DNA of 64,000 nucleotides from Lutimonas halocynthiae. GTDB lineage: Bacteria > Bacteroidota > Bacteroidia > Flavobacteriales > Flavobacteriaceae. Under the pieces are notes generated by a model. The model was not told the DNA's origin, did not search any database, and was given only the letters and a program-made list of their open reading frames with translations. Position numbers and translations under genes: made by a program. The stretch is taken from positions 186,001 through 250,000 of the forward strand of contig NZ_JAUFQO010000001.1 of assembly GCF_030409835.1 (NCBI RefSeq), written 5' to 3'. Below are positions 1 to 64,000 of this stretch, in pieces; position 1 is the first letter of the stretch, and each line of letters opens with the position of its first letter.

Positions 1-1
1 G

Positions 2-1123
2 GGTGGAGTATTAAATAGCGAATATCAATTGAGTTTTACGAATCCTGCTTCTTATGGATCGTTGAAATGGACAACCTATGTCTTCGCTGGGGGAAATAAA
101 ACTAACAATGTAGACGACGGAGAGAATAAGCAAACCAGCTCCGCAGCTGCACTTAGCTATATTGCTTTAGGTATTCCGATTCGTGGAAACCAGGGCCTTG
201 TTATGGGTCTTCAACTCAATACGGCTGTAGGATATTCTCTGGTAGATCAGACTTTTGATGCTGACGGTGAATTGGCAGAAATTGACAGGTATTATGGAAA
301 TGGTGGGACAAACCGGGTTTTTCTGGGTTATGGTTATCAATTTCCGCATAATATCTCCCTGGGAGTTGAACTAGCGTATGTTTTTGGTGGGATAGATAAT
401 AATGTCTTGAATAGAAGGAATAATGTACAATTGGCAACGCAACATTTAACTGATTCTAGAATTACAGGAACTTCAGCCAAAGTAGGACTTCATTACGGTC
501 CGAAAATTTCAGAAAACCTTAGGGTTAAATTCGGAGTGGCAGCTGATCTTGAATCTACTATGAATGAAGATGGTAATATTTTGTTATATACTATAGTAAA
601 CGATGAAGATGCAATCGGAATCCCTGTAGATACTATATCGAGCTCTGAATATAAAGCCACCATAACTTCTCCTCTAAAAACGGCAATTAGTGCTGGAATT
701 GGTGAAGATAATAAATGGTTTATTGGGGCAGAATATACTTTTCAAAATCCTTTAGAATTAAGCGGCGGGATTTATGAAGATGTTGACTTTTATCGTTATG
801 AAAATTTTTCAAACATCTCTGTTGGTGGTTTTTATACACCAAACCTGATGTCGCTTAGCAGTTATTTTAACAGGGTTACTTATAGGGCAGGATTCAATTA
901 TCAAAAGACTGGTTTGGTCGTAAATGATACAGACATTAATGAGTATGGCATATCTTTTGGTGTAAGTTTACCTATGGGTTTAAAAATATCTAACGTAAAT
1001 TTGGGTTTTGAACTGGGAAAAAGAGGGACAACAGATAAAAGCTTAATCGAAGAAGATTTTTTCAATTTCAGATTGAGTTTATCACTTAATGATAAGTGGT
1101 TTAGAAGACAAAAAATTTATTAA
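2..1123 (+). CDS. Outer-membrane beta-barrel protein, 5' truncated
   Basis: The reading frame is open to the left edge of the window, so the N-terminus and signal peptide are missing; about 373 residues are visible. The visible start contains the phrase FTNPASYGSLKW, like the N-terminal part of FadL-like/PorV-like barrels of Bacteroidota. The rest alternates aromatic and polar residues with many glycines (for example VFLGYGYQF, AGFNYQKTG, GFELGKRG) and ends in a strand-like segment close to the C-terminus, as expected for a beta-barrel. The TPR gene follows after 18 bp, so the two are probably cotranscribed. In flavobacteria a barrel gene of this kind commonly sits before a TPR gene and lptC. 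The substrate is unknown. The barrel assignment is reasonably firm; any transport function would be a guess. Confidence 0.7.
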   Translation, partial: GGVLNSEYQLSFTNPASYGSLKWTTYVFAGGNKTNNVDDGENKQTSSAAALSYIALGIPIRGNQGLVMGLQLNTAVGYSLVDQTFDADGELAEIDRYYGNGGTNRVFLGYGYQFPHNISLGVELAYVFGGIDNNVLNRRNNVQLATQHLTDSRITGTSAKVGLHYGPKISENLRVKFGVAADLESTMNEDGNILLYTIVNDEDAIGIPVDTISSSEYKATITSPLKTAISAGIGEDNKWFIGAEYTFQNPLELSGGIYEDVDFYRYENFSNISVGGFYTPNLMSLSSYFNRVTYRAGFNYQKTGLVVNDTDINEYGISFGVSLPMGLKISNVNLGFELGKRGTTDKSLIEEDFFNFRLSLSLNDKWFRRQKIY

Positions 1124-1141
1124 TATTAACAAATCTTAAAA

Positions 1142-2626
1142 ATGAAATTAGCAAAGACGGTATTGATTGTAGTGATCCTTTTCCTTTCAGTGGGAAGTTT
1201 TACTGTGTATGGGCAAGACAAGTATGGTAGCGAACCAGACAAGTGTAAAACCAACCTGTCTCTCTTCCATGAGGCGGTAAAAATGGCAAACTATGATGCT
1301 GCTTATGAACCGTGGAAATGGTGTGTTGAAAATTGTCCGCAAGCTTCAAAAATCATTTATAGCGATGGGTTAAAGATGGCTGAAGCTAAATATGATGCTG
1401 CTGCTGCTGCAATACCCGTTAAAAAAGGCGAAAAAATTGAAACCAACGACTATATCGTAAAAGTTGGCAAAAAGTATTATGACAAGTCTAAGTTAAATAA
1501 AGAGGAAATGTCAAAATACGCAATCGAAGTTATTTTGGTTTATAACCTAAGAGTGAAAAATTTTCCTGAGAATCTAGGTAAAGTTTATAGTGATTGGGCA
1601 AACTTTCTATTCAAAAGAGCCGTGTTAGAAGATTTAATTCTAAAAGAAGAGATCTTTGATAAATTAAGCTTGTCATTTAAAGCTGATCCTACTGGGATGA
1701 GTGTTAAGAATCTTGGTAAATATTTCCAAACAGTTACAGATATTGAAAAAGATGTAAATCCTCAATTGGTTTTTGACACCTATGATGATATCAATGAAGC
1801 TGTTGGAATGAAGATGGATAAATATTCTCGTGAGCTGGATGTTATAAATGCTAAATTGGATAAAGGCGGCGAGCTTACAAAAAAAGAGAAAAGTCAAAAA
1901 AGAGCAAGAGAAGTAAACCTAAGAGCCTTAGGACAGGTTGAAGGATATCTTGACAACACTTTAACTGAGGTTGCAACTTGTGATAGACTGATACCTTTAT
2001 ATAAAGACAATTTTGAAAAAAATAAAAACAATGCTACTTGGTTAAAAAGAGCTGTTTCAAGATTGAATCAAAAAGAATGTACTGACAATCCTATCTACCC
2101 TTCAATGGTAGAAGCCTATGTTAATGCAGCTCCTTCATCAGATGCTTTTGTATTTTATGCTGGAATCTTAATGGAACAAGGTGAATCAAATAAGGCTATT
2201 GAATATTTCAATAAAGCAATTGATCTTGAACCAGACAATTATAAAAAAGCCAAATACTATTACAGAGTGGCGTTGATCTTTAAAAAGAAGGGATCAAGAT
2301 CAAAAGCAAGAGAATATGCAAGACTTGCTATCAAAGAAAGACCAAGTATGGGAAGCGCTTATTTGTTAATCTCTAACCTTTATGCTTCTAGTGCGAACAC
2401 TTGTGGTACAGATGAAATTTCAAAAAGAATGGTTTATGTAGCTGCTGCTGATAAAGCCAAACAAGCAAAAGCTGCGGATCCTGGAATTACTTCAACTGCA
2501 AACAAATACATAAAAAGTTATATGGCCAGTGCACCTTCTAAGAAATTGGTTTTCACTGAAGGACTTACTTCTGGAGCTACACATAAAGTAGGATGCTGGA
2601 TTAATGAATCAGCTAGAATACCATAA
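1142..2626 (+). CDS. Secreted tetratricopeptide repeat protein
   Basis: The 494-residue protein starts with a cleavable signal peptide (Lys-rich start, hydrophobic stretch, then GQDKYG), so it is periplasmic or surface associated. The middle is alpha-helical and Lys-rich. Two or three TPR-like helix pairs are visible near residues 335-415 (YAGILMEQGESNKAIEYFNK and ARLAIKERPSMGSAYLLISN are typical). Cysteines near the N-terminus (CKTN, WCVENC) could form disulfides. It sits between the barrel gene and lptC with short gaps of 18 and 8 bp, so it belongs to an envelope operon. TPR proteins are scaffolds; the partner here may be the upstream barrel, which is inference. No enzymatic motif is seen. 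Confidence 0.8.
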   Translation: MKLAKTVLIVVILFLSVGSFTVYGQDKYGSEPDKCKTNLSLFHEAVKMANYDAAYEPWKWCVENCPQASKIIYSDGLKMAEAKYDAAAAAIPVKKGEKIETNDYIVKVGKKYYDKSKLNKEEMSKYAIEVILVYNLRVKNFPENLGKVYSDWANFLFKRAVLEDLILKEEIFDKLSLSFKADPTGMSVKNLGKYFQTVTDIEKDVNPQLVFDTYDDINEAVGMKMDKYSRELDVINAKLDKGGELTKKEKSQKRAREVNLRALGQVEGYLDNTLTEVATCDRLIPLYKDNFEKNKNNATWLKRAVSRLNQKECTDNPIYPSMVEAYVNAAPSSDAFVFYAGILMEQGESNKAIEYFNKAIDLEPDNYKKAKYYYRVALIFKKKGSRSKAREYARLAIKERPSMGSAYLLISNLYASSANTCGTDEISKRMVYVAAADKAKQAKAADPGITSTANKYIKSYMASAPSKKLVFTEGLTSGATHKVGCWINESARIP

Positions 2627-2634
2627 TATATTGA

Positions 2635-3201
2635 ATGGCTAAAAATATTTCATATCGCTTAATAAACATTGCTACTATACTTATAGTAGCAATGTTTTTT
2701 TCTTGTGGTAATGACATTAAAGAAGTTCAAGATTTTTTAGCTGAAAAAAACCTTCCCATCGGTGCTGCTAAAAATGTACACCTTATTCATACCGACTCTG
2801 GTAAAGTAATGACAATTTTGACGGCTCCGGTAATGCATGATTTTTCAAACAGAGAAGACCATCCATACACGCTTTTTCCTGATGGGGTGAGGATTGTAAG
2901 TTTTGATGAAAAGGGTGACTCTGTAATACTGACGGCAGGCTATTCAATTTCCTTTGCCAATACAAATATCTCAGAAGTCAAAGACAGCGTAAAAGTGGTT
3001 AACCCGGCCGAAAAAACAAAATTATTCACCGACCAGCTTTTTTGGGATTCAAATGAACATTATATTTATACTGAAAAAAAATTCACATTGATCACCAAAT
3101 TTGATACTATTCATGGACAAGGATTTGAATCTAATGAAGATTTGACCAGGGTTAACATGAAGTCAATCAAAGGCAGTGTTTATGTAGACGAATCACCTTA
3201 A
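2635..3201 (+). CDS. lptC: LptC-like LPS export lipoprotein
   Basis: The 188-residue lipoprotein has a hydrophobic N-terminus ending in a lipobox-like FFSC with Cys24. The body is rich in beta-strand-like segments matching the LptC/OstA jelly-roll family (KVMTILTAP, YTLFPDGVRIVSF, LFTDQLFWD, FTLITKFDTIHGQGFES). The phrase 'convert to external unit, destroy link to inner' typical of the family is visible as the FTDQLFWD...YIYTEKKF...GQGFES order. LptC passes lipopolysaccharide from the LptBFG inner-membrane complex to the periplasmic LptA bridge. Flavobacterial LptC proteins are often lipid anchored, unlike the single transmembrane helix of enterobacterial LptC. It is 8 bp after the TPR gene and 2 bp before the next gene. 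Overall length fits the family. Confidence 0.8.
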   Translation: MAKNISYRLINIATILIVAMFFSCGNDIKEVQDFLAEKNLPIGAAKNVHLIHTDSGKVMTILTAPVMHDFSNREDHPYTLFPDGVRIVSFDEKGDSVILTAGYSISFANTNISEVKDSVKVVNPAEKTKLFTDQLFWDSNEHYIYTEKKFTLITKFDTIHGQGFESNEDLTRVNMKSIKGSVYVDESP

Positions 3202-3203
3202 CT

Positions 3204-3401
3204 ATGGCTAAATATTTTAAAATTTTTGAAATTGGTTATCTTATCCTTGCGATAATACTAATCGTTGAGTCTGTTCTTATGTGGAATTCAGAACCTAATA
3301 AAGCATATATTTTTTTAGCTTTATCAGTACTAGCCGTTTTCATGTATTTCTTTAGAAAAAAATACCGTAAACGTTTTGAAAAACACGAACGAAAAGAATG
3401 A
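3204..3401 (+). CDS. Small two-helix membrane protein
   Basis: The 65-residue protein has two hydrophobic helices (about residues 10-27 and 33-50) and a strongly basic tail with KKYRKRFEKHERK, which should be cytoplasmic by the positive-inside rule. It starts 2 bp after lptC and its stop codon overlaps the start of the next gene (ATGA), so it is translationally coupled to both. Function is not known. The tight packing in the operon makes it a real gene despite its size. Confidence 0.75.
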   Translation: MAKYFKIFEIGYLILAIILIVESVLMWNSEPNKAYIFLALSVLAVFMYFFRKKYRKRFEKHERKE

Positions 3402-4657
3402 TCATAATACTTGTTATCATATTTATTTCGGTATTGTTATCAGCTTTTTTTTCTGGTATGGAAATTGCCTTTATCTCTTCGAACAAAATGCAACTTGAAC
3501 TTGAGAAGAAAAAAGACACCCTACACGCTAAAATATTAAAACGACTTACTCAAAAACCTTCTAAATTTATTACTACCATGTTGGTAGGTAATAATATTGC
3601 TTTGGTGGTCTATGGATATTTCATGGGAGATCTCTTAATGGGCTTCTTTCACGATGTTATCAACAATGAATTTTTACTTTTGCTTACCCAAACCTTTATC
3701 TCTACCATTATTATATTAATTACAGCTGAATTCCTGCCAAAGGCTGCGTTTAGAATTTATGCCAACGAAAGTATGAGGTTATTTGCCTTTCCTGCTTATT
3801 TTTTCTATTTGCTTTTTTATATTATCTCAAGGTTCATTACCGCCATTTCTGATTTTTTCTTACGTATATTTTTCAATACCAGGGAAGATCAGGTTCAACT
3901 TGCTTTTTCTAAAGCTGAATTAGGGCACTATATTGATGAGCAACTTGAGTCTGCAGAAGATGAAATCGATTCAGAGATCCAGATTTTTCAAAATGCGCTT
4001 GAATTCCATAATGTTAAGGCCAGGGAGGCCATGATTCCAAGAACAGAAATCATAGCTGTTGAGGTACATGATTCTCCAAAGAATTTAAAACAACTTTTTA
4101 ACGATACCGGGCTTTCAAAAATTATGGTTTACAATAACTCTTTGGATGATATAATTGGCTATGCTCATTTTTTTGATCTCTTTAAGAAGCCGAAAAATAT
4201 TAGATCTATTCTTTTACCTATTGAGATTGTTCCAGAAACCATGATGATTCATGATATCCTTAATGATCTGATTCTTAAAAGCAAAAGTGTTGCTATCGTA
4301 CTTGATGAATACGGAGGAACTTCCGGATTAATTACTATTGAAGATATTATTGAAGAACTATTCGGGGATATTGAAGATGAACACGATTCTATTACCCTGC
4401 TAGAAGAAAAAGTAAATGACAGAGAATACAAATTCTCAACTAGACTGGAGGTAGATTATATCAATGAAGTTTACGATCTTGAGCTAACTAAAGATAGTAA
4501 CTATGAAACACTTGGCGGACTTATTGTAAATCATACTGAAAACATCCCTTCTACTGGTGAAATCATTCAAATTGACAACTACCAATTCACCATCCTAAAA
4601 GAATCTGCTTCTAAAATCGAAGAGGTCTATTTAAAAGTTTTATTTAAAGACACATAG
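3398..4657 (+). CDS. CNNM/DUF21 membrane protein with CBS pair and CorC domain (hemolysin family)
   Basis: The 419-residue protein has a DUF21/CNNM transmembrane domain (about residues 1-180, opening with SAFFSGMEIAFISS). A pair of CBS domains follows (about 195-330, including AREAMIPRTEI and IVLDEYGGTSGLITIEDIIE), then a C-terminal CorC/HlyC domain (about 340-415). The family includes magnesium/cobalt efflux-linked CorC, CNNM transporters and the flavobacterial gliding protein GldE. The neighbours here are LptC and PpiD-like genes rather than gldD, so I prefer a general CNNM-type transporter over GldE. It overlaps the small upstream gene by 4 bp. Ion specificity cannot be read from the sequence. 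Confidence 0.85.
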   Translation: MIIILVIIFISVLLSAFFSGMEIAFISSNKMQLELEKKKDTLHAKILKRLTQKPSKFITTMLVGNNIALVVYGYFMGDLLMGFFHDVINNEFLLLLTQTFISTIIILITAEFLPKAAFRIYANESMRLFAFPAYFFYLLFYIISRFITAISDFFLRIFFNTREDQVQLAFSKAELGHYIDEQLESAEDEIDSEIQIFQNALEFHNVKAREAMIPRTEIIAVEVHDSPKNLKQLFNDTGLSKIMVYNNSLDDIIGYAHFFDLFKKPKNIRSILLPIEIVPETMMIHDILNDLILKSKSVAIVLDEYGGTSGLITIEDIIEELFGDIEDEHDSITLLEEKVNDREYKFSTRLEVDYINEVYDLELTKDSNYETLGGLIVNHTENIPSTGEIIQIDNYQFTILKESASKIEEVYLKVLFKDT

Positions 4658-4752
4658 CCCCATTTTAAGCCTAAAAAATTAGTCTTAAACTCCTTTCATT
4701 ATTAAAAGGTAAATTGTATTTTCGCAACCTAAAATTTTTAATAGAAAAGAAA

Positions 4753-6888
4753 ATGGCTGTATTATCGAAAATTAGAGAGAGATCATTATTTTTAATCATA
4801 ATAATCGCATTGGCATTGTTTTCATTCGTATTAAGCGGATTATTCGATGGAAACTTATTTAACAAAACCGCTACGAGTATTGGTGAAGTCAATGGAGAAC
4901 CTATTTCAAGAGAAGAATTTGCCCAGCAGGTAGAGTTCAATAGAAGCAGGTCTAATGGAAGGTCTTCAAACACACAAAATGTGAATAATGCTTGGAATAC
5001 TCTAGTTCGTGAAAAAGTATATCAGACTCAATTAGAAAAATCTGGCGTTGTTGTTGGAGAGAAAGATGTTTGGGACGCTATGGTAGCACAAATATCTTCT
5101 CAGAATAGCCCTCAGTTTGCTAATGAAGCCGGGTTTTTTGATCCTGAAAAATTGAAAGAATATATTGCCACTTTACAAGATAATTCAGAAGAAGGAGAAA
5201 GTGGTTCTGCTGCTTGGTTAAGTTGGATTAACTATGAAAAAGGAATCAAAAAAAATCTAGAACAAACTACATATAATGCCCTGATCAGAGCTGGATTAGG
5301 TAGCACATTGAGTGAAGGAAAAAGAGATTATTATTTTCAAAACACGAGCGTCGACTTAGATTATGTTTACGTTCCTTTTAACAGTATTGCGGATAGCCTT
5401 GTTTCTGTAAATACGGAAGAGATAAAAACGTATATCAAAGCGCACGCTAAAGCATATACAGTTGAGGAGTCTAGAGACATTCAATTTGTTCAATTTAAAA
5501 TTGAGGCAACTGAAGAAGATGAGAAGGCAATTCAACAAGAATTAATTCAAATGATTGAAGATCGTGAAGAATATAGTAATGCTGCGAAGGCAAACGTTAC
5601 CGTTCAAGGATTCAAAAATGCGGTTGACATGAATGAATTCAATGCTGAAAATGAATCAGACACTCCTTATGATGCTAACTACTATAATGAAGTAGCGCTA
5701 GCCATAAACGCGCCAGATACGCTGTTCAATTTAGATCAAGGAACAATTTATGGCCCTTATAAGGATAAAGGGTTTTATAAATTATCTAAAGTAACCGGTA
5801 TCAAACAATTGCCTGACTCGGTAAAAGCGAGTCATATCCTAATCTCATTTGCTGGTAGCGCCACTGCCGACGCAAGTATCACTAATTCTCCTGAAGAAGC
5901 TGAAAAAGTTGCGGATAGTTTACTGTCAGTGCTTAAAGCCGACCCAAGTAAATTTGAAGAATTAGCAGAAAACTTATCAGTTGATAAAGTTTCTGGTGCA
6001 AAAGGAGGAGATTTAGGTTGGTTTGTTTACAGAACAATGATCCCTGAATTCAGAGATTATAGTTTTGAAAACGCGGTTGGCGATATGGGAGTTGTAAAAT
6101 CTCAGTTCGGTTATCATGTTATTCGCATTGAAGAACAAAAAAACAAACAAAAAAACGTTCAAATCGCTACTTTCTCAAGAAAAATAGACCCATCAGAAAC
6201 AACTGAAAACAATGTTTTTGAACTAGCAGAAACTTTTGCCGCTGATCTTTCAGCTGGAAAAGACATCAATGAACTAGCAAAAGAAAAGGGATTTTCAGTA
6301 AGACCTGTCTTAAGTCTTGAAGTATTTGATGACAATATAGCTGAATTAGGTTCTCAAAGACAAATAGTTCGTTGGACATTTGAAGATGCTACAGAAGTTG
6401 GTGGCATCAAAAGATTTGATCTTGACAATGGTTATGCAGTAGTGAAATTGTCTGCAAAAAATAAAGCAGGATTATCCGGAAAAGGTCAAAATGTAAGAAA
6501 TATCGTTCTCAATGAAAAGAAAGCTGCATTAATCAAAGAAAGATCTACCGGGTCAACTCTTGATGAAATAGCTACTCAGAACAACGTTACAAAGAGTAGT
6601 AGTTTGGCAGTTTCAAATACCAGCCCTGTATTTGCAGGTGTAGGGAGATTTGTTGATATATCAGGTGTTGTTACTTCTTTAGAGGAAAATCAACTGGCAA
6701 AAAACATTATTGGGAAAAGTGGTGTTGCTTTTGCGACAGTCACTAAAAAGACCTTGCCTGCTGAATTACAAAATTACAATGGAAATAAAAAGAATTTGGA
6801 GCGTACGTTATCGGGTAGAAGTTTACTCATTTTTGAAGCCCTAAAAGAGAATGCTGACATTGTAGATAATAGAGCGGTTTTTTATTAG
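4753..6888 (+). CDS. ppiD: PpiD-like periplasmic chaperone / peptidyl-prolyl isomerase
   Basis: I start at ATG 4753 (MAVLSKIRERSLFLIIII), because that gives the normal short cytoplasmic tail and single membrane anchor; an upstream TTG at 4714 is in frame but less likely. The 711-residue protein has one N-terminal transmembrane helix, a SurA/PpiD N-terminal helical domain (to about residue 200), a middle domain, and a parvulin domain at about 355-455 (VKASHILISF, GGDLGWFV, QFGYHVIRIEE). PpiD acts at the periplasmic face of the inner membrane, helping newly exported proteins fold. A near-consensus -7 element (TATTTTCG, 4717-4724) lies upstream, so the gene may have its own promoter besides read-through from the previous gene. 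Confidence 0.85.
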   Translation: MAVLSKIRERSLFLIIIIALALFSFVLSGLFDGNLFNKTATSIGEVNGEPISREEFAQQVEFNRSRSNGRSSNTQNVNNAWNTLVREKVYQTQLEKSGVVVGEKDVWDAMVAQISSQNSPQFANEAGFFDPEKLKEYIATLQDNSEEGESGSAAWLSWINYEKGIKKNLEQTTYNALIRAGLGSTLSEGKRDYYFQNTSVDLDYVYVPFNSIADSLVSVNTEEIKTYIKAHAKAYTVEESRDIQFVQFKIEATEEDEKAIQQELIQMIEDREEYSNAAKANVTVQGFKNAVDMNEFNAENESDTPYDANYYNEVALAINAPDTLFNLDQGTIYGPYKDKGFYKLSKVTGIKQLPDSVKASHILISFAGSATADASITNSPEEAEKVADSLLSVLKADPSKFEELAENLSVDKVSGAKGGDLGWFVYRTMIPEFRDYSFENAVGDMGVVKSQFGYHVIRIEEQKNKQKNVQIATFSRKIDPSETTENNVFELAETFAADLSAGKDINELAKEKGFSVRPVLSLEVFDDNIAELGSQRQIVRWTFEDATEVGGIKRFDLDNGYAVVKLSAKNKAGLSGKGQNVRNIVLNEKKAALIKERSTGSTLDEIATQNNVTKSSSLAVSNTSPVFAGVGRFVDISGVVTSLEENQLAKNIIGKSGVAFATVTKKTLPAELQNYNGNKKNLERTLSGRSLLIFEALKENADIVDNRAVFY

Positions 6889-6979
6889 AAATTTCCGCCG
6901 ATTGCTTTTATTATCTGCCACTTTGAAAGTAGAGAAATAAAAAAAAAATGCTTAAAGTGAGTTATTTGGCAAGTTTTTA

Positions 6980-6987
6980 TATATTTG
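6980..6987 (+). promoter_or_regulatory. Predicted promoter of the OmpA gene (-7 element)
   Basis: TATATTTG is a perfect match to the Bacteroidota -7 consensus TAnnTTTG. It lies 65 bp before the OmpA start. I see no well-placed -33 TTTG, only one closer than usual at 6965. Predicted transcription starts near 6992, giving an untranslated leader of about 60 nt. Confidence 0.5.
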
Positions 6988-7052
6988 TTAAATATTACTT
7001 AAAATTTAAGCTTACTTAACAATTAAAAGATTATAATTTAAAATTGATTACA

Positions 7053-8462
7053 ATGAAACATTTAAAACGAGTATTATTAATCGCATTGGTTGTTGTTTTT
7101 GCGAACAATATTAGTGCACAGGATAAAGATAATCGGTGGATTATTGAGTTGGGAACCAACGCGGTTGACTTCTATCCTACCGGAGCAGATACAGATAGTG
7201 CTCCTATTGCTACACCATATGATGATGGTGATGATCCTATGGCCGTTGGTGGTTTTGGTGAAGATTTTTTCAACACTGACCATTGGAATACAGCTGGGCT
7301 TCTTTCTAGCCTAAGAGTAGGTTACTACGTAGGTAGTGGTTTCTCTGTTGGATTAACTGGATCTTACAACAAAATCACTAAAATTGGTGATGTAAGAGTT
7401 AGTAGTATGACTTATACAGCTGCTGATCTTGATGTTAAATTTGGTTTTGTAAAAGAACCAACATGGATTGATCCATACATCTTCGCTGGTGGTGGTTACA
7501 CTTGGTTAGAAGGAGAAGGAAACGGAACAGCTAATGCTGGTTTAGGTTTGAATTTCTGGTTTAGCGAAATGTTCGGTGTTAATGTTCAAACAAAATATAA
7601 GCATTCTTTTGACGAAGATGTTTTATTACCTCACTTCCAACATTCTGCAGCCTTAGTATTTAAATTTGGTGCACGTGATGCTGATGGTGATGGAATTTAT
7701 GACAAATATGATGCTTGTCCAGAAGTTGCTGGTTTAGAAGCTTTCAATGGTTGTCCTGATACTGACGGTGATGGAATCCAAGATTCTGAAGACGCTTGTC
7801 CTACAGAAGCTGGTTTAGCTGAATTTAATGGTTGTCCTGATACTGACGGTGACGGTGTACCAGATAAAGATGACGCTTGTCCAACTGAAGCTGGTCTTGT
7901 TGAATTAAACGGATGTCCTGATAGAGATGGTGACGGTGTTGCAGATAAAGATGACAGATGTCCAGATGTTGCTGGTCCTGTTGAAAATGAAGGTTGTCCT
8001 TGGCCAGATGCTGACGGTGACGGTATCCCAGACAAAGATGACGAATGTCCAAATATTGCGGGTGTTGCTGAAAACAATGGTTGTCCAATAGTTTCTGCTG
8101 AAGTTCAAAAAGAAATTACAGATTTAGCAAGAGCGATTTACTTCGTAACTGGTAGTTCTAAATTTACAGATGAAACTGAAATCAGAATGGAGCAGGTTAG
8201 TAAAATTGTTAACCAATACCAAAACTTAAGATTTGATGTTGAAGGTCATACTGATAGTACTGGTAGTGATAAAATTAACAATAAATTGTCTCAAGCAAGA
8301 GCTGATGCAGTTAGAGCCTACTTAGTTGATAAAGGTTTCCCTGCTGACATGATCACAGCTAAAGGATTTGGTTCTGCAAGTCCAATTGGAGATAACAAAA
8401 CAAGTAAAGGAAGACAGCAAAACAGAAGAGTTGAAATATTCTCTGAATACGCTGAAAGATAA
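7053..8462 (+). CDS. OmpA family outer-membrane protein with thrombospondin type 3 repeats
   Basis: Start chosen at ATG 7053 ([19 protein letters not shown]), which gives a proper signal peptide ending ISAQ; an in-frame TTG at 7044 is discarded. The 469-residue protein has an N-terminal eight-strand-type barrel (about 25-205). Five Asp-rich calcium-binding TSP3 repeats follow (about 209-345, DxDGDG...CP pattern). A C-terminal OmpA peptidoglycan-binding domain spans about 355-465 ([18 protein letters not shown]). Such proteins are abundant, tether the outer membrane to the cell wall and are common in flavobacteria. It has its own promoter and a strong terminator, so it is likely monocistronic and highly expressed. 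Ten Cys in the TSP3 region pair within repeats. Confidence 0.92.
7677..8087 (+). repeat. Five tandem TSP3 repeat units inside the OmpA gene
   Basis: Five coding repeats of 27, 27, 27, 29 and 27 codons. Each opens with Asp-x-Asp-Gly-Asp-Gly and ends with Gly-Cys-Pro. The DNA is also repetitive (recurrent ctgatactgacggtgacggt-like stretches), especially between units 2 and 3, which makes the array prone to unit gain or loss by recombination. Confidence 0.9.
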
Positions 8463-8483
8463 TCTATCTTAGATATTAAAAAT

Positions 8484-8517
8484 AAAACCATCGGTCATTT
8501 GATCGATGGTTTTTTTT
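8484..8517 (+). terminator. Rho-independent terminator after the OmpA gene
   Basis: A 10-bp perfect stem (AAAACCATCG, 8484-8493, with CGATGGTTTT, 8504-8513) encloses a 10-nt loop. The right arm runs into an uninterrupted T tract. It lies 22 bp past the OmpA stop codon. Confidence 0.9.
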
Positions 8518-8530
8518 ATGCAATAATGTT

Positions 8531-8538
8531 TACATTTG
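8531..8538 (+). promoter_or_regulatory. -7 element directly before the AddB-like nuclease gene
   Basis: TACATTTG matches TAnnTTTG perfectly, and only four bases separate it from the ATG at 8543. Transcription would start at or next to the start codon, predicting a leaderless or almost leaderless mRNA. No clear -33 TTTG is seen. Confidence 0.45.
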
Positions 8539-8542
8539 AACT

Positions 8543-11314
8543 ATGCAATCCTTCCTGTTAAAAGTAGTTTCTGAAGTATTAAAAGATCGGCACCCTGTTT
8601 CAGATATCACATTTGTACTTCCTAATAAAAGATCAGGTATCTTTTTAAAGACACTATTAAAGGAACAGCTTCATGAGGTTACTTTTTTACCACGAGTACT
8701 AAGCATTGAAGATTTCGTCAAAGAAATAACAGGTTTTGAAATCTTGGATACTGTCAACCTCTTATTTGAATTCTATGGAATTTACAAAGAGAATACAGCT
8801 CAACATGAATGTGATAGTTTTGAAAACTTTTCCAAATGGGCCAGCATTCTGATACAAGATTTTAATGACCTTGACAGTAATTTATTTGATACAGCATCGA
8901 TTTTAAAATATCTCGGTGAAACAAAACGCATCGAGCAGTGGTTCCCTGATGAGCCCTCAGCAAGCCCTATGGTTGAGAAGTACTTATCATTCTTTGAGAA
9001 GATTATCACCTATCATTCCGCATTTAAAAAGCATCTTTTAGCAAAAAACACAGGTTATCAAGGGCTCGTGTATAGGCTAGCCTTGGAATATTTGCCTACT
9101 TTTAAATCAGAGAACGCTAATCATAAGTTCGTTTTTGCAGCCTTCAATGCGCTTAATAAAGCCGAAGAAGAAATCATTCAAGATTTGTTGGTAAGTGAGC
9201 TAGCCTCTATTTATTGGGATCATGATGAATTTTACGAAAAATCGAATAATCAATCAGCTCAATTTTTTAAAAAATACCAAAGATCCTGGCCTTATTATAT
9301 CTCAAATGATTTTAAATGGAAAGAATCAAACATTAATACCCCAAAAACAATTCATTTTCACGGCTTACCCAAAAACATAACGCAAATAAAACATGTTGGG
9401 TCACTGTTAAAGGAACTTCATGCGGCAGGAGACATTGAAGACACTGCCGTTATCCTCGGAAATGAAAAATTGCTTCCTTCACTTTTGAATTCGATGCCCT
9501 TGGAAATTGCCAAAGCAAATATCACAATGGGTTATGAATTACAGAATATTTCTTTAAGCTCTTTTTTTCAGGCTCTTTTTAATTTACATTTAAACAAGAC
9601 CAAATGGAAAAAAGAACAAACATACTACTATAAAGATCTTACGGCACTTTTAAACGATCCATTTTTAAAAAGTCATTGGATAAAGCATCCACAAGTTGAG
9701 ATGCGCTTAAAATCCATTCTTTATACAGAAAAAACGATCTTTATCCCTGAAGCCAAAATCTTGTCTCTTGTAGAAGATTGTGAAGACCTTCAACAACTTT
9801 TCAATCTTATTTTTAAAGGTTGGGATCAACCGATTGATTTAATCATCAACAGTATCATTCAAATAATTGATGTTTTTAGAAAATCCAAGGATCAGAACAA
9901 CCTTCATATTGAGTATTTATTCAGATACAATGATATTTTTATTCAACTGTCGAATCTCAACAAAGACTATGGCTTTATTGATAACCTTAGTTCCCTTTAT
10001 CAAATATTTCAGCAAATACTTAAAACTGAAAAACTATCATTTCAAGGGGAGCCTCTCGAAGGACTTCAAATCATGGGCTTACTTGAATCCAGAGGACTTG
10101 ATTTTAAGAATATCATTATCTCTTCGGTAAATGAAGGGTTCTTGCCTGCTTCAGGAACAAACAATTCCTTTATTCCCATGGATATCAAATTCGAAAAAAA
10201 AATTCCTACTTTTTTTGAAAAGGATGCCATATTTTCATTTCACTTTTTCAGGCTTTTTCACAGGGCTGAGAATGTATATTTGATCTACAACAATATTACA
10301 GATGATTTTGGTTCGGGGGAGCCAAGTCGTTTTATCAGACAATTGGAAGTAGCAAAGGCATTAGGGCAACTTGATCAGGTGACTTTTAAAAAGAAAACAA
10401 TTCACCCTAAGCTTCAAGCTGATCCTACCCACTTAAATTCAATAGACAAGAATGAATCGATTGTTTTAAGGTTAAAGGAAATTGCATTAAAAGGGTTTTC
10501 CCCTAGTTCTTTGACCAACTATATCAGAAACCCTTTAGATTTTTACAAGAGAAGTATTCTTGGTATCAAAGAATTTAAGGAAGTAGAAGAAACTATTGCC
10601 GCAAATACGTTCGGAACGATAATTCATGACACTTTAGAGCAATTGTATACGCCTTATGTAAATCGTTTTTTAAAAACAGATGATATAAAACAAATGATTC
10701 AACATGTCGATGAGCACGTGAGTCAGCAATTCAGTAAAAGTTTTTCATTGACTTCTATTACCTCTGGAAAGAATTTTTTGGCCTTTGAAATTGCGAAACA
10801 ATTTATTTTAAATTTCCTGGAATTTGAACTAAGTGAACTGAAAAAAGGTAAAAACATTAAACTTTTAGGACTTGAAATACCCATTAGTATGCAACATCAG
10901 GTTAAGGGTCTTGATTTTAAAGTAAAATTGAAGGGGAAAATTGATAGAATAGATCAGGTGGATGGTTCAATAAGAATAATGGATTATAAAACCGGAAAGG
11001 TTTCACCTACACAACTTAAAATCAAAGATTGGAGCCTTTTAGGTTCTGAAGAAAAATTTTCTAAGAGTTTTCAGGTCCTTACCTATGCGTACATGTATTT
11101 AAATCAATCAGACAGACCAATAGACGAGCTCAACTTGCAAAGCGGCATCGTTTCACTCAAAAACCTTAAGGCTGGGTTTATGGCCTTTGGAGGAGGTCAA
11201 ATTACAGATGAAATTCTAAAATCATTTGTGCTTGAACTCGACAAGTTAATATTGGAACTATTTAATACGCACACTCCTTTTCTTGAGAAAGAACTACCCA
11301 TTTTTAATTATTGA
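8543..11314 (+). CDS. PD-(D/E)XK nuclease family protein, AddB-like
   Basis: The 923-residue protein resembles the AddB/RecB-type second subunit found in Bacteroidota. The N-terminal part looks like a degenerate helicase fold: VLPNKRSGIFLKTLL stands where a P-loop would be, but without GxxGxGKT. The C-terminal domain has the RecB-type nuclease features: FGTIIHDTLEQLY near residue 695 and IMDYKTGKV near residue 813, where Asp and Lys are catalytic. AddAB processes double-strand DNA ends for homologous recombination. In many flavobacteria the UvrD-like AddA partner is adjacent; here it is not in the window. A promoter lies immediately upstream. I leave the gene symbol empty because function as AddB is inferred from domain layout only. 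Confidence 0.75.
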   Translation: MQSFLLKVVSEVLKDRHPVSDITFVLPNKRSGIFLKTLLKEQLHEVTFLPRVLSIEDFVKEITGFEILDTVNLLFEFYGIYKENTAQHECDSFENFSKWASILIQDFNDLDSNLFDTASILKYLGETKRIEQWFPDEPSASPMVEKYLSFFEKIITYHSAFKKHLLAKNTGYQGLVYRLALEYLPTFKSENANHKFVFAAFNALNKAEEEIIQDLLVSELASIYWDHDEFYEKSNNQSAQFFKKYQRSWPYYISNDFKWKESNINTPKTIHFHGLPKNITQIKHVGSLLKELHAAGDIEDTAVILGNEKLLPSLLNSMPLEIAKANITMGYELQNISLSSFFQALFNLHLNKTKWKKEQTYYYKDLTALLNDPFLKSHWIKHPQVEMRLKSILYTEKTIFIPEAKILSLVEDCEDLQQLFNLIFKGWDQPIDLIINSIIQIIDVFRKSKDQNNLHIEYLFRYNDIFIQLSNLNKDYGFIDNLSSLYQIFQQILKTEKLSFQGEPLEGLQIMGLLESRGLDFKNIIISSVNEGFLPASGTNNSFIPMDIKFEKKIPTFFEKDAIFSFHFFRLFHRAENVYLIYNNITDDFGSGEPSRFIRQLEVAKALGQLDQVTFKKKTIHPKLQADPTHLNSIDKNESIVLRLKEIALKGFSPSSLTNYIRNPLDFYKRSILGIKEFKEVEETIAANTFGTIIHDTLEQLYTPYVNRFLKTDDIKQMIQHVDEHVSQQFSKSFSLTSITSGKNFLAFEIAKQFILNFLEFELSELKKGKNIKLLGLEIPISMQHQVKGLDFKVKLKGKIDRIDQVDGSIRIMDYKTGKVSPTQLKIKDWSLLGSEEKFSKSFQVLTYAYMYLNQSDRPIDELNLQSGIVSLKNLKAGFMAFGGGQITDEILKSFVLELDKLILELFNTHTPFLEKELPIFNY

Positions 11315-11337
11315 ATAAAAACTTTTTAAACACAAAA

Positions 11338-12180
11338 ATGAATACGATCAAAAATATAGAAATCCAAGGCAGGCATAATAAACCAATTTTAGCAGATGTT
11401 TACTTCAAAAAAAATGAGGCCCCAAAGAATATCGTTATTTTCTGTCATGGTTATAAAGGCTATAAAGATTGGGGTGCATGGAATCTGATTGCCGAGTCAT
11501 TCGCCGAACAGGATGTTTTCTTTCTTAAAATGAATTTCTCACATAATGGTGGTACCAAAGAACAGCCAATAGATTTTCCTGACCTGGAAGCCTTTGGACA
11601 AAATAATTTCATCAAAGAATTAGATGATTTAGACAGTGTCATATCATGGGTCTATAATTCTAAAATTTATGAAAACGAGATTAATAAACAAAGTATTACC
11701 TTAATTGGTCATTCACGAGGCGGAGGCATTGTACTCTTAAAATCCGCATCAGATAAACGCATCTCAAGAGTGATCACCTGGGCCGGTGTTTCGGATTTTG
11801 CCAGCAGATTTCCAGTTGGTGAGCAACTTGAATCATGGAAAGAAAACGGGGTAGCTTATGTCACAAACGCACGAACCAAACAAGAAATGCCTCATTATTT
11901 TCAGTTTTATACCAATTTTAAAGAGCATGAATCTTCGCTCACCATAAAAACGGCAGTCAATTCATTATCTATCCCATATTTAATTCTACATGGAAGTAAA
12001 GATGAAACGGTATCATTGAAAGAAGCCCAGCTTCTTAATTCCTGGAATCCTAAAACACAACTTTCCGTGATTGATGACGCAAATCATTCATTTGGGAGTG
12101 CTCAGCCCTGGGAATCCTCATCAATACCTGAACATTTGTCATTGGTTCTTGAAAAATCTGCCAACTTCATAAACGCTTAG
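11338..12180 (+). CDS. Alpha/beta hydrolase (dienelactone hydrolase-like)
   Basis: Start chosen at ATG 11338 (MNTIKNIEIQGRHNKPILAD); a longer frame from TTG 11311 would overlap the end of the nuclease gene. The 280-residue cytoplasmic protein has the oxyanion-hole motif FCHGYKG, the nucleophile elbow GHSRGGG (Ser), an acid in HGSKDETVS and a His in DDANHSFG, which together form the serine-hydrolase triad in the right order. There is no signal peptide. It follows the nuclease gene by 23 bp, probably in the same transcript. The substrate cannot be inferred; proteins of this type hydrolyse small esters or thioesters. Confidence 0.85.
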   Translation: MNTIKNIEIQGRHNKPILADVYFKKNEAPKNIVIFCHGYKGYKDWGAWNLIAESFAEQDVFFLKMNFSHNGGTKEQPIDFPDLEAFGQNNFIKELDDLDSVISWVYNSKIYENEINKQSITLIGHSRGGGIVLLKSASDKRISRVITWAGVSDFASRFPVGEQLESWKENGVAYVTNARTKQEMPHYFQFYTNFKEHESSLTIKTAVNSLSIPYLILHGSKDETVSLKEAQLLNSWNPKTQLSVIDDANHSFGSAQPWESSSIPEHLSLVLEKSANFINA

Positions 12181-12224
12181 TTTATCCATCGTTTCCTTAT
12201 TATTTTTAAAATAATTTCGATTTG

Positions 12225-12371
12225 ATGTTTACCTCAAAGGACTACTGTGCACCAATCAATGCACTTGAATAAAATTTGAGTCAAAATATAAACCTAAGAG
12301 TATTTTGGATGTATTGTTTCTCTTGATAAAAGAGAATCATCAAGGAAGGGCCTGATAATAGGGCCCTTTTT
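12225..12371 (+). ncRNA. Candidate small RNA or long 3' UTR ending in a terminator
   Basis: The gap between the hydrolase and DUF4412 genes holds no ORF. It has a -7-like element (TAATTTCG, 12212-12219), a weak hairpin GTGCA/TGCAC near 12250, a 7-bp hairpin at 12318-12336 (TTCTCTT with AAGAGAA), and then an intrinsic terminator. This layout would suit a short independent transcript of about 145 nt, but it could equally be the 3' UTR of the hydrolase mRNA. Confidence 0.2.
12346..12371 (+). terminator. Rho-independent terminator before the DUF4412 gene
   Basis: A 7-bp GC-rich stem AAGGGCC (12346-12352) with GGCCCTT (12362-12368) has a 9-nt loop and is followed by Ts. It ends either the hydrolase transcript (166 nt past its stop) or a small RNA in the gap. 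Confidence 0.8.
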
Positions 12372-12433
12372 AGGTTAAAGTCGTTCTTTTTCTTAACTTT
12401 ATAGATGAAGTCAAACCCCCAAACCTATTTATT

Positions 12434-13345
12434 ATGAGACTTTACAAATTGATTAGCCTATCCCTTTTGATTAGTATTATTTCTATCAATAACCTCGAAG
12501 CACAATTACTTAAAAAGCTTAAGAAAAGAGTTCAGGAAGCAACCGAAGAGGTTGTCATTGAAAAAGTAGCGGAGAAATCCGCCCAGGAAACTGGTAAAGC
12601 TATGGACAGTCTTTTGAATATAGATCCTGAATATCAATCTGATTACCAAAATCAATTAAATCAAATGATGCTTGCAGGAGGTGAGTCTATACCTGTAGAA
12701 GATTCCTATGCATTTGATAAAAAAGTAATGTATAAGATGGAAATCACTGGAAATGACAAACCTTCCATCGTAAATTATGAAATGTGGTTTTCAGATAATT
12801 CTGAATATATGGCAACTCGAGTTCAGGGTAATGAATCTCCTGATTCACGTGATATGCCAAGTTCAATGTTGAGTATTTTAGATGAAAAGAACAAAGCCAT
12901 GATTGTAATTATGAAAGAGCAAAAAATGGCACAGGTTCTTTCAATGGACAAAATAAAAAATATTGCAATCGAAGAGAACGAAAAGGATTCTGTTCAAACT
13001 GATTTCAACTCTATTAAAAAAACTGGTAGAACGAAGAAAATTCTGGGTCATACATGTGACGAATTTATCTCTACCAATGAATCAAATACATTTTCTTTCT
13101 GGGTAACCGAAGATTTAGAGCTGTTTCAAAAGAATATGTTTTTCAACCTCAGTAAGTCATTGGGAGGGAATTCATTTAATACAATTCCTGAAGAAGCTAA
13201 GGGTTTTATGATGGAAATGCACTATGAGAATTCAGAAAATAATGAAACAACTACCATGACCGTAATTGATATTCAATCCATAAAAAACACAATTAATATG
13301 AATGAATACCAACTTATGAATCTTGGTCAATTCATGACAAAATAA
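12434..13345 (+). CDS. Secreted DUF4412-type protein
   Basis: The 303-residue protein has a signal peptide (LISLSLLISIISINNLEAQ) followed by a Lys/Glu-rich amphipathic stretch. The remainder matches the general pattern of DUF4412 proteins of Bacteroidota: a beta-rich domain with YEMWFSDNSEYM, ILGHTCDEFISTN, FSFWVTEDLEL and repeated short methionine-rich segments. The family is annotated in many flavobacterial genomes but has no known function; the fold resembles lipoprotein carrier-like beta-sheets (LolA/LolB), which is only a visual impression. The gene stands alone between a terminator upstream and the long nrdB leader downstream. Confidence 0.7.
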   Translation: MRLYKLISLSLLISIISINNLEAQLLKKLKKRVQEATEEVVIEKVAEKSAQETGKAMDSLLNIDPEYQSDYQNQLNQMMLAGGESIPVEDSYAFDKKVMYKMEITGNDKPSIVNYEMWFSDNSEYMATRVQGNESPDSRDMPSSMLSILDEKNKAMIVIMKEQKMAQVLSMDKIKNIAIEENEKDSVQTDFNSIKKTGRTKKILGHTCDEFISTNESNTFSFWVTEDLELFQKNMFFNLSKSLGGNSFNTIPEEAKGFMMEMHYENSENNETTTMTVIDIQSIKNTINMNEYQLMNLGQFMTK

Positions 13346-13479
13346 CTTAATTCGAAGAAATAATTTTTATTTTTATTGGTAAACACCTGTTCTTTTGGGA
13401 AGTACCTCTCTTGACTTATTTTCAATTCTTCATGCCAAAAGGGCCTAAAAAATACTTCTTAACTACTGTGTTAAAAACT

Positions 13480-13495
13480 TTCACATCAATGTGAA
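13480..13495. promoter_or_regulatory. Palindrome TTCACAT-CA-ATGTGAA upstream of nrdB, possible operator
   Basis: Perfect 7-bp inverted arms are separated by 2 bp, 92 bp before the nrdB start and about 40 bp before a -7-like AATCTTTG at 13528. It does not resemble the classic NrdR box. The symmetry suits a dimeric regulator; identity unknown. Confidence 0.4.
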
Positions 13496-13587
13496 TAACT
13501 AAGATTTTATATTCAAACAAAATGTGGAATCTTTGCCACATAATTCTCCCAATTATTTATTCATCATTTAAATAACAACCCAATAAT

Positions 13588-14559
13588 ATGTCAAATATTG
13601 AACCTATTTTACGTCCTAACAAAGACAGATTTGTCATTTTTCCAATTCAACATAACGATATATGGGACTGGTACAAAAAACAAGAAGCTTCTTTTTGGAC
13701 AGCTGAAGAAATAGATTTAGAACAAGATGTTATTGATTGGGATAACAAACTAACAGATGATGAAAAGTACTTCATTAAGCACATTTTAGCATTTTTTGCA
13801 GCTTCTGATGGTATAGTTAATGAAAACCTTGCGGAGAATTTTGTGAGCGAAGTTCAATATACCGAGGCCAAATTCTTTTACGGATTTCAATTGATGATGG
13901 AAAATATTCATTCAGAAGTTTATTCTTTATTGATCGATACGTATATAAAAAACGAAAGTGAAAAAAATGAGCTTTTTAAAGCTATTGATGTATTTCCTGC
14001 GATCAAAAAGAAAGCTGACTGGGCTTTAAAATGGGTTGACAGTGATAGTTTTGCTGAAAGACTTATTGCTTTTTCGGCTGTTGAAGGAATATTCTTTTCC
14101 GGAAGTTTTTGTTCCATTTTCTGGATGAAAAAAAGAGGCCTTTTACCTGGTTTAACCTTTTCGAACGAATTGATTAATCGTGATGAAGGTTTACATTCAG
14201 ATTTTGCTGTATATCTACATCAAAATCATATCATGAATAAAGTGCCTAAAGAAAGAATTACTGAAATTCTTGTAGATGCATTGAATATTGAAAGAGAATT
14301 TATTACTGAGTCTTTACCGGTTAGTTTGATCGGTATGAATTCAAAACTAATGACGCAATATCTTGAATTTGTTACTGACAGATTATTGCTTGAATATGGC
14401 TGTGAAAAAGTATATAATGCTACAAATCCTTTTGATTTTATGGAAATGATCTCCTTGGAGGGCAAGACCAACTTCTTTGAAAAAAGAGTTTCAGAATATC
14501 AAAAGGCCGGCGTAAAATCAGGCGGAACGGGAAGTATATCTTTTGATGCCGATTTTTAA
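13588..14559 (+). CDS. nrdB: Class Ia ribonucleotide reductase small subunit
   Basis: The 323-residue protein is the di-iron/tyrosyl-radical R2 subunit. The key residues are in place: Asp74 (FFAASDG), the pair Glu105/His108 and the radical-type Tyr112 ([10 protein letters not shown]), and later Glu/His ligands in [11 protein letters not shown] and [10 protein letters not shown]. The C-terminus ([10 protein letters not shown]) fits the tail that docks on the R1 subunit. Together with NrdA it reduces ribonucleoside diphosphates to deoxyribonucleotides. The gene order here is nrdB first, nrdA second. A 242-bp leader region with a palindrome and a -7-like element precedes the gene, suggesting independent control. 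Confidence 0.96.
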
Positions 14560-14720
14560 TCAATCAAAAATATTTTAAAAACTTTTAAAGGTAATTTGTT
14601 GACAGCTAGTGATTTATATAATTATTAACGATGAATTGTTAACAATATCTTAAAGTATTTACAGAATCGACTTGAGTTTATTCTATTTTAGAACTGATCA
14701 AAAGTCTATTCAAATTCAAT

Positions 14721-14743
14721 GTAATATCGGTTTCAGATATTAC
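14721..14743 (+). promoter_or_regulatory. Hairpin in the nrdB-nrdA gap
   Basis: A perfect 8-bp inverted repeat, GTAATATC and GATATTAC, has a 7-nt loop. It is AT-rich with no T tract after it, so it is not a typical terminator. It may be an operator or a structured element in the nrdA leader. Confidence 0.35.
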
Positions 14744-14765
14744 AATATTAAACGAGTAATGTGGG

Positions 14766-14784
14766 CTCATGACTAAGGCATGAG
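14766..14784 (+). promoter_or_regulatory. Second hairpin just upstream of nrdA
   Basis: Perfect 6-bp arms CTCATG and CATGAG surround the loop ACTAAGG, 32 bp before the nrdA start. With the hairpin at 14721 it makes the 257-bp nrdB-nrdA gap look structured. No known riboswitch pattern is recognised, and no cobalamin-box pattern is seen. Confidence 0.3.
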
Positions 14785-14816
14785 AGTAACTAACCTTAAA
14801 AAAACATAATAAATAA

Positions 14817-17216
14817 ATGTATGTAGTAAAGAGAGACGGCAAAAGAGAACCGGTAATGTTTGATAAAATTACCGCAAGAGTTAGAAAATTATGCTATGGA
14901 TTAAATGATTTAGTGGATCCCATCAAAATTTCGATGAGGGTTATTGAAGGGATATATGACGGAGTTACGACTTCTGAATTAGACAACCTTGCAGCCGAGA
15001 TTGCAGCCACTTTAACTACTACTCATCCAGATTTTGCAAAAGTTGCAGCGAGAATTGCTGTTTCCAACTTACATAAAAGCACAAAAAAATCATTTAGTGA
15101 AACTGTAAAAGACTTACATGTTTATGTAAATCCAAGAACAGGTAAGAAGGCTTCCATGATCGCTGAAGATGTTTATCAAATCATCATGGATAATGCTGAT
15201 AAACTTGATTCGACTATTATCTATAATAGAGATTTCGGTTATGACTTCTTTGGATTCAAAACCTTAGAAAGATCTTATTTGCTAAAGATCAATGGTGAAA
15301 TAGTTGAAAGACCTCAGCACATGTTAATGAGAGTTTCAATTGGTATTCACAAAGAAGATATTGATGCGGCCATCGAAACATACGAACTGATGAGTAAACG
15401 CTACTTTACTCATGCTACGCCTACTCTTTTCAATGCCGGTACTCCTAAACCACAAATGTCATCATGTTTCCTTTTGCAAATGCAAGATGATAGTATTGAC
15501 GGAATTTACGATACACTCAAACAAACAGCCAAAATATCTCAGTCAGCAGGAGGCATAGGCCTTTCTATTCATAATGTAAGAGCTACTGGATCGTATATTC
15601 GAGGTACAAATGGAACTTCAAATGGTATTGTTCCTATGCTTAAAGTTTATAACGATACTGCGAGATATGTTGATCAAGGTGGTGGAAAACGAAAAGGTTC
15701 TTTTGCTATTTATCTTGAACCATGGCATGCAGATGTATTCCAATTTCTTGATTTAAAAAAGAATCATGGAAAAGAAGAAATGAGGGCAAGAGATTTGTTC
15801 TTCGCTATGTGGGTGCCAGATTTATTCATGAAGCGTGTAGAAGAGAATGGAGAATGGACCCTTATGTGCCCTAATGAATGCCCACATCTTTTTGATACTT
15901 ATGGGGATGAATTCGAAAAGCTATATACGGGGTATGAAAAAGTAGGAAAAGGAAGAAAGACCATAAAAGCAAGGGAACTTTGGGAAAAGATTCTCGAAGC
16001 TCAAATTGAAACTGGTAACCCTTATATGCTATACAAGGATGCAGTTAACAGAAAATCGAATCATAAGAACCTGGGAACAATTCGTTCTTCAAACTTATGT
16101 ACCGAAATTATGGAATACACTGCTCCTGATGAAGTTGCAGTATGTAATTTAGCTTCAATCGCAATTCCAATGTTCATCTCTGAGGATGCGAATGGTGTGA
16201 AATTTTTTGATCATAAAAAATTATTCAAGGTTACTAAAAAAGTGGCTAAGAATTTAGATACGGTAATCGATCAGAATTATTATCCTGTACCTGAAGCTGA
16301 AAATTCTAATATGCGTCACAGACCTGTTGGAATTGGAATTCAAGGATTAGCTGATGCTTTTATATTACTTAGATTACCATTTACAAGTGAGGAAGCTAAA
16401 AAACTAAATCAAGAAATTTTTGAAACCATATACTTTGCTTCACTGACAGCTTCAATGGAATTGTCAAAAGAGAAAGAACCATATTCAACTTTTAAAGGCT
16501 CTCCAATTTCTCAAGGTGAATTCCAATTTAACATGTGGAACATCAATGAAGATGAGTTAAGCGGAAGATGGGAATGGAAAAAACTGAGAAAAAACATTAT
16601 GGATCATGGGGTGAGAAACTCTTTATTAGTAGCTCCAATGCCTACTGCTTCAACTTCTCAAATTCTAGGGAATAATGAAGCCTTTGAACCATATACATCA
16701 AACATATATACAAGACGTGTACTTTCAGGTGAATTCATTGTTGTCAACAAACACTTATTAGAAGATTTGGTAAATCTAGGCCTGTGGAACAATGACATGA
16801 AAGAAGAAATCATGCGTGCTAACGGATCTATTCAACATATTGAATCTATTCCTCAAGATTTAAAAGATCTTTACAGAACAGTTTGGGAAATGAGTATGAA
16901 AGACATTATCGATATGGCTCGCCATAGAGGTTACTTTATTGATCAATCTCAATCATTAAACCTATTCATGCAAGATCCTGATTATGCCAAATTGACTTCT
17001 ATGCATTTCTATGCCTGGAAATCTGGATTAAAAACAGGGATGTACTATTTGAGAACAAAATCTGCAGTAAATGCCATTCAGTTTACGGTATCTAAAAAAG
17101 CTGATGCATTACCTGCCGGGGCTGTTGAAGAGAAACCATTGACTGGTGAAGAACTCAAAGAAATGGTCATTAAATCTAGAGAAAACCCTGATGATTGTCT
17201 CATGTGTGGATCTTAA
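14817..17216 (+). CDS. nrdA: Class Ia ribonucleotide reductase large subunit
   Basis: The 799-residue protein begins with an ATP-cone allosteric domain ([16 protein letters not shown]..., about residues 1-90). The catalytic barrel follows with the first active-site Cys in MSSCFLLQM, the N-C-E-type radical centre near [10 protein letters not shown], and the motif [20 protein letters not shown]. It ends with the redox-active Cys pair DDCLMCGS that re-reduces the active site using thioredoxin. Only one ATP cone is present. It lies 257 bp after nrdB, separated by two hairpins, and is followed by a strong terminator. Length is normal for the family. Confidence 0.97.
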
Positions 17217-17234
17217 ATTTTAAATCTACTTTAT

Positions 17235-17268
17235 AAAAAAAAGGAATCTGTTTAGATTCCTTTTTTTT
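17235..17268. terminator. Bidirectional terminator between nrdA and a converging gene
   Basis: A 7-bp stem GGAATCT (17243-17249) with AGATTCC (17254-17260) has a GTTT loop, an A tract on the left and a T tract on the right. It can stop nrdA transcripts and those arriving from the opposite strand. Confidence 0.88.
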
Positions 17269-17329
17269 ATTTCAACTTTTAAGAAAAACTAGACTGCTTA
17301 TACTTTTATAATTATCTTCTTGTTTTTTA

Positions 17330-17680
17330 TTATTCCTGTTCTTCAATTGTTGCTAAATCATAGCTTAACCTTTTAGATCTCATCACTACAGGCTCTAACA
17401 ATACATTCTTGTTTTTTATATTTACCTTTTGTAACTCCGCAGATTCATATCCAATAAAATCAACAACCAAAACATAGTCTCCATTCAATAAGGATAATTC
17501 AAAATTTCCATTTATATCAGTCTCTGTGCTGATATCTAAACCTTTCACCTTAACAGTTGCGAATACCATTGGTGCATTATCACTTGCTGCATCAAGCACA
17601 TTTCCTTGTACCTTGATCTTTTGGGCCACAGCAATACTACAAGTTAAAAAGGCTAGAATTAGTGTTATTTTTTTCATCAT
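17330..17680 (-). CDS. Secreted carboxypeptidase-regulatory-like domain protein
   Basis: The 116-residue protein has a signal peptide (MMKKITLILAFLTCSIAVAQ) and a single beta-sandwich domain of the CarboxypepD_reg-like type (VQGNVLDAASDNAPMVFATV, GNFELSLLNGDYVLVVDFIG). This domain normally forms the N-terminal extension of SusC-type TonB-dependent receptors. Here it stands alone and ends with a short charged tail, so it is either an independent small secreted protein or the remnant of a receptor. No receptor sequence follows, so a decayed gene cannot be shown. A TTTCTTTG -7-like element lies about 15 bp upstream. Confidence 0.7.
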   Translation of the reverse strand: MMKKITLILAFLTCSIAVAQKIKVQGNVLDAASDNAPMVFATVKVKGLDISTETDINGNFELSLLNGDYVLVVDFIGYESAELQKVNIKNKNVLLEPVVMRSKRLSYDLATIEEQE

Positions 17681-17826
17681 AAATCTTATGATGCAAAGAA
17701 ATGGTTTTTTGAAATTTTCAATGTTATCCCATTGTTAAGGAATCATAATAAATACGTTAATATATTTTGACACAGGGTTGTTAAATAGTGAGGTAATTAG
17801 TATGTTTATGATTGAAAATCAGCTTT

Positions 17827-19584
17827 ATGATTAAAAGATGGATCTTTCTGATCGTTCTAATCATCCTTGCTATCGTCTTATTCTTCAATCCTAATTTTAA
17901 GACAATAGCAGCCGGAGTGTCTATTCTATTGTTTGGAATGATCACTTTGGAAGAGGGTTTTAAAACATTTACAAAAGGACCACTCAAAGCAATCCTGCGA
18001 AAAGCAACTGATAAACTGTATAAAAGTATTTCATTAGGAGCCATCGTTACGGCCTTTATACAATCAAGCTCGCTTGTGTCAGTGATTACAATATCGTTCA
18101 TTAGCGCGGGCCTAATCACTTTAGCTGGCGGAATCGGTCTTATTTTTGGAGCCAACATCGGTACAACTGCAACCGCTTGGCTGGTAGCTGGCTTCGGATT
18201 AAAAGTTAAAATCTCAATTCTGGCGATGCCGATGCTCATATTTGGTATCATTTTCTCTTTCCAAAAAAGCGCAACATTCAAGGGTCTTGGCAATATACTA
18301 ACCGGACTAGGGTTCTTTTTTCTTGGAATCTTTTTTATGAAAGAAGGTTTTGATGTTTTCAGTCAAGATTTTGATCTTACCATTTATGCCGTGCCGGGAT
18401 TCTTAGGTATTATTATTTATACCGGAATTGGCATCTTTATAACAACAGTTCTCCAATCGAGTAGTGCTTCTTTAGCCCTAATTCTTACTGCATTATCAGC
18501 CGGTCAGATCGAATATGAAAATGCCTTAGCGCTGGCCATTGGAACGAACATCGGAACTACCATAACCGCACTGATCGGTTCTGTAGGATCTAATATTGCC
18601 GGAAGAAGATTAGCCTTAGCGCACCTTATCTTTAATTTAGTTACCGGTTTAGTAGCACTGGCATTTATTAACCCCCTAAGGCGATTAGTTGATCAACTTT
18701 CAATCGGTTTTGGCATTGCTGCAGATGATTTCACGCTCAAATTAGCCCTATTTCATACCATATTTAATGTGTTGGGAGTATTAATTATGATTCCATTAAT
18801 TAAGAAACTGGAACGCTTCCTTCTCCGCTTTGTTAAAGACAATCGTGTGAAAGATATCGATGAACCCAAATTTCTTAACGAGTCTGGTCTGGAATTCCCT
18901 GGAACTGCCATTTCCTCTTTAGAAAATGAGACGAAATATCTATTTGAAAATGCTGTTTATGAAATTGTTACGCATGCCCTTAATATGCATCGCAGTGATA
19001 TTTCATCGGATCTCAAGCCCAAGGAACTCGTCAAAAAATCAACAAAAGAGATCGATATAGACGTAAGAGATTTATACGTACATAAAGTGAAAACTATTTA
19101 TGGTAAAATTCTTGAATTTGCTACAAGAACCCAAACTGAATTAGAACTTAACAAGGCTCAAAACAAGAGAATCTCAGAAATTAAAATTGCAAACCGAAAA
19201 ATGGTGGAAGTTATTAGGGATGTAAATGAATTGAGGCGTAATGTGAGCAAGTATACTCATTCTGACAATAAATATATTAAAAAAGAGTACAATGGATTCA
19301 GAAGACAAATAGTAAAAGTTTTTCGTGCTATATATACATTTAAAATAGATGAAAACAGAGAAACCAGCTATGCTGAACTCGTTGATATGAGAAAAAAGGC
19401 CAAAGAAAAATCAAAACGCGGCAGTAATCATATCAATAATCTTATTCGAAAAAATCTGATTTCTACTAATATGGCATCCTCAGTGGTGAATGATCACGAC
19501 AATGTAAATGATATAATAAAAAAACTGATTGAAGTAGGTCAATTACTGTATACAGAAAAAGATAGTATACTAGAAGTTAACTAG
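17827..19584 (+). CDS. Na+/phosphate cotransporter with PhoU-like C-terminal domain
   Basis: Start at ATG 17827 (MIKRWIFLIVLIILAIVLF); an earlier in-frame TTG at 17812 is unlikely. The 585-residue protein contains two inverted NaPi repeats, each with the family signature QSSS (QSSSLVSV near residue 78 and QSSSASLA near 217) and the phrase GANIGTTATAW / GTNIGTTITALIG. About 345 residues of membrane domain are followed by a helical PhoU-like domain (about 370-585) in the cytoplasm. It would import phosphate using the sodium gradient, which fits a marine organism. The next gene converges and encodes a second phosphate transporter, also with a PhoU-like tail. Confidence 0.9.
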   Translation: MIKRWIFLIVLIILAIVLFFNPNFKTIAAGVSILLFGMITLEEGFKTFTKGPLKAILRKATDKLYKSISLGAIVTAFIQSSSLVSVITISFISAGLITLAGGIGLIFGANIGTTATAWLVAGFGLKVKISILAMPMLIFGIIFSFQKSATFKGLGNILTGLGFFFLGIFFMKEGFDVFSQDFDLTIYAVPGFLGIIIYTGIGIFITTVLQSSSASLALILTALSAGQIEYENALALAIGTNIGTTITALIGSVGSNIAGRRLALAHLIFNLVTGLVALAFINPLRRLVDQLSIGFGIAADDFTLKLALFHTIFNVLGVLIMIPLIKKLERFLLRFVKDNRVKDIDEPKFLNESGLEFPGTAISSLENETKYLFENAVYEIVTHALNMHRSDISSDLKPKELVKKSTKEIDIDVRDLYVHKVKTIYGKILEFATRTQTELELNKAQNKRISEIKIANRKMVEVIRDVNELRRNVSKYTHSDNKYIKKEYNGFRRQIVKVFRAIYTFKIDENRETSYAELVDMRKKAKEKSKRGSNHINNLIRKNLISTNMASSVVNDHDNVNDIIKKLIEVGQLLYTEKDSILEVN

Positions 19585-19621
19585 TCCATTCGATTATTAA
19601 ATTAAAGCCTTTTATAAAGAG

Positions 19622-21880
19622 CTACTCGACATGATTTCTTCCATCATGCTCGTCATAATACAAGTTAAGAATATGCATACAAGCCTCAATTAAATCCTTG
19701 GTTTCTAACAATATGATGAAGTAAAGTGTCGTATTCTTTGGACTTGTAGAATCACTTTCTCTTGTTCGCTCTACCTGCTTCTGAATAGATTCCTTAACCT
19801 CTTCTAATAATGCTTTTTTTGAATCGATAATATCTGGTACAATCCTGTCAAAAGTTCTCGAATCAAACACCTCACTGATTCTAGCAAACAACGCGACTAA
19901 TTTTTCATTAATATCAAGGAGTTCTTCTGTTTGTTTTTTCTTTAATTTTTTATGATGATTGTTAACATGCTTATGACTTACTTTCGCAATAAGACTTGAT
20001 GATTGCGTCACATCCTGCAGGCTTCCAATTATATCAATATAAAACTTACTGGCTCCTAGATATGAATCATCGAGATCCTTAATAAAGTAAAAAATATTAT
20101 TCTGAAGGTCTTCTACTTCTGATTCAAGTTTCACAACAGAATCTTTGGCTTTTTTTAGTTTATCTACATCCTGATCGATCAAGGCTTTTATCGTTGTTGT
20201 GTTTATTTTTCCAACGCGTTTTAACGCTTTTGAAATATTATCAGCACTTTCTTCAATTACACCGTGTATTGAACCACTTTCAGCCTTGTTTAAAGTATCT
20301 TCTGTTCTTAACTCTCTTGATTTTCTAATATGCTTAATGTAATTTCTGGAAAGTAATAATACAGCCAATAAAAGCAAGACTGCAATCATTGTAGGTCCAC
20401 CCAAATGAATAAGGTAAGCTACAGTGCCTGCAGCTAAAAAGGCTACAATTGCAGTAAAAAACCAACCGCCAATTACATTGAGTACACCCGCCACTCTGTA
20501 TACTGCGCTTTCGCTTCCCCATGCCCTATCGGCCAAAGAAGTTCCCATGGCAACCATAAAGGTCACATAGGTCGTGGAAAGAGGCAATTTCATAGATGTG
20601 GCAATTGAAATCAATACACTGGCAACCATCAGGTTTACCGCAGCTCTAACCATATCAAAGGCAGGAAGTTCATGACTTTTATCCTTTGTAAGTTTAATAA
20701 CGGGTTTCGTAAATTGCTTGTCAATTTTGTTCAATATTGGTTTAGGTATTACCGTGCTCGAATATTGAGAAATCATCATGGTCAACTTCACTAAGTTTCT
20801 AGACAACCAATGCGGTTCAAATCGCTCTTTCGTATCTTCTTGACTAGAAAGATCAATTGATGTTTTAACTACATTTTTTGCCTTACTTGACAACCATAAA
20901 GTAAGGACCATAATCAGCCCTGCCGCTACAAGAAACAAGGTAGGTGTAGGCACCTTTTTACTGAGCACACCCATACTAAATTCAGTGGCCGGAATTCCTG
21001 AAGCACTCCAGGCCTCATAAGATTGCCATGCAGCAATAGGAACCCCAATAAAATTCACCAGATCATTACCAGCAAAGGCCAAAGCAAGTGCAAATGTACC
21101 GATGATAATAATTACCTTATAAATGTTTAACTTAAATACTACAACAGAAATATAGGAAAGTAGTGTCCAGATTATAAAACTTACGCTCACAATCATTAGG
21201 GTCTTCCCCTCTATCATTGGTTTGATATTTGCGTAATAATCTGTTCCTTTTAAACCTTTAATAAATATAAAATAGGTTATCGCCGCTAAGGCAAATCCAC
21301 CAAAAACTGCTCCTACCCATTTTGCCTTTTTCTCAAAATCAAATGAAAGTAAAACCCTTGAAATATACTGAACAATCGCACCTACCGAAAAAGCCACTAC
21401 CACAGAGAGTAATATTCCTAAAATGATCTCTGTTGCCTTTTCTGTGTTGATATAATTTATTACATCTCCAAAAGAGCCATTATCAGCCCCTATTTTGATC
21501 AAGGCCATGGCTACGGCTGCTCCTAACAGTTCAAAAACTATTGAAACTGTTGTTGATGTGGGCATCCCGAGGGTATTGAAAAAATCGAGTAATAGTATAT
21601 CGGTAATCATTACCGCCAGGAAAATGATCATTATTTCATTAAAATAAAACTCGCCAGGAACAAATATTCCCTTCCTTGCTACCTCCATCATTCCACTTGA
21701 AAAGATGGCTCCAAAAGCAATCCCAAGACTGGCAACAATCATAATAGTTCTAAAAGAAACCGCCTTAGAACCAAGAGCTGAATTCAAAAAATTAACGGCA
21801 TCATTACTGACACCTACCACTAAATCAGCCACGGCCAGAACGATTAAAGCCACGATCATTAAAAAGTAAATATTCTCCAT
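19622..21880 (-). CDS. PiT-type inorganic phosphate transporter with PhoU-like tail
   Basis: The 752-residue protein starts with MENIYFLMIVALIVLAVADL. It has the two PiT signatures in degenerate form (VGVSNDAVNFLNSALGSKAV near residue 24 and FAGNDLVNFIGVPIAA near 270), about twelve membrane helices, and a cytoplasmic helical PhoU-like domain (about 530-740). PiT proteins are low-affinity metal-phosphate symporters. The enlarged size compared with E. coli PitA (about 500 residues) comes from the C-terminal PhoU-like part and an insert between the two repeats. It converges on the Na+/Pi gene with a 37-bp gap. No PstSCAB system is present in the window. Confidence 0.88.
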   Translation of the reverse strand: MENIYFLMIVALIVLAVADLVVGVSNDAVNFLNSALGSKAVSFRTIMIVASLGIAFGAIFSSGMMEVARKGIFVPGEFYFNEIMIIFLAVMITDILLLDFFNTLGMPTSTTVSIVFELLGAAVAMALIKIGADNGSFGDVINYINTEKATEIILGILLSVVVAFSVGAIVQYISRVLLSFDFEKKAKWVGAVFGGFALAAITYFIFIKGLKGTDYYANIKPMIEGKTLMIVSVSFIIWTLLSYISVVVFKLNIYKVIIIIGTFALALAFAGNDLVNFIGVPIAAWQSYEAWSASGIPATEFSMGVLSKKVPTPTLFLVAAGLIMVLTLWLSSKAKNVVKTSIDLSSQEDTKERFEPHWLSRNLVKLTMMISQYSSTVIPKPILNKIDKQFTKPVIKLTKDKSHELPAFDMVRAAVNLMVASVLISIATSMKLPLSTTYVTFMVAMGTSLADRAWGSESAVYRVAGVLNVIGGWFFTAIVAFLAAGTVAYLIHLGGPTMIAVLLLLAVLLLSRNYIKHIRKSRELRTEDTLNKAESGSIHGVIEESADNISKALKRVGKINTTTIKALIDQDVDKLKKAKDSVVKLESEVEDLQNNIFYFIKDLDDSYLGASKFYIDIIGSLQDVTQSSSLIAKVSHKHVNNHHKKLKKKQTEELLDINEKLVALFARISEVFDSRTFDRIVPDIIDSKKALLEEVKESIQKQVERTRESDSTSPKNTTLYFIILLETKDLIEACMHILNLYYDEHDGRNHVE

Positions 21881-22068
21881 TATTTTTTAAGGTCTAATTA
21901 GACTTTAAATATAAAGCAGAATTCATTACAATTGTCAAATTTTTAAAATATTGTTCAAATCCTATATTATATGACGTTATAAGTCCTTTGAAAACTTATT
22001 ATTTTAGGCCTTATTCCATCCTTGAAATATTCAAAATAATGTATCTTTCACTCCTAAAAAATAAAAGC

Positions 22069-23412
22069 ATGAATTGGGAAAAGTTACTCTCTTTGAAAAG
22101 ATTTGGGGATCAATCTGACAGAAAAAGAATTGATCAAGATGAAGCCCGTTTAGGTTTTGAAGTAGATTTTGATCGAATTATTTTTTCTGATTCATTTAGA
22201 AGCTTGCAGGATAAAACCCAGGTTGTACCACTTTCAAAAACTGATTTTGTACATACAAGGCTAACACATAGTCTCGAAGTTTCAGTGGTGGCAAGATCTT
22301 TGGGTCGCACAATTGGTAAATATGTTCTTGATAAATACCCTGACTTAAAAGTAAAGGGATATCGTTCAAATGACTTTGGAGCCATTACCGCAGCAGCGGC
22401 TTTGTCTCATGATATTGGGAACCCCCCATTTGGCCACAGTGGAGAAAAATCGATTGGAGAGTACTTCGTTTCTGGCAAAGGCCAGCATTTTAAATCACAA
22501 TTAAGTGCTAAACAATGGCAAGACCTGATCGATTTTGAAGGCAATGCCAATGGATTTAAAATCTTATGTGAATCTGTTAATAATATAAAAGGAGGTCTTC
22601 GTCTGTCTTATGCCACTTTAGGAGCCTTTATAAAATACCCTAAGGAATCGCTTCCTAAAAAACCTACCAGGCATATTGCAGACAAAAAATATGGTGTCTT
22701 TCAATCTGAACTCGATTTCTTTAAAGAATTGGCCTTTGAGTTAGGATTAAAAAAAACAGGTAACGATAAAGATGTCTCCTTTAGCAGGCATCCATTGGCT
22801 TATATAGTTGAAGCAGCTGACGACATTTGCTATACCATCATTGACTTTGAAGACGGCATAAATCTAGGATTGATTTCTGAAGATTATGCATTAGAATACC
22901 TCATCAACCTGGTGCGAGACACGATTAATACCAAAAAATATAATTCTTTACAAAACACCCAAGATCGCATTAGTTATCTGAGGGCCCTGGCAATAGGGAA
23001 TTTAATTCAAGAGGCTGCCAGAATTTTTATTGCAAATGAAGAAGAAATTCTTGAAGGCAACTTTCATCATTCATTACTTGAAAAATGTAAGTATGAAGCT
23101 CAAGTAAATGATATTATTAAACTTAGCGTCGAAAAAATCTACCAGAGCAAAGAGGTCGTAGAAAAAGAAATAGCCGGTTATCAGGTTATTGCTGATTTAT
23201 TACAAGTGTTTCTTAAGGCTGTAAATAATAAGCATGAGGGTACGCAATCAAATTATGATAAATTGGTTTTAATGCTTTTACCCGATCGCTATAAACAAAC
23301 TTCTGATGATCTCTATAAAAGGATTTTAAGCATTTGTAATCTTATTGCTAATTTTTCGGATAGTTATGCTATTTTATTGCATAAAAAAATCAAAGGAATT
23401 GATTTGAATTAG
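22069..23412 (+). CDS. dgt: Deoxyguanosine triphosphate triphosphohydrolase
   Basis: Start chosen at ATG 22069 (MNWEKLLSLKRFGD), as family members begin this way; an upstream in-frame ATG at 21988 would add an unrelated 27 residues. The 447-residue HD-domain protein contains RLTHSLEVSVVARSLG and the HD motif SHDIGNPPFGHSGE, plus the downstream Asp in EAADDICYTIIDFEDG, which complete the metal site. It cleaves dGTP to deoxyguanosine and triphosphate, controlling dNTP pools; it complements ribonucleotide reductase 5 kb away. Its partner order dgt-DUF3078-dxs is a common flavobacterial arrangement. Its stop is 10 bp from the converging DUF3078 gene. Confidence 0.93.
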   Translation: MNWEKLLSLKRFGDQSDRKRIDQDEARLGFEVDFDRIIFSDSFRSLQDKTQVVPLSKTDFVHTRLTHSLEVSVVARSLGRTIGKYVLDKYPDLKVKGYRSNDFGAITAAAALSHDIGNPPFGHSGEKSIGEYFVSGKGQHFKSQLSAKQWQDLIDFEGNANGFKILCESVNNIKGGLRLSYATLGAFIKYPKESLPKKPTRHIADKKYGVFQSELDFFKELAFELGLKKTGNDKDVSFSRHPLAYIVEAADDICYTIIDFEDGINLGLISEDYALEYLINLVRDTINTKKYNSLQNTQDRISYLRALAIGNLIQEAARIFIANEEEILEGNFHHSLLEKCKYEAQVNDIIKLSVEKIYQSKEVVEKEIAGYQVIADLLQVFLKAVNNKHEGTQSNYDKLVLMLLPDRYKQTSDDLYKRILSICNLIANFSDSYAILLHKKIKGIDLN

Positions 23413-23422
23413 GGCTTATTGA

Positions 23423-24727
23423 TTAGAAATTATAAATTATTCCAATTCCTAATTGCTGTTTCAATTGGACACGAGCACCTGAAGTGATCACTTCTCCGTC
23501 TTCGTTAGTCTCCTTTATTTTAATGTCATCATCATATATCAAATGGCTTCGAAAGCTCGCCTGGAATAGTTTATTGATCTTAAACTGAAAACTCAAAATC
23601 CAATCAACATCAATATTTCCAAATTCATTGATATAATCTGAATACAAATCAAGATTGTTTACCATGGCTACGTTTTTAAAAATCTCCTTTTCCCATTTGG
23701 TCTGGATCAAAACTCCTAGTTCATGTCGAGAACGTTCTCCTGGTTTCACTCCAAATGCGCCCTCGTTTGACAGCTTCTCATCCAAGACATAGGTTGACTT
23801 CAAAGTAAGTGGCGACATATAAATTGAGAAGAGTTCTTCTCTTAAATTATAGCGACCTCCAACTCCTAAATGAAAATAGGCCGGAGCAAAAAACCTTGAA
23901 ATAGGATCTTCATCATCTGGTTCGTTATAACCATCAGTAAATTGGGTTCTAAAACTGACTTGTGCTGTATAATACCAATTTGAAACAGTATCCTTTCTAT
24001 AACCAAAAGATGATGCTATTCTAATTTCATCATCCGTTTTAATCAAACCCGTGTTCTGTTGATTATTCAGCCCATATCTTGCCGATACTTCGTTATTCCA
24101 AAGCGTATATAGTTTTTCGTACAATCTTGCGAATTCAACTTTAAATAATCCGGAAATTGAATTCACACCACCTGCATTCCAATTGACAAAAGCCACTTCA
24201 TTAAGATCAAATCCAATACTGTTTTTATGTTTCCACCATACAGGTACAACCACTTCTTTTGTTCTTTTGATGCTTACCAATTCTATGGCATTTGAAAAGC
24301 CTATCGTATCAATACCATAGGTTTTCATTTTGGAAAAATATTCGATCTTTTTAGGTATAGGAACATACATTGTATCGAGGGAGTACTCATCAATCACCAT
24401 CCTATATTTCGGAGTAATAATTATATCTCTGCCATAAGCATTCGTTTTACTTGAATCGATTTCAATATGATAATAAGGACGTAATAAAGAGTCTAATAAA
24501 GCCCTTTCAATGGATATCATTTTTGGTTTAGCTAAAGAATCTACTTGTATGCTATCCAATACCCCATCATTTCTGGGATAATCTTTAGTTGAAATAAATG
24601 AGCTGTCAAGACTTTGGACCAAAGCCATGGTATCAATTGCTACAGCGACCTTGACCGAATCTTTGACCTGCGCATTAACTGTTGAAACAACTAATAGAAA
24701 AAAACATATTTTGATTGTTCTAATCAT
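23423..24727 (-). CDS. DUF3078 family outer-membrane-associated protein
   Basis: The 434-residue protein has a signal peptide (FFLLVVSTVNAQ). A long Asp/Ser-rich linker (about 20-150) is followed by a C-terminal barrel-like domain (about 165-434). The segment WWKHKNSIGFDLNEVAFVNW is the hallmark opening of DUF3078, and the chain ends with a final aromatic Phe as in beta-barrel proteins. Function is unknown; the family is restricted largely to Bacteroidota and repeatedly found beside dxs and dgt. It lies 22 bp after dxs on the same strand and may be cotranscribed. Confidence 0.85.
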   Translation of the reverse strand: MIRTIKICFFLLVVSTVNAQVKDSVKVAVAIDTMALVQSLDSSFISTKDYPRNDGVLDSIQVDSLAKPKMISIERALLDSLLRPYYHIEIDSSKTNAYGRDIIITPKYRMVIDEYSLDTMYVPIPKKIEYFSKMKTYGIDTIGFSNAIELVSIKRTKEVVVPVWWKHKNSIGFDLNEVAFVNWNAGGVNSISGLFKVEFARLYEKLYTLWNNEVSARYGLNNQQNTGLIKTDDEIRIASSFGYRKDTVSNWYYTAQVSFRTQFTDGYNEPDDEDPISRFFAPAYFHLGVGGRYNLREELFSIYMSPLTLKSTYVLDEKLSNEGAFGVKPGERSRHELGVLIQTKWEKEIFKNVAMVNNLDLYSDYINEFGNIDVDWILSFQFKINKLFQASFRSHLIYDDDIKIKETNEDGEVITSGARVQLKQQLGIGIIYNF

Positions 24728-24749
24728 TCAGAAAAATAGAAAAGCGAAT

Positions 24750-26537
24750 TTAACAATTTTCGCCGTTTATTATATTGTCAATTTGGATTTCAATACTTTT
24801 TTCATCCAGACCTACTTTCCTGTTTAACTGATCTATATTACCATGTTCAACAAACAAATCTGGTATACCCATGTTTTGTATTTGAACATTTATTCCTGTT
24901 TTACCATTAGCATGTGCTAAAACAGCTTCGCCAAGCCCACCCCTGACTACTCCTTCTTCAATTGTAATTATATGACCATAGCCAGCATAAATCTGAGTTA
25001 ATAGGTCTTCGTCAAGTGGTTTGGAAAAACGCATATCATAATGACCCAAGTCTAAATATTTATCTTTTTTACATAATTTTCTGATCACTTCACCAATAGG
25101 GCCAAGTGTCAAAATAGCAATATTTTTTCCTTTTCTGATAGTTCTTCCCTTACCAATTTCTATCGTTTCAAACTTTTTTTTCCAGTCTGATTTACTACCT
25201 CTCCCTCTTGGATATCTTATAGCTATAGGTCCGTTTAAACCTGATTGAACACTAAATAAAATATTTCTTAATTCAATTTCATCCATAGGAGAAAAAACGC
25301 TCATATTTGGGATGCAACTTAAAAATGCTATGTCAAACACACCATGATGCGTAGGACCATCCTCACCTACTAATCCTGCTCTGTCAATACAAAAAACGAC
25401 TGGTAAATTCTGTAAGGCAACGTCATGAATAATTTGGTCATAGGCTCTTTGAAGAAAAGTTGAATAAATAGCACAGAAAGGCAGCATACCTTGGGTAGCC
25501 AATCCAGCAGCTAATGTAACAGCGTGCTGTTCTGCTATGCCAACGTCAAAAGCTCTTTCCGGAAATTTTTCTATCATATACTTCAAGGAGGAGCCCGTTG
25601 GCATGGCTGGTGTAATACCAACAATTCTTTTATTTTTTTCAGCCAACTCAACCAATGTTAAGCCAAAAACATCTTGAAACTTTAAGGGTAAATCCAGTTC
25701 ATCTTTACTGATCAGTTCGCCTGATACCTTATCAAATGGTCCTGGTGCATGGTAAGTGACTTGGTCATTTTCGGCATTTCGTAGCCCTTTGCCTTTTTTG
25801 GTAATAACATGAAGTAATTTAGGGCCAGCAACCGTTTTAAGTCTCTCTAGCTCTTCAACTAACAAATTTATATTATGTCCGTCAATCGGCCCTGAATAGG
25901 ATAAGTCAAGTGCCTCAAATAAATTCTTTTGATGGGTATCCACTCCTTGTTTTACCGAGGTGAGGTAATTCTTCAAGGCGCCTACATTCGGGTCTATACC
26001 CATCTCATTATCGTTTAAAATGATGAGTAAATTGGAATCGGCAACTCCAGCGTGATTCAATCCTTCAAATGCCATTCCGCTGGCAATACTGGCATCGCCA
26101 ATAACCGCAATATGCTGCTTATTTGTTTCGCCCTTTAGTTTTGAAGCAATAGACATGCCTAAGGCGGCAGAAATAGAGGTTGATGAATGTCCTGTACCAA
26201 ATGCATCATACTCATTCTCTCCTAACTTCGGAAAACCTGATATCCCTCCAAACTCTCTGTTTGTATGAAACAATTCTCTTCTTCCTGTCAAGATCTTATG
26301 CGGATATGCCTGATGACCAACATCCCAAACCAATAAATCATCAGGAGTATCAAATACATAGTGTAAGGCAATTGTCAACTCAACAACTCCTAAACTGGCC
26401 CCCAGATGTCCTTTTTTAACTGAAACAATATCAATAATAAAATCCCTAAGTTCCTTAGCTAAAGGACTGAGTTCACCAAGCGATAATTTCTTTAAATCAC
26501 CTGAATTGTTGATATTTTCTAAATGTTTTTTGGTCAC
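24750..26537 (-). CDS. dxs: 1-deoxy-D-xylulose-5-phosphate synthase
   Basis: I choose a GTG start at 26537 (then TKKHLENINNSGDLKKL), giving 595 residues and matching the usual N-terminus; the ATG at 26600 would place the promoter inside the gene. Thiamine diphosphate binding is seen in GDASIASGMAFEGLNHAG with ILNDN. The His in DVGHQAYPHKILTGRR and the central Glu motif VGIAEQHAVTLAAGLATQG are also present. The enzyme condenses pyruvate and glyceraldehyde-3-phosphate, the first step of the MEP isoprenoid pathway. A textbook Bacteroidota promoter ends 5 bp before the GTG, predicting a nearly leaderless mRNA. Confidence 0.95.
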   Translation of the reverse strand: MTKKHLENINNSGDLKKLSLGELSPLAKELRDFIIDIVSVKKGHLGASLGVVELTIALHYVFDTPDDLLVWDVGHQAYPHKILTGRRELFHTNREFGGISGFPKLGENEYDAFGTGHSSTSISAALGMSIASKLKGETNKQHIAVIGDASIASGMAFEGLNHAGVADSNLLIILNDNEMGIDPNVGALKNYLTSVKQGVDTHQKNLFEALDLSYSGPIDGHNINLLVEELERLKTVAGPKLLHVITKKGKGLRNAENDQVTYHAPGPFDKVSGELISKDELDLPLKFQDVFGLTLVELAEKNKRIVGITPAMPTGSSLKYMIEKFPERAFDVGIAEQHAVTLAAGLATQGMLPFCAIYSTFLQRAYDQIIHDVALQNLPVVFCIDRAGLVGEDGPTHHGVFDIAFLSCIPNMSVFSPMDEIELRNILFSVQSGLNGPIAIRYPRGRGSKSDWKKKFETIEIGKGRTIRKGKNIAILTLGPIGEVIRKLCKKDKYLDLGHYDMRFSKPLDEDLLTQIYAGYGHIITIEEGVVRGGLGEAVLAHANGKTGINVQIQNMGIPDLFVEHGNIDQLNRKVGLDEKSIEIQIDNIINGENC

Positions 26538-26542
26538 GAATA

Positions 26543-26573
26543 CAAAACTACAATTATCTTTGGTGGAGCCAAA
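26543..26573 (-). promoter_or_regulatory. Promoter of dxs, full consensus
   Basis: On the minus strand: TTTG (26573-26570), exactly 19 bp, then TAGTTTTG (26550-26543). This is a perfect TTTG-N19-TAnnTTTG promoter. It overlaps the divergent murI promoter. Confidence 0.75.
26555..26562 (+). promoter_or_regulatory. -7 element of the murI promoter
   Basis: TATCTTTG matches TAnnTTTG. A TTTG at 26529-26532 is upstream with a 22-bp spacer. Predicted start near 26567, giving a leader of about 28 nt. It lies inside the spacer of the dxs promoter on the other strand. Confidence 0.55.
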
Positions 26574-26594
26574 ACAATAAGTTTTATATATTTT

Positions 26595-27383
26595 ATGCAT
26601 AAGAGCCCAATCGGAATTTTTGACTCTGGAGTAGGAGGATTAACTATTTATGAAGAGATCCATAGACTGCTTCCTCATGAAAATATTATATATCTGGCTG
26701 ATAGTAAAAATGCGCCCTATGGTGAAAAATCCAAAGAAGAGATAATCGCTATTAGCGTTAAGAATACAGAATTTCTATTATCTCACGACTGCAAATTGAT
26801 TGTTGTTGCCTGTAACACCGCCTCGACTAACGCGGTCAAATTTTTGAGAGAAAATTACGATATACCTTTTATACGCGTTCAACCTGCCATCAAGCCTGCT
26901 GCATTAAAATCTAAAACTAAAGTTGTAGGAATTCTTGCTACAAAAAGCACCTTGAATAGTGAGTTGCTCTTTGAAACTTCCCAGCGTTTTGCGCAAGGTG
27001 TTGATGTAGTTGAAAAAGTGGGAGAAGGTCTTGTTAGCCTTATTGAATCTGGCGATATGCATTCTCCTGAAATGACGGATCTGTTGAATAAACATATCCA
27101 ACCTATGTTGGAAAAAAATATTGATCATCTCGTATTAGGCTGCACTCATTATCCATTTCTGACTGATCAAATTAAAGAAATCGTTGGTGATAAAGTTGGT
27201 ATAATCGATTCAGGCGAGGCAATTGCAAGACAAACAAAAGTTATTCTGCAGGGAGAGAATTTGATAAATCCGGAGTCAGGAGAGATCAACAGGGTATTTT
27301 ACACGAATAAAGATCCTCAGGTCATGCAAAAAATTCTGGATGAATTTGATGAAGGGTTTAAAGCCATTAAAACTGATTTTTAA
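26595..27383 (+). CDS. murI: Glutamate racemase
   Basis: Start at ATG 26595 (MHKSPIGIFDSGVGGLTIYE); an earlier in-frame ATG at 26523 would overlap dxs and its promoter. The 262-residue protein carries the two catalytic cysteines in VACNTAS and LGCTHYPFLT and the N-terminal motif FDSGVGGLT. It converts L-glutamate to D-glutamate for peptidoglycan. It is divergent from dxs and followed by tadA 2 bp after its stop, so murI-tadA is an operon. Confidence 0.95.
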   Translation: MHKSPIGIFDSGVGGLTIYEEIHRLLPHENIIYLADSKNAPYGEKSKEEIIAISVKNTEFLLSHDCKLIVVACNTASTNAVKFLRENYDIPFIRVQPAIKPAALKSKTKVVGILATKSTLNSELLFETSQRFAQGVDVVEKVGEGLVSLIESGDMHSPEMTDLLNKHIQPMLEKNIDHLVLGCTHYPFLTDQIKEIVGDKVGIIDSGEAIARQTKVILQGENLINPESGEINRVFYTNKDPQVMQKILDEFDEGFKAIKTDF

Positions 27384-27385
27384 TC

Positions 27386-27835
27386 ATGGATAGTCCTTTT
27401 ACACATGAATATTTTATGAAAAAAGCTTTTATCGAAGCCGAAAATGCTTTTGATAAAAACGAGGTGCCCATTGGTGCCGTTATAGTGATCGGTGACAAAA
27501 TTATAGCAAGAGCGCATAACCTCACTGAAACTTTAAATGATGTTACCGCTCATGCAGAAATGCAGGCCTTTACAGCAGCTGCAGATTATTTAGGTGGGAA
27601 ATATTTAAAAAAATGTACCCTTTATGTAACCATGGAGCCCTGTCAGATGTGTGCTGGTGCAAGTTACTGGACACAGATAGATCAAATTATCTTTGGGGCC
27701 TATGATCCACAAAGAGGTTATCAGCGTCATAAAACAATGTTACATCCTAAAACGACTGTTATTGGTGGTGTGATGGAAAAAGAATGTAGTGAAATTATTA
27801 GTCGATTTTTCATTCAGAAAAGAAACTTGAACTAG
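27386..27835 (+). CDS. tadA: tRNA-specific adenosine deaminase
   Basis: The 149-residue zinc deaminase has the HAE motif (THAEMQAFT-like: TAHAEMQAF, with catalytic Glu) and the zinc Cys pair EPCQMCAGA. PIGAVIV is typical of the N-terminal strand. TadA converts A34 to inosine in tRNA-Arg(ACG). A guanine deaminase-type role is possible but the compact length and the EPCQMCAGA phrase favour TadA. It begins 2 bp after murI and its last 4 bp overlap the end of the convergent small gene. Confidence 0.88.
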   Translation: MDSPFTHEYFMKKAFIEAENAFDKNEVPIGAVIVIGDKIIARAHNLTETLNDVTAHAEMQAFTAAADYLGGKYLKKCTLYVTMEPCQMCAGASYWTQIDQIIFGAYDPQRGYQRHKTMLHPKTTVIGGVMEKECSEIISRFFIQKRNLN

Positions 27836-28065
27836 TCTTCCTTTTTCTTATCTGGAGGGTTGGCAAAATCCTTAAAGGAGTAATTTCTTAAATCTTTATC
27901 CCTATACCTGGAATAGATAAACAGTGGCATGAGAATAAATGCAAACAACACCACGCCAAATCCAATGAATTTCTCTCCGGTACCTGAGGCCTCAAGATTT
28001 AAATAATAGCCAAAACCTATCAATATCAATACAGCAATCAACAATAATCTCAATACAATTTTCAT
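27832..28065 (-). CDS. Small membrane protein with two helices
   Basis: The 77-residue protein has two hydrophobic helices (about residues 4-20 and 36-52) and a charged, Asp/Lys-rich C-terminal tail ending PPDKKKED. Its end overlaps the end of tadA by 4 bp on the opposite strand. Comparable small proteins are common next to flavobacterial tadA genes. No function is known. Confidence 0.65.
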   Translation of the reverse strand: MKIVLRLLLIAVLILIGFGYYLNLEASGTGEKFIGFGVVLFAFILMPLFIYSRYRDKDLRNYSFKDFANPPDKKKED

Positions 28066-28129
28066 CTATCCATTTATTTTGCAGCTAAATTACAAAATGT
28101 CTTATCTTTAAATTAATATTATTTCAGAA

Positions 28130-29104
28130 TTGATAAATTTGTCTAGATACCTTATAACCGTTCTATTAATCTCATTATTATCTTGTAATATGCCATCAAA
28201 AGATGCATCTGATAAAATTGTCGTTGCACATAGAGGTGCCTCTGGCTATGTTCCTGAACACACTATGGAGTCAAAGACCATGGCGCATGCAATGAATGCA
28301 GATTATATTGAACAAGATTTGGTACTCAGTAAAGATGATGTCCCTATTGTAATTCATGATATTTATCTGGGAGAGGTTACCAACGTGGCTTCATTATATC
28401 CAGACATGTCAAGAAAAGATGGTCGGTTTTATGTAATTGATTTCACTTTTGCCCAATTAATGACGCTTTCAGTGAATGAGCGCATCAACTATAAAACAAA
28501 AAAAGCAGTTTTTCCAAATCGATTTCCTTTAAAAGAATCTAGTTTTAAATTGCATAGCCTTCAGCAGGAAATTGAGGTCATTCAAGGATTAAACAAGAGT
28601 ACTGGAAAAAATATTGGTATTTATCCTGAGATTAAAAATCCTTCTTTCCATAAAGAACAAGGAAAAGACATATCCAAAATTGTACTTCAAATATTGAGTG
28701 ATTACGGCTATAGGGAAAAGTCAGATGCGTGCATTTTACAATGCTTTGACGCCATGGAATTGCAACGAATTCGTGAAGAATTGAAATGTAATTTATTTCT
28801 GACTCAATTACTTGAATTCCCGGAAGGTTCTGAGCATTTAGAAAAGTATGCAAGCTATGCTGATGCTATTGGCCCGTCTATAGAGCAACTGCTTCTGGCT
28901 GGAATGGGAAAAACTAAAGGAAATTCATTGGTTGATAAGGCTCATGAGCTGAATTTAAAGGTTCATGCCTATACCTTTAGGCAGGATGAGCATCCTAATT
29001 TCGATGATTTTGAAGCTTTGCTGCAGTTTGGTTTTTACGATATCAATCTGGATGGAGGGTTTACTGACTTTCCAGATACCGTAATCAACTTTCTTAAGGA
29101 GTAA
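28130..29104 (+). CDS. glpQ: Glycerophosphodiester phosphodiesterase lipoprotein (GlpQ-like)
   Basis: The gene appears to start at TTG 28130; no ATG is available before the signal peptide. The N-terminus ends in the lipobox LLSC with a following Asn-Met, so the enzyme is a lipoprotein. The 324-residue GDPD domain has catalytic HRGASGYVPEHT, the metal residues EQDLVLSKDDVPIVIHD and YPEIKNP, and ends LDGGFTDFPD. It splits glycerophosphodiesters into glycerol-3-phosphate and an alcohol; the full-length insertion around NERINYK matches GlpQ rather than the shorter cytosolic UgpQ. Its last 11 bp overlap the converging ClC gene. It could feed phosphate scavenging. Confidence 0.88.
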   Translation: MINLSRYLITVLLISLLSCNMPSKDASDKIVVAHRGASGYVPEHTMESKTMAHAMNADYIEQDLVLSKDDVPIVIHDIYLGEVTNVASLYPDMSRKDGRFYVIDFTFAQLMTLSVNERINYKTKKAVFPNRFPLKESSFKLHSLQQEIEVIQGLNKSTGKNIGIYPEIKNPSFHKEQGKDISKIVLQILSDYGYREKSDACILQCFDAMELQRIREELKCNLFLTQLLEFPEGSEHLEKYASYADAIGPSIEQLLLAGMGKTKGNSLVDKAHELNLKVHAYTFRQDEHPNFDDFEALLQFGFYDINLDGGFTDFPDTVINFLKE

Positions 29105-30881
29105 CTTGGATAAGTTGTCTTCTATAAGCCGTTAGCAATTTTGACTTGGAAATAAACCCGTGATATATTCCATTTTTGACAACTGGTAGGTTCCAAGCTC
29201 CGGTTTCTTTGAATTTATTCATGATTACTGACATGTTATCACGCTCATAAAATATGATATCAGGAGCACTATGCATCAATTCTTCAACATGAATCTTGTC
29301 ATACATGCTTTGGTCAAACATGATACTTCTAATATCGTCAAGTAATAAAATTCCTAAGAATTCATTTTCATCATTAACTACCGGAAAAATATTTCTTTTA
29401 GATTTAGTAACAGCTTTGTTGAGCATTTCGCCTAGACTATAATCAGGTTTAATCACTATAAAATCTCTCTCCACAAGCTTGCCTTTCTGCATCATCATTA
29501 ACACATTCTTGTCTTTATCGTGAGTTAATAATTCTCCTTTTTTCGCCAATTCCATTGTATAAATTGAGTTTGATACATAATAGCGGGTCATGGAAAAAGA
29601 AATTGCCGACACAATCATTAAGGGCACAAATAATTCATAACCTCCGGTTATTTCAGCTATCAGGAAAATAGCAGTCAATGGCGCGTGCAAGACCCCAGCC
29701 ATGAGACCAGTCATGCCAATCAAAGTGAAATTAGATTCTGAGATGCTCATATCCCACCCAAGGTTGTTTACTATCTTGGCATAGACATTCCCAAGTGCGC
29801 TTCCCATTACCAAAGTTGGAATAAAAATACCCCCAACTCCACCAGCAGAGAAAGTAACAGTCATGGCAACCGCTTTAAACACTGTTATACCAAAAAGAAG
29901 CATGATAACCAACCAAATATTCTCTTCAACCACCTCGATAAAAGGAATATCCCCAATGGCTTTTAAATGGTTTCCCGCAAGCAAATTATTGATAAGCTCA
30001 AAACCTTCACCATAAAGAGGAGGAATAAAAAACAACAAAACGCCTATTATAACACCTCCAATCAAAAGCCTTTTTACTGAGCTTTCAATTTTATCAAACA
30101 AACCAGTTATCCAAAAATACATTTTAGAAAAGTATACGGATGCTATTGCCGAGCCAATCCCTAAAACCACATAAAAGAGGAGGTCATGCATAGAAAATTT
30201 ATCTTGAATCTCAAATCTAAATAACACTTCCGAGCCCAGAAAAAAGTATGAAGTTATTACCGCTGAAACCGAAGCAAGTAAAAGGGGTATCATAGACGCA
30301 AACGCCAGGTCAAGACTGAAAATTTCTACTGCAAAAATAACTGCCGCAATAGGAGCCTTAAACATTGAGGCAACGGCACCTGCTGAAGCGCAACCAATTA
30401 ACAAAGTCCTGTTTCTTGCACTTGTGTGAAAAAATTGTGCAATATTTGACGCAATGGCAGCACCGGTACTTATAGCCGGTCCTTGCAACCCCACAGAACC
30501 TCCAAACCCAACAGTTAATGGCGCCGTAATTAGAGATGCATACATTTTATACCTTTCGATAAGCCCCTTCCTTTTAGACAATGAAAACAGCGTCGAAGGA
30601 ATGGCGTGCCCAATCTTCTTTGGGATCAGATACTTCTGAATCAAAAAAACAAGTACCAAGCCTATCAATGGAAATACAAAATATAAGGAATGATGGTAAT
30701 CAACAATCATTTTACCTTGTAAAATTGATTGGATAAAATGTGTCAAATTTTTAATTAATACAGTCCCTAGTCCTGCTAAAAAGCCAACCAATATACTCAA
30801 AGAATAAATAAATTGCTGGGTTGTAAAATGCTTATACCTCCATTTAAAAAATCTTCTTCTCAGCTTTTTTATATCAGGCAT
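29094..30881 (-). CDS. ClC family chloride channel/transporter with CBS domains
   Basis: The 595-residue protein has an 18-helix-type ClC domain (about residues 20-440) and two C-terminal CBS domains (about 455-590, with FPVVNDENEFLGILLLDD and NLPVVKNGIYHGFI). The anion-site motifs are recognisable but altered: GHAIP (91-95) stands for GSGIP, GSVGLQGP (128-135) for GxxGxEGP, and GGIFIP is conserved. The gating glutamate of ClC exchangers is Gln133 here (codon CAA, plus-strand 30483-30485). In ClC-ec1 the same change uncouples chloride from proton movement, so this may be a channel-like or regulated protein. Ion selectivity is not proven. It is the last gene before the terminator of aspS. Confidence 0.88.
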   Translation of the reverse strand: MPDIKKLRRRFFKWRYKHFTTQQFIYSLSILVGFLAGLGTVLIKNLTHFIQSILQGKMIVDYHHSLYFVFPLIGLVLVFLIQKYLIPKKIGHAIPSTLFSLSKRKGLIERYKMYASLITAPLTVGFGGSVGLQGPAISTGAAIASNIAQFFHTSARNRTLLIGCASAGAVASMFKAPIAAVIFAVEIFSLDLAFASMIPLLLASVSAVITSYFFLGSEVLFRFEIQDKFSMHDLLFYVVLGIGSAIASVYFSKMYFWITGLFDKIESSVKRLLIGGVIIGVLLFFIPPLYGEGFELINNLLAGNHLKAIGDIPFIEVVEENIWLVIMLLFGITVFKAVAMTVTFSAGGVGGIFIPTLVMGSALGNVYAKIVNNLGWDMSISESNFTLIGMTGLMAGVLHAPLTAIFLIAEITGGYELFVPLMIVSAISFSMTRYYVSNSIYTMELAKKGELLTHDKDKNVLMMMQKGKLVERDFIVIKPDYSLGEMLNKAVTKSKRNIFPVVNDENEFLGILLLDDIRSIMFDQSMYDKIHVEELMHSAPDIIFYERDNMSVIMNKFKETGAWNLPVVKNGIYHGFISKSKLLTAYRRQLIQVTP

Positions 30882-30941
30882 AATATTTATAAATGGGTAG
30901 TGTAATAGTTTTTAAAAGTAATAATTAAAACTTAGTCAAAA

Positions 30942-30971
30942 GAAAATCCGAAACGCTCATTTCGGATTTTC
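30942..30971 (-). terminator. Terminator of aspS
   Basis: A 12-bp perfect stem, GAAAATCCGAAA (30942-30953) and TTTCGGATTTTC (30960-30971), has a 6-nt loop. On the minus strand the right arm continues into a T-rich run (TTTTGAC). It is 15 bp past the aspS stop. Confidence 0.85.
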
Positions 30972-30985
30972 TCATTTAGCACTTA

Positions 30986-32734
30986 TTATAAGTTAATTTT
31001 TAGATGCAACTCTTTAAGTTGATCATCATCAATATTAGATGGGGCATCGATCATCACATCTCTTCCAGAATTGTTCTTAGGAAAGGCAATAAAATCCCTG
31101 ATTGTTTCTTGACCACCCAAAATAGCAACCAATCTATCAAGTCCAAAAGCCAGTCCACCATGAGGCGGTGCACCGTATTCAAATGCGTTCATTAGAAACC
31201 CAAACTGATCTATAGCTTCTTCTTTCGTGAATCCTAATAAATCAAACATTCTGGCTTGTGTTTCTTTGTCAAATATTCTAATGGAACCTCCACCAATTTC
31301 ATTTCCATTAAGAACCATATCATAGGCATTTGCTCTTACTTTCCCAGGGTCACTTTCAAGTAAATGCATGTCTTCAGGTTTAGGTGATGTAAAAGGATGA
31401 TGCATCGCATGATAACGCTCACTGTCTTCATCCCATTCTAATAGTGGAAAATCAACCACCCATAAAGGAGCAAATTCATTAGATTCTCTCATACCTAATT
31501 GTTCAGCCATTTCCATTCTCAATGTACTTAGCTGCGTTCTTACTTTATTTACATCTCCTGCCATAACAAGCAATAGATCTCCTTCTTTGGCATCCAGCCT
31601 GTCTGCCCATTGCTTTAATTGGTCCTGGTCAAAAAACTTATCTACTGAAGATTTAAAAGTCCCGTCTTCGTTGAATTTAACCCAAATCAATCCATTGGCT
31701 CCGATCTGTGGCTTTTTTACAAAGTCAACGATCTTGTCCAACTGCTTTCTTGAATATCCAGCACATCCTGGAACTGCAATCCCTACGACCAATTCTTGCG
31801 AATCAAAAACACCGAATCCTTTCTCTTTTGCAAGATCATTTAATTCACCAAACTTCATGTCAAATCTAATGTCAGGCTTATCATTACCATAAGTCCTGAT
31901 AGCTTCCTCGTAAGTCATTCTTGGGAATTCAGCTATATCCACACCTTTAATTTCTTTCAATAAATGTTTAACAAGACCTTCAAAAGTGTTTAAAATATCC
32001 TCTTGTTCAACAAAGGCCATTTCACAATCTATCTGTGTAAACTCTGGTTGCCTGTCTGCTCTTAAATCTTCATCTCTGAAACACTTAACAATTTGAAAAT
32101 ATTTGTCTAGCCCTCCAACCATTAATAATTGTTTAAAAGTCTGAGGTGATTGAGGCAAGGCGTAAAACTGACCTTCATTCATTCTAGATGGAACAACAAA
32201 ATCCCTCGCTCCTTCAGGCGTTGATTTTATCAAATACGGTGTCTCAACATCAATAAAACCTTCTTTTGAAAGATAATTTCTTACTTCCATGGTAACTTTT
32301 GAACGAAAGATTAAATTCTCGCGAACCGGATTTCTTCTGATATCCAAATACCTGTATTTCATTCTTAGCTCATCACCACCATCTGTTTCGTTCTCGATGG
32401 TAAAAGGTGGTGTTTTTGATTTATTGAGAACTATTATCTCTGTAACCAAGATCTCGATATCTCCAGTTGGCATTTGATCATTTTTGGCTTCCCTTTCAAT
32501 CACCTGACCTTTCACTTGAACCACAAATTCGCGTCCTAAAGATCTAGCTTGATCAACAATTCCGGCATCCGTTCTTTCTCCATCGAAAATTAACTGAGTG
32601 ATTCCGTATCTATCTCTTAGATCAACCCAAACCATAAAACCCTTGTCTCTCACTTTTTGAACCCAGCCTGATAAACAAACTTCTTGTTTGGCGTTGTCAA
32701 TTCTTAACTCTCCATTATTATGACTCCTGTACAT
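30986..32734 (-). CDS. aspS: Aspartyl-tRNA synthetase
   Basis: The 582-residue bacterial-type class II synthetase has an N-terminal OB-fold anticodon domain (residues 1-110, [20 protein letters not shown]). Motif 2 is [20 protein letters not shown], a GAD-type insertion lies at about 280-420, and motif 3 is [15 protein letters not shown]. It charges tRNA-Asp with aspartate. Length is normal for a discriminating bacterial AspRS; whether tRNA-Asn is also charged cannot be told without looking for GatCAB. A -7 element (TAAATTTG) lies 24 bp upstream of the ATG. Confidence 0.97.
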
Positions 32735-32757
32735 ATTTTTTCAATTTATTGAAGCTG

Positions 32758-32765
32758 CAAATTTA
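32758..32765 (-). promoter_or_regulatory. -7 element of the aspS promoter
   Basis: TAAATTTG on the minus strand (32765-32758) is a perfect TAnnTTTG. It is 23 bp before the ATG, so the leader would be about 18 nt. No clear -33 element. Confidence 0.5.
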
Positions 32766-32886
32766 ATCAAATAGTAAACAGTTGCCGACTTTTTAAAACA
32801 ATTTTTAATCTGATTATATAACATTATAATTTGCTCAAATTATTGGAGAAATGATCTAAACAATGTCAATTGCTTGCAATTAACTT

Positions 32887-32894
32887 TATATTTG
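32887..32894 (+). promoter_or_regulatory. -7 element of the rsmI promoter
   Basis: TATATTTG is a perfect TAnnTTTG, 16 bp before the TTG start of rsmI. Two TTG triplets lie upstream (32870, 32874), but they are closer than the usual 17-21 bp. Confidence 0.5.
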
Positions 32895-32910
32895 TATAAA
32901 ACTCATTTCA

Positions 32911-33609
32911 TTGGATACCAACACTAACGACAGCTCAAAACTATATCTTGTTCCCACTCCTATTGGCAACCTTGAAGACATCACCTTACGGGCCATAAGG
33001 ATATTAAAAGAGGTTGACGTCATTTTAGCAGAAGACACAAGAACTTCCGGGAAATTACTCAAACATTATAGTATTGAAACTCCAATGCTTTCGCACCATA
33101 TGCATAATGAGCACAGAATGGTAGATCGCATTGTTGACCGTATTGAAGCAGGTGAAACTTTTGCCTTGATATCTGATGCGGGAACACCCGCAATTTCTGA
33201 TCCTGGGTTTTTACTTTCAAGGGCCTGCATTGAAAGAGGCATTGAAATAGATTGTTTACCTGGTGCAACAGCCTTTGTTCCTGCTCTTGTGAATAGTGGC
33301 TTGCCAAATGAAAAATTTGTTTTTGAAGGTTTTCTTCCTGTAAAAAAAGGGAGGCAAACGAGATTAAAGCTACTAGCTGAGGAAACGAGAACCATTATTT
33401 TTTATGAATCTCCTCATAAGCTTGCTAAAACACTTGGTCATTTTGAAACCTATTTTGGAGAAAACAGATTGGTTTCTGTATCTCGAGAAATAAGTAAAAT
33501 TTACGAAGAAACAAGAAGAGGAACTGTCAAAGAAATTAAAGAACATTTTACTGATCATCCACCTAAAGGAGAGATCGTGATTGTACTTAAAGGGAACACG
33601 AACAAATAA
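32911..33609 (+). CDS. rsmI: 16S rRNA (cytidine-1402-2'-O)-methyltransferase
   Basis: The 232-residue SAM-dependent methylase of the tetrapyrrole-methylase fold has the family phrases LYLVPTPIGNLEDIT, AEDTRTSGKLLKHY and SDAGTPAISDPG. The start is TTG at 32911; no ATG lies between the promoter and the conserved N-terminus. RsmI, together with RsmH, modifies C1402 in the decoding centre of 16S rRNA. It is 25 bp before the epimerase gene, so the two are likely cotranscribed. Confidence 0.92.
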   Translation: MDTNTNDSSKLYLVPTPIGNLEDITLRAIRILKEVDVILAEDTRTSGKLLKHYSIETPMLSHHMHNEHRMVDRIVDRIEAGETFALISDAGTPAISDPGFLLSRACIERGIEIDCLPGATAFVPALVNSGLPNEKFVFEGFLPVKKGRQTRLKLLAEETRTIIFYESPHKLAKTLGHFETYFGENRLVSVSREISKIYEETRRGTVKEIKEHFTDHPPKGEIVIVLKGNTNK

Positions 33610-33634
33610 TAACTGGATATTTTTATCCGATAGC

Positions 33635-34672
33635 ATGCATCTGATTCTAAGAACATATAATTTAAAGCTCGAACATACTTTCAGGATTTCTCGTCAATCA
33701 TACGACAGTAAAACTGTATTAATTCTTGAGCTTCAAGATGGGAACTTCTCTGGATATGGTGAAGCATCTGAAAACCCATATTACAATCATACGGTCGACG
33801 ACATGATTCATGACTTATCAGCTATCAAAGAAGAAATTGAATTGGATTTAGGAGAATCTCCCGAAGACTATTGGCATAGAATTTATCCCTTATTAAAAGA
33901 TAATATGTTCGCCTTATGCGCTCTCGATATAGCATACAACGACTTATACGCTAGAAAAAAAGGAAAGAAACTATTCGAATTATGGAATTATAAAATTAAT
34001 AAGAATCCGCTTTCAAATTTTACGATTGGCATAGACAGTATTGATAATATGATTGCCAAGATGCAAGAAACGCCTTGGCCCATTTATAAGATTAAACTCG
34101 GTACTAAGGATGATATTAAGATCATTAAAGCACTAAGGAAGCATTCAGATGCTGTTTTTCGAATAGATGCTAATGGCGCATGGGGCGTTGATGAAACACT
34201 TAAAAATGCTATTACTTTAAAAGGTTTGAGGGTAGAGTTCCTGGAACAACCAGTCTCAGCAGACGATACCAAAGGAATTCGGTATGTTTATGAAAAATCT
34301 GTATTACCCATCATAGCAGATGAAAGTTGTCAGATTGAATCAGACATTGATGCTTGTTTTAAACATTTTCACGGGGTAAATATCAAATTAGTAAAATGTG
34401 GTGGCCTGACACCTGCCCGACGCATGCTCGAACGCGCCAAAAAATTACAAATGCAAACCATGGTTGGATGCATGACCGAATCATCAATTGGTATTTCTGC
34501 CATTGCACATTTGTTACCCGCTTTAGACTATGTTGATATGGACGGTGCTTTATTATTGCGTAAGGATATTGCTACTGGAGTGACTATAGAAAATGGAAAG
34601 GTTTTTTATTCCGAAATAAATGGCACTGGAGCCACATTGATAAATTGGGAAACCCTAAAAAAAATAGATTAA
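33635..34672 (+). CDS. Dipeptide epimerase, enolase superfamily
   Basis: Start chosen at ATG 33635 (MHLILRTYNLKLEHTFRISR), which matches the usual family N-terminus; an ORF from an upstream ATG at 33581 would overlap rsmI. The 345-residue protein has the muconate-lactonizing subgroup layout: YKIKLG with the acid/base KxK motif, the metal ligands Asp (RIDANGAWG), Glu (EFLEQPV) and Asp (IIADESC), and the second Lys in VNIKLVKCGG. The best fit is L-Ala-D/L-Glu epimerase, used in murein peptide recycling, which suits the nearby cell-wall genes. Close relatives act on other dipeptides, so I leave the symbol blank. Confidence 0.85.
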   Translation: MHLILRTYNLKLEHTFRISRQSYDSKTVLILELQDGNFSGYGEASENPYYNHTVDDMIHDLSAIKEEIELDLGESPEDYWHRIYPLLKDNMFALCALDIAYNDLYARKKGKKLFELWNYKINKNPLSNFTIGIDSIDNMIAKMQETPWPIYKIKLGTKDDIKIIKALRKHSDAVFRIDANGAWGVDETLKNAITLKGLRVEFLEQPVSADDTKGIRYVYEKSVLPIIADESCQIESDIDACFKHFHGVNIKLVKCGGLTPARRMLERAKKLQMQTMVGCMTESSIGISAIAHLLPALDYVDMDGALLLRKDIATGVTIENGKVFYSEINGTGATLINWETLKKID

Positions 34673-34698
34673 ATCACATATAAAAACGTAAATAAAAC

Positions 34699-35127
34699 AT
34701 GACACAGACAATTAAAACTCAATGGGAAGGAAACATGCTTTTCAATGCAGATACACTTGGAGGAAATTTTAAAATAGATGCAGCAGAAGAATCTGGTGGC
34801 GAGGGTAAAGGGGTTAGACCTAAAGCATTAATGCTGACTTCTCTAGCAGGTTGTACGGGAATGGATATCATTTCGTTATTGAAAAAAATGAGAGCTGAAG
34901 TTGATGATTTAGACATCAATGCCTCAGGTGAGCTCACTGATGAGCACCCAAAAATTTACAATAAAGTAACGCTTGAATATATTTTTTATGGAACAAACCT
35001 TAAGAAGGATAAAATAGAAAAAGCGATAGAATTATCAGCTGAAAAGTATTGTGGTGTTATGGAAATGTTTCGTCAGTTTGCCGAAATCACTACCATAATA
35101 AAGTATGAAGAAAAAAAGAGCTCCTAA
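34699..35127 (+). CDS. OsmC-like peroxiredoxin family protein
   Basis: The 142-residue protein has the OsmC fold and the two spaced redox cysteines: TSLAGCTGMDII and SAEKYCGVMEMF. OsmC and Ohr proteins reduce organic or fatty-acid hydroperoxides through these cysteines. The gene follows the epimerase by 26 bp. Its stop codon is embedded in the bidirectional terminator hairpin. Confidence 0.88.
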   Translation: MTQTIKTQWEGNMLFNADTLGGNFKIDAAEESGGEGKGVRPKALMLTSLAGCTGMDIISLLKKMRAEVDDLDINASGELTDEHPKIYNKVTLEYIFYGTNLKKDKIEKAIELSAEKYCGVMEMFRQFAEITTIIKYEEKKSS

Positions 35128-35141
35128 GTTAGGAGCTCTTT
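35115..35141. terminator. Bidirectional terminator overlapping a stop codon
   Basis: A 10-bp stem AAAGAGCTCC (35115-35124) with GGAGCTCTTT (35132-35141) has the loop TAAGTTA, which contains the TAA stop of the OsmC gene. On the minus strand it is followed by a run of Ts, so it also ends the wza-like transcript. Confidence 0.85.
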
Positions 35142-35154
35142 ATGTTTTATTTTA

Positions 35155-35937
35155 TTATTCTCTAGCATTCAGTATGGTAACTACCAAGGCCGTCATAGAA
35201 ATTAAGAGTCCAAGGGATGATAAAAGCACACCTGTCTGAGCTCCAATTGCTGAGTTCTTAGCTCTTGTTTTATTCGGTTCCACATAGACTACGTCATTTT
35301 GAGATAAATAATAAACCGGAGAATTAAATAAATCATCTGATTTCAAATTCACCCTCGTATAGGTTTTTTTACCGTCGTAATCCTGAATGACCAATACATT
35401 CTCTCTCTCTCCATAAATAGTCAAATCACCTGCCAAAGACAAGGCTTCTATAAGCGTAATTCTCTCATTTGTGGCTGTAAAAGTTCCTGGTCTGGCTACT
35501 TCTCCCAACACGGTTATTCTATAATTTACGGTCTCAATATCTACTATTGGGTCCTTAATATAATCGGTTAGTTTTTCTTGCAACATTGTAGTTGCTTGTG
35601 ATCTGTTCAATCCTGCCAGTTTTAGCTTTCCTAAAACAGGAAAATTGACATTACCATCTGGGTCAACCCTATAGGTTTGAATTCGCTCCCTTCCTCTAGC
35701 ATCTAAAATATCAAGTGATACACTTACTGAAGATTTGTTAAATGGCCTGGCAGCTTCTGCATCCAAGGCGTTTACAATAATTACTAGTTCATCATCAACA
35801 TGATATGTTGGGGAATAACTATCTAATCCAATTGCATTATCAGTACTATTCATACCATTAAAATAGACAACATCATCCTTGGTTGCACAAGAATACATCA
35901 AGCCTATAAACAATAATAAAGCAATAATTTTTTTCAT
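35155..35937 (-). CDS. Polysaccharide export outer-membrane lipoprotein, Wza-like
   Basis: The 260-residue protein has a lipoprotein signal (FIGLMYSC) and a poly_export domain (YHVDDELVIIVN, with the conserved turn YRVDPDGNVNFPVLGKLKLA). SLBB-like repeats follow (VDIETVNYRITVLGEVARPG), with a C-terminal membrane helix that crosses the outer membrane in the Wza family (VLLSSLGLLISMTALVVTI). It would form the export channel for capsule or exopolysaccharide. The usual next gene, a Wzc-type tyrosine kinase, is absent; the gene is the last of the minus-strand trio upxY-ugd-wza. It has its own promoter. Confidence 0.88.
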   Translation of the reverse strand: MKKIIALLLFIGLMYSCATKDDVVYFNGMNSTDNAIGLDSYSPTYHVDDELVIIVNALDAEAARPFNKSSVSVSLDILDARGRERIQTYRVDPDGNVNFPVLGKLKLAGLNRSQATTMLQEKLTDYIKDPIVDIETVNYRITVLGEVARPGTFTATNERITLIEALSLAGDLTIYGERENVLVIQDYDGKKTYTRVNLKSDDLFNSPVYYLSQNDVVYVEPNKTRAKNSAIGAQTGVLLSSLGLLISMTALVVTILNARE

Positions 35938-35955
35938 AACGAGGGGTTTTTTAAA

Positions 35956-35986
35956 CGAATATACTTATTTATTTTAATTGTGCAAA
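35956..35986 (-). promoter_or_regulatory. Promoter of the wza-like gene
   Basis: Minus strand: TTTG (35986-35983), exactly 19 bp, TATATTCG (35963-35956). One mismatch to TAnnTTTG. It sits in the gap between ugd and the wza-like gene, predicting a 14-nt leader and expression independent of upxY. Confidence 0.6.
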
Positions 35987-36010
35987 CCTAGACTATTAAT
36001 ATCAAGTACC

Positions 36011-37354
36011 TTAGGCATTTACAAATTGAGCTTTCTTTCCTATTTGATAATACTCAAAGCCCAAACTCTCCAATCTCAAATGAGAATATTGATTTCTACC
36101 ATCGAAAATGATTGGATCAATTAGTTTCATTTTTAATTCTTCAAAATCCGGGGATCTGAATTCTTTCCATTCCGTCAGTAAAATCATGGCATTTGCATCA
36201 GCCAGCGTTTCATACTTAGAATTGAAATAACTGATATTTGGCGTGTCTTTAAGATAAAATGACTCAGCTTCATGCATGGCTTTTGGATCGTAGGCCTTAA
36301 TGGAAGCGCCTCTTCTAACCAATTCATTCGCAATATAAATAGCTGGAGCTTCACGCATATCATCTGTTCCCGGCTTAAAAGCCAAGCCCCATATAGCAAA
36401 TGTCTTACCAGACAAATTTTCTCCAAAACGGCGTACTACTTTCTCAGCAATAACTAATTTTTGTTTATCATTAACCGACTCAACAGAAGTTATCAATTCA
36501 GCTTGATAGCCGCTATTTTCAGCAATTTTTTTCAAGGCTTTGACATCTTTAGGAAAACACGATCCTCCATAGCCACTCCCTGGATAAATAAAGCTATAAC
36601 CTATTCTCGAATCAGAACCAATACCAATACGCACTTTATTGACATCGGCATCAACCAACTCACAAATATTTGCAATCTCATTCATAAATGAAATTTTTGT
36701 TGCCAACATTGCATTTGCCACATATTTAGTCATCTCAGCAGATCTGATATCCATCTCAATCATCCTGTCATGATTGTGTGTAAAAGGAGCATATAAATCT
36801 CTCATCGTCTCAAAAGCACTATCATCATCGGCACCAATCACAATTCGATCAGGTTTCATAAAATCATTGATAGCAGCACCCTCTTTTAAAAATTCTGGAT
36901 TTGAAACCACATGAAAATCAATAGCAACATCTCTTTTTTTGAGCTCTAACTCAACCTGATCTGTTACTTTGTCAGCAGTTCCTACTGGAACTGTTGATTT
37001 GTCAACAATTACCAAGGGGTTTTTCATTTTTTGCCCAATTTCTGAAGCAACGCTCAAAACATATTGCAGATCAGCAGAACCATCCTCTCCCATAGGAGTT
37101 CCTACAGCTATAAAAACCACTTTAGAATTTTCTAATCCATCTTCAAGATTCGTACTAAAAGTCAAATCTCCAGATTTAACATTATTCAATACCATATCCT
37201 CTAAGCCTGGTTCATAAATAGGAATAATTCCTTTTTTGAGTTGATCAATTTTATCCTCATCAATATCAATACAAGTTACCTTATTTCCCATTTCAGCAAA
37301 ACAGGTTCCGGTAACCAATCCGACATATCCGGATCCTACGACAGTTATATTCAT
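36011..37354 (-). CDS. ugd: UDP-glucose 6-dehydrogenase
   Basis: The 447-residue NAD-dependent enzyme has the N-terminal Rossmann motif GSGYVGLVTG and the catalytic Cys in GSGYGGSCFPKDVKAL. C-terminal phrases IWGLAFKPGTDDMREAPA and YDPKAMHEA are also present. It oxidises UDP-glucose to UDP-glucuronate, a precursor of acidic exopolysaccharides. It lies 2 bp after upxY on the same strand, so the two are translationally linked. Confidence 0.95.
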   Translation of the reverse strand: MNITVVGSGYVGLVTGTCFAEMGNKVTCIDIDEDKIDQLKKGIIPIYEPGLEDMVLNNVKSGDLTFSTNLEDGLENSKVVFIAVGTPMGEDGSADLQYVLSVASEIGQKMKNPLVIVDKSTVPVGTADKVTDQVELELKKRDVAIDFHVVSNPEFLKEGAAINDFMKPDRIVIGADDDSAFETMRDLYAPFTHNHDRMIEMDIRSAEMTKYVANAMLATKISFMNEIANICELVDADVNKVRIGIGSDSRIGYSFIYPGSGYGGSCFPKDVKALKKIAENSGYQAELITSVESVNDKQKLVIAEKVVRRFGENLSGKTFAIWGLAFKPGTDDMREAPAIYIANELVRRGASIKAYDPKAMHEAESFYLKDTPNISYFNSKYETLADANAMILLTEWKEFRSPDFEELKMKLIDPIIFDGRNQYSHLRLESLGFEYYQIGKKAQFVNA

Positions 37355-37356
37355 CT

Positions 37357-37899
37357 TTATACTTTTGCGGTTTCCCTTTTTTCAATTTTTCTTAAAAAAC
37401 TCAGTGGTATGTTTACATTAAAACAACTTCCTAAAGAGTCAATTTTTACAACCACTCTGTGATTTTTTCCTTCTCTTATACATGTAGCAATTAAACCCAT
37501 AAATGGTCCATTTATTACTTCAACAGCATCACCACTAAAAACATTTACACAATTGGAAATTTCATGGTTCTCCGATGTTCCAGTCAAAATTCTGAGGTTT
37601 TCAATTTCAACAGCCCTTATCTTGGCAGGTTTTCCCAAATGCTTCAACACATTTACAGTGCCTTGAATTGGCAGTGTCATATATAGATCTTTTTCAAGCA
37701 TCTTGACAAAAACATAGGATGAAATCAAAGGTACTTCAATACTTTTTTTACGATCACTCCATTGTCTTACAGTTTTGATCATGGGTAAAAAGACTTCAAT
37801 ATCATGATCTAACATTCTTTGATAAACCTTTTTCTCTGATCTTGGCTTCGTGAAAATAGCATACCAATTAGGCTTCTCTTCATTTTTATTCAAATTCAT
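37357..37899 (-). CDS. UpxY-type transcription antiterminator (NusG-like)
   Basis: The 180-residue NusG paralogue has an NGN domain (about residues 10-105, opening WYAIFTKPRSEKKVYQRML). A C-terminal KOW-type segment spans about 125-160 (GDAVEVINGPFMGLIATCI). Polysaccharide-locus antiterminators of this kind (UpxY in Bacteroides) bind RNA polymerase at the leader of a capsule operon and allow read-through of long transcripts. Being first in the operon and immediately before ugd fits this role. A full -7 element is 58 bp upstream; no ops-like sequence is evident. Confidence 0.88.
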   Translation of the reverse strand: MNLNKNEEKPNWYAIFTKPRSEKKVYQRMLDHDIEVFLPMIKTVRQWSDRKKSIEVPLISSYVFVKMLEKDLYMTLPIQGTVNVLKHLGKPAKIRAVEIENLRILTGTSENHEISNCVNVFSGDAVEVINGPFMGLIATCIREGKNHRVVVKIDSLGSCFNVNIPLSFLRKIEKRETAKV

Positions 37900-37956
37900 A
37901 CATCAAATTGTTAGTTGAACAAAGCTTGTTTATTTGGTCATTTTTGAATCGACGAA

Positions 37957-37988
37957 CAAATATAATATTTAATATATTTACGCTGCAA
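37957..37988 (-). promoter_or_regulatory. Promoter of upxY-ugd
   Basis: Minus strand: TATATTTG (37964-37957) is a perfect -7, with a TTG at 37988-37986 spaced 21 bp. The leader to the upxY ATG would be about 52 nt. Confidence 0.5.
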
Positions 37989-38038
37989 CTTTAAGCCACA
38001 ATTATCAATCCAATTAATCGCTGTTAATCCCTTATCTA

Positions 38039-39133
38039 TTGAACAGAATTATCATATCTGTAACCAACGATTTAGCAACAGATCAACGTGTTATTAAAAC
38101 CTGTGATTGTTTTAACGAACTGGGTTATGATATATTGTTAATTGGAAGAAAATTGAAAAACAGTCCCGAACTTAAGTTTCCGTTTAAAACTATTCGCTTT
38201 AAACTGCTATTTAATAATGGGTTTTTATTTTATGCAGAATATAACCTTAGGCTATTTGTTGAACTTCTATTTAGGAAAAAGACTGTATTATACGCCAATG
38301 ACTTAGATACCTTGCTGCCTAATTATTTAATTAGCCGATTATCTTCTTCAAAATTAATCTATGACAGTCATGAATATTTTACCGAGGTCCCGGAATTGAT
38401 CACCAGACCTCGAGTCAGAGCATTTTGGCTAAAAATTGAAAAATATATCTTTCCAAATTTGAAAAATGTGGTCACTGTAAACCATAAAATTGCTGAGATT
38501 TATAAAAACAAATATAAAGTGCCTGTTACGGTGATCAGAAATATTCCAAAGCCCTATGCCATAAAAAAAACGGATTCATTTTCTATTATAGAAAAGGGGC
38601 AGAAATTCATTATTTATCAAGGTTCCTTAAACCTGGGCCGCGGATTGGAGTTAATGATTGATAGTATGCTGCATTTAAAAGGCTATAAACTTTTGATTGT
38701 AGGAGACGGAGATATATCAGGCAAGTTGAAGAATCAAGTAGAAAGATTACATTTGCAAGATCAAGTAGTTTTTTTAGGGAGAATACTCCCAAACAAGCTA
38801 AAAATCATAACCAGACAAGCTGAATTAGGTTTAAGCCTGGAAGAAGATTTGGGCCTGAACTACCGCTATTGTTTGCCTAATAAAGTTTTTGACTATATCT
38901 ATGCTGGAATTCCAATATTGGTTTCTGACCTTCCTGTTTTGAAGGAGTTATTAGGAGAAAATAAGATTGGCACCTTTCTGCGAGATCGAAGTCCTGAGGT
39001 ATTAGCTGCTCAGATAGAAAACATGGTTTTAAATAAACATGAATTTTCAAATGGGATTGAAAAAGCAAAAGCCAAGTATAATTGGAACAATGAACAAAAA
39101 ACACTAGTTAATTTTATCAATGAAATTGAATAA
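38039..39133 (+). CDS. Glycosyltransferase (GT4-like)
   Basis: The 364-residue protein begins at TTG 38039, as the conserved start NRIIISVTNDLATDQRV follows at once and no ATG is available. It has the GT-B layout: N-terminal acceptor domain, then a nucleotide-sugar domain with IIYQGSLNLGRGLELMI and LPNKVFDYIYAGIPILVSDLP. It probably adds a hexose to a surface glycan. It overlaps the next glycosyltransferase by 14 bp and is divergent from upxY, so both lie in one polysaccharide neighbourhood. Confidence 0.88.
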   Translation: MNRIIISVTNDLATDQRVIKTCDCFNELGYDILLIGRKLKNSPELKFPFKTIRFKLLFNNGFLFYAEYNLRLFVELLFRKKTVLYANDLDTLLPNYLISRLSSSKLIYDSHEYFTEVPELITRPRVRAFWLKIEKYIFPNLKNVVTVNHKIAEIYKNKYKVPVTVIRNIPKPYAIKKTDSFSIIEKGQKFIIYQGSLNLGRGLELMIDSMLHLKGYKLLIVGDGDISGKLKNQVERLHLQDQVVFLGRILPNKLKIITRQAELGLSLEEDLGLNYRYCLPNKVFDYIYAGIPILVSDLPVLKELLGENKIGTFLRDRSPEVLAAQIENMVLNKHEFSNGIEKAKAKYNWNNEQKTLVNFINEIE

Positions 39134-40235
39134 AAAATTACATATAATTTGTTTTGACGTGCCTTTCCCTCCCACGTATGGTGGTGTCATTGACGTGTTT
39201 TATAAAATTAAAGCGCTTGCAGAGAATGGGGTTGAAATCTATTTACATGTTTTTTACTACGGTAGAAAGCAACAGGATGTTTTGAACAAATATTGTAAAG
39301 AAGTAAATTATTACAAAAGAAATACCTCATGGCTCAACGGACTAGGATTGTTGCCTTATATTGTAAAATCAAGAAAAAGTGATGCATTGACCAAAAATCT
39401 GGAGCGCGTAAACGCCCCAATTCTTTTTGAGGGCTTACATACCACCTTTTTATTAAAAAACAAACGATTCAAAGACAGGAAACTCTTTGTCAGAACCCAT
39501 AATATAGAGCACTTGTATTATAAACAGCTTGCTAAAAATGAGTCAAATGTTTTTAAAAAATTGTTTTATTCGATCGAAGCAGTTAAACTAAAATTCTATG
39601 AAAAAAACTTAAAGCATTCAAATATTATTCTTTCTCTTTCAAAACATGAAACAACGTATTTTGAAAAAAAATTCGGAGAAAAAGTGATGTACTTACCAGC
39701 ATTTCATCCAAGTGATGGATATCACGAATTATCAAAGAAAGGTTATTTTGCTTTATACCACGGAAATTTAAGTGTAACTGACAATATGAAAGCTGCTTTA
39801 CTGTTGATTGATGCTTTTAAACCTCTCGATTATCCTCTTGTTATTGCGGGTCAGACATCAGACAAAAAATTTCATTCAAAAATTGACCAGCATAAAAATA
39901 TAAGTTTTATTGAATTGAAAGACGAGGCACATTTATTTGAGCTTTTAAACAGGGCTCATGTGAATGTTTTATATTCCAGTAATAATTCCGGTCTTAAATT
40001 AAAATTAATAAACGCGCTTTTCCAAAGCAGGTATGTCATTGCCAACAATAACATTGCCGATGGTTCCGGATTAGAATCACTCTGTAAAATAGCCAATAAC
40101 AAAGCTGAAATAATAAATCAATTATTAAAAATAACTGAAAAAGATTTTCCTGATGAAGACATCGCCGCAAGAAAGGACTTATTAAAGTTATATGATAAAA
40201 ACGTCAATGCGCAAATACTGATTCATGAATTGTAA
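39120..40235 (+). CDS. Glycosyltransferase, second of the pair
   Basis: The 371-residue protein starts with ATG 39120 inside the end of the upstream gene (14-bp overlap), so its translation is coupled. Opening phrase DVPFPPTYGGVIDVFYK is typical of GT4-like enzymes that loop around GGV. Later segments FALYHGNLSVTDNMKAALLL and VLYSSNNSGLKLKLINALF fit the sugar-nucleotide domain, though the usual E-x7-E is not obvious. It converges on the FtsE-like gene with a 6-bp gap. The acceptor is not known. Confidence 0.8.
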   Translation: MKLNKKLHIICFDVPFPPTYGGVIDVFYKIKALAENGVEIYLHVFYYGRKQQDVLNKYCKEVNYYKRNTSWLNGLGLLPYIVKSRKSDALTKNLERVNAPILFEGLHTTFLLKNKRFKDRKLFVRTHNIEHLYYKQLAKNESNVFKKLFYSIEAVKLKFYEKNLKHSNIILSLSKHETTYFEKKFGEKVMYLPAFHPSDGYHELSKKGYFALYHGNLSVTDNMKAALLLIDAFKPLDYPLVIAGQTSDKKFHSKIDQHKNISFIELKDEAHLFELLNRAHVNVLYSSNNSGLKLKLINALFQSRYVIANNNIADGSGLESLCKIANNKAEIINQLLKITEKDFPDEDIAARKDLLKLYDKNVNAQILIHEL

Positions 40236-40241
40236 TCAGGA

Positions 40242-40901
40242 TCAGACTACTTCAAAAATTTTGCCGCCTTCACACTTTATAGTTTTATGAGGAAATTTTA
40301 AAATAAGTGCATAATCATGCGTGGCCATTAAAATCGTAATTCCGGCCTTATTGATTTCTTCCAGAACATTCATGATCTCAACTGAAGTTTTAGGATCTAA
40401 ATTTCCTGTTGGCTCATCTGCCAATATCATTTCAGGTGTATTTAACAAGGCTCTTGCAATGGCTACACGTTGTTGCTCTCCTCCTGAAAGCTGATAAGGC
40501 ATTTTAAAACCTTTGGTTTTCATATCGACCTTTTCAAGAACTTCATTGATTTTAACCTCCATTTGGTTCTTTCCCTTCCAACCGGTAGCTTTTAAAACAA
40601 AAAACAAATTCTCATAAACAGATCTGTCATTTAACAATTGAAAATCCTGGAAAACAATGCCAATTTTTCTTCTCAAAAATGGAATATCCTTCTCCTTTAG
40701 CTTTCTAAGGTCAAATTCTACAATTGAACCTTGACCAATTTGCAATGGCAGATCTCCATAAAGCGTTTTCATTAAACTACTCTTACCACTTCCTGTTTTT
40801 CCAATAAGATAATTGAAATCTCCCTTTTTAATATCCAGATTGATATCAGACAAGATTAAGTTTTCTCTTTGAAATATTGACGCGTCTTTTAATTGAAGCA
40901 T
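40242..40901 (-). CDS. ftsE: FtsE-like ABC ATPase
   Basis: The 219-residue ATP-binding protein has the Walker A motif [10 protein letters not shown], the signature [15 protein letters not shown], and Walker [13 protein letters not shown]. It also has the FtsE/LolD family look ([19 protein letters not shown]). FtsE works with FtsX to control murein hydrolases during cell division. No ftsX is adjacent, so the call as FtsE rests on sequence style and on the habit of flavobacteria to keep ftsE alone. LolD would be the alternative. Confidence 0.8.
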
Positions 40902-41249
40902 TTTTTATTTTTTGATGATACAAACGGTTGTTTTTTATGCCCTTTAGGCTAATTAACGACTAAAGATTGACAAACTTAATGTTTAAATTTGAAATAGTAA
41001 AGCTCCATAAATGTATAAAAGTAATTACCATGATTATATCGGTTCCATATCTTTTATGAATAGAGATTCATTACTAAATTCGTGGTGAATTTTCGACTGA
41101 ACATATTAAAGAATGGAAGAATGCTCAAACCATAACTTGAAACTAAGCTATCTTTGTTAGAACTTTTAACAAAATTTTTAAAAATAAAACACTTCTTAAT
41201 TTGAGAGGAAGTATTAATATTAACGGCTCAATGGAAAAATTACTGCCCA
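40902..41249. other. 348-bp divergent intergenic region
   Basis: Between ftsE (minus) and the TlpA-like gene (plus) there is no ORF of note. It holds a perfect -7 element for the plus strand at 41149-41156 and a 9-codon reading frame (41231-41260) that overlaps the start of the downstream gene in another frame. The part next to ftsE contains no convincing -7 element, and I see no RNA gene or repeat. Confidence 0.6.
41149..41156 (+). promoter_or_regulatory. -7 element of the TlpA-like gene
   Basis: TATCTTTG, a perfect TAnnTTTG. Predicted transcription start near 41161, leader about 88 nt. No -33 TTTG at normal distance. Confidence 0.45.
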
Positions 41250-42539
41250 ATGATGATTAAAATTAAAAATTTTAGGAATAGCTTATTGAATAATGACTTT
41301 ATTACCTTGATTAAGAAGGGTTTAAAAACCCTGTTCGGCTTGAGTATACTTGTTGGAATATTTACTTCCTGTGAGAATGTTAATCCTGAATTAGGCCTAA
41401 AACAGGGTGTTTGGAGAGGTCAGATTTCAACACAAGGAAATGATATCCCCTTTAATTTTGATGTTCAAAAAGAAGATGGGGCATATCAAATACAACTCAT
41501 CAACGGGCTTGAAAAATTGGATATCGATGATATTGACATTCTTGAAGATTCCTTATTTTTTGACATGCACATTTTTGATATCAGTGTGAAGGCCAAAATT
41601 TATAATGATAGCCTAGTTGGAACTTATACAAAAAATTATGCCGAGAACTATGTGCTACCATTTAAAGCATTTCACGGTAAAAAGGGGCGATTTGATAATA
41701 TTAGTAGTTCAAATATATTCGACGGAAGTTGGGAAACCATTTTTACGGACAAAGAGGGAAAGGAAATTTCAGCAATAGGAATCTTTAAAAAGGAAGGTGA
41801 AGCCTTTAGAGGAACTTTTTTGAGCAAAACAGGTGACTATAGGTATTTAGATGGTTACACGGTTAAAGACACCATGTATCTCTATACTTTTGATGGAAAT
41901 CATATTTATAAATTTCGAGCTTATAAAGAAAATGATTCCATTTTAAAAGGAGAGTATTGGTCTGGAAAAACCAGTTACAAAACATTTGTTTCTGTAAAAA
42001 ATGATACGGTTGCCCTACCTGACCCAAATAGTTTAACCTATTTAAAAGATGGTTTTGATAGAATTGAATTCTCTTTTCCTGACCTTGATGGAAACCTTAT
42101 TTCCCCACAGGATGAAAAATACAAAGACAAAGTTCTTATTGTTCAGATTTTGGGTACATGGTGTCCAAATTGTATGGATGAAACCAGGTTTTTAAGTGAC
42201 TGGTATAACAAAAATCAGTCTAAAGGGGTAGAAATAATTGGTTTGGCATATGAAATCAAGCCTGAATTTGAATATGCCCGTGAAAGGGTATTGAGTATGA
42301 AAGAAAAATTAAATGTTCCTTATGATTTTGTGATTGCCGGCACTTCATCTACAAAGTCCGCTTCCGAATCACTACCCATGCTTAATAAAGTGATGTCATT
42401 TCCGACTTCTATTGTTATTGATAGAACAGGAAAAGTAAGAAGGATTCACACCGGTTTTTCAGGCCCCGCAACGGGGAACCATTACGAGGAGTTTGTTGAC
42501 GATTTTAATCAATTCATGAAGGATATTATAGACGAATGA
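41250..42539 (+). CDS. TlpA-like thioredoxin-fold lipoprotein
   Basis: The 429-residue protein has a hydrophobic segment at about 25-40 ending FTSC, so it is a lipoprotein with an unusually long N-terminal extension (Lys/Asn rich). A beta-rich domain (about 50-260) is followed by a C-terminal TlpA/ResA thioredoxin domain with LGTWCPNCMDETRF (WCxxC) and the cis-Pro region VMSFPTSIVID. Proteins of this kind reduce disulfides of periplasmic targets or cytochrome c apoproteins. Two tandem ATGs (41250 and 41253) are possible starts. It precedes the TPR/barrel pair, from which it is separated by a promoter. Confidence 0.8.
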   Translation: MMIKIKNFRNSLLNNDFITLIKKGLKTLFGLSILVGIFTSCENVNPELGLKQGVWRGQISTQGNDIPFNFDVQKEDGAYQIQLINGLEKLDIDDIDILEDSLFFDMHIFDISVKAKIYNDSLVGTYTKNYAENYVLPFKAFHGKKGRFDNISSSNIFDGSWETIFTDKEGKEISAIGIFKKEGEAFRGTFLSKTGDYRYLDGYTVKDTMYLYTFDGNHIYKFRAYKENDSILKGEYWSGKTSYKTFVSVKNDTVALPDPNSLTYLKDGFDRIEFSFPDLDGNLISPQDEKYKDKVLIVQILGTWCPNCMDETRFLSDWYNKNQSKGVEIIGLAYEIKPEFEYARERVLSMKEKLNVPYDFVIAGTSSTKSASESLPMLNKVMSFPTSIVIDRTGKVRRIHTGFSGPATGNHYEEFVDDFNQFMKDIIDE

Positions 42540-42643
42540 TCCTATATTTTAAGAAAAAACCATGACTTTTCAACAATCTGTTTAACTAATCAACAATTTT
42601 ACAATTTATTTCTTATTTGACGTTAGCTAAATAATCTATGTGC

Positions 42644-42651
42644 TATTTTTG
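42644..42651 (+). promoter_or_regulatory. -7 element upstream of the large TPR gene
   Basis: TATTTTTG, a perfect TAnnTTTG, 24 bp before the start codon. A TTTG at 42616 is 24 bp upstream, slightly longer than the usual spacer. Confidence 0.45.
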
Positions 42652-42675
42652 ATTTTTTATAACGGATTCCATTCA

Positions 42676-45600
42676 ATGAAGTTACTCAAAGTATTCATTT
42701 TTTTCATGTTTTTTACTGTTTTTCAAGCTCAGGCTCAGAAATCAATTATTTACACTCATGAACTGGTGGAATTCAATGATGCCATGCGCCTCTACTCTGG
42801 TAAAGACTATGTAGCATCACAATTAATTTTTCACAGAATAAAAAATAGCTTTGATGAAGCTTCAGAATTAAAGGCCCGATCGTATTATTATGAGGCTTTT
42901 TGTGCCATTCGCTTAAAACAGAAAAATGCGGATGATCTGATGAATGCTTTTTTTGAAAAATTTCCAACTAGTACAAAGAGAAATACAGCTTTTTTAGAAG
43001 TAGGTGATTATTATTTTAACAACCGTAGCTATGCCTATGCTTTAAAATGGTTTAATAAAATCAATGAGAATAACCTAACGTTATATAACCAAGAAGATTT
43101 TAATTTCAAAAAAGCCTATGCTTTGTTTGCTGTGGGCAGTTTTGCCAAATCAAGAACGTATTTCTCAAAGCTTCTCGATTCAGACAAGTATGGGGCTCAA
43201 GCCAAATATTATTATGGCTATATGGCCTATCAGGATGATGACTATTCTGAAGCAGACAAATACCTGAATCAAGTAGCAGATAATAAAGGATTTGATGATG
43301 ATATTCCATATTACATGGCAAATATTAAATTTAAGACCGGTAAATTCCAAGAGGCTATTGACGCAGCCCTGCCTTTACTGGAAAAATCTAACGGTATTCA
43401 ACAATCAGAGCTTTCCAAAATAATTGGTGAGAGTTATTTTAACTTGAATGAATTTGAAAATGCTACTCCCTATCTTCTTGATTATAAGGGAAAAAAAGGG
43501 AAATGGAATAATACCGACTACTATTTATTAGGCTATGCGTATTATCAGCAAAAAGATTATGATGAAGCTGTACTATGGTTTTCTAAAATCATTGACGGTA
43601 ACAACGCTGTTTCACAAAATGCATATTACCATTTAGCAGAATGTTATTTAAAAAGTGATAAAAAACAGGAGGCCCTGAATGCTTTTCGAAATGCCAAGCA
43701 AATGGATTTTAATGCAGATATTAAAAAAGATGCCTGGTTGAATTATGCCAAACTCAGTTATGAATTAGGCAACCCTTATAAAAGTGTGGCGGAGGTCATT
43801 CAAGAATATTTAGCGGCTTATCCTGACGAAATTGATCAAGCTGAGGTCAAGGATTATTTAATCAGTGCTTATATCTCCGCCAATGATTTTGAAGGAGCTT
43901 TAACCTATCTTAAAAATGTTGATTCAGAAGACAATGATGCTTATCACAAAGTGGCCTTTTTATATGGTATACAACTATTTAAGGATCAAAGGTTTGAAAG
44001 AGCTATTGAAAATTTTAACCTTTCCATAGGAACCTCATCAAATTCGATTTACCAGGCTAGATCATTATTCTGGAAGGGAGAATCACTTTACAGGTTAAAG
44101 AAATTTGAAGAGGCCTTAACAAGTTTTAAGGCATTTTCAGATATGGATGAAGCCAAAGAGACTAAGGAAAACGCCACAGTGCTATATCATATGGCCTATA
44201 CCTATTTCCAGATGAAGGATTACAATCAGGCAGGTGGTCATTTCAATGAATTTTTGGCCATCTCTATTGACCAAAACCTTGCCAGGGACAGTTATTTAAG
44301 ACTGGGCGATTGCTTTTTTGCTTTAAGCGGCTATTTTAAAGCGATTCCTGCTTATCAGAAGGTTATTGATGCGAATGAAGCTGACGTGGATTATGCGCAA
44401 CTGCAGATTGCCTTCTGCCATGGGTATATGGGCGAAACTGAAAAAAAGATAAATTCCCTTATCAACTTTACAGAAGTTAATCTAAAATCAACCCTGCGTG
44501 ATGACGCTTTTTATGAACTTGGAAATTCATATGTTAAACTCAGTAAGAATAATGAAGCGCTCGCAGCCTATGATGAAGTTGTCACAAACTACAGAATGAG
44601 TTCTTTGGTTTCAAAATCATTATTGAAACAAGGCCTCGTTTATTTCAATTCTGATCAAAATGATCAGGCGCTTGAAAAATATAAAAAAGTTGTTAGTGTC
44701 TATCCCGGAACAGATGAAGCAAAAGAAGCAATAGCCAATGCCAAACAAATCTATGTGCAACAAGGACGCGTTGATGAATACGAAAGATTTATTAGAAATG
44801 TAGATTATGTGAATGTAACGGATGAGGAAATTGACAATACCATGTTCGCCTCGGCTGAGCAATTTTATTTGACGAATAATCTGGAAAAAGCAATTGAATC
44901 ATTGCGAAAATACGAAGAGAGATTCCCCGCAGGTGCAAATGCCTTAACCGCCAATTTTTTCTTGGCGGATGCATTGAACAGAACTGATCAGCTGGAAAAA
45001 GCTGTGCCATATTATCAATTTATTTTAGACAAAGATAAAAACCAATACACCGAAAGGTCTTTAGTGAATGTGGCATCTTATTATCTGGATAATGAGAATT
45101 GGGAGCAGGCTATGGTGCTACTTTCCAGATTAGAAAAAGAGGCTGAAACTGAACAGAATATTCTTTTTGCCCAGAGCAACCTTATGAAAGGAAACTATGC
45201 GATTAAAAATTTCACTTTGGCAGAAGCATACGCTGACAAAGTAATGGAGCATCCTAAATTAGAACCTAAAATACTATCAGATGCTCAAATAATTATTGCG
45301 AGATCTGCATTTGAAACAGGAGATTTACTGAAGGCTCAGGATGCATTTAAAGTAGTCGAAGAAACAGCAACAGGTGAATTAAAGGCAGAAGCCGTTTATT
45401 ATGATGCCTACTTTTTAAATGAAGAAGGAAATTATAAATTATCTAATGTATCGGTTCAAAAATTGGCCTCTGATTATTCTCCTTATCGTTATTGGGGTGG
45501 CAAAGGGTTGATCATTATGGCTAATAATTTTTACGAGCTTGAAGATGCCTACCAGGCCACTTATATTCTTGAAAGTGTGATTCAGAAATTTTCTGAATAT

Positions 45601-45693
45601 GAAGACCTTGTTGAATCGGCAAGAACTGAATTGAATCGCATAAAAACGCTGGAATCAAAAACCAATTCGTCAGTGATAATTGAAAAGGGATAA
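42676..45693 (+). CDS. Large secreted TPR protein
   Basis: Start at ATG 42676 (MKLLKVFIFFMFFTVFQAQ), giving a signal peptide; the ORF could be extended upstream to 42640 without a signal. The 1005-residue protein is built almost entirely of TPR helix pairs from about residue 30 to 960 (for example AYHKVAFLYGIQLFKDQRFE, KENATVLYHMAYTYFQMKDY, YDEVVTNYRMSSLVSKSLLK). No catalytic motif is seen. The downstream gene, 21 bp away, encodes an outer-membrane barrel, so the two probably form an envelope complex in which the TPR superhelix docks in the periplasm. The pair recurs in flavobacteria. Confidence 0.85.
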   Translation: MKLLKVFIFFMFFTVFQAQAQKSIIYTHELVEFNDAMRLYSGKDYVASQLIFHRIKNSFDEASELKARSYYYEAFCAIRLKQKNADDLMNAFFEKFPTSTKRNTAFLEVGDYYFNNRSYAYALKWFNKINENNLTLYNQEDFNFKKAYALFAVGSFAKSRTYFSKLLDSDKYGAQAKYYYGYMAYQDDDYSEADKYLNQVADNKGFDDDIPYYMANIKFKTGKFQEAIDAALPLLEKSNGIQQSELSKIIGESYFNLNEFENATPYLLDYKGKKGKWNNTDYYLLGYAYYQQKDYDEAVLWFSKIIDGNNAVSQNAYYHLAECYLKSDKKQEALNAFRNAKQMDFNADIKKDAWLNYAKLSYELGNPYKSVAEVIQEYLAAYPDEIDQAEVKDYLISAYISANDFEGALTYLKNVDSEDNDAYHKVAFLYGIQLFKDQRFERAIENFNLSIGTSSNSIYQARSLFWKGESLYRLKKFEEALTSFKAFSDMDEAKETKENATVLYHMAYTYFQMKDYNQAGGHFNEFLAISIDQNLARDSYLRLGDCFFALSGYFKAIPAYQKVIDANEADVDYAQLQIAFCHGYMGETEKKINSLINFTEVNLKSTLRDDAFYELGNSYVKLSKNNEALAAYDEVVTNYRMSSLVSKSLLKQGLVYFNSDQNDQALEKYKKVVSVYPGTDEAKEAIANAKQIYVQQGRVDEYERFIRNVDYVNVTDEEIDNTMFASAEQFYLTNNLEKAIESLRKYEERFPAGANALTANFFLADALNRTDQLEKAVPYYQFILDKDKNQYTERSLVNVASYYLDNENWEQAMVLLSRLEKEAETEQNILFAQSNLMKGNYAIKNFTLAEAYADKVMEHPKLEPKILSDAQIIIARSAFETGDLLKAQDAFKVVEETATGELKAEAVYYDAYFLNEEGNYKLSNVSVQKLASDYSPYRYWGGKGLIIMANNFYELEDAYQATYILESVIQKFSEYEDLVESARTELNRIKTLESKTNSSVIIEKG

Positions 45694-45714
45694 GTCAAAC
45701 AGGAACTAAACAAA

Positions 45715-47436
45715 ATGAGTAGATATAAAATATTCTTTTTACTGCTAATGATCAGTAGTCTGGCTTTTTCTCAAAAAAAGAAAAAAGAGCGGATCGCTAC
45801 TGAAGAAATAAATGTTGTAAAACCATTTTCTCCAACAGTTTCCGAAGCTTTTAAAATAAACATTGAACCTGAGATCGATAGTGTAGATATCGGTGGTAAA
45901 AAAGAAATAAGCTATTCTATAAATTCTATACCCGTAGCCTCGACTTTTACGCCCGCAAAAGGGAAAGCAAAAACGCTTAAAAGAGTCCCTAAAGAAAGAT
46001 TTTACAACAATTATATATCGGCGGGTTACGGTAACTATAGTACCCCAATAATAGAGATCTTTGCACATAGTAATTCATCGAATTACAATGATTTTGGTGG
46101 TTTTTTAAATTATCATTCTTCCGGAGGTGGTATAGATGGCTTAGTGTTAAACGATGATTTTACAGATTTTGATATTGACCTCTATTACAAGCAGTCTGAA
46201 AGAATGTTTGATTGGAAAGTTAAAGGAGGATTTGACTATTTATCCACAAACTGGTACGGATTATCAGATGAAATAAATTATTCAGAATTGACTATTAATT
46301 CAATTGAAGAAAGTCAATCTTACACTAATATATCCTTGAGTGGTGAAATAGAATTTTTTGATTCCTTAATCCATACAGGGGATGTTTCAATAAACAGATT
46401 TTCAGATAAATTTAATAGCGGAGAGAATCATCTTGATATTAATGCCATCATAGATTTTCCTATAGGAAGAGAATTAATGTATTCTGAAATTAGCTTTGAA
46501 TTGTTGAATGGTAAGTTTGAAAACGATTTTTTTCAAACTGATAAAATAGATTATACTTATTTCAATATTGGTTTTAGCCCTAATTTTGAAGTTTTACGAG
46601 ATAATCTAACAGTGAATCTTGGAGCTCGATTATATTATAGCATCACTAATAATTTTGATGGCAGCAAGTTCTATTTCTATCCAAACATAACTGCCTCATA
46701 TAATATTAGCGAAGAGGCATTGATCGCCTATGCAGGTGTTATTGGTGACCTGGAACAAAACAGTTATGAAAATTTCGTCTACGAAAACCCTTTTGTTTCA
46801 CCAACTTTATACATCCAAAGGACCAATCAGCAATATAACGCCTATGCAGGAATCAAGGGCCTTTTAAACTCTAAGATCCGTTTCAACCTAAAAGCAGCCT
46901 ATATCAACGAAGAAGACAAGCCTCTATACAAATTAAACCCATCCCTTACAGATGGAAGTAATGAGGTAACTGAAGGCTATCAGGCGGCGAATTCTTTTCA
47001 AGTGATTTATGATGATGTGAATACAATTTATTTTAATGCTGAAATAATTTTTGATTTATGGGAAGAATTCAAATTTGGTGGAAATCTGGATTTCAATTCT
47101 TATAGCTTGAAAAATGAAGATCACGCATGGAATTTACCCCTTATGAAAGCCACCTTACTGGCAAAATATACAAGAAAAAAATGGAGTGCCGGAGCCGATT
47201 TATTCTTTTCATCAGATAGAAAAGATGAATTATCAATTATCCCGGATACGAATATAAGGGTCACCAATTCAGCCTACTTTGACATCAACTTAAATGGTAT
47301 TTACAATATCGATGATAAATTCGACATCTTTGTAAATGTCAATAATATACTAAGCAATAACTATCAAGTATATACAAACTTTAAAGTACAAGGCTTGCAA
47401 GTATTCGGTGGCGTAAAATACAAATTTGATTTCTAA
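45715..47436 (+). CDS. Outer-membrane beta-barrel paired with the TPR protein
   Basis: The 573-residue protein has a signal peptide (ISSLAFSQ) and a Lys-rich patch. A short N-terminal segment (EEINVVKPFSPTVSEAFKI) is followed by a long barrel domain with strands such as GGFLNYHSS and VKGGFDYLST, ending in a terminal VFGGVKYKFDF with the aromatic last residue. Database entries of this type are often called TonB-dependent receptors, but no plug domain or TonB box is visible; I call it a plugless barrel. It follows the TPR gene by 21 bp and is convergent with rfbB by 6 bp. Confidence 0.78.
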   Translation: MSRYKIFFLLLMISSLAFSQKKKKERIATEEINVVKPFSPTVSEAFKINIEPEIDSVDIGGKKEISYSINSIPVASTFTPAKGKAKTLKRVPKERFYNNYISAGYGNYSTPIIEIFAHSNSSNYNDFGGFLNYHSSGGGIDGLVLNDDFTDFDIDLYYKQSERMFDWKVKGGFDYLSTNWYGLSDEINYSELTINSIEESQSYTNISLSGEIEFFDSLIHTGDVSINRFSDKFNSGENHLDINAIIDFPIGRELMYSEISFELLNGKFENDFFQTDKIDYTYFNIGFSPNFEVLRDNLTVNLGARLYYSITNNFDGSKFYFYPNITASYNISEEALIAYAGVIGDLEQNSYENFVYENPFVSPTLYIQRTNQQYNAYAGIKGLLNSKIRFNLKAAYINEEDKPLYKLNPSLTDGSNEVTEGYQAANSFQVIYDDVNTIYFNAEIIFDLWEEFKFGGNLDFNSYSLKNEDHAWNLPLMKATLLAKYTRKKWSAGADLFFSSDRKDELSIIPDTNIRVTNSAYFDINLNGIYNIDDKFDIFVNVNNILSNNYQVYTNFKVQGLQVFGGVKYKFDF

Positions 47437-47442
47437 AAAATA

Positions 47443-48501
47443 TTAGCTATACATTTTATCATAATAATCTTGGTATGCACCCGTAGTAACATTTTTTAGC
47501 CATTCATCATTCGCTAAATACCAATCTAACGTTTTTTCAAGCCCCTCTTCAAAAGTTACGCTTGGTTTCCATCCTAACTCCTTATTGATCTTATTTGCAT
47601 CAATGGCGTATCTTCTATCGTGCCCTGCTCTATCTTTTACATAGGTAATTAACTTTTCTGAATTGCCTTTTGGACGATCTAACTTTTCATCCATTAATTG
47701 ACATAACAGTTTTATCAGATTCAAGTTTGTCCATTCATTAAAACCTCCAATATTATAAGTTTCTCCTACAGTTCCTTGATGAAATATTTGATCAATTGCA
47801 ATGGCATGGTCTTCTACATAAAGCCAATCGCGTGTATAGTTTCCATCTCCATATACAGGAAGCGGTTTAGACTGTTTGATATTATTGATAAAAAGAGGAA
47901 TCAATTTTTCAGGAAATTGATTTGCTCCATAATTATTCGAGCAATTGCTAATTACAAACGGCAAGCCATAAGTGTTACCATATGCCCGAACAATATGATC
48001 CGAAGCCGCTTTAGAAGAGGCATAGGGTGATTGAGGATCATAGGAAGTTGTTTCTGTAAAAAGCCCTGTTTTCCCTAAAGAACCATAAACTTCATCGGTA
48101 GAAACATGATAAAACAACTTTCCCTCATAAGCATCCTTATGCACTTCTCGGAATGCATTCAAGAGGTTAGCCGTTCCTAAAACATTTGTTTCTATAAAGT
48201 CATTTGGATTCGTAATAGAACGATCAACGTGGCTCTCAGCGGCTAAATGTATAACCGCATCAAATTCATGCTCTAAAAACAATTTCTTTATGGAATCCGC
48301 TTCATTAATGTCAGCCTTTATAAAATTATAATTTCCAAAGGACTCAAGATCCTTAATGTTTTCAAGATTGCCTGCATAGGTCAAAGCATCCAGATTATAT
48401 ATTGCATAATCAGGGTGTTTTGTGACAAAAAGGCGCACCACATGAGACCCAATAAATCCAGCACCTCCTGTAATCAAAACTTTTTTATTTGATTGATCCA
48501 T
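47443..48501 (-). CDS. rfbB: dTDP-glucose 4,6-dehydratase
   Basis: The 352-residue short-chain dehydrogenase has the NAD motif GGAGFIGSHVV, the dehydratase phrase STDEVYGSLG, the catalytic Tyr-Lys in YASSKAASDHIVRAYG, and SNNYGANQFPEKLIPLF. It converts dTDP-glucose to dTDP-4-keto-6-deoxyglucose for rhamnose or amino-sugar synthesis. RfbA, RfbC and RfbD are not in the window. It is last in the DegT-galE-rfbB set, 31 bp after galE. Confidence 0.94.
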   Translation of the reverse strand: MDQSNKKVLITGGAGFIGSHVVRLFVTKHPDYAIYNLDALTYAGNLENIKDLESFGNYNFIKADINEADSIKKLFLEHEFDAVIHLAAESHVDRSITNPNDFIETNVLGTANLLNAFREVHKDAYEGKLFYHVSTDEVYGSLGKTGLFTETTSYDPQSPYASSKAASDHIVRAYGNTYGLPFVISNCSNNYGANQFPEKLIPLFINNIKQSKPLPVYGDGNYTRDWLYVEDHAIAIDQIFHQGTVGETYNIGGFNEWTNLNLIKLLCQLMDEKLDRPKGNSEKLITYVKDRAGHDRRYAIDANKINKELGWKPSVTFEEGLEKTLDWYLANDEWLKNVTTGAYQDYYDKMYS

Positions 48502-48532
48502 CTTTATAATTAGCGTTAAACTATGGTGTTTA

Positions 48533-49549
48533 TTAAACTTGTTTTAATTGCCATTGCCAGGCAGAGCGCAAAGCCTCTTCCAGGCCGAATTCAGCCTTCC
48601 AACCCAATTCTTCATTGGCCAATTTAGTGTTGGCATAAGCAGAAGTAACATCCCCCTCTCTTCTGTCAACAATCTTATATTTTAAAGCGATATCATTAAC
48701 CTTTTGGAAAACGTTTATAACGTCTAAAACCGAACTACCGGTGCCGGTTCCAACATTAAAATACTCCATTTTAGTTTTGTTCTTTCCCTCTAATAATCTT
48801 TGTAAGGCACAAATATGTGCCTTTGCTAAATCGACTACATGGATATAATCTCTAACTGCAGTACCATCAGGGGTTAGATAATCATCTCCAAAAACTGACA
48901 ATTCTTCTCTTAAACCTGCTGCTGTTTGCGTTACATAAGGGATCAGATTCTGAGGAACCCCTAAAGGCAATTCTCCAATAAGAACACTATCATGAGCCCC
49001 AATTGGGTTAAAGTACCTCAAGGCTATGGCTGTAATATCATTCACTTTTGTCAGGTCGTGAATAATCTCTTCCCCTATCTGTTTGGTGTTTCCATAAGGC
49101 GACTCCGCTCTTTTAACAGGAGCATTCTCAGTAATGGGCAGTTCATCAGCTTGCCCGTAAACCGTACAGGAAGAACTAAATATCAAATGAGGTACATTAT
49201 TGTCAGCCATATTTTTCAACAGGTAAACAAGCGTAGCTATATTATTTTCATAATACTTTATGGGGTTTTCTACGCTTTCTCCGACTGCTTTTGAGGCTGC
49301 GAAATGAATAACGCCATCGATTTTATGCTCTTTAAAAAAGGAAGCCACAGCTTCTTTCTCTTTCAAATCTAATTTCACAAACTCAGGACGAATATTCGTA
49401 ATTTTTGTTATCCCGTCAAGAACTTCTATTCTTGTATTCGAAAGGTCATCAATAATAATTACTTCATAACCTTCCTTTTGCAATTCAACTACTGTGTGAG
49501 AACCAATAAATCCCAATCCTCCAGTTACCAATATCTTATTTCCTTTCAT
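48533..49549 (-). CDS. galE: UDP-glucose 4-epimerase
   Basis: I start at ATG 49549 (MKGNKILVTGGLGFIGSH), giving 338 residues as in E. coli GalE; an extended TTG start at 49570 is unlikely. NAD motif GGLGFIGSHT, SSSCTVYG (catalytic Ser), and YGNTKQIGEE (Tyr and Lys) are all present, together with LRYFNPIGAHDS. It interconverts UDP-glucose and UDP-galactose. It lies 43 bp after the DegT gene in the same orientation. Confidence 0.94.
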   Translation of the reverse strand: MKGNKILVTGGLGFIGSHTVVELQKEGYEVIIIDDLSNTRIEVLDGITKITNIRPEFVKLDLKEKEAVASFFKEHKIDGVIHFAASKAVGESVENPIKYYENNIATLVYLLKNMADNNVPHLIFSSSCTVYGQADELPITENAPVKRAESPYGNTKQIGEEIIHDLTKVNDITAIALRYFNPIGAHDSVLIGELPLGVPQNLIPYVTQTAAGLREELSVFGDDYLTPDGTAVRDYIHVVDLAKAHICALQRLLEGKNKTKMEYFNVGTGTGSSVLDVINVFQKVNDIALKYKIVDRREGDVTSAYANTKLANEELGWKAEFGLEEALRSAWQWQLKQV

Positions 49550-49592
49550 TTCATTTTTTTTAAGTGCCAATTGATTTTATCAACATTATTCT

Positions 49593-50741
49593 TTATCCCA
49601 CAAAATCTATTATGGTCTGAATAATCAAATCCTGTTGCGCCTTTTCTAATTCTGTATGCATTGGCAACGATATAACCGTATTGATCAAATCATTAGTTAC
49701 TTTAAACTGCTCCTCTTTATAGCGATCATCAACATAGGCCTTTTGACTGTGAAGTGGCACCGGATAGTAAATAGCATTTGGAATACCTTTATCCATCAAA
49801 TGCTGATGCAGTGCATCTCTTTTGCCATTTGTAATCTTCAAAGTATATTGATGAAAAACATGACAGTTACAGGTGTCACAAATTTCACCGCATTTTTCAG
49901 TAGTAGGTGTGACAATATTTGGATTACTCTTAAATCCATTATTATAGTATCGCGCTGCATTTCTTCTTGATGAACAGTAATCATCCAAATGAGGTAACTT
50001 CAATCTTAAAACTGCTGCTTGAATACTATCTAATCTTGAATTTACGCCAACAACATCATGATAATATCTTCTATACATTCCATGATTAACCATCCCTCTG
50101 ATCACATGAGCTAATTCATCATCATTGGTAAAAATTGCACCACCATCTCCATAACAGCCTAAGTTCTTAGAAGGAAAAAACGAAGTTGTACCAATAGTAC
50201 CTATAGTTCCTGCTTTTTTTGTTGTTCCATCACTAAAAGTGAAATCTGCACCTATCGCCTGAGCTGTATCTTCAATTACATATAGCTTATGTTTCTCAGC
50301 TATTTTTAAAATGGCTTCCATATTGGCAACCTGACCAAACAAATGAACTGGCACAATTGCCTTTGTTTTAGGTGTAATAGCGCTCTCCAATGCCTCAAGG
50401 TCAATATTAAAACTGTGTGGATCTACATCAACCAAAACAGGAGTCAACTTGAGCAGGGCGATAACCTCAACCGTTGCTGCAAAAGTAAAATCAGCCGTGA
50501 TCACCTCATCACCTTGTTCCAATCCTAGGCCCATCATCGCAATTTGCAATGCATCAGTACCGTTGGCACATGGTATTACATGTTTAACACCCAAATATTT
50601 CTCAAGCTCTGATTGAAAATTTTTAACTTCCGGGCCATTAATAAAAGCGGCTGAAGCCACAACATCATTAATCGCTTTATCGACTTCTGGTTTGATTTTT
50701 TCGTATTGACTTTGCAAGTCAACCATTTGGATTTTCTTCAT
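49593..50741 (-). CDS. DegT/DnrJ/EryC1-type aminotransferase
   Basis: The 382-residue PLP enzyme starts at ATG 50741 (MKKIQMVDLQSQYEKIKPEV); an in-frame TTG nine bases earlier is discarded. PLP Lys is in TSFFPSKNLGCYGDGGA, with the substrate-binding NGTDALQIAMMGLGLEQGDEV and VIEDTAQAIGA. Near residues 281-293 it has four Cys in ten residues (CGEICDTCNC), an insertion that could bind a metal; similar inserts occur in relatives from Bacteroidota. Such enzymes transaminate keto sugars for surface glycans. The promoter lies 40 bp upstream. Confidence 0.9.
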   Translation of the reverse strand: MKKIQMVDLQSQYEKIKPEVDKAINDVVASAAFINGPEVKNFQSELEKYLGVKHVIPCANGTDALQIAMMGLGLEQGDEVITADFTFAATVEVIALLKLTPVLVDVDPHSFNIDLEALESAITPKTKAIVPVHLFGQVANMEAILKIAEKHKLYVIEDTAQAIGADFTFSDGTTKKAGTIGTIGTTSFFPSKNLGCYGDGGAIFTNDDELAHVIRGMVNHGMYRRYYHDVVGVNSRLDSIQAAVLRLKLPHLDDYCSSRRNAARYYNNGFKSNPNIVTPTTEKCGEICDTCNCHVFHQYTLKITNGKRDALHQHLMDKGIPNAIYYPVPLHSQKAYVDDRYKEEQFKVTNDLINTVISLPMHTELEKAQQDLIIQTIIDFVG

Positions 50742-50780
50742 TTTGGTCAATTTTAATTCTTATTTCAGCATTTAGCCTGA

Positions 50781-50788
50781 CAAAAATA
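50781..50788 (-). promoter_or_regulatory. -7 element of the DegT-galE-rfbB unit
   Basis: TATTTTTG on the minus strand (50788-50781), perfect match. It predicts a leader of about 35 nt. No -33 TTTG at 19-21 bp. Confidence 0.45.
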
Positions 50789-50795
50789 CAAATAA

Positions 50796-50828
50796 TTTGC
50801 CCGCTCTTACACTAAATTTATAATTTAG
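50796..50828 (+). promoter_or_regulatory. Promoter of waaA
   Basis: TTTG (50796-50799), 21 bp, TAATTTAG (50821-50828, one mismatch). The ATG of waaA follows 6 bp later, again suggesting a nearly leaderless mRNA. It is divergent from the DegT promoter. Confidence 0.45.
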
Positions 50829-50834
50829 CGGCAA

Positions 50835-52082
50835 ATGAATAACCTATATAATTTTGTTATTTCCCTTGCGGGAATTGTCCTTAAAATACTGGCTGTTTTT
50901 AATAAAAAAATAGCCCTATTTGTCAATGGACGCAAACAAACCTTTTCGAGGTTGCAATCACAAATCAAGCCCAATGATAAAACCATTTGGATTCATTGTG
51001 CTTCTTTGGGTGAATTTGAACAAGGCAGGCCCATCATAGAGAAATTGCGAAAATCCAAACCTTCTTATAAAATCGTCTTGTCTTTTTTTTCTCCTTCGGG
51101 ATATGAAGTAAGAAAAGACTATGAAGAAGTTGATATCGTTGTTTACCTCCCGCTTGACAGTGCGAAAAATGCCAAAAAATTTATTGATCTGGTGCAACCA
51201 TCTTTGGCAATTTTTGTGAAATACGAATTTTGGCCAAATATCCTCAAGGAACTAAAAAGAAATTCAATACAAACTATTTTGATTTCAGGTATTTTTAGAG
51301 AGGATCAAATATTTTTTAAATTCTATGGAGGCTGGATGAAAAACTCACTTCATTCATTTTCTCATTTCTTTGTTCAAAATGAAAATTCCCAAAAACTATT
51401 GCAAACTATTGGGGTTGATAAAGTAACAATCAGCGGCGATACCCGATTTGACAGCGTCAATACAATTTTAGGGCAAGAGAACAGACTTGATTTTCTAGAA
51501 GATTTTGTTAAAGGCAAACAGGTCTTGGTTGCCGGAAGTACCTGGCCAATTGATGAATCCTATTTGATCAGTTTTCTGAATATGAAGCAAGCAGAAAATT
51601 TTAGATGCATAATTGCGCCACATAATATTAATCCAAAGGAGATTGAAAAACTAAAGAATAACATACATCTTGAAACTGCTTTGTATTCAGAAGGGCAAAT
51701 TAATAAAACCGCTAAAGTCTTTATTGTAGATACCATTGGCATCTTGACAAAAATATACAGCTATGCAGACATGGCTTATGTTGGAGGCGGTTTTGACAAA
51801 GAAGGTGTTCACAATGTGCTTGAACCTGCCGTTTTTAGCATTCCATTGGTAATAGGTCCGATTTATGATAAATTTGAAGAAGCAAAAGAACTTGTTGCCC
51901 TTAATGGGTGTTTAGTAGCCTCTGACGAAATTCAGTTATTTGATCACCTCAATGAACTAAATAATAATGAAAATTATCGTTTAAAAATTGGAAATATTGC
52001 CGGTTCCTATATCAAAAACAATATAGGTGCTACTGAAATAATTTTAAATTATATTGAACAACAACTTGGGGATAATTCATAA
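50835..52082 (+). CDS. waaA: 3-deoxy-D-manno-octulosonic acid (Kdo) transferase
   Basis: The 415-residue GT-B enzyme has one N-terminal membrane segment (MNNLYNFVISLAGIVLKIL). Family phrases IWIHCASLGEFEQGRPII (with the catalytic Glu), VKYEFWPNILKEL and VLVAGSTWPIDE are present, with YVGGGFDKEGVHNVLEPA near the C-terminus. It transfers Kdo to lipid A at the inner membrane and is essential for LPS in most Gram-negatives. It precedes the Crp/Fnr gene by 25 bp. Confidence 0.95.
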   Translation: MNNLYNFVISLAGIVLKILAVFNKKIALFVNGRKQTFSRLQSQIKPNDKTIWIHCASLGEFEQGRPIIEKLRKSKPSYKIVLSFFSPSGYEVRKDYEEVDIVVYLPLDSAKNAKKFIDLVQPSLAIFVKYEFWPNILKELKRNSIQTILISGIFREDQIFFKFYGGWMKNSLHSFSHFFVQNENSQKLLQTIGVDKVTISGDTRFDSVNTILGQENRLDFLEDFVKGKQVLVAGSTWPIDESYLISFLNMKQAENFRCIIAPHNINPKEIEKLKNNIHLETALYSEGQINKTAKVFIVDTIGILTKIYSYADMAYVGGGFDKEGVHNVLEPAVFSIPLVIGPIYDKFEEAKELVALNGCLVASDEIQLFDHLNELNNNENYRLKIGNIAGSYIKNNIGATEIILNYIEQQLGDNS

Positions 52083-52107
52083 ATTGTAACTCTAAATACT
52101 TGAAAAA

Positions 52108-52743
52108 ATGATCAGAGAAAAGCTGGAAGAATACTACAACGTTGTTTTTGAAAAAGAATTACTTGATGAAATCTCAAAAGTAGGTACATATAAAAAAGTA
52201 AAAGAACATGATTTGTTACTTGATATTGGTGACACCTTTCATCATATCCCTTTAATTCTAACCGGGGCGATAAAAATTAGCCGTGAAACTAAAAACGGTG
52301 ATGAAATTGTACTTTATTTTCTGGAAAGAGGAGACACTTGTACCATCACTTTCGGTAGTGGAATCCAAAGTCACAAAAGCAAGGTTCGCGGGATTGCTGA
52401 GAAAGATTCTGAACTTATATTTATTCCGGTTGAAAAACTCGAAGAATGGATGATCAAATACGCTTCCTGGAGAAGTTTTGTAATTGATAGTTACGATATA
52501 CGACTTAATGAAATGCTGGAAGCAATTGACACCCTGGCTTTTTTGAAAATGGATGAGCGATTATACAAATACCTCATCGATAAGGTTCAGATTATGAGAA
52601 GTACTGAATTAAATACTACACATCAGGAAATTGCTGTAGATTTAAATACTTCTCGTGTTGTGGTTTCTAGATTGCTCAAACAACTTGAGAATGAAGGTAA
52701 GATTAAGTTGTTCAGAAACAAAATTGAAATTTTAGATTTTTAG
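52108..52743 (+). CDS. Crp/Fnr-family transcriptional regulator
   Basis: The 211-residue protein has an N-terminal cyclic-nucleotide-like sensor domain (about residues 15-125, with LILTGAIKISRETKNGDEIVLYFLERG). A C-terminal winged helix at about 155-200 carries the recognition helix region HQEIAVDLNTSRVVVSRLLK. There is only one Cys (Cys90 region, GDTCTIT), so an FNR-type 4Fe-4S cluster is excluded; the effector is unknown. The typical Arg-Val-Val-Val-Ser-Arg helix is close to the CRP/FNR recognition helix. A GTAAC-N4-GTTAC operator begins 1 bp after its stop codon, and two more copies occur ahead of mobA and the Fe-S/NrfD gene, so this protein is the obvious candidate to bind them. Confidence 0.92.
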   Translation: MIREKLEEYYNVVFEKELLDEISKVGTYKKVKEHDLLLDIGDTFHHIPLILTGAIKISRETKNGDEIVLYFLERGDTCTITFGSGIQSHKSKVRGIAEKDSELIFIPVEKLEEWMIKYASWRSFVIDSYDIRLNEMLEAIDTLAFLKMDERLYKYLIDKVQIMRSTELNTTHQEIAVDLNTSRVVVSRLLKQLENEGKIKLFRNKIEILDF

Positions 52744-52744
52744 T

Positions 52745-52758
52745 GTAACAATTGTTAC
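52745..52758 (+). promoter_or_regulatory. Predicted Crp/Fnr operator 1 (GTAACAATTGTTAC)
   Basis: A 14-bp perfect palindrome, 62 bp upstream of the YeeE-type gene. The -7 element TATTTTTA (52780-52787) starts 21 bp after it. The centre is at about -42, the class II activator position. No -33 element is needed. Confidence 0.6.
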
Positions 52759-52779
52759 CTGATTCGAAGGCTAATAAAT

Positions 52780-52787
52780 TATTTTTA
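52780..52787 (+). promoter_or_regulatory. -7 element of the yeeE promoter
   Basis: TATTTTTA, one mismatch to TAnnTTTG. It starts 21 bp after operator 1. The gap to the first ATG is 19 bp. Confidence 0.5.
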
Positions 52788-52806
52788 CAAATAAGAAAGA
52801 AATATT

Positions 52807-53364
52807 ATGGATTTTATATTACAACCTTGGGCTTGGTATGTCGCAGGACCCTTAATCGCCTTTTGTATGTTTCTGATGTTTTTCTTTGGAAAGAAATTTG
52901 GCGTATCATCTAATCTTGAGACAGTTTGCGCCATGGGTGGAGCTGGTAAATTAGTGGATTTTTTCAAGTTTGATTGGAGAAAAAACAAATGGAATTTGGT
53001 ATTTGTTGTCGGATTGATCTTTGGAGGATTTATTTCTGATCAGTGGTTAACTCCCGATGACTCCGTTGCCATTAGTGCTGCAACAGTGCAAGATTTAGCT
53101 GAGATTGGAATTGAAAATGCCGGGGCAAGTTATCTTCCAGATGAGATCTTTAGTATGGAAGCCATGCTTTCTGTCAAAGGGTTTTTAATACTCCTTATTG
53201 CTGGTGTTCTAGTTGGATTCGGATCAAGGTATGCGGGGGGTTGTACCTCCGGACACGGGATTGTTGGTTTAAGCAGTTTGTCGATGGAATCATTTATCGC
53301 TGTTGGAGGATTTTTTATTGGAGGCCTAATCATGACCTGGCTCATTTTACCTTATATTTTTTAA
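52807..53364 (+). CDS. YeeE/YedE sulfur transporter, first half
   Basis: The 185-residue membrane protein has about five hydrophobic segments and the family hallmark AGGCTSGHGIVGLSS with its conserved Cys, plus a second Cys in LETVCAMGG. YeeE/YedE proteins (such as TsuA) move thiosulfate or other sulfur compounds across the inner membrane through cysteine-lined steps. The usual single-chain protein is split here into two genes, this one and the next, 9 bp apart. It is the first gene after the Crp/Fnr regulator and its operator. The exact substrate cannot be read from sequence. Confidence 0.88.
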   Translation: MDFILQPWAWYVAGPLIAFCMFLMFFFGKKFGVSSNLETVCAMGGAGKLVDFFKFDWRKNKWNLVFVVGLIFGGFISDQWLTPDDSVAISAATVQDLAEIGIENAGASYLPDEIFSMEAMLSVKGFLILLIAGVLVGFGSRYAGGCTSGHGIVGLSSLSMESFIAVGGFFIGGLIMTWLILPYIF

Positions 53365-53373
53365 GCTGATCAT

Positions 53374-53787
53374 ATGAAATATATAAAATATTTACTTGTA
53401 GGAATATTATTCGGAATTACGTTGAGTAAGGCTGAAGTAATCTCTTGGTATAGGATTTACGAAATGTTTAAGTTACAATCATTTCACATGTACGGAGTTA
53501 TTGGATCGGCTGTCGTAATAGGCATCGTTTTGATGTATTTATTCAAAACAGAAAAGCTCAAGACACTATACGGGACTCCAATTGTTGTAGAGCCTAAGAA
53601 AAAAGGGATCTCTAGAAACCTTATTGGAGGAATTATTTTTGGCCTGGGTTGGGCACTAGGTGGTTCTTGTCCCGGACCTATGTACATCCTTCTTGGTAAA
53701 GGTGTTGTTGCTATTTTGGTCGTTTTATTTGGCGCCCATCTTGGAGCATTCTTATACCACGCTGTTAAGCATAAAATTCCGCATTGA
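53374..53787 (+). CDS. YeeE/YedE sulfur transporter, second half (DUF6691)
   Basis: The 137-residue membrane protein carries the second conserved motif, LGGSCPGPMYILLGKG, with its Cys in GGSCPG. Together with the preceding gene it completes the two-repeat YeeE fold. The two-gene layout is frequent in proteobacteria and flavobacteria. It may be followed by read-through into moaA, whose start is 87 bp downstream with no terminator between. Confidence 0.88.
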   Translation: MKYIKYLLVGILFGITLSKAEVISWYRIYEMFKLQSFHMYGVIGSAVVIGIVLMYLFKTEKLKTLYGTPIVVEPKKKGISRNLIGGIIFGLGWALGGSCPGPMYILLGKGVVAILVVLFGAHLGAFLYHAVKHKIPH

Positions 53788-53874
53788 TTTATAGCTCCAA
53801 ATTACTTTTAAGACAATCAAGACAGGTATTGCAGTCATTTTCGTAAATTTAACAACAATCTCCTTTATACATAA

Positions 53875-54867
53875 ATGGATAAATTAATTGACAAACACGG
53901 TAGACAGATCAGCTATTTACGTCTTGCGGTAACTGACAGATGTAATTTGCGTTGTCAATATTGTATGCCTGAAAATGGAATTGATATTGTTCACAGAAAT
54001 GAGCTGCTTACGTATAAGGAAATGTATAGAATCACAAGGGTTTTAAGTGAACTTGGCGTTGATAAAGTTCGTCTGACAGGAGGAGAGCCATTTGTGAGAA
54101 AGGATTTTATTAGTTTTTTAGAATCTCTGTCGTTCAATAAAAGCCTTAAAGAGATAAATATCACCACAAATGGCGCCTTAATTTCAAAACATATTGACAA
54201 ACTTGAAGAGATTAAAATCAATGCTGTGAACCTAAGTATTGATAGTCTTGACAGAAAGAAGTTTTTTGAAATTACAAGAAGGGATGTATTCCCTCAGGTT
54301 TTTGAGACCTATCAAGACCTGCTTAAAAGTAATTTAAAGCTTAAACTAAATGTTGTCATACAATCCGGAGTCAACACAGATGAAATCATTGATTTTATTG
54401 AGTTGACCAAAAATGATAAGGTCTCTGTTAGATTCATTGAGGAAATGCCTTTTAACGGCAAAGGTCAAAGACAGGTAAGAGAAGTTTGGAATTACAACAA
54501 GATTCTTAAAACAATCAATTCACATTATTCAGATGTCGAGACATTGATTTCACAGAAATCATCTACTTCAAAGAATTTTAAAATAAATGGTTATAAAGGT
54601 ACATTCGGAATCATCCCTGCCTTTACAAGAACGATTTGTACTGACTGTAATCGGATACGAATTACTGCTACTGGATTATTTAAGAACTGCTTGTTTGATG
54701 ATGGCGTTTTTAACATTAAGAATTTTATCAGAAACGGAGCAAGTGACGACGAACTTAAACAGTTGTTTATTTCAACTGTCCAGCAGAAACCTGAAAATGG
54801 ATTCATCGCTGAGGCGAATCGCAAGAACACAAAAGTTTCAGAGAGTATGTCTACCATTGGTGGTTAA
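53875..54867 (+). CDS. moaA: GTP 3',8-cyclase (molybdopterin synthesis)
   Basis: The 330-residue radical SAM enzyme has the N-terminal cluster motif DRCNLRCQYCMP (CxxxCxxC) and the SAM-binding RLTGGEPFVRKDF. The second 4Fe-4S cluster is at the C-terminus (TICTDCNRIRITATG and FKNCLF), and the chain ends in a Gly-Gly tail (STIGG) needed for activity. With MoaC it makes cyclic pyranopterin from GTP. The next gene starts 8 bp later, so moaA-moeA-moaC are one operon. Confidence 0.96.
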   Translation: MDKLIDKHGRQISYLRLAVTDRCNLRCQYCMPENGIDIVHRNELLTYKEMYRITRVLSELGVDKVRLTGGEPFVRKDFISFLESLSFNKSLKEINITTNGALISKHIDKLEEIKINAVNLSIDSLDRKKFFEITRRDVFPQVFETYQDLLKSNLKLKLNVVIQSGVNTDEIIDFIELTKNDKVSVRFIEEMPFNGKGQRQVREVWNYNKILKTINSHYSDVETLISQKSSTSKNFKINGYKGTFGIIPAFTRTICTDCNRIRITATGLFKNCLFDDGVFNIKNFIRNGASDDELKQLFISTVQQKPENGFIAEANRKNTKVSESMSTIGG

Positions 54868-54875
54868 TAAAAATT

Positions 54876-56084
54876 ATGAAAAATTCAGAATCTTTTATTT
54901 CAGTTAAAGAAGCAATAGATTTCGTGTTGAACGCTGCAGAATCTTTCGGGACTGAATCTATAGAATTCAATAAGTCTCTTGGAAGAGTGCTAAAAGAAAC
55001 GGTTAAAGCAGATCGCGAAATGCCTCCTTTTGATCGTGTCAGCATGGATGGAATTGCTATCAACTTTGAAGCTTTTCAAACCGGGCTTAGGTCTTATCCA
55101 ATTGAAGCTATACAGGCGGCCGGAAGTGAACAATTAAGCCTCGAGCATAAGGAGCATTGTTTAGAAGCGATGACAGGTGCTATGCTGCCTCAAGGGACGG
55201 ATACAATTATTCCTTATGAACTTATCAATATTGAAAACGGAATAGCACATGTACAAGTAGAAGAAATCAAACATTTTCAAAATATTCACAAAAAGGGATT
55301 AGACCGAAAAAAAGATGCTGTTCTCATTTCAAAAGACACCATAATTACTGCTGCCGAAATAGGTGTATTAGCCACTGTTGGTAAAACAACTATTGAAGTT
55401 GCTAAACTTCCAAAAATAGCCATTGTTTCAACCGGTGACGAATTAGTGGATGTTTCTGAAATTCCCGCAGCTTATCAAATACGAAAAAGTAATGTGCATA
55501 CATTGGCTGCTGCATTGCGTGGTTTTGAATTAAACCCTGATTTATTTCATATCACTGACGACAAAAATAAATTGCGAGAAAAAATAAAATCTTTACTTGA
55601 GAACTATGATGTTTTGATGTTCAGTGGTGCCGTTAGCAAAGGAAAATTTGATTATTTGCCAGAAATTTTACAGGAACTTGCTGTGCAAAAATTATTTCAT
55701 AAAGTAAAGCAAAGACCAGGTAAACCCTTTTGGTTTGGGAAGAAAGAACAAACAACAATTTTTGCATTTCCCGGCAATCCGGTATCTACCTTTGTCAGTT
55801 GCCTGAAATATTTTATTCCATGGCTGCTTAAAAGTTTAGAATTAGGTCCAGAAAAAAAGGACTTCGCAGTGTTAGCGGAAGATTTTTATTTCAAACCTGA
55901 GCTGACTTATTTTTTACAAGTTAAAATTAAAAATGAAGCTGGTGTTTTATCTGCATTTCCAATTGCAGGAAACGGATCAGGTGATTTGGCCAATTTAACT
56001 CAAAATGATGCTTTTATGGAGCTGCCTTCTGATAGAACAGATTTTAAAAAGGGGGAAGCTTTTCCAATCATAAAATACCGTTAA
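54876..56084 (+). CDS. moeA: Molybdopterin molybdotransferase
   Basis: The 402-residue protein has the MoeA domain order: N-terminal linker (PFDRVSMDGIAINF), the molybdopterin-binding domain with IAIVSTGDELV and MFSGAVSKGKFDYLPE, and the C-terminal beta-barrel. The usual SGGVSxGxxD turn is SGAVSKGKFD here; the catalytic Asp remains. MoeA inserts molybdate into the pterin dithiolene. It lies 8 bp after moaA. Confidence 0.94.
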   Translation: MKNSESFISVKEAIDFVLNAAESFGTESIEFNKSLGRVLKETVKADREMPPFDRVSMDGIAINFEAFQTGLRSYPIEAIQAAGSEQLSLEHKEHCLEAMTGAMLPQGTDTIIPYELINIENGIAHVQVEEIKHFQNIHKKGLDRKKDAVLISKDTIITAAEIGVLATVGKTTIEVAKLPKIAIVSTGDELVDVSEIPAAYQIRKSNVHTLAAALRGFELNPDLFHITDDKNKLREKIKSLLENYDVLMFSGAVSKGKFDYLPEILQELAVQKLFHKVKQRPGKPFWFGKKEQTTIFAFPGNPVSTFVSCLKYFIPWLLKSLELGPEKKDFAVLAEDFYFKPELTYFLQVKIKNEAGVLSAFPIAGNGSGDLANLTQNDAFMELPSDRTDFKKGEAFPIIKYR

Positions 56085-56097
56085 TAAAATACTTGAT

Positions 56098-56571
56098 TTG
56101 AGTAAATTTTCACATATAGACGACGACAACAAGCCTAAAATGGTCAATGTTATTGACAAAACAATAACTAAAAGAAGGGCATTGGCCCAGGCTAATATGT
56201 TTTTAGGGAGAGAAATTATTTCTTTATTGAATGGCAAAGAAATAAACACAAAAAAGGGGCCCGTTTTCCAAACGGCAGTGATTGCAGGAATTCAAGCGGT
56301 TAAAAAAACTGCTGAGCTGATACCAATGTGTCATCCACTCCCTCTCGATGGTATTACAATTGATATTGCTTTTTTAGATGAAGAGAACATCAATATTAGC
56401 TGCGCAGTTGAAATGGAAGGGAAAACTGGGATAGAAATGGAAGCTTTAACCGGCGCCAGCGTCGCAGCACTTACTGTTTATGATATGTGTAAAGCTATCT
56501 CTCAGAAAATGATCATCAAAGAAGTCAAGCTATTAGAAAAAACTGGTGGAAAAAGTGACATAAAGAAATAA
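56098..56571 (+). CDS. moaC: Cyclic pyranopterin monophosphate synthase
   Basis: The 157-residue protein has the signature MCHPLPLDGITID and the C-terminal motif EALTGASVAALTVYDMCKA, both typical of MoaC. The gene uses a TTG start (56098), as the conserved SKFSHIDDDNKPKMVNV follows directly. It is 13 bp after moeA and followed by a terminator. Confidence 0.95.
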   Translation: MSKFSHIDDDNKPKMVNVIDKTITKRRALAQANMFLGREIISLLNGKEINTKKGPVFQTAVIAGIQAVKKTAELIPMCHPLPLDGITIDIAFLDEENINISCAVEMEGKTGIEMEALTGASVAALTVYDMCKAISQKMIIKEVKLLEKTGGKSDIKK

Positions 56572-56590
56572 AGTTTCTTTCAAAAGAATC

Positions 56591-56623
56591 AAAGCCAATG
56601 AAAATTAATTCATTGGCTTTTTT
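56591..56623 (+). terminator. Terminator of the moaA-moeA-moaC operon
   Basis: A 12-bp stem AAAGCCAATGAA (56591-56602) with TTCATTGGCTTT (56609-56620) has a 6-nt loop and is followed by Ts. It lies 20 bp past the moaC stop. Confidence 0.85.
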
Positions 56624-56643
56624 CATGGTCATTAGAGGTTTAA

Positions 56644-57183
56644 TTATGGATCTACAGTTATTGTAGCTTCGTATTGAACCTCAACAACGAAATCCATTGG
56701 TCCGTTATCACATAATGCATTTCCTTCATACTTCACCATTATTGTGTTTCCAGCTTTCAAGGCGTTTCCAATTCTGTTCAATTCTGCTACTTCCTTAATT
56801 TCATAAACAGTTCCATTATCGGCTTCTGTTTTAACTGTAAACGCATTCGTCAAGGCCACTTGATTGTGTGCACTAAAAGAGGCGTCTACCTGACCATTCT
56901 CGTCACCTACAAAGTTGATAATCTTATAACTCAATTTGGTAAGCTTGACCGACTTTATTTTATTAAGATGGTTTTTAGTATCGCTATTTTCGATGCTAAT
57001 GGATGCATCGCTTGAAAAAGAAACCCATTCTCCATCAGTCTGATCAACCTTAACCGGGATATTTTCAGTTTCCTTAAGACTTACATCAAAGTCTGGTAGA
57101 AGTCCGACTACGTCATCTTCATCGCAGGATGAAAAACTAAGGCAGGCGCAACATATGCAAAGAGCTATTAATCTTCTTTTCAT
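56644..57183 (-). CDS. Lipoprotein of unknown function
   Basis: The 179-residue protein has a lipoprotein signal with an unusual Cys-rich stretch (ALCICCACLSFSSC) and a beta-rich body (about 35-179). It is on the minus strand, nested between moaC and mobA, so its orientation is opposite to all its Moco neighbours. A structured, gene-free leader of about 150 nt may precede it. No family is recognised. It could be an independent insertion or a small secreted component. Confidence 0.65.
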   Translation of the reverse strand: MKRRLIALCICCACLSFSSCDEDDVVGLLPDFDVSLKETENIPVKVDQTDGEWVSFSSDASISIENSDTKNHLNKIKSVKLTKLSYKIINFVGDENGQVDASFSAHNQVALTNAFTVKTEADNGTVYEIKEVAELNRIGNALKAGNTIMVKYEGNALCDNGPMDFVVEVQYEATITVDP

Positions 57184-57438
57184 GATTTTAAATTTTAAGT
57201 TATATTAATTTGGAATGTTGAATATTTTAATGACTTTCTAATGAAATACCTATTTCATAGATTGACCATTTTTATTCTCGAGAAACTATGGCTGGCTTTA
57301 GGCAAATGAAACCAGCCCAATACAGGATCGAATGTATGTAACAAAGATTTTTAATGAAGATTTCATGTCGAGGGAGACTTGGTTTTATAATTCCTTGTTT
57401 GAACACATTAAGTTACAAAAAAATAACCAAATTGTTGC
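57184..57438. other. Gene-free structured region between the lipoprotein gene and mobA
   Basis: No ORF of note. Two hairpins are visible: GGCTGG...CCAGCC (about 57289-57318, stem extendable by a TTT/AAA pair with one bulge) and ATACA/TGTAT (about 57320-57337). On the minus strand an AATCTTTG (57349-57342, one mismatch to the -7 consensus) could start a leader through both hairpins to the lipoprotein gene. The remainder, up to mobA at 57552, holds operator 2 and its -7 element. Confidence 0.35.
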
Positions 57439-57452
57439 GTAACTATGGTCAC
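57439..57452 (+). promoter_or_regulatory. Predicted Crp/Fnr operator 2 (GTAACTATGGTCAC)
   Basis: One mismatch to the GTAAC-N4-GTTAC palindrome, 100 bp upstream of mobA. The -7 element TAAATTTT starts exactly 21 bp after it, the same spacing as the other two copies. Confidence 0.5.
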
Positions 57453-57473
57453 TAAAACGGAAAGATTCATCCA

Positions 57474-57481
57474 TAAATTTT
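57474..57481 (+). promoter_or_regulatory. -7 element of the mobA promoter
   Basis: TAAATTTT, one mismatch to TAnnTTTG, 21 bp after operator 2. Predicted start near 57487 gives a 65-nt leader. Confidence 0.45.
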
Positions 57482-57551
57482 CGGAATGCGCATTATTAAG
57501 TATTTTAGCAATTGTAAGCAATTCCAATTCGTAAATTCAAGATTTAATATC

Positions 57552-58667
57552 ATGAAAAAACATACTAAACACGCCAAACTAACGAGGCGAAATTTTGGTC
57601 ACATGGCTCCTTTCGAAATCTCAATCCTGGGCACCAAATGTTCAATTATTAAGGAATTGGTAAAAGAAGTATCCAAAAAAATCAACTCTAGATATAAGTT
57701 GGCATATGCTGATGCCTCTCATAACAAAGACACTGTTGCACCGAATTATGATGAATATACATTTCACCATTCTGGTAGTTTAAAAGTAGACCAGGCCTAC
57801 CAAATGAACCCAAATACAGATCCTATATTGTTCAGCGATTACGATCTATTGTTTATAAATGGCAATCATTATCAAGGTAAAAAACAAATACTCATCCTGG
57901 ATGACGAAAAAGAAGCTTCAGTATTAAAGAGAATAGAGCAACTTGGTGACATCGCTTTTCTGCTAAATTTAAATCACAGATCAGAAATTTTTCCTTTTCT
58001 CATTGAAAAGAATCCTAAAATATCAGATTTAGAAGTTTATTCTATTCACGATATTGAACAGATAAGCGATCATATTTTACAGTTGATAGAACATAACAGA
58101 CCTCCACTTCAAGGCTTAGTACTCGCAGGAGGGAAAAGCATTAGAATGGGTACCGACAAAGGTCTATTAGATTATTTCGGCAAGTCACAAAGAGTCTATT
58201 CGATCGAAATGTTAGAGCGATTAAATTTAAAGACATTTTTATCGGTTCGAAAAGAACAAAATCTCGATCAAAAAAATGTGATTGAGGATGCGTTTTTAGG
58301 GCTTGGCCCTTTTGGAGCTATTTGTTCTGCATTCCAATACAATCCCAATGTGGCCTGGCTCGTAATTGCTACTGATCTTCCATTTGTAGATGAGAAATTG
58401 ATTCGACGCTTATTGGAAGAAAGGGATCCAAGCAAAGTAGCCACTGCAATCAAAGGTAAAGGGAAAAAATTCCCTGAACCGCTTATCACAATTTGGGAAC
58501 CCAAGGCCTATCCGATTATGCTGCAATTCTTGGCAAAAGGGGTTTCGTGCCCAAGAAAGGTTTTGATAAATACTGATGTCCTTCACGTTGAAGTGGAAGA
58601 TGAATTTATTCAAAATGTCAATACTCCTGAAGAATATTCGGCCGTAAAAAAAGAATTGCACAAATAG
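57552..58667 (+). CDS. mobA: Molybdenum cofactor guanylyltransferase with degenerate MobB-like N-terminus
   Basis: I start at ATG 57552 (MKKHTKHAKLTRRNFGHMAP). The 371-residue protein has a C-terminal MobA domain from about residue 185 (GLVLAGGKSIRMGTDKGLL, VLVIATDLPFVDE-like VIATDLPFVDE). It also has an N-terminal domain resembling MobB whose P-loop is degenerate (GTKCSIIKEL at 27-36 instead of GxxGxGKT), so that half is unlikely to bind GTP. MobA adds GMP to make the guanine dinucleotide (MGD) form of the cofactor, used by DMSO-reductase-type enzymes. It overlaps a GTG by one base with the moeB frame and precedes it closely. Confidence 0.9.
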   Translation: MKKHTKHAKLTRRNFGHMAPFEISILGTKCSIIKELVKEVSKKINSRYKLAYADASHNKDTVAPNYDEYTFHHSGSLKVDQAYQMNPNTDPILFSDYDLLFINGNHYQGKKQILILDDEKEASVLKRIEQLGDIAFLLNLNHRSEIFPFLIEKNPKISDLEVYSIHDIEQISDHILQLIEHNRPPLQGLVLAGGKSIRMGTDKGLLDYFGKSQRVYSIEMLERLNLKTFLSVRKEQNLDQKNVIEDAFLGLGPFGAICSAFQYNPNVAWLVIATDLPFVDEKLIRRLLEERDPSKVATAIKGKGKKFPEPLITIWEPKAYPIMLQFLAKGVSCPRKVLINTDVLHVEVEDEFIQNVNTPEEYSAVKKELHK

Positions 58668-58678
58668 TGTTTAAGAAA

Positions 58679-59755
58679 ATGGATAAGGAGAAAATGTTCA
58701 TAAGGCAAACCACCCTGCCAGAGGTTGGTTTAAAGGGTCAGGAAAAATTATCAAATGCTAAAATTGCTATTATTGGCTGCGGTGGTCTTGGTAGTGCTGC
58801 TGCTGTATATCTTGCAGCAACAGGAATTGGCCAGATTCACTTGATTGACTATGACAAGATTGATGTCAGTAATTTACATCGACAGGTATTTTATAAATTA
58901 GAGGAGGTAGGGAAATCGAAAGCCAAATCACTTGCCAAGCATATAGAAAGTATTAGTTCTTTTGTCTCTGTCAGCATACATGAAGAACCCATCAACAAAT
59001 ATAACATCACTGAAGAATTAAAGAATTATTCGATTATTCTCGATTGTACCGATAGCCTTCCAACGAAATATTTATTGAATGACTATTGTGTTCTAAACAA
59101 TAAAACATTGGTTTATGGTTCACTTTATAAACATGACGGATACGTAGCCGTTTTTAATGCAGATTCGAAAGATGGCCGAACGGCCCATCTTAGGGATGCC
59201 TTTCCGGAAATGTCTAAAAAGCACGTTCCCAATTGTTCTGAAATTGGGACACTAAATCCAATTGTTGGTATAATCGGATTAATGCAGGCCAATGAGGTGA
59301 TCAAAATAATAACAGAAACAGGGACCCTGCTCATCAACAAAATTCTCATTTATAATTCAATGGATAATTCCCAGTTTATTATGAAGCTAAAATCAGCTTT
59401 TTCTAAAGATAGGGTCGCAGCAATTTATAATAATGAAAATTATTTTGATGCAAGATGTGAGTTGCAGGATGAGGGTTTACTCATAGAAGCAAATCAATTG
59501 AGAAATAAATTACCGGATGGAAATATCAAAATTATTTCTGTCATTGCCGACACAAATTTTCCGATACCATTCTCCGTTGATCTTAGCATGCCAAATTCAA
59601 AATTTGATGCGGCAAAATTAGCGCCTTTTATGAGCAATGAAATTGTGGTTGTTTGTCAAAAAGGCATTTCAAGTTATGCCACAACTAAAAGAATAAGAAA
59701 AGAGTTTTCCGGGCTAAAGGTATTTAGCCTCAAGAACGGTCTTGAGAATTACTAA
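58679..59755 (+). CDS. moeB: MoeB/ThiF-type E1 enzyme fused to a rhodanese-like domain
   Basis: The start is uncertain: GTG 58667 overlaps the mobA stop, ATG 58679 (MDKEKMFIRQ) is preferred. The 358-residue protein has the adenylation fold with IIGCGGLGSAAAVYLA, LIDYDKIDVSNLHRQ, DCTDSLPTKYLLND and Cys186 (VPNCSEIGTLNP). The zinc-binding CxxC pairs of E. coli MoeB are missing (HLRDAFPEMS stands where CYRCLFP would be). A C-terminal rhodanese-like domain with Cys326 (VVVCQKGISSYAT) follows, like eukaryotic MOCS3. It would activate and possibly load sulfur on MoaD. The mobA stop is 11 bp before the start. Confidence 0.9.
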   Translation: MDKEKMFIRQTTLPEVGLKGQEKLSNAKIAIIGCGGLGSAAAVYLAATGIGQIHLIDYDKIDVSNLHRQVFYKLEEVGKSKAKSLAKHIESISSFVSVSIHEEPINKYNITEELKNYSIILDCTDSLPTKYLLNDYCVLNNKTLVYGSLYKHDGYVAVFNADSKDGRTAHLRDAFPEMSKKHVPNCSEIGTLNPIVGIIGLMQANEVIKIITETGTLLINKILIYNSMDNSQFIMKLKSAFSKDRVAAIYNNENYFDARCELQDEGLLIEANQLRNKLPDGNIKIISVIADTNFPIPFSVDLSMPNSKFDAAKLAPFMSNEIVVVCQKGISSYATTKRIRKEFSGLKVFSLKNGLENY

Positions 59756-59786
59756 TCATACTGAGCAAATAATAATATTCAAGTCT

Positions 59787-61556
59787 ATGTCAAAGCCTCT
59801 TAGCTTTTATCAAGAAGAAAAATCCAAGTTTGAGCAGCAGCGAGATCAGCTTCGTAAGAAATCTAATCTTTACAGCATTTTAAGAATAATTTTATTTCTT
59901 ATTGTCTTACCGGCCGCTTATTTGAGTTATGATGAAACACGCTTATTTCTCGGAGTTCTGGCAACTGGATTTACCGGATTTATGATCATGGTTATTAAAC
60001 ATCAAAGTCTGCGAACCCAAAGAATCTTATCGGAACACCTTATTGCTATCAATTCAATTGAAATTGACGCATTAAACGGCAAATACGATTCCCTACCTAC
60101 TGGTTCTGAATTTACAGACCCGCATCATTATTTCAGTAATGATGTTGATCTATTCGGAAATGGTTCATTCTTTCAATACATCAATAGAACAGCTACCTCT
60201 TCAGGTCGCAGATCATTAGCTAGAATTTTGACAAGTAATGATATCGAAGATATAGCAGCGAAGCAGGAAGTCATAAAAGAACTATCAGAAATGCCTCAGT
60301 GGCGGCAACGCTATTTAGCTTTGGCAAAAATGGTTAAAACAGAAACTGATCATAAGATCATTGTTTCATGGATTCACAACTACAAGTCATTTCTTCCTTC
60401 ATTGATGAAATACTTACCCATGCTTTTTAGCCTTATATCCTTGGTATTACTATTACTGGTTTCATTGGGTCAAATTTCTTTCTTTTTATTGGCTGGTTGG
60501 TTTTTTGTAGGATTGCTAATCACTTTGCCTTATTTCAAAAGAGTGAACCATTTATATCTAGAAGCTGGTCAGATCAAACACACTTTTAAGCAGTATCATA
60601 CCTTGTTAAATGAAATTGAAAACTTAAAATTAAAAGCTTCTTTTGCCATCAAACAGCAAGATAAAATTCAATCTTCAAACAAAAAGGCATCACTTATTTT
60701 TAAAGAATTCTCTAAAATTCTAGATGCCTTTGATCAAAGAAATAACATGCTTTTTGGAATTCTTGGCAATGGATTATTCCTATGGGACCTTCGCCAAACT
60801 TACAAAATAGACAAGTGGATATCTGTCTATCAAAACCAGGTTGAAAACTGGTTCGATGTGATTTCCTATTTCGATGCCCAAATTTCTTTATCAAATTATG
60901 CTTATAACCATACCGATCATCATTTCCCTGAAATAAAATTAAAAGAATATGGGATCAGTGCTGAAATGCTGGGTCATCCTTTACTTGATAAAGAAGTGCG
61001 AATTGATAATGATTTTTCTATTGCGGAAAAAGATTTTCAAATCATAACCGGAGCCAATATGGCTGGTAAAAGTACTTTCCTGCGAACCATATCCTTAAGT
61101 CTAATCATGTCTAATTCAGGCTTACCTGTATGCGCCAAGAAAATGAGTTATTCCCCAATTAAACTAATTACTAGCATGAGAACGACTGATTCTTTAGCGG
61201 AAGAAAGCTCTTATTTTTATGCAGAAATTGTCAGATTGCGCTTCATTGTTGACCAAATGAAGGATGATAAATATTTTATTATTCTAGACGAGATCTTAAA
61301 AGGGACAAACAGTAAAGACAAGGCCATTGGCTCTAAAAAGTTTGTTGAAAAACTGGTTAAATCAGGTTCGACAGGAATCATCGCAACGCATGATTTAAGC
61401 TTGTGTGATATTGAACAAGAATATCCTCAGATTCACAACAAATATTTTGATGCTAAAATCAATAATGAAGAATTGGTTTTTGATTATAAATTAAAAGCTG
61501 GTATCTGCACGAATATGAATGCTTCTTTTCTCTTAAAGAAAATGGAAATAATTTGA
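59787..61556 (+). CDS. Membrane-anchored MutS-like ATPase
   Basis: The 589-residue protein starts at ATG 59787 (MSKPLSFYQEEKSKFEQQ). It has two N-terminal transmembrane helices (about 29-46 and 52-70), another membrane pair near 206-250, and a C-terminal MutS ATPase domain with Walker A GANMAGKSTFLRT, SYFYAEIVRLRFI, DEILKGTNSKDKAIGSKK (Walker B and the MutS signature) and the switch ATHDLSLCDIE. No mismatch-recognition or Smr domain is seen. Proteins like this are widespread in Bacteroidota but their function is unclear. Here it is 31 bp after moeB in the Moco operon, so it may take part in cofactor or oxidoreductase assembly, which is inference. Confidence 0.82.
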   Translation: MSKPLSFYQEEKSKFEQQRDQLRKKSNLYSILRIILFLIVLPAAYLSYDETRLFLGVLATGFTGFMIMVIKHQSLRTQRILSEHLIAINSIEIDALNGKYDSLPTGSEFTDPHHYFSNDVDLFGNGSFFQYINRTATSSGRRSLARILTSNDIEDIAAKQEVIKELSEMPQWRQRYLALAKMVKTETDHKIIVSWIHNYKSFLPSLMKYLPMLFSLISLVLLLLVSLGQISFFLLAGWFFVGLLITLPYFKRVNHLYLEAGQIKHTFKQYHTLLNEIENLKLKASFAIKQQDKIQSSNKKASLIFKEFSKILDAFDQRNNMLFGILGNGLFLWDLRQTYKIDKWISVYQNQVENWFDVISYFDAQISLSNYAYNHTDHHFPEIKLKEYGISAEMLGHPLLDKEVRIDNDFSIAEKDFQIITGANMAGKSTFLRTISLSLIMSNSGLPVCAKKMSYSPIKLITSMRTTDSLAEESSYFYAEIVRLRFIVDQMKDDKYFIILDEILKGTNSKDKAIGSKKFVEKLVKSGSTGIIATHDLSLCDIEQEYPQIHNKYFDAKINNEELVFDYKLKAGICTNMNASFLLKKMEII

Positions 61557-61982
61557 TCATGGGTGAGAATTGACCCAAATCTCTCCATCTTCAAAAAACT
61601 CCTTTTTCCAGATTGGCACCGTCTCTTTTAAAGTATCGATAGCATATTGACATGCCTTAAATGCGGCCTCTCTGTGTGCAGAAGAGACTGCAATGATTAC
61701 CGGAACCTCGCCAATTCCCAATGCCCCTGTTGCGTGGTGTATGGCAATTTTATGAATGCTAAACTTTTCAATGGCTTTACTAGCGATAACCTTCATTTCT
61801 TTTATGGCCATAGGTTCATAGGCTGAGAATTCCAACTTAAAAACCTCTTTGTTTTTTGTGCTGTTTCTCACGGTTCCTACAAACAAAGAAATACCTCCGC
61901 AGCTATCGTCTGAAACAAAGTCGTAGCATTCTTGAAGAGATAACTCACCTTCTTTCAGTTTTATATAAATTGAATTCTCCAT
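61557..61982 (-). CDS. moaE: Molybdopterin synthase catalytic subunit
   Basis: The 141-residue protein has the MoaE motifs: SCGGISLFVGTVR near the N-terminus, KIAIHHATGALGIGEVPVII in the middle, SSAHREAAFKACQYAIDTLK, and the catalytic-loop Lys in VPIWKKEFFEDGEIWV. With MoaD it inserts the two dithiolene sulfurs. Its stop touches the stop of the converging MutS-like gene. It is downstream of moaD on the minus strand, 8 bp apart. Confidence 0.95.
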   Translation of the reverse strand: MENSIYIKLKEGELSLQECYDFVSDDSCGGISLFVGTVRNSTKNKEVFKLEFSAYEPMAIKEMKVIASKAIEKFSIHKIAIHHATGALGIGEVPVIIAVSSAHREAAFKACQYAIDTLKETVPIWKKEFFEDGEIWVNSHP

Positions 61983-61990
61983 ATATTAGA

Positions 61991-62233
61991 TTAACCACCA
62001 CTAACCGGCGGAATAACCGCAACAGTGTCATTTTCAACTATGATCAAGTCTTCTTCAGCATAGGTTTCATTCACAGCAATCGAGAATGAATCCATTTGAG
62101 AAAATAAGGGATATTTATCTTGTAAAACTTTTCTAAAAGCACTTACTTTCAGGTCTTCATTAACTTCCAAAAAGGTGCTAGTTTCACTGGCTAAATCTTT
62201 CGCCATCCCAAAAAAAAGAATCTTAAGCTTCAT
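61991..62233 (-). CDS. moaD: Molybdopterin synthase sulfur carrier subunit
   Basis: The 80-residue ubiquitin-fold protein has the family start MKLKILFFGMAKDLA, and ends with VIPPVSGG, the C-terminal Gly-Gly that carries the thiocarboxylate. It is activated by the MoeB-like protein in the same region. It is first in the moaD-moaE pair. A TATTTTTG -7 element (62254-62247) lies 14 bp before the ATG. Confidence 0.95.
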   Translation of the reverse strand: MKLKILFFGMAKDLASETSTFLEVNEDLKVSAFRKVLQDKYPLFSQMDSFSIAVNETYAEEDLIIVENDTVAVIPPVSGG

Positions 62234-62246
62234 AATTGAATTTTAT

Positions 62247-62254
62247 CAAAAATA
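62247..62254 (-). promoter_or_regulatory. -7 element of the moaD-moaE promoter
   Basis: TATTTTTG on the minus strand (62254-62247), perfect TAnnTTTG. It has no convincing -33 element and is not at the correct distance from operator 3 to be activated by it. Confidence 0.5.
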
Positions 62255-62322
62255 ACCAATACCTTTAAGAGGAAAAAATTAATTTAAGGCAGATTATTCT
62301 TTAGTCAAACCATTCTCTTTAA

Positions 62323-62336
62323 GTAACTAATGTTAC
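62323..62336 (+). promoter_or_regulatory. Predicted Crp/Fnr operator 3 (GTAACTAATGTTAC)
   Basis: A perfect GTAAC-N4-GTTAC inverted repeat. A consensus -7 element (TAAATTTG, 62358-62365) starts exactly 21 bp later, giving a centre at about -42. It is in the divergent region between moaD and the Fe-S/NrfD gene. Confidence 0.62.
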
Positions 62337-62357
62337 AACTTAAAACCTGCATTTGAC

Positions 62358-62365
62358 TAAATTTG
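62358..62365 (+). promoter_or_regulatory. -7 element of the Fe-S/NrfD gene
   Basis: TAAATTTG, perfect match, 21 bp after operator 3. Predicted start near 62371, with a leader of about 90 nt that contains a 6-bp inverted repeat (AAGTTC, 62393-62398; GAACTT, 62401-62406). Confidence 0.6.
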
Positions 62366-62462
62366 GTAACAGTACCCAGAACATCCTTTCAAAAGTTCTT
62401 GAACTTGTTCTTTATTTCCTAGTTAATTAGGATTTCACAATAATTATGAAGCCATTGCGCAT

Positions 62463-64000
62463 ATGAAATACGGATTTATTATTGACAACAGAAAATGTAT
62501 CGGTTGTCATGCGTGTACTACCGCTTGTAAAAGTGAACACGACGTACCCATAGGGGTCAACAGGACCTATGTAAAGCAAGTTGAAAAGGGAGAATTCCCA
62601 AATACCAGAAGGATTTTCTCAGTGATGAGATGTAATCACTGTACCGATGCTCCATGTGTAGAAATATGCCCTGTTGAGGCGCTGCACACCAGAGAAGATG
62701 GGATTGTAGATTTTGATAATAATCGATGTATTGGATGCAAGTCATGTATGCAAGCATGCCCCTATGATGCACTTTATATTGATCCTGACAATAAAACCGC
62801 AGCAAAATGTAATTATTGCGCTCACAGAGTTGAAGTGGGTAGAGCTCCTGCTTGTGTAGATGTCTGTCCTGAGCACGCCATTATTGCTGGAGACATGGAT
62901 AATCCAGAAACGGAGATTTCTATGCTGCTAGCCAGAGAACAAGTCATGGTTAGAAAACCTGAAAAAGGAACGAAACCAAACTTATTTTATATCGATGGTG
63001 ATTACCAATCTTTGGATCCTGATACTACGGATAGTTCTGGTCCTGGATTATGGAACTCTCAAGCAAGGGGAGTTGGGCATTATGCAAAAGCCGCTGAAAA
63101 AATGATGCATACTAATGACGATATTAATTTATTACAGATGAGTATCGATAATGACCTGGAAGCAGCCTACCATAAGAATGAAACAGAGAATCCTAATTAT
63201 ATTGATGTACTTAATGGCAAAGCCCGAAGAGTATATGACACACCTGATAAGGGAATTTTATGGGGTTGGGAAGTATCTGCCTATGTCACGACCAAGGCAA
63301 TTGCTGCCGGTGCCTTTTTAATTCCTCTTTTAGCCATAGTCCTTGGATATGAAGTTTCTAATACGATCAAATTGGTATCTGTAGGAATATCCTTATCCTT
63401 TTTAGGACTTACAGGACTGTTTTTAGTCATGGACCTTGACCGCCCGGATAGATTTTTAAACGTCTTATTAAGACCTCAATGGAATTCATGGCTTGTTAAA
63501 GGCGGGTATACCATATCAATCTTTGGCTTACTCATGACCATATGGGGAGTCGCTACATTTTTTGAATGGGACATCCCTGAAAATTTATTGTTAGGCGTAA
63601 CTGCTGTATTTGGTGTGATCCTGGCTATCTACACTGCATTTTTATTTGCTCAAGCAAAGGGAAGAGATTTTTGGCAAAGCCCTACCTTACCATTGCATAT
63701 GTTGGTTCATAGCGTTCTTGCCGGTGCTGCTGTTTTTGCTGTCTTGGCCGTCGTAATGCAACCTGAAAGCTGGATGGAAATTTTAGGCGCTGTAATTTCT
63801 ATTTCGCTAATTGTTAATTTGTTTACACTCATTTCAGAGCTGACCATTACACATCCAACAAAAGCAGCGAAAAAAGTGGTTCATATGATCCTAAAAGGAA
63901 GGTATCAAGGCTTGTTTTGGTTAGGAACCATAATTCTAGGAAACGTTTTACCATTGATTTTAATTCAATTTTTACCTGGTCAATTATCTTTGGCAGTGGC
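62463..64000 (+). CDS. Four-cluster ferredoxin fused to NrfD/PsrC-type membrane anchor, 3' truncated
   Basis: The frame from ATG 62463 (MKYGFIIDNRKCIGCHACTT) stays open to the right edge, 512 residues so far. Residues 1-136 hold sixteen cysteines in four 4Fe-4S sets (12/15/18/22, 57/60/65/69, 89/92/95/99, 116/119/131/135). A hydrophilic linker follows (about 140-262), then a membrane domain from about 265 with at least six helices, NrfD/PsrC-like. The two parts are usually separate subunits (PsrB and PsrC type) of a molybdopterin oxidoreductase; here they are one chain. It would pass electrons between the quinone pool and a catalytic Moco subunit encoded outside the window. Operator 3 and a perfect -7 element precede it. 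Whether the substrate is a sulfur compound is inferred from the YeeE neighbours. Confidence 0.9.
   Translation, partial: MKYGFIIDNRKCIGCHACTTACKSEHDVPIGVNRTYVKQVEKGEFPNTRRIFSVMRCNHCTDAPCVEICPVEALHTREDGIVDFDNNRCIGCKSCMQACPYDALYIDPDNKTAAKCNYCAHRVEVGRAPACVDVCPEHAIIAGDMDNPETEISMLLAREQVMVRKPEKGTKPNLFYIDGDYQSLDPDTTDSSGPGLWNSQARGVGHYAKAAEKMMHTNDDINLLQMSIDNDLEAAYHKNETENPNYIDVLNGKARRVYDTPDKGILWGWEVSAYVTTKAIAAGAFLIPLLAIVLGYEVSNTIKLVSVGISLSFLGLTGLFLVMDLDRPDRFLNVLLRPQWNSWLVKGGYTISIFGLLMTIWGVATFFEWDIPENLLLGVTAVFGVILAIYTAFLFAQAKGRDFWQSPTLPLHMLVHSVLAGAAVFAVLAVVMQPESWMEILGAVISISLIVNLFTLISELTITHPTKAAKKVVHMILKGRYQGLFWLGTIILGNVLPLILIQFLPGQLSLAV

Follow-up and report, generated by a model that had tools for sequence, protein, structure and literature searches.

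Gene organization and promoter geometry of the locus

The window analysed here is a stretch of 64,000 nucleotides from Lutimonas halocynthiae, the last part of which carries a gene for a Crp/Fnr-family regulator, genes for sulfur import and molybdenum cofactor formation, and a gene for a 4Fe-4S/NrfD subunit. Three copies of the inverted repeat GTAAC-N4-GTTAC lie among these genes. The features are as follows, with positions in the window.

52108 to 52743, + strand: Crp/Fnr-family regulator, 211 amino acids, single Cys78, recognition helix SRVVVSR (PF13545, PF00027)
52745 to 52758, + strand: operator 1, GTAACAATTGTTAC, perfect in sequence
52780 to 52787, + strand: -7 element of operator 1, TATTTTTA, N21 from the box
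52807 to 53364, + strand: PmpA-like YeeE/YedE half of the sulfur importer, C-terminal half (PF04143, profile positions 251-309)
53374 to 53787, + strand: PmpB-like YeeE/YedE half, N-terminal half (PF04143, profile positions 13-103; DUF6691)
53875 to 54867, + strand: moaA
54876 to 56084, + strand: moeA
56098 to 56571, + strand: moaC
57439 to 57452, + strand: operator 2, GTAACTATGGTCAC, one mismatch, the weakest and not conserved
57474 to 57481, + strand: -7 element of operator 2, TAAATTTT, N21 from the box
57486 to 58667, + strand: mobA (MobA/MobB-like)
58667 to 59755, + strand: moeB-like gene (PF00899)
59742 to 61556, + strand: MutS-like ATPase, downstream in the mobA operon (PF00488)
62323 to 62336, + strand: operator 3, GTAACTAATGTTAC, perfect
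62358 to 62365, + strand: -7 element of operator 3, TAAATTTG, N21 from the box
62463 to 64000, + strand: fused 4Fe-4S/NrfD subunit, 538 amino acids, running past the window

The original prediction placed perfect repeats at 52745 and 62323 and a repeat with one mismatch at 57439, and all three are found there. A -7 element of the form TAnnTTT starts exactly 21 bp after each box, as claimed; the full form TAnnTTTG occurs at the third element only, the other two ending in A and T. The regulator gene does sit one base before operator 1, its stop codon ending at 52743 and the box starting at 52745. In F. psychrophilum, TAnnTTTG lies at -12 to -5 according to PMC9723704. On this scale the operator centre comes to -40.5 with the N21 spacing of these three sites and to -41.5 with N22, which is more common. 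By sequence, the predicted centre near -42 agrees with a class II position, where the operator is expected near -41.5 and covers the -35/-33 region. None of the promoters has a -33 TTTG, and TTTG is found 17-23 bp before the TA in 0 of 102 distinct perfect composites of box and -7 element (loci numbered L007 and up); this lack is to a large extent a consequence of the box, which covers most of the positions tested, and does not on its own indicate activation. A two-mismatch box at 52086, directly 5′ of the regulator gene, was not counted towards autoregulation.

The split YeeE genes resemble the PmpA and PmpB halves described in PMC11582611, and the YeeE promoter has moaA-moeA-moaC behind these genes. 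The fused 4Fe-4S/NrfD gene is followed by a molybdopterin oxidoreductase gene (967 amino acids). The idea of a sulfur/molybdenum regulon is supported for the sulfur genes, and the molybdenum genes follow as operon partners.

Occurrence of the composite site in the genome

Five perfect boxes are present in the 3.99-Mb genome (reversed control, 12), three of them within 19 kb. The genome scan proposed earlier for the composite of box, N21 and TAnnTTT returned only three perfect copies, all in this cluster, and reversed-control composites with N20-22 numbered 0. The third perfect composite lies outside the window at G000:C1:257774, as the fourth site of the cluster; here TAACTTTG stands exactly 21 bp from the box, and the composite precedes a persulfide dioxygenase-rhodanese gene, so that the box-spacing rule predicted an unseen site. 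The shared spacing had been considered hard to explain by chance, which a simple model bears out, with a probability of about 7e-7 for three boxes to have the same one of 16 distances to TAnnTTT. With two mismatches allowed, 23 boxes were found in the window versus 15.8 expected, with 6 of 100 shuffles reaching 23, and composites at up to two mismatches are rarer in the genome than in the reversed control (24 versus 64). Because neither is clearly above its control, only exact or one-mismatch sites carry weight. A box at C16:376294 was taken as a chance occurrence, being inside an ftsZ-like frame (a gene named by eye).

Conservation in related genomes

Sites were sought genome-wide in 11 genomes of the same family, namely those with the closest regulators, and 25 exact or one-mismatch composites were found (control, 0), 17 of which precede sulfur genes (YeeE, persulfide dioxygenase, rhodanese or Fe-S/NrfD). 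In the 300 bp downstream of the regulator gene, a box with no more than one mismatch is present in 28 of the 48 relatives that reach 64% identity (control, 0) and in 25 of the 57 more distant ones (control, 1); no such box is found within this distance in the other 20 and 32, respectively. Orthologue and paralogue groups were separated here by the 64% identity threshold alone. Upstream of the regulator, boxes occur in 1 of 48 close relatives versus 2 in the control, and in 7 of 57 others versus 0. Among the 53 regulator-linked boxes (28 + 25, from 105 regulators), 47 have TAnnTTT within 50 bp, at a gap of 21 bp in 31 cases and 22 bp in 15, whereas any other gap occurs in at most two cases; TAnnTTT at 21 or 22 bp is absent in seven of the 53. 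The same composite precedes the regulator gene itself in the Flavobacterium loci L110, L111, L112 and L117.

Across the class, 149 genomes gave 36 composites (control, 8), which are spread over 26 of them and have a gap of 22 bp in 33 of the 36 cases. Eight of the 34 sites outside the genome studied have a regulator homologue no more than 5 kb away, and such a homologue is present in 23 of the 26 genomes with a site versus 74 of the 123 without one (p 0.004); it was not found at E 1e-20 in three class genomes with a composite. The genomes are related, so these counts are not independent.

Of the three targets named originally, YeeE and Fe-S/NrfD are upheld, and operator 3 is conserved in loci L067 and L069 and in genomes G025 and G253. 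The mobA operon is the exception, and its direct control is unproven because the box at 57439 is not kept in relatives: neither the operator 2 box nor its -7 element is retained in L067 or L069, and a box with up to two mismatches was found in the 350 bp before mobA in 0 of the 23 named loci with mobA, loci which were chosen by their regulator and are biased towards neighbouring targets. Moreover, mobA is closely behind moaC in L070 and the Lutibacter loci. The mobA site was downgraded from full membership on these grounds, and the operon is only possibly a target. The gene itself probably starts at codon 22 (57549), at an ATG that aligns with L067 and L069.

The regulator and its relation to NtcA

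The regulator scores above the cut-offs of both Crp/Fnr superfamily profiles (PF00027, 37.9 against 27.5; PF13545, 43.2 against 27), and its AlphaFold model (pLDDT 84.7, pTM 0.63) gives Crp/Fnr matches in a fold search; a 26-row alignment was also used in describing it. In FNR, an N-terminal Cys set holds a 4Fe-4S cluster. This set is lacking here, as had been noted, the only Cys being residue 78; FNR identity was rejected on this ground and on the score (19.2 bits versus 228 for the Fnr model), and the single Cys likewise led to the rejection of FNR-type oxygen sensing via a cluster. Cys78 is the best candidate for a sensor, being present in all 109 regulator rows, but these rows include the paralogous clade, and a Cys occupies the aligned position in PDB 3dv8 as well. 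The regulator falls below the NCBIfam equivalog cut-offs for CRP (cAMP) (PRK11753, 46.1 versus 266 bits) and for NtcA (TIGR03697, 49.5 versus 244.95 bits), although the NtcA model is the best NCBIfam match.

According to PMC3898017, the GTAN8TAC box recognized by NtcA, the cyanobacterial Crp-family nitrogen regulator, is centred near -41.5 and followed by a -10 box in a class II arrangement. GTAAC-N4-GTTAC contains GTA-N8-TAC, centred on the F. psychrophilum scale at -41.5 with N22 and at -40.5 with N21, and the recognition helix of the regulator aligns with TRVTVTRLL of NtcA, sharing the pattern RV-V-[ST]R. In contrast, NtcA targets nitrogen genes whereas the targets here are sulfur genes, the promoter here is TAnnTTTG, and, unlike for NtcA, there is no evidence for 2-oxoglutarate for this regulator. 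Its use of the box thus appears NtcA-like, yet it is not classed as NtcA.

Proposed regulation of reduced-sulfur genes

The out-of-window site, the conservation and the whole-genome controls support the view that these boxes serve a sulfur regulon as class II Crp/Fnr-type operators. The sulfur part of the regulon, read from its genes, is supported as comprising the split YeeE importer, a SoeABC/Psr-like molybdoenzyme, persulfide dioxygenase and rhodaneses; its extension beyond the window to the molybdoenzyme operon, the persulfide dioxygenase-rhodanese gene and a separate small rhodanese is similarly supported, and a type III SQR probably belongs to it as well. We consider it likely that the 52108-52743 protein is a Crp/Fnr-family class II activator of this regulon for reduced-sulfur import and oxidation, acting via GTAAC-N4-GTTAC in response to a sulfur signal, which Cys78 may read. 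The regulator would bind the box as a dimer, be centred at about -40.5 to -41.5 in place of the -33 element, and contact RNA polymerase in the class II manner to activate the TAnnTTTG promoter. Activation would extend to the split YeeE importer operon with the molybdenum cofactor genes behind it, the Fe-S/NrfD and molybdoenzyme operon, the persulfide dioxygenase-rhodanese gene and the small rhodanese at another genomic location, with the mobA operon as a further possible target, so that thiosulfate and persulfide sulfur could be imported and oxidized.

It is unlikely that the regulator is instead a repressor, whose box would overlap the -33 contact and which would keep RNA polymerase out until released by a sulfur signal. 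The strict 21 or 22 bp at a class II place fits an activator, whereas a repressor would tolerate variable positions, and the missing -33 TTTG points the same way, though largely built in by the box. BigR is an ArsR-family protein. It controls yeeE-yedE-pdo2 in Acinetobacter as a repressor, a precedent from a functionally similar A. baumannii operon (PMC7315123), and at some promoters whose boxes lie downstream of -35, NtcA too acts as a repressor (PMC3898017). The PmpAB system under BigR/PigS resembles the present one in its split YeeE importer and persulfide dioxygenase (PMC7315123 and PMC11582611); BigR, however, is a repressor, and the Crp/Fnr protein here is most likely an activator.

The adjacent regulator would have another role if the boxes were bound mainly by its paralogue G000:C8:987161 or another Crp/Fnr protein, which is also improbable. 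The orthologous gene is followed by a box within 300 bp in 28 of the 48 relatives, and none was found beside the paralogue in this genome at the stringency of the genome-wide box scan. The paralogue (56%) could nevertheless bind the same boxes, since its helix is near-identical (core SRVVV-R), and boxes also adjoin wider-clade genes in other genera (25 of 57). The PF13545 matches of the genome are the regulator, this paralogue and four others, the first two being those aligned.

Chance in AT-rich intergenic DNA, with which the two-mismatch counts in window and genome agree, is very improbable and was rejected for the cluster as a whole, since exact or one-mismatch sites are not equally frequent in controls (25 versus 0, 28 versus 0, 25 versus 1 and 36 versus 8) and the out-of-window site obeys the rule; the rejection does not extend to the single mobA site.

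A wider reading of the activator is offered only tentatively: a class-wide Bacteroidota regulon, in which a Crp/Fnr activator would sense sulfane sulfur directly at the conserved Cys, perhaps placed in the loop that binds the effector in Crp/NtcA, and would drive -33-less promoters through an NtcA-type box.

Comparison with known systems

Outside this phylum, control by sulfane sulfur is documented for ArsR, CsoR-like, sigma-54, MarR and OxyR proteins. In the available text of the sulfane-sulfur review PMC9774590, no Crp/Fnr sensor is named and neither Fnr nor Bacteroid is found, and no description of the GTAAC-N4-GTTAC operator or of a Crp/Fnr sulfur regulator in Bacteroidota was found in the literature, most subscription journals being outside the search. 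FisR, a sigma-54 activator of sqr-pdo, shares persulfide-linked activation of sulfide oxidation genes (PMC7315123 and PMC9774590), and differs in protein family and sigma factor. If it senses sulfane sulfur directly, the proposed activator would be a Crp/Fnr counterpart of BigR and FisR for persulfide control. The analysis names an operator, a regulator and a set of targets that are open to testing in a large group of bacteria from marine and sediment habitats. Rules derived from E. coli are difficult to transfer to the -33/-7 promoters of Bacteroidota, and a defined promoter geometry would make class II activation predictable in this phylum.

HcpR of Porphyromonas gingivalis acts in nitrosative stress, a role different from the sulfur role proposed here. 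It shares the Crp/Fnr fold and the phylum (structure 9day, rank 35 in the fold search). In genome G366, one of those without the regulator at E 1e-20, one composite stands before an hcp-like gene.

Box spacing in Lutimonas halocynthiae

In the sulfur gene cluster, the putative operator GTAAC-N4-GTTAC (box) is followed by a spacer and a -7 element (TAnnTTT or TAnnTTTG), the whole being termed a composite. The relevant features are as follows.

52108-52743 (+), Crp/Fnr-family protein of 211 aa (the regulator), putative activator of sulfur genes
52745, box before the YeeE halves
57439, box before the mobA operon
62323, box before the Fe-S/NrfD gene
After the Fe-S/NrfD gene, in order: molybdopterin oxidoreductase (967 aa), TlpA-like thioredoxin, two SulP transporters
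Then, after the SulP pair: persulfide dioxygenase-rhodanese, rhodanese lipoprotein, Tll0287-like protein

The three window boxes are all present where the original prediction had placed them, each with its -7 element at the stated 21-bp spacing. The genome (3.99 Mb), in which the window spans C1:186001-250000, holds five perfect boxes and 12 copies of the reversed control; three of the five fall in the cluster, no more than 19 kb apart. The fourth (C12:252923) precedes a small rhodanese gene, its -7 element GACATTTG having one mismatch, and the fifth lies within an ftsZ-like frame. A full-genome scan gave exactly three perfect composites with N21 and TAnnTTT, all in the cluster. The third of these, C1:257774, is outside the window and carries TAACTTTG at 21 bp; a metallo-beta-lactamase/rhodanese (persulfide dioxygenase-like) gene starts 65 bp after the start of its box. 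As this site was beyond the view of the earlier reader, it served as an out-of-sample test of the spacing rule, which the rule passed. Composites with up to two mismatches are rarer than their control (24 against 64), so loose matches carry no meaning.

Conservation beside the regulator

Among the named loci, the regulators most similar to this one come from a Flavobacteriaceae MAG (L067, 96%), a Flavobacteriales MAG (L068, 94%) and Lutimonas saemankumensis (L069, 92%). The mobA-operon box, claimed as a site of the regulon, is conserved in neither L067 nor L069, and no comparable box precedes mobA in the 23 named loci examined. The mobA-moeB operon also encodes a MutS-domain-V ATPase (59742-61556; MutS_III below cut-off).

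After repeats of identical proteins were dropped, 105 distinct regulators from 109 loci with a match were divided into those of at least 64% identity (n=48) and others (n=57). Within 300 bp downstream of the regulator, 28/48 and 25/57, respectively, have a box with no more than one mismatch, and 0 and 1 have the control CAATG-N4-CATTG; upstream, the box occurs in 1/48 (control 2) and 7/57 (control 0). TAnnTTT lies within 50 bp of 47 of the 53 downstream boxes, at 21 bp in 31 cases and at 22 bp in 15 (together 46), any other distance occurring at most twice. Across 80 named loci there are 61 composites with at most one mismatch (control 0), 60 of them with an ORF. By longest ORF, their targets are a YeeE half (30), PDO-rhodanese (12), Fe-S/NrfD (6), SulP2 (4) and none of these (8), counts biased to neighbours because the loci were selected via the regulator. 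Among the last eight, four precede the regulator gene itself (L110, L111, L112, L117), two precede TauE/SafE-like genes (L107, L109; Pfam on the L107 protein only) and two precede genes whose Usp match is below threshold (L115, L123; Pfam on the L115 protein only). Many Lutibacter loci (L079-L106, ~11700) have an extra Crp/Fnr-like gene (30-35% identity) between the YeeE halves and moaA; none was seen there in L067, L069 or L070. In Algibacter mikhailovii (L142 10001-10633), the matched part of the regulator homologue contains an in-frame stop.

Promoter geometry and the regulator protein

The sigma-A TAnnTTTG box of Flavobacterium psychrophilum spans -12 to -5 (PMC9723704); on this borrowed scale, the operator centre falls at -41.5 for N22 and -40.5 for N21. 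Canonical NtcA promoters carry the consensus GTA-N8-TAC, which GTAAC-N4-GTTAC contains, at about -41.5 (class II; PMC3898017). Owing to the strict distance between box and -7 element, activation is the best reading of this sequence arrangement, repression by the regulator being the main rival. TTTG stands 17-23 bp before the TA in 0/102 distinct perfect composites, but the box covers most of the tested places, so the missing TTTG mainly shows the box occupying the -33 place.

The recognition helix of NtcA, TRVTVTRLL, aligns with SRVVVSRLL of the regulator, where S182, R183, V184, V185, S187 and R188 do not vary across 26 aligned rows. Cys78, the regulator's sole Cys and a candidate sensor residue, is kept in 109/109 relative rows, the paralogous clade included. 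In the structure model (mean pLDDT 84.7, pTM 0.63; residues 81-85 below 50), Cys78 lies in a loop between strands 66-73 and 94-97. By alignment with NtcA, this loop would fall at the effector-binding region. Cys78 may be structural, because PDB 3dv8 also has a Cys at the aligned place. In A. baumannii, a Crp-like protein is reported to undergo persulfidation (PMC7315123).

Composites across whole genomes

In the 11 genomes with the closest regulators, 25 composites (N20-22) occur in 10 genomes (control 0). They precede genes for YeeE (5), persulfide dioxygenase (4), rhodanese (5), Fe-S/NrfD (3), TolC-like (3; one by Pfam, the others by resemblance), OsmC-like (1), pyridine nucleotide-disulfide oxidoreductase (1) and multihaem cytochrome (1) proteins, and two have no gene identity. 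A scan of 149 genomes from the class gave 36 TAnnTTTG composites (N22 33, N21 3) in 26 genomes, against eight control matches. Thirty of the 36 sites were inspected as loci: 12 precede homologues of cluster sulfur proteins (two in L. halocynthiae itself) and one precedes a gene for a thioredoxin-like protein; among the remaining 17 are TolC-like, TauE/SafE-like (by resemblance) and hcp-like genes as well as unrelated ones. In eight of the 30, the site touches an open frame longer than 200 codons; some inspected sites are probably due to chance. A regulator homologue lies less than 5 kb away at 8/34 sites in other genomes, and is present in 23/26 genomes with a site versus 74/123 without (Fisher p 0.004, relatedness ignored).

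Genes for TolC-family outer membrane proteins recur behind composites (L147, L149, L150, with Pfam on L147 only; by resemblance, L179, L183, L193) and would be a further member of the regulon. The composite before an hcp-like (Prismane) gene in genome G366 (L173), which has no regulator homologue at E 1e-20, may be bound by an HcpR-type protein.

Cluster genes

The 967-aa oxidoreductase matches DMSO-reductase-family members, the top solved structure being a thiosulfate reductase; in NCBIfam, DMSO/selenate and PhsA models come first, both far below cut-off. As neither it nor the Fe-S/NrfD subunit starts with a twin-arginine signal, judged by eye, we call the putative complex SoeABC/Psr-like. 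One YeeE half corresponds to the C-terminal and the other to the N-terminal part of the YeeE family, the same split as in the PmpA/PmpB arrangement described in PMC11582611.

Paralogue and SQR gene

A paralogue of the regulator in L. halocynthiae (C8:987161) has the same recognition-helix core, and a Type III SQR gene (NF049943, 637 bits, cut-off 525) lies ~2.2 kb from its gene. Before SQR (L202 1390-1475, on C8 just before 990004) stands a box with one mismatch, GTTACATAAGTTAC; a second, ATGACTTAAGTCAC, follows 42 bp further on and is exactly 22 bp ahead of TATATTTG. In two other genomes, G025 and G253, the second box is ATGATTTAAATCAC, of the FNR-like type TGAT-N4-ATCA, also 22 bp ahead of TATCTTTG (counted by eye). 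Of 11 genomes searched, nine have the SQR gene, and in seven of these the 200 bp before it contain a box with no more than one mismatch, none of these boxes being 21 or 22 bp from TAnnTTT. This arrangement suggests that a sulfur regulator and an FNR-type regulator would control SQR jointly.
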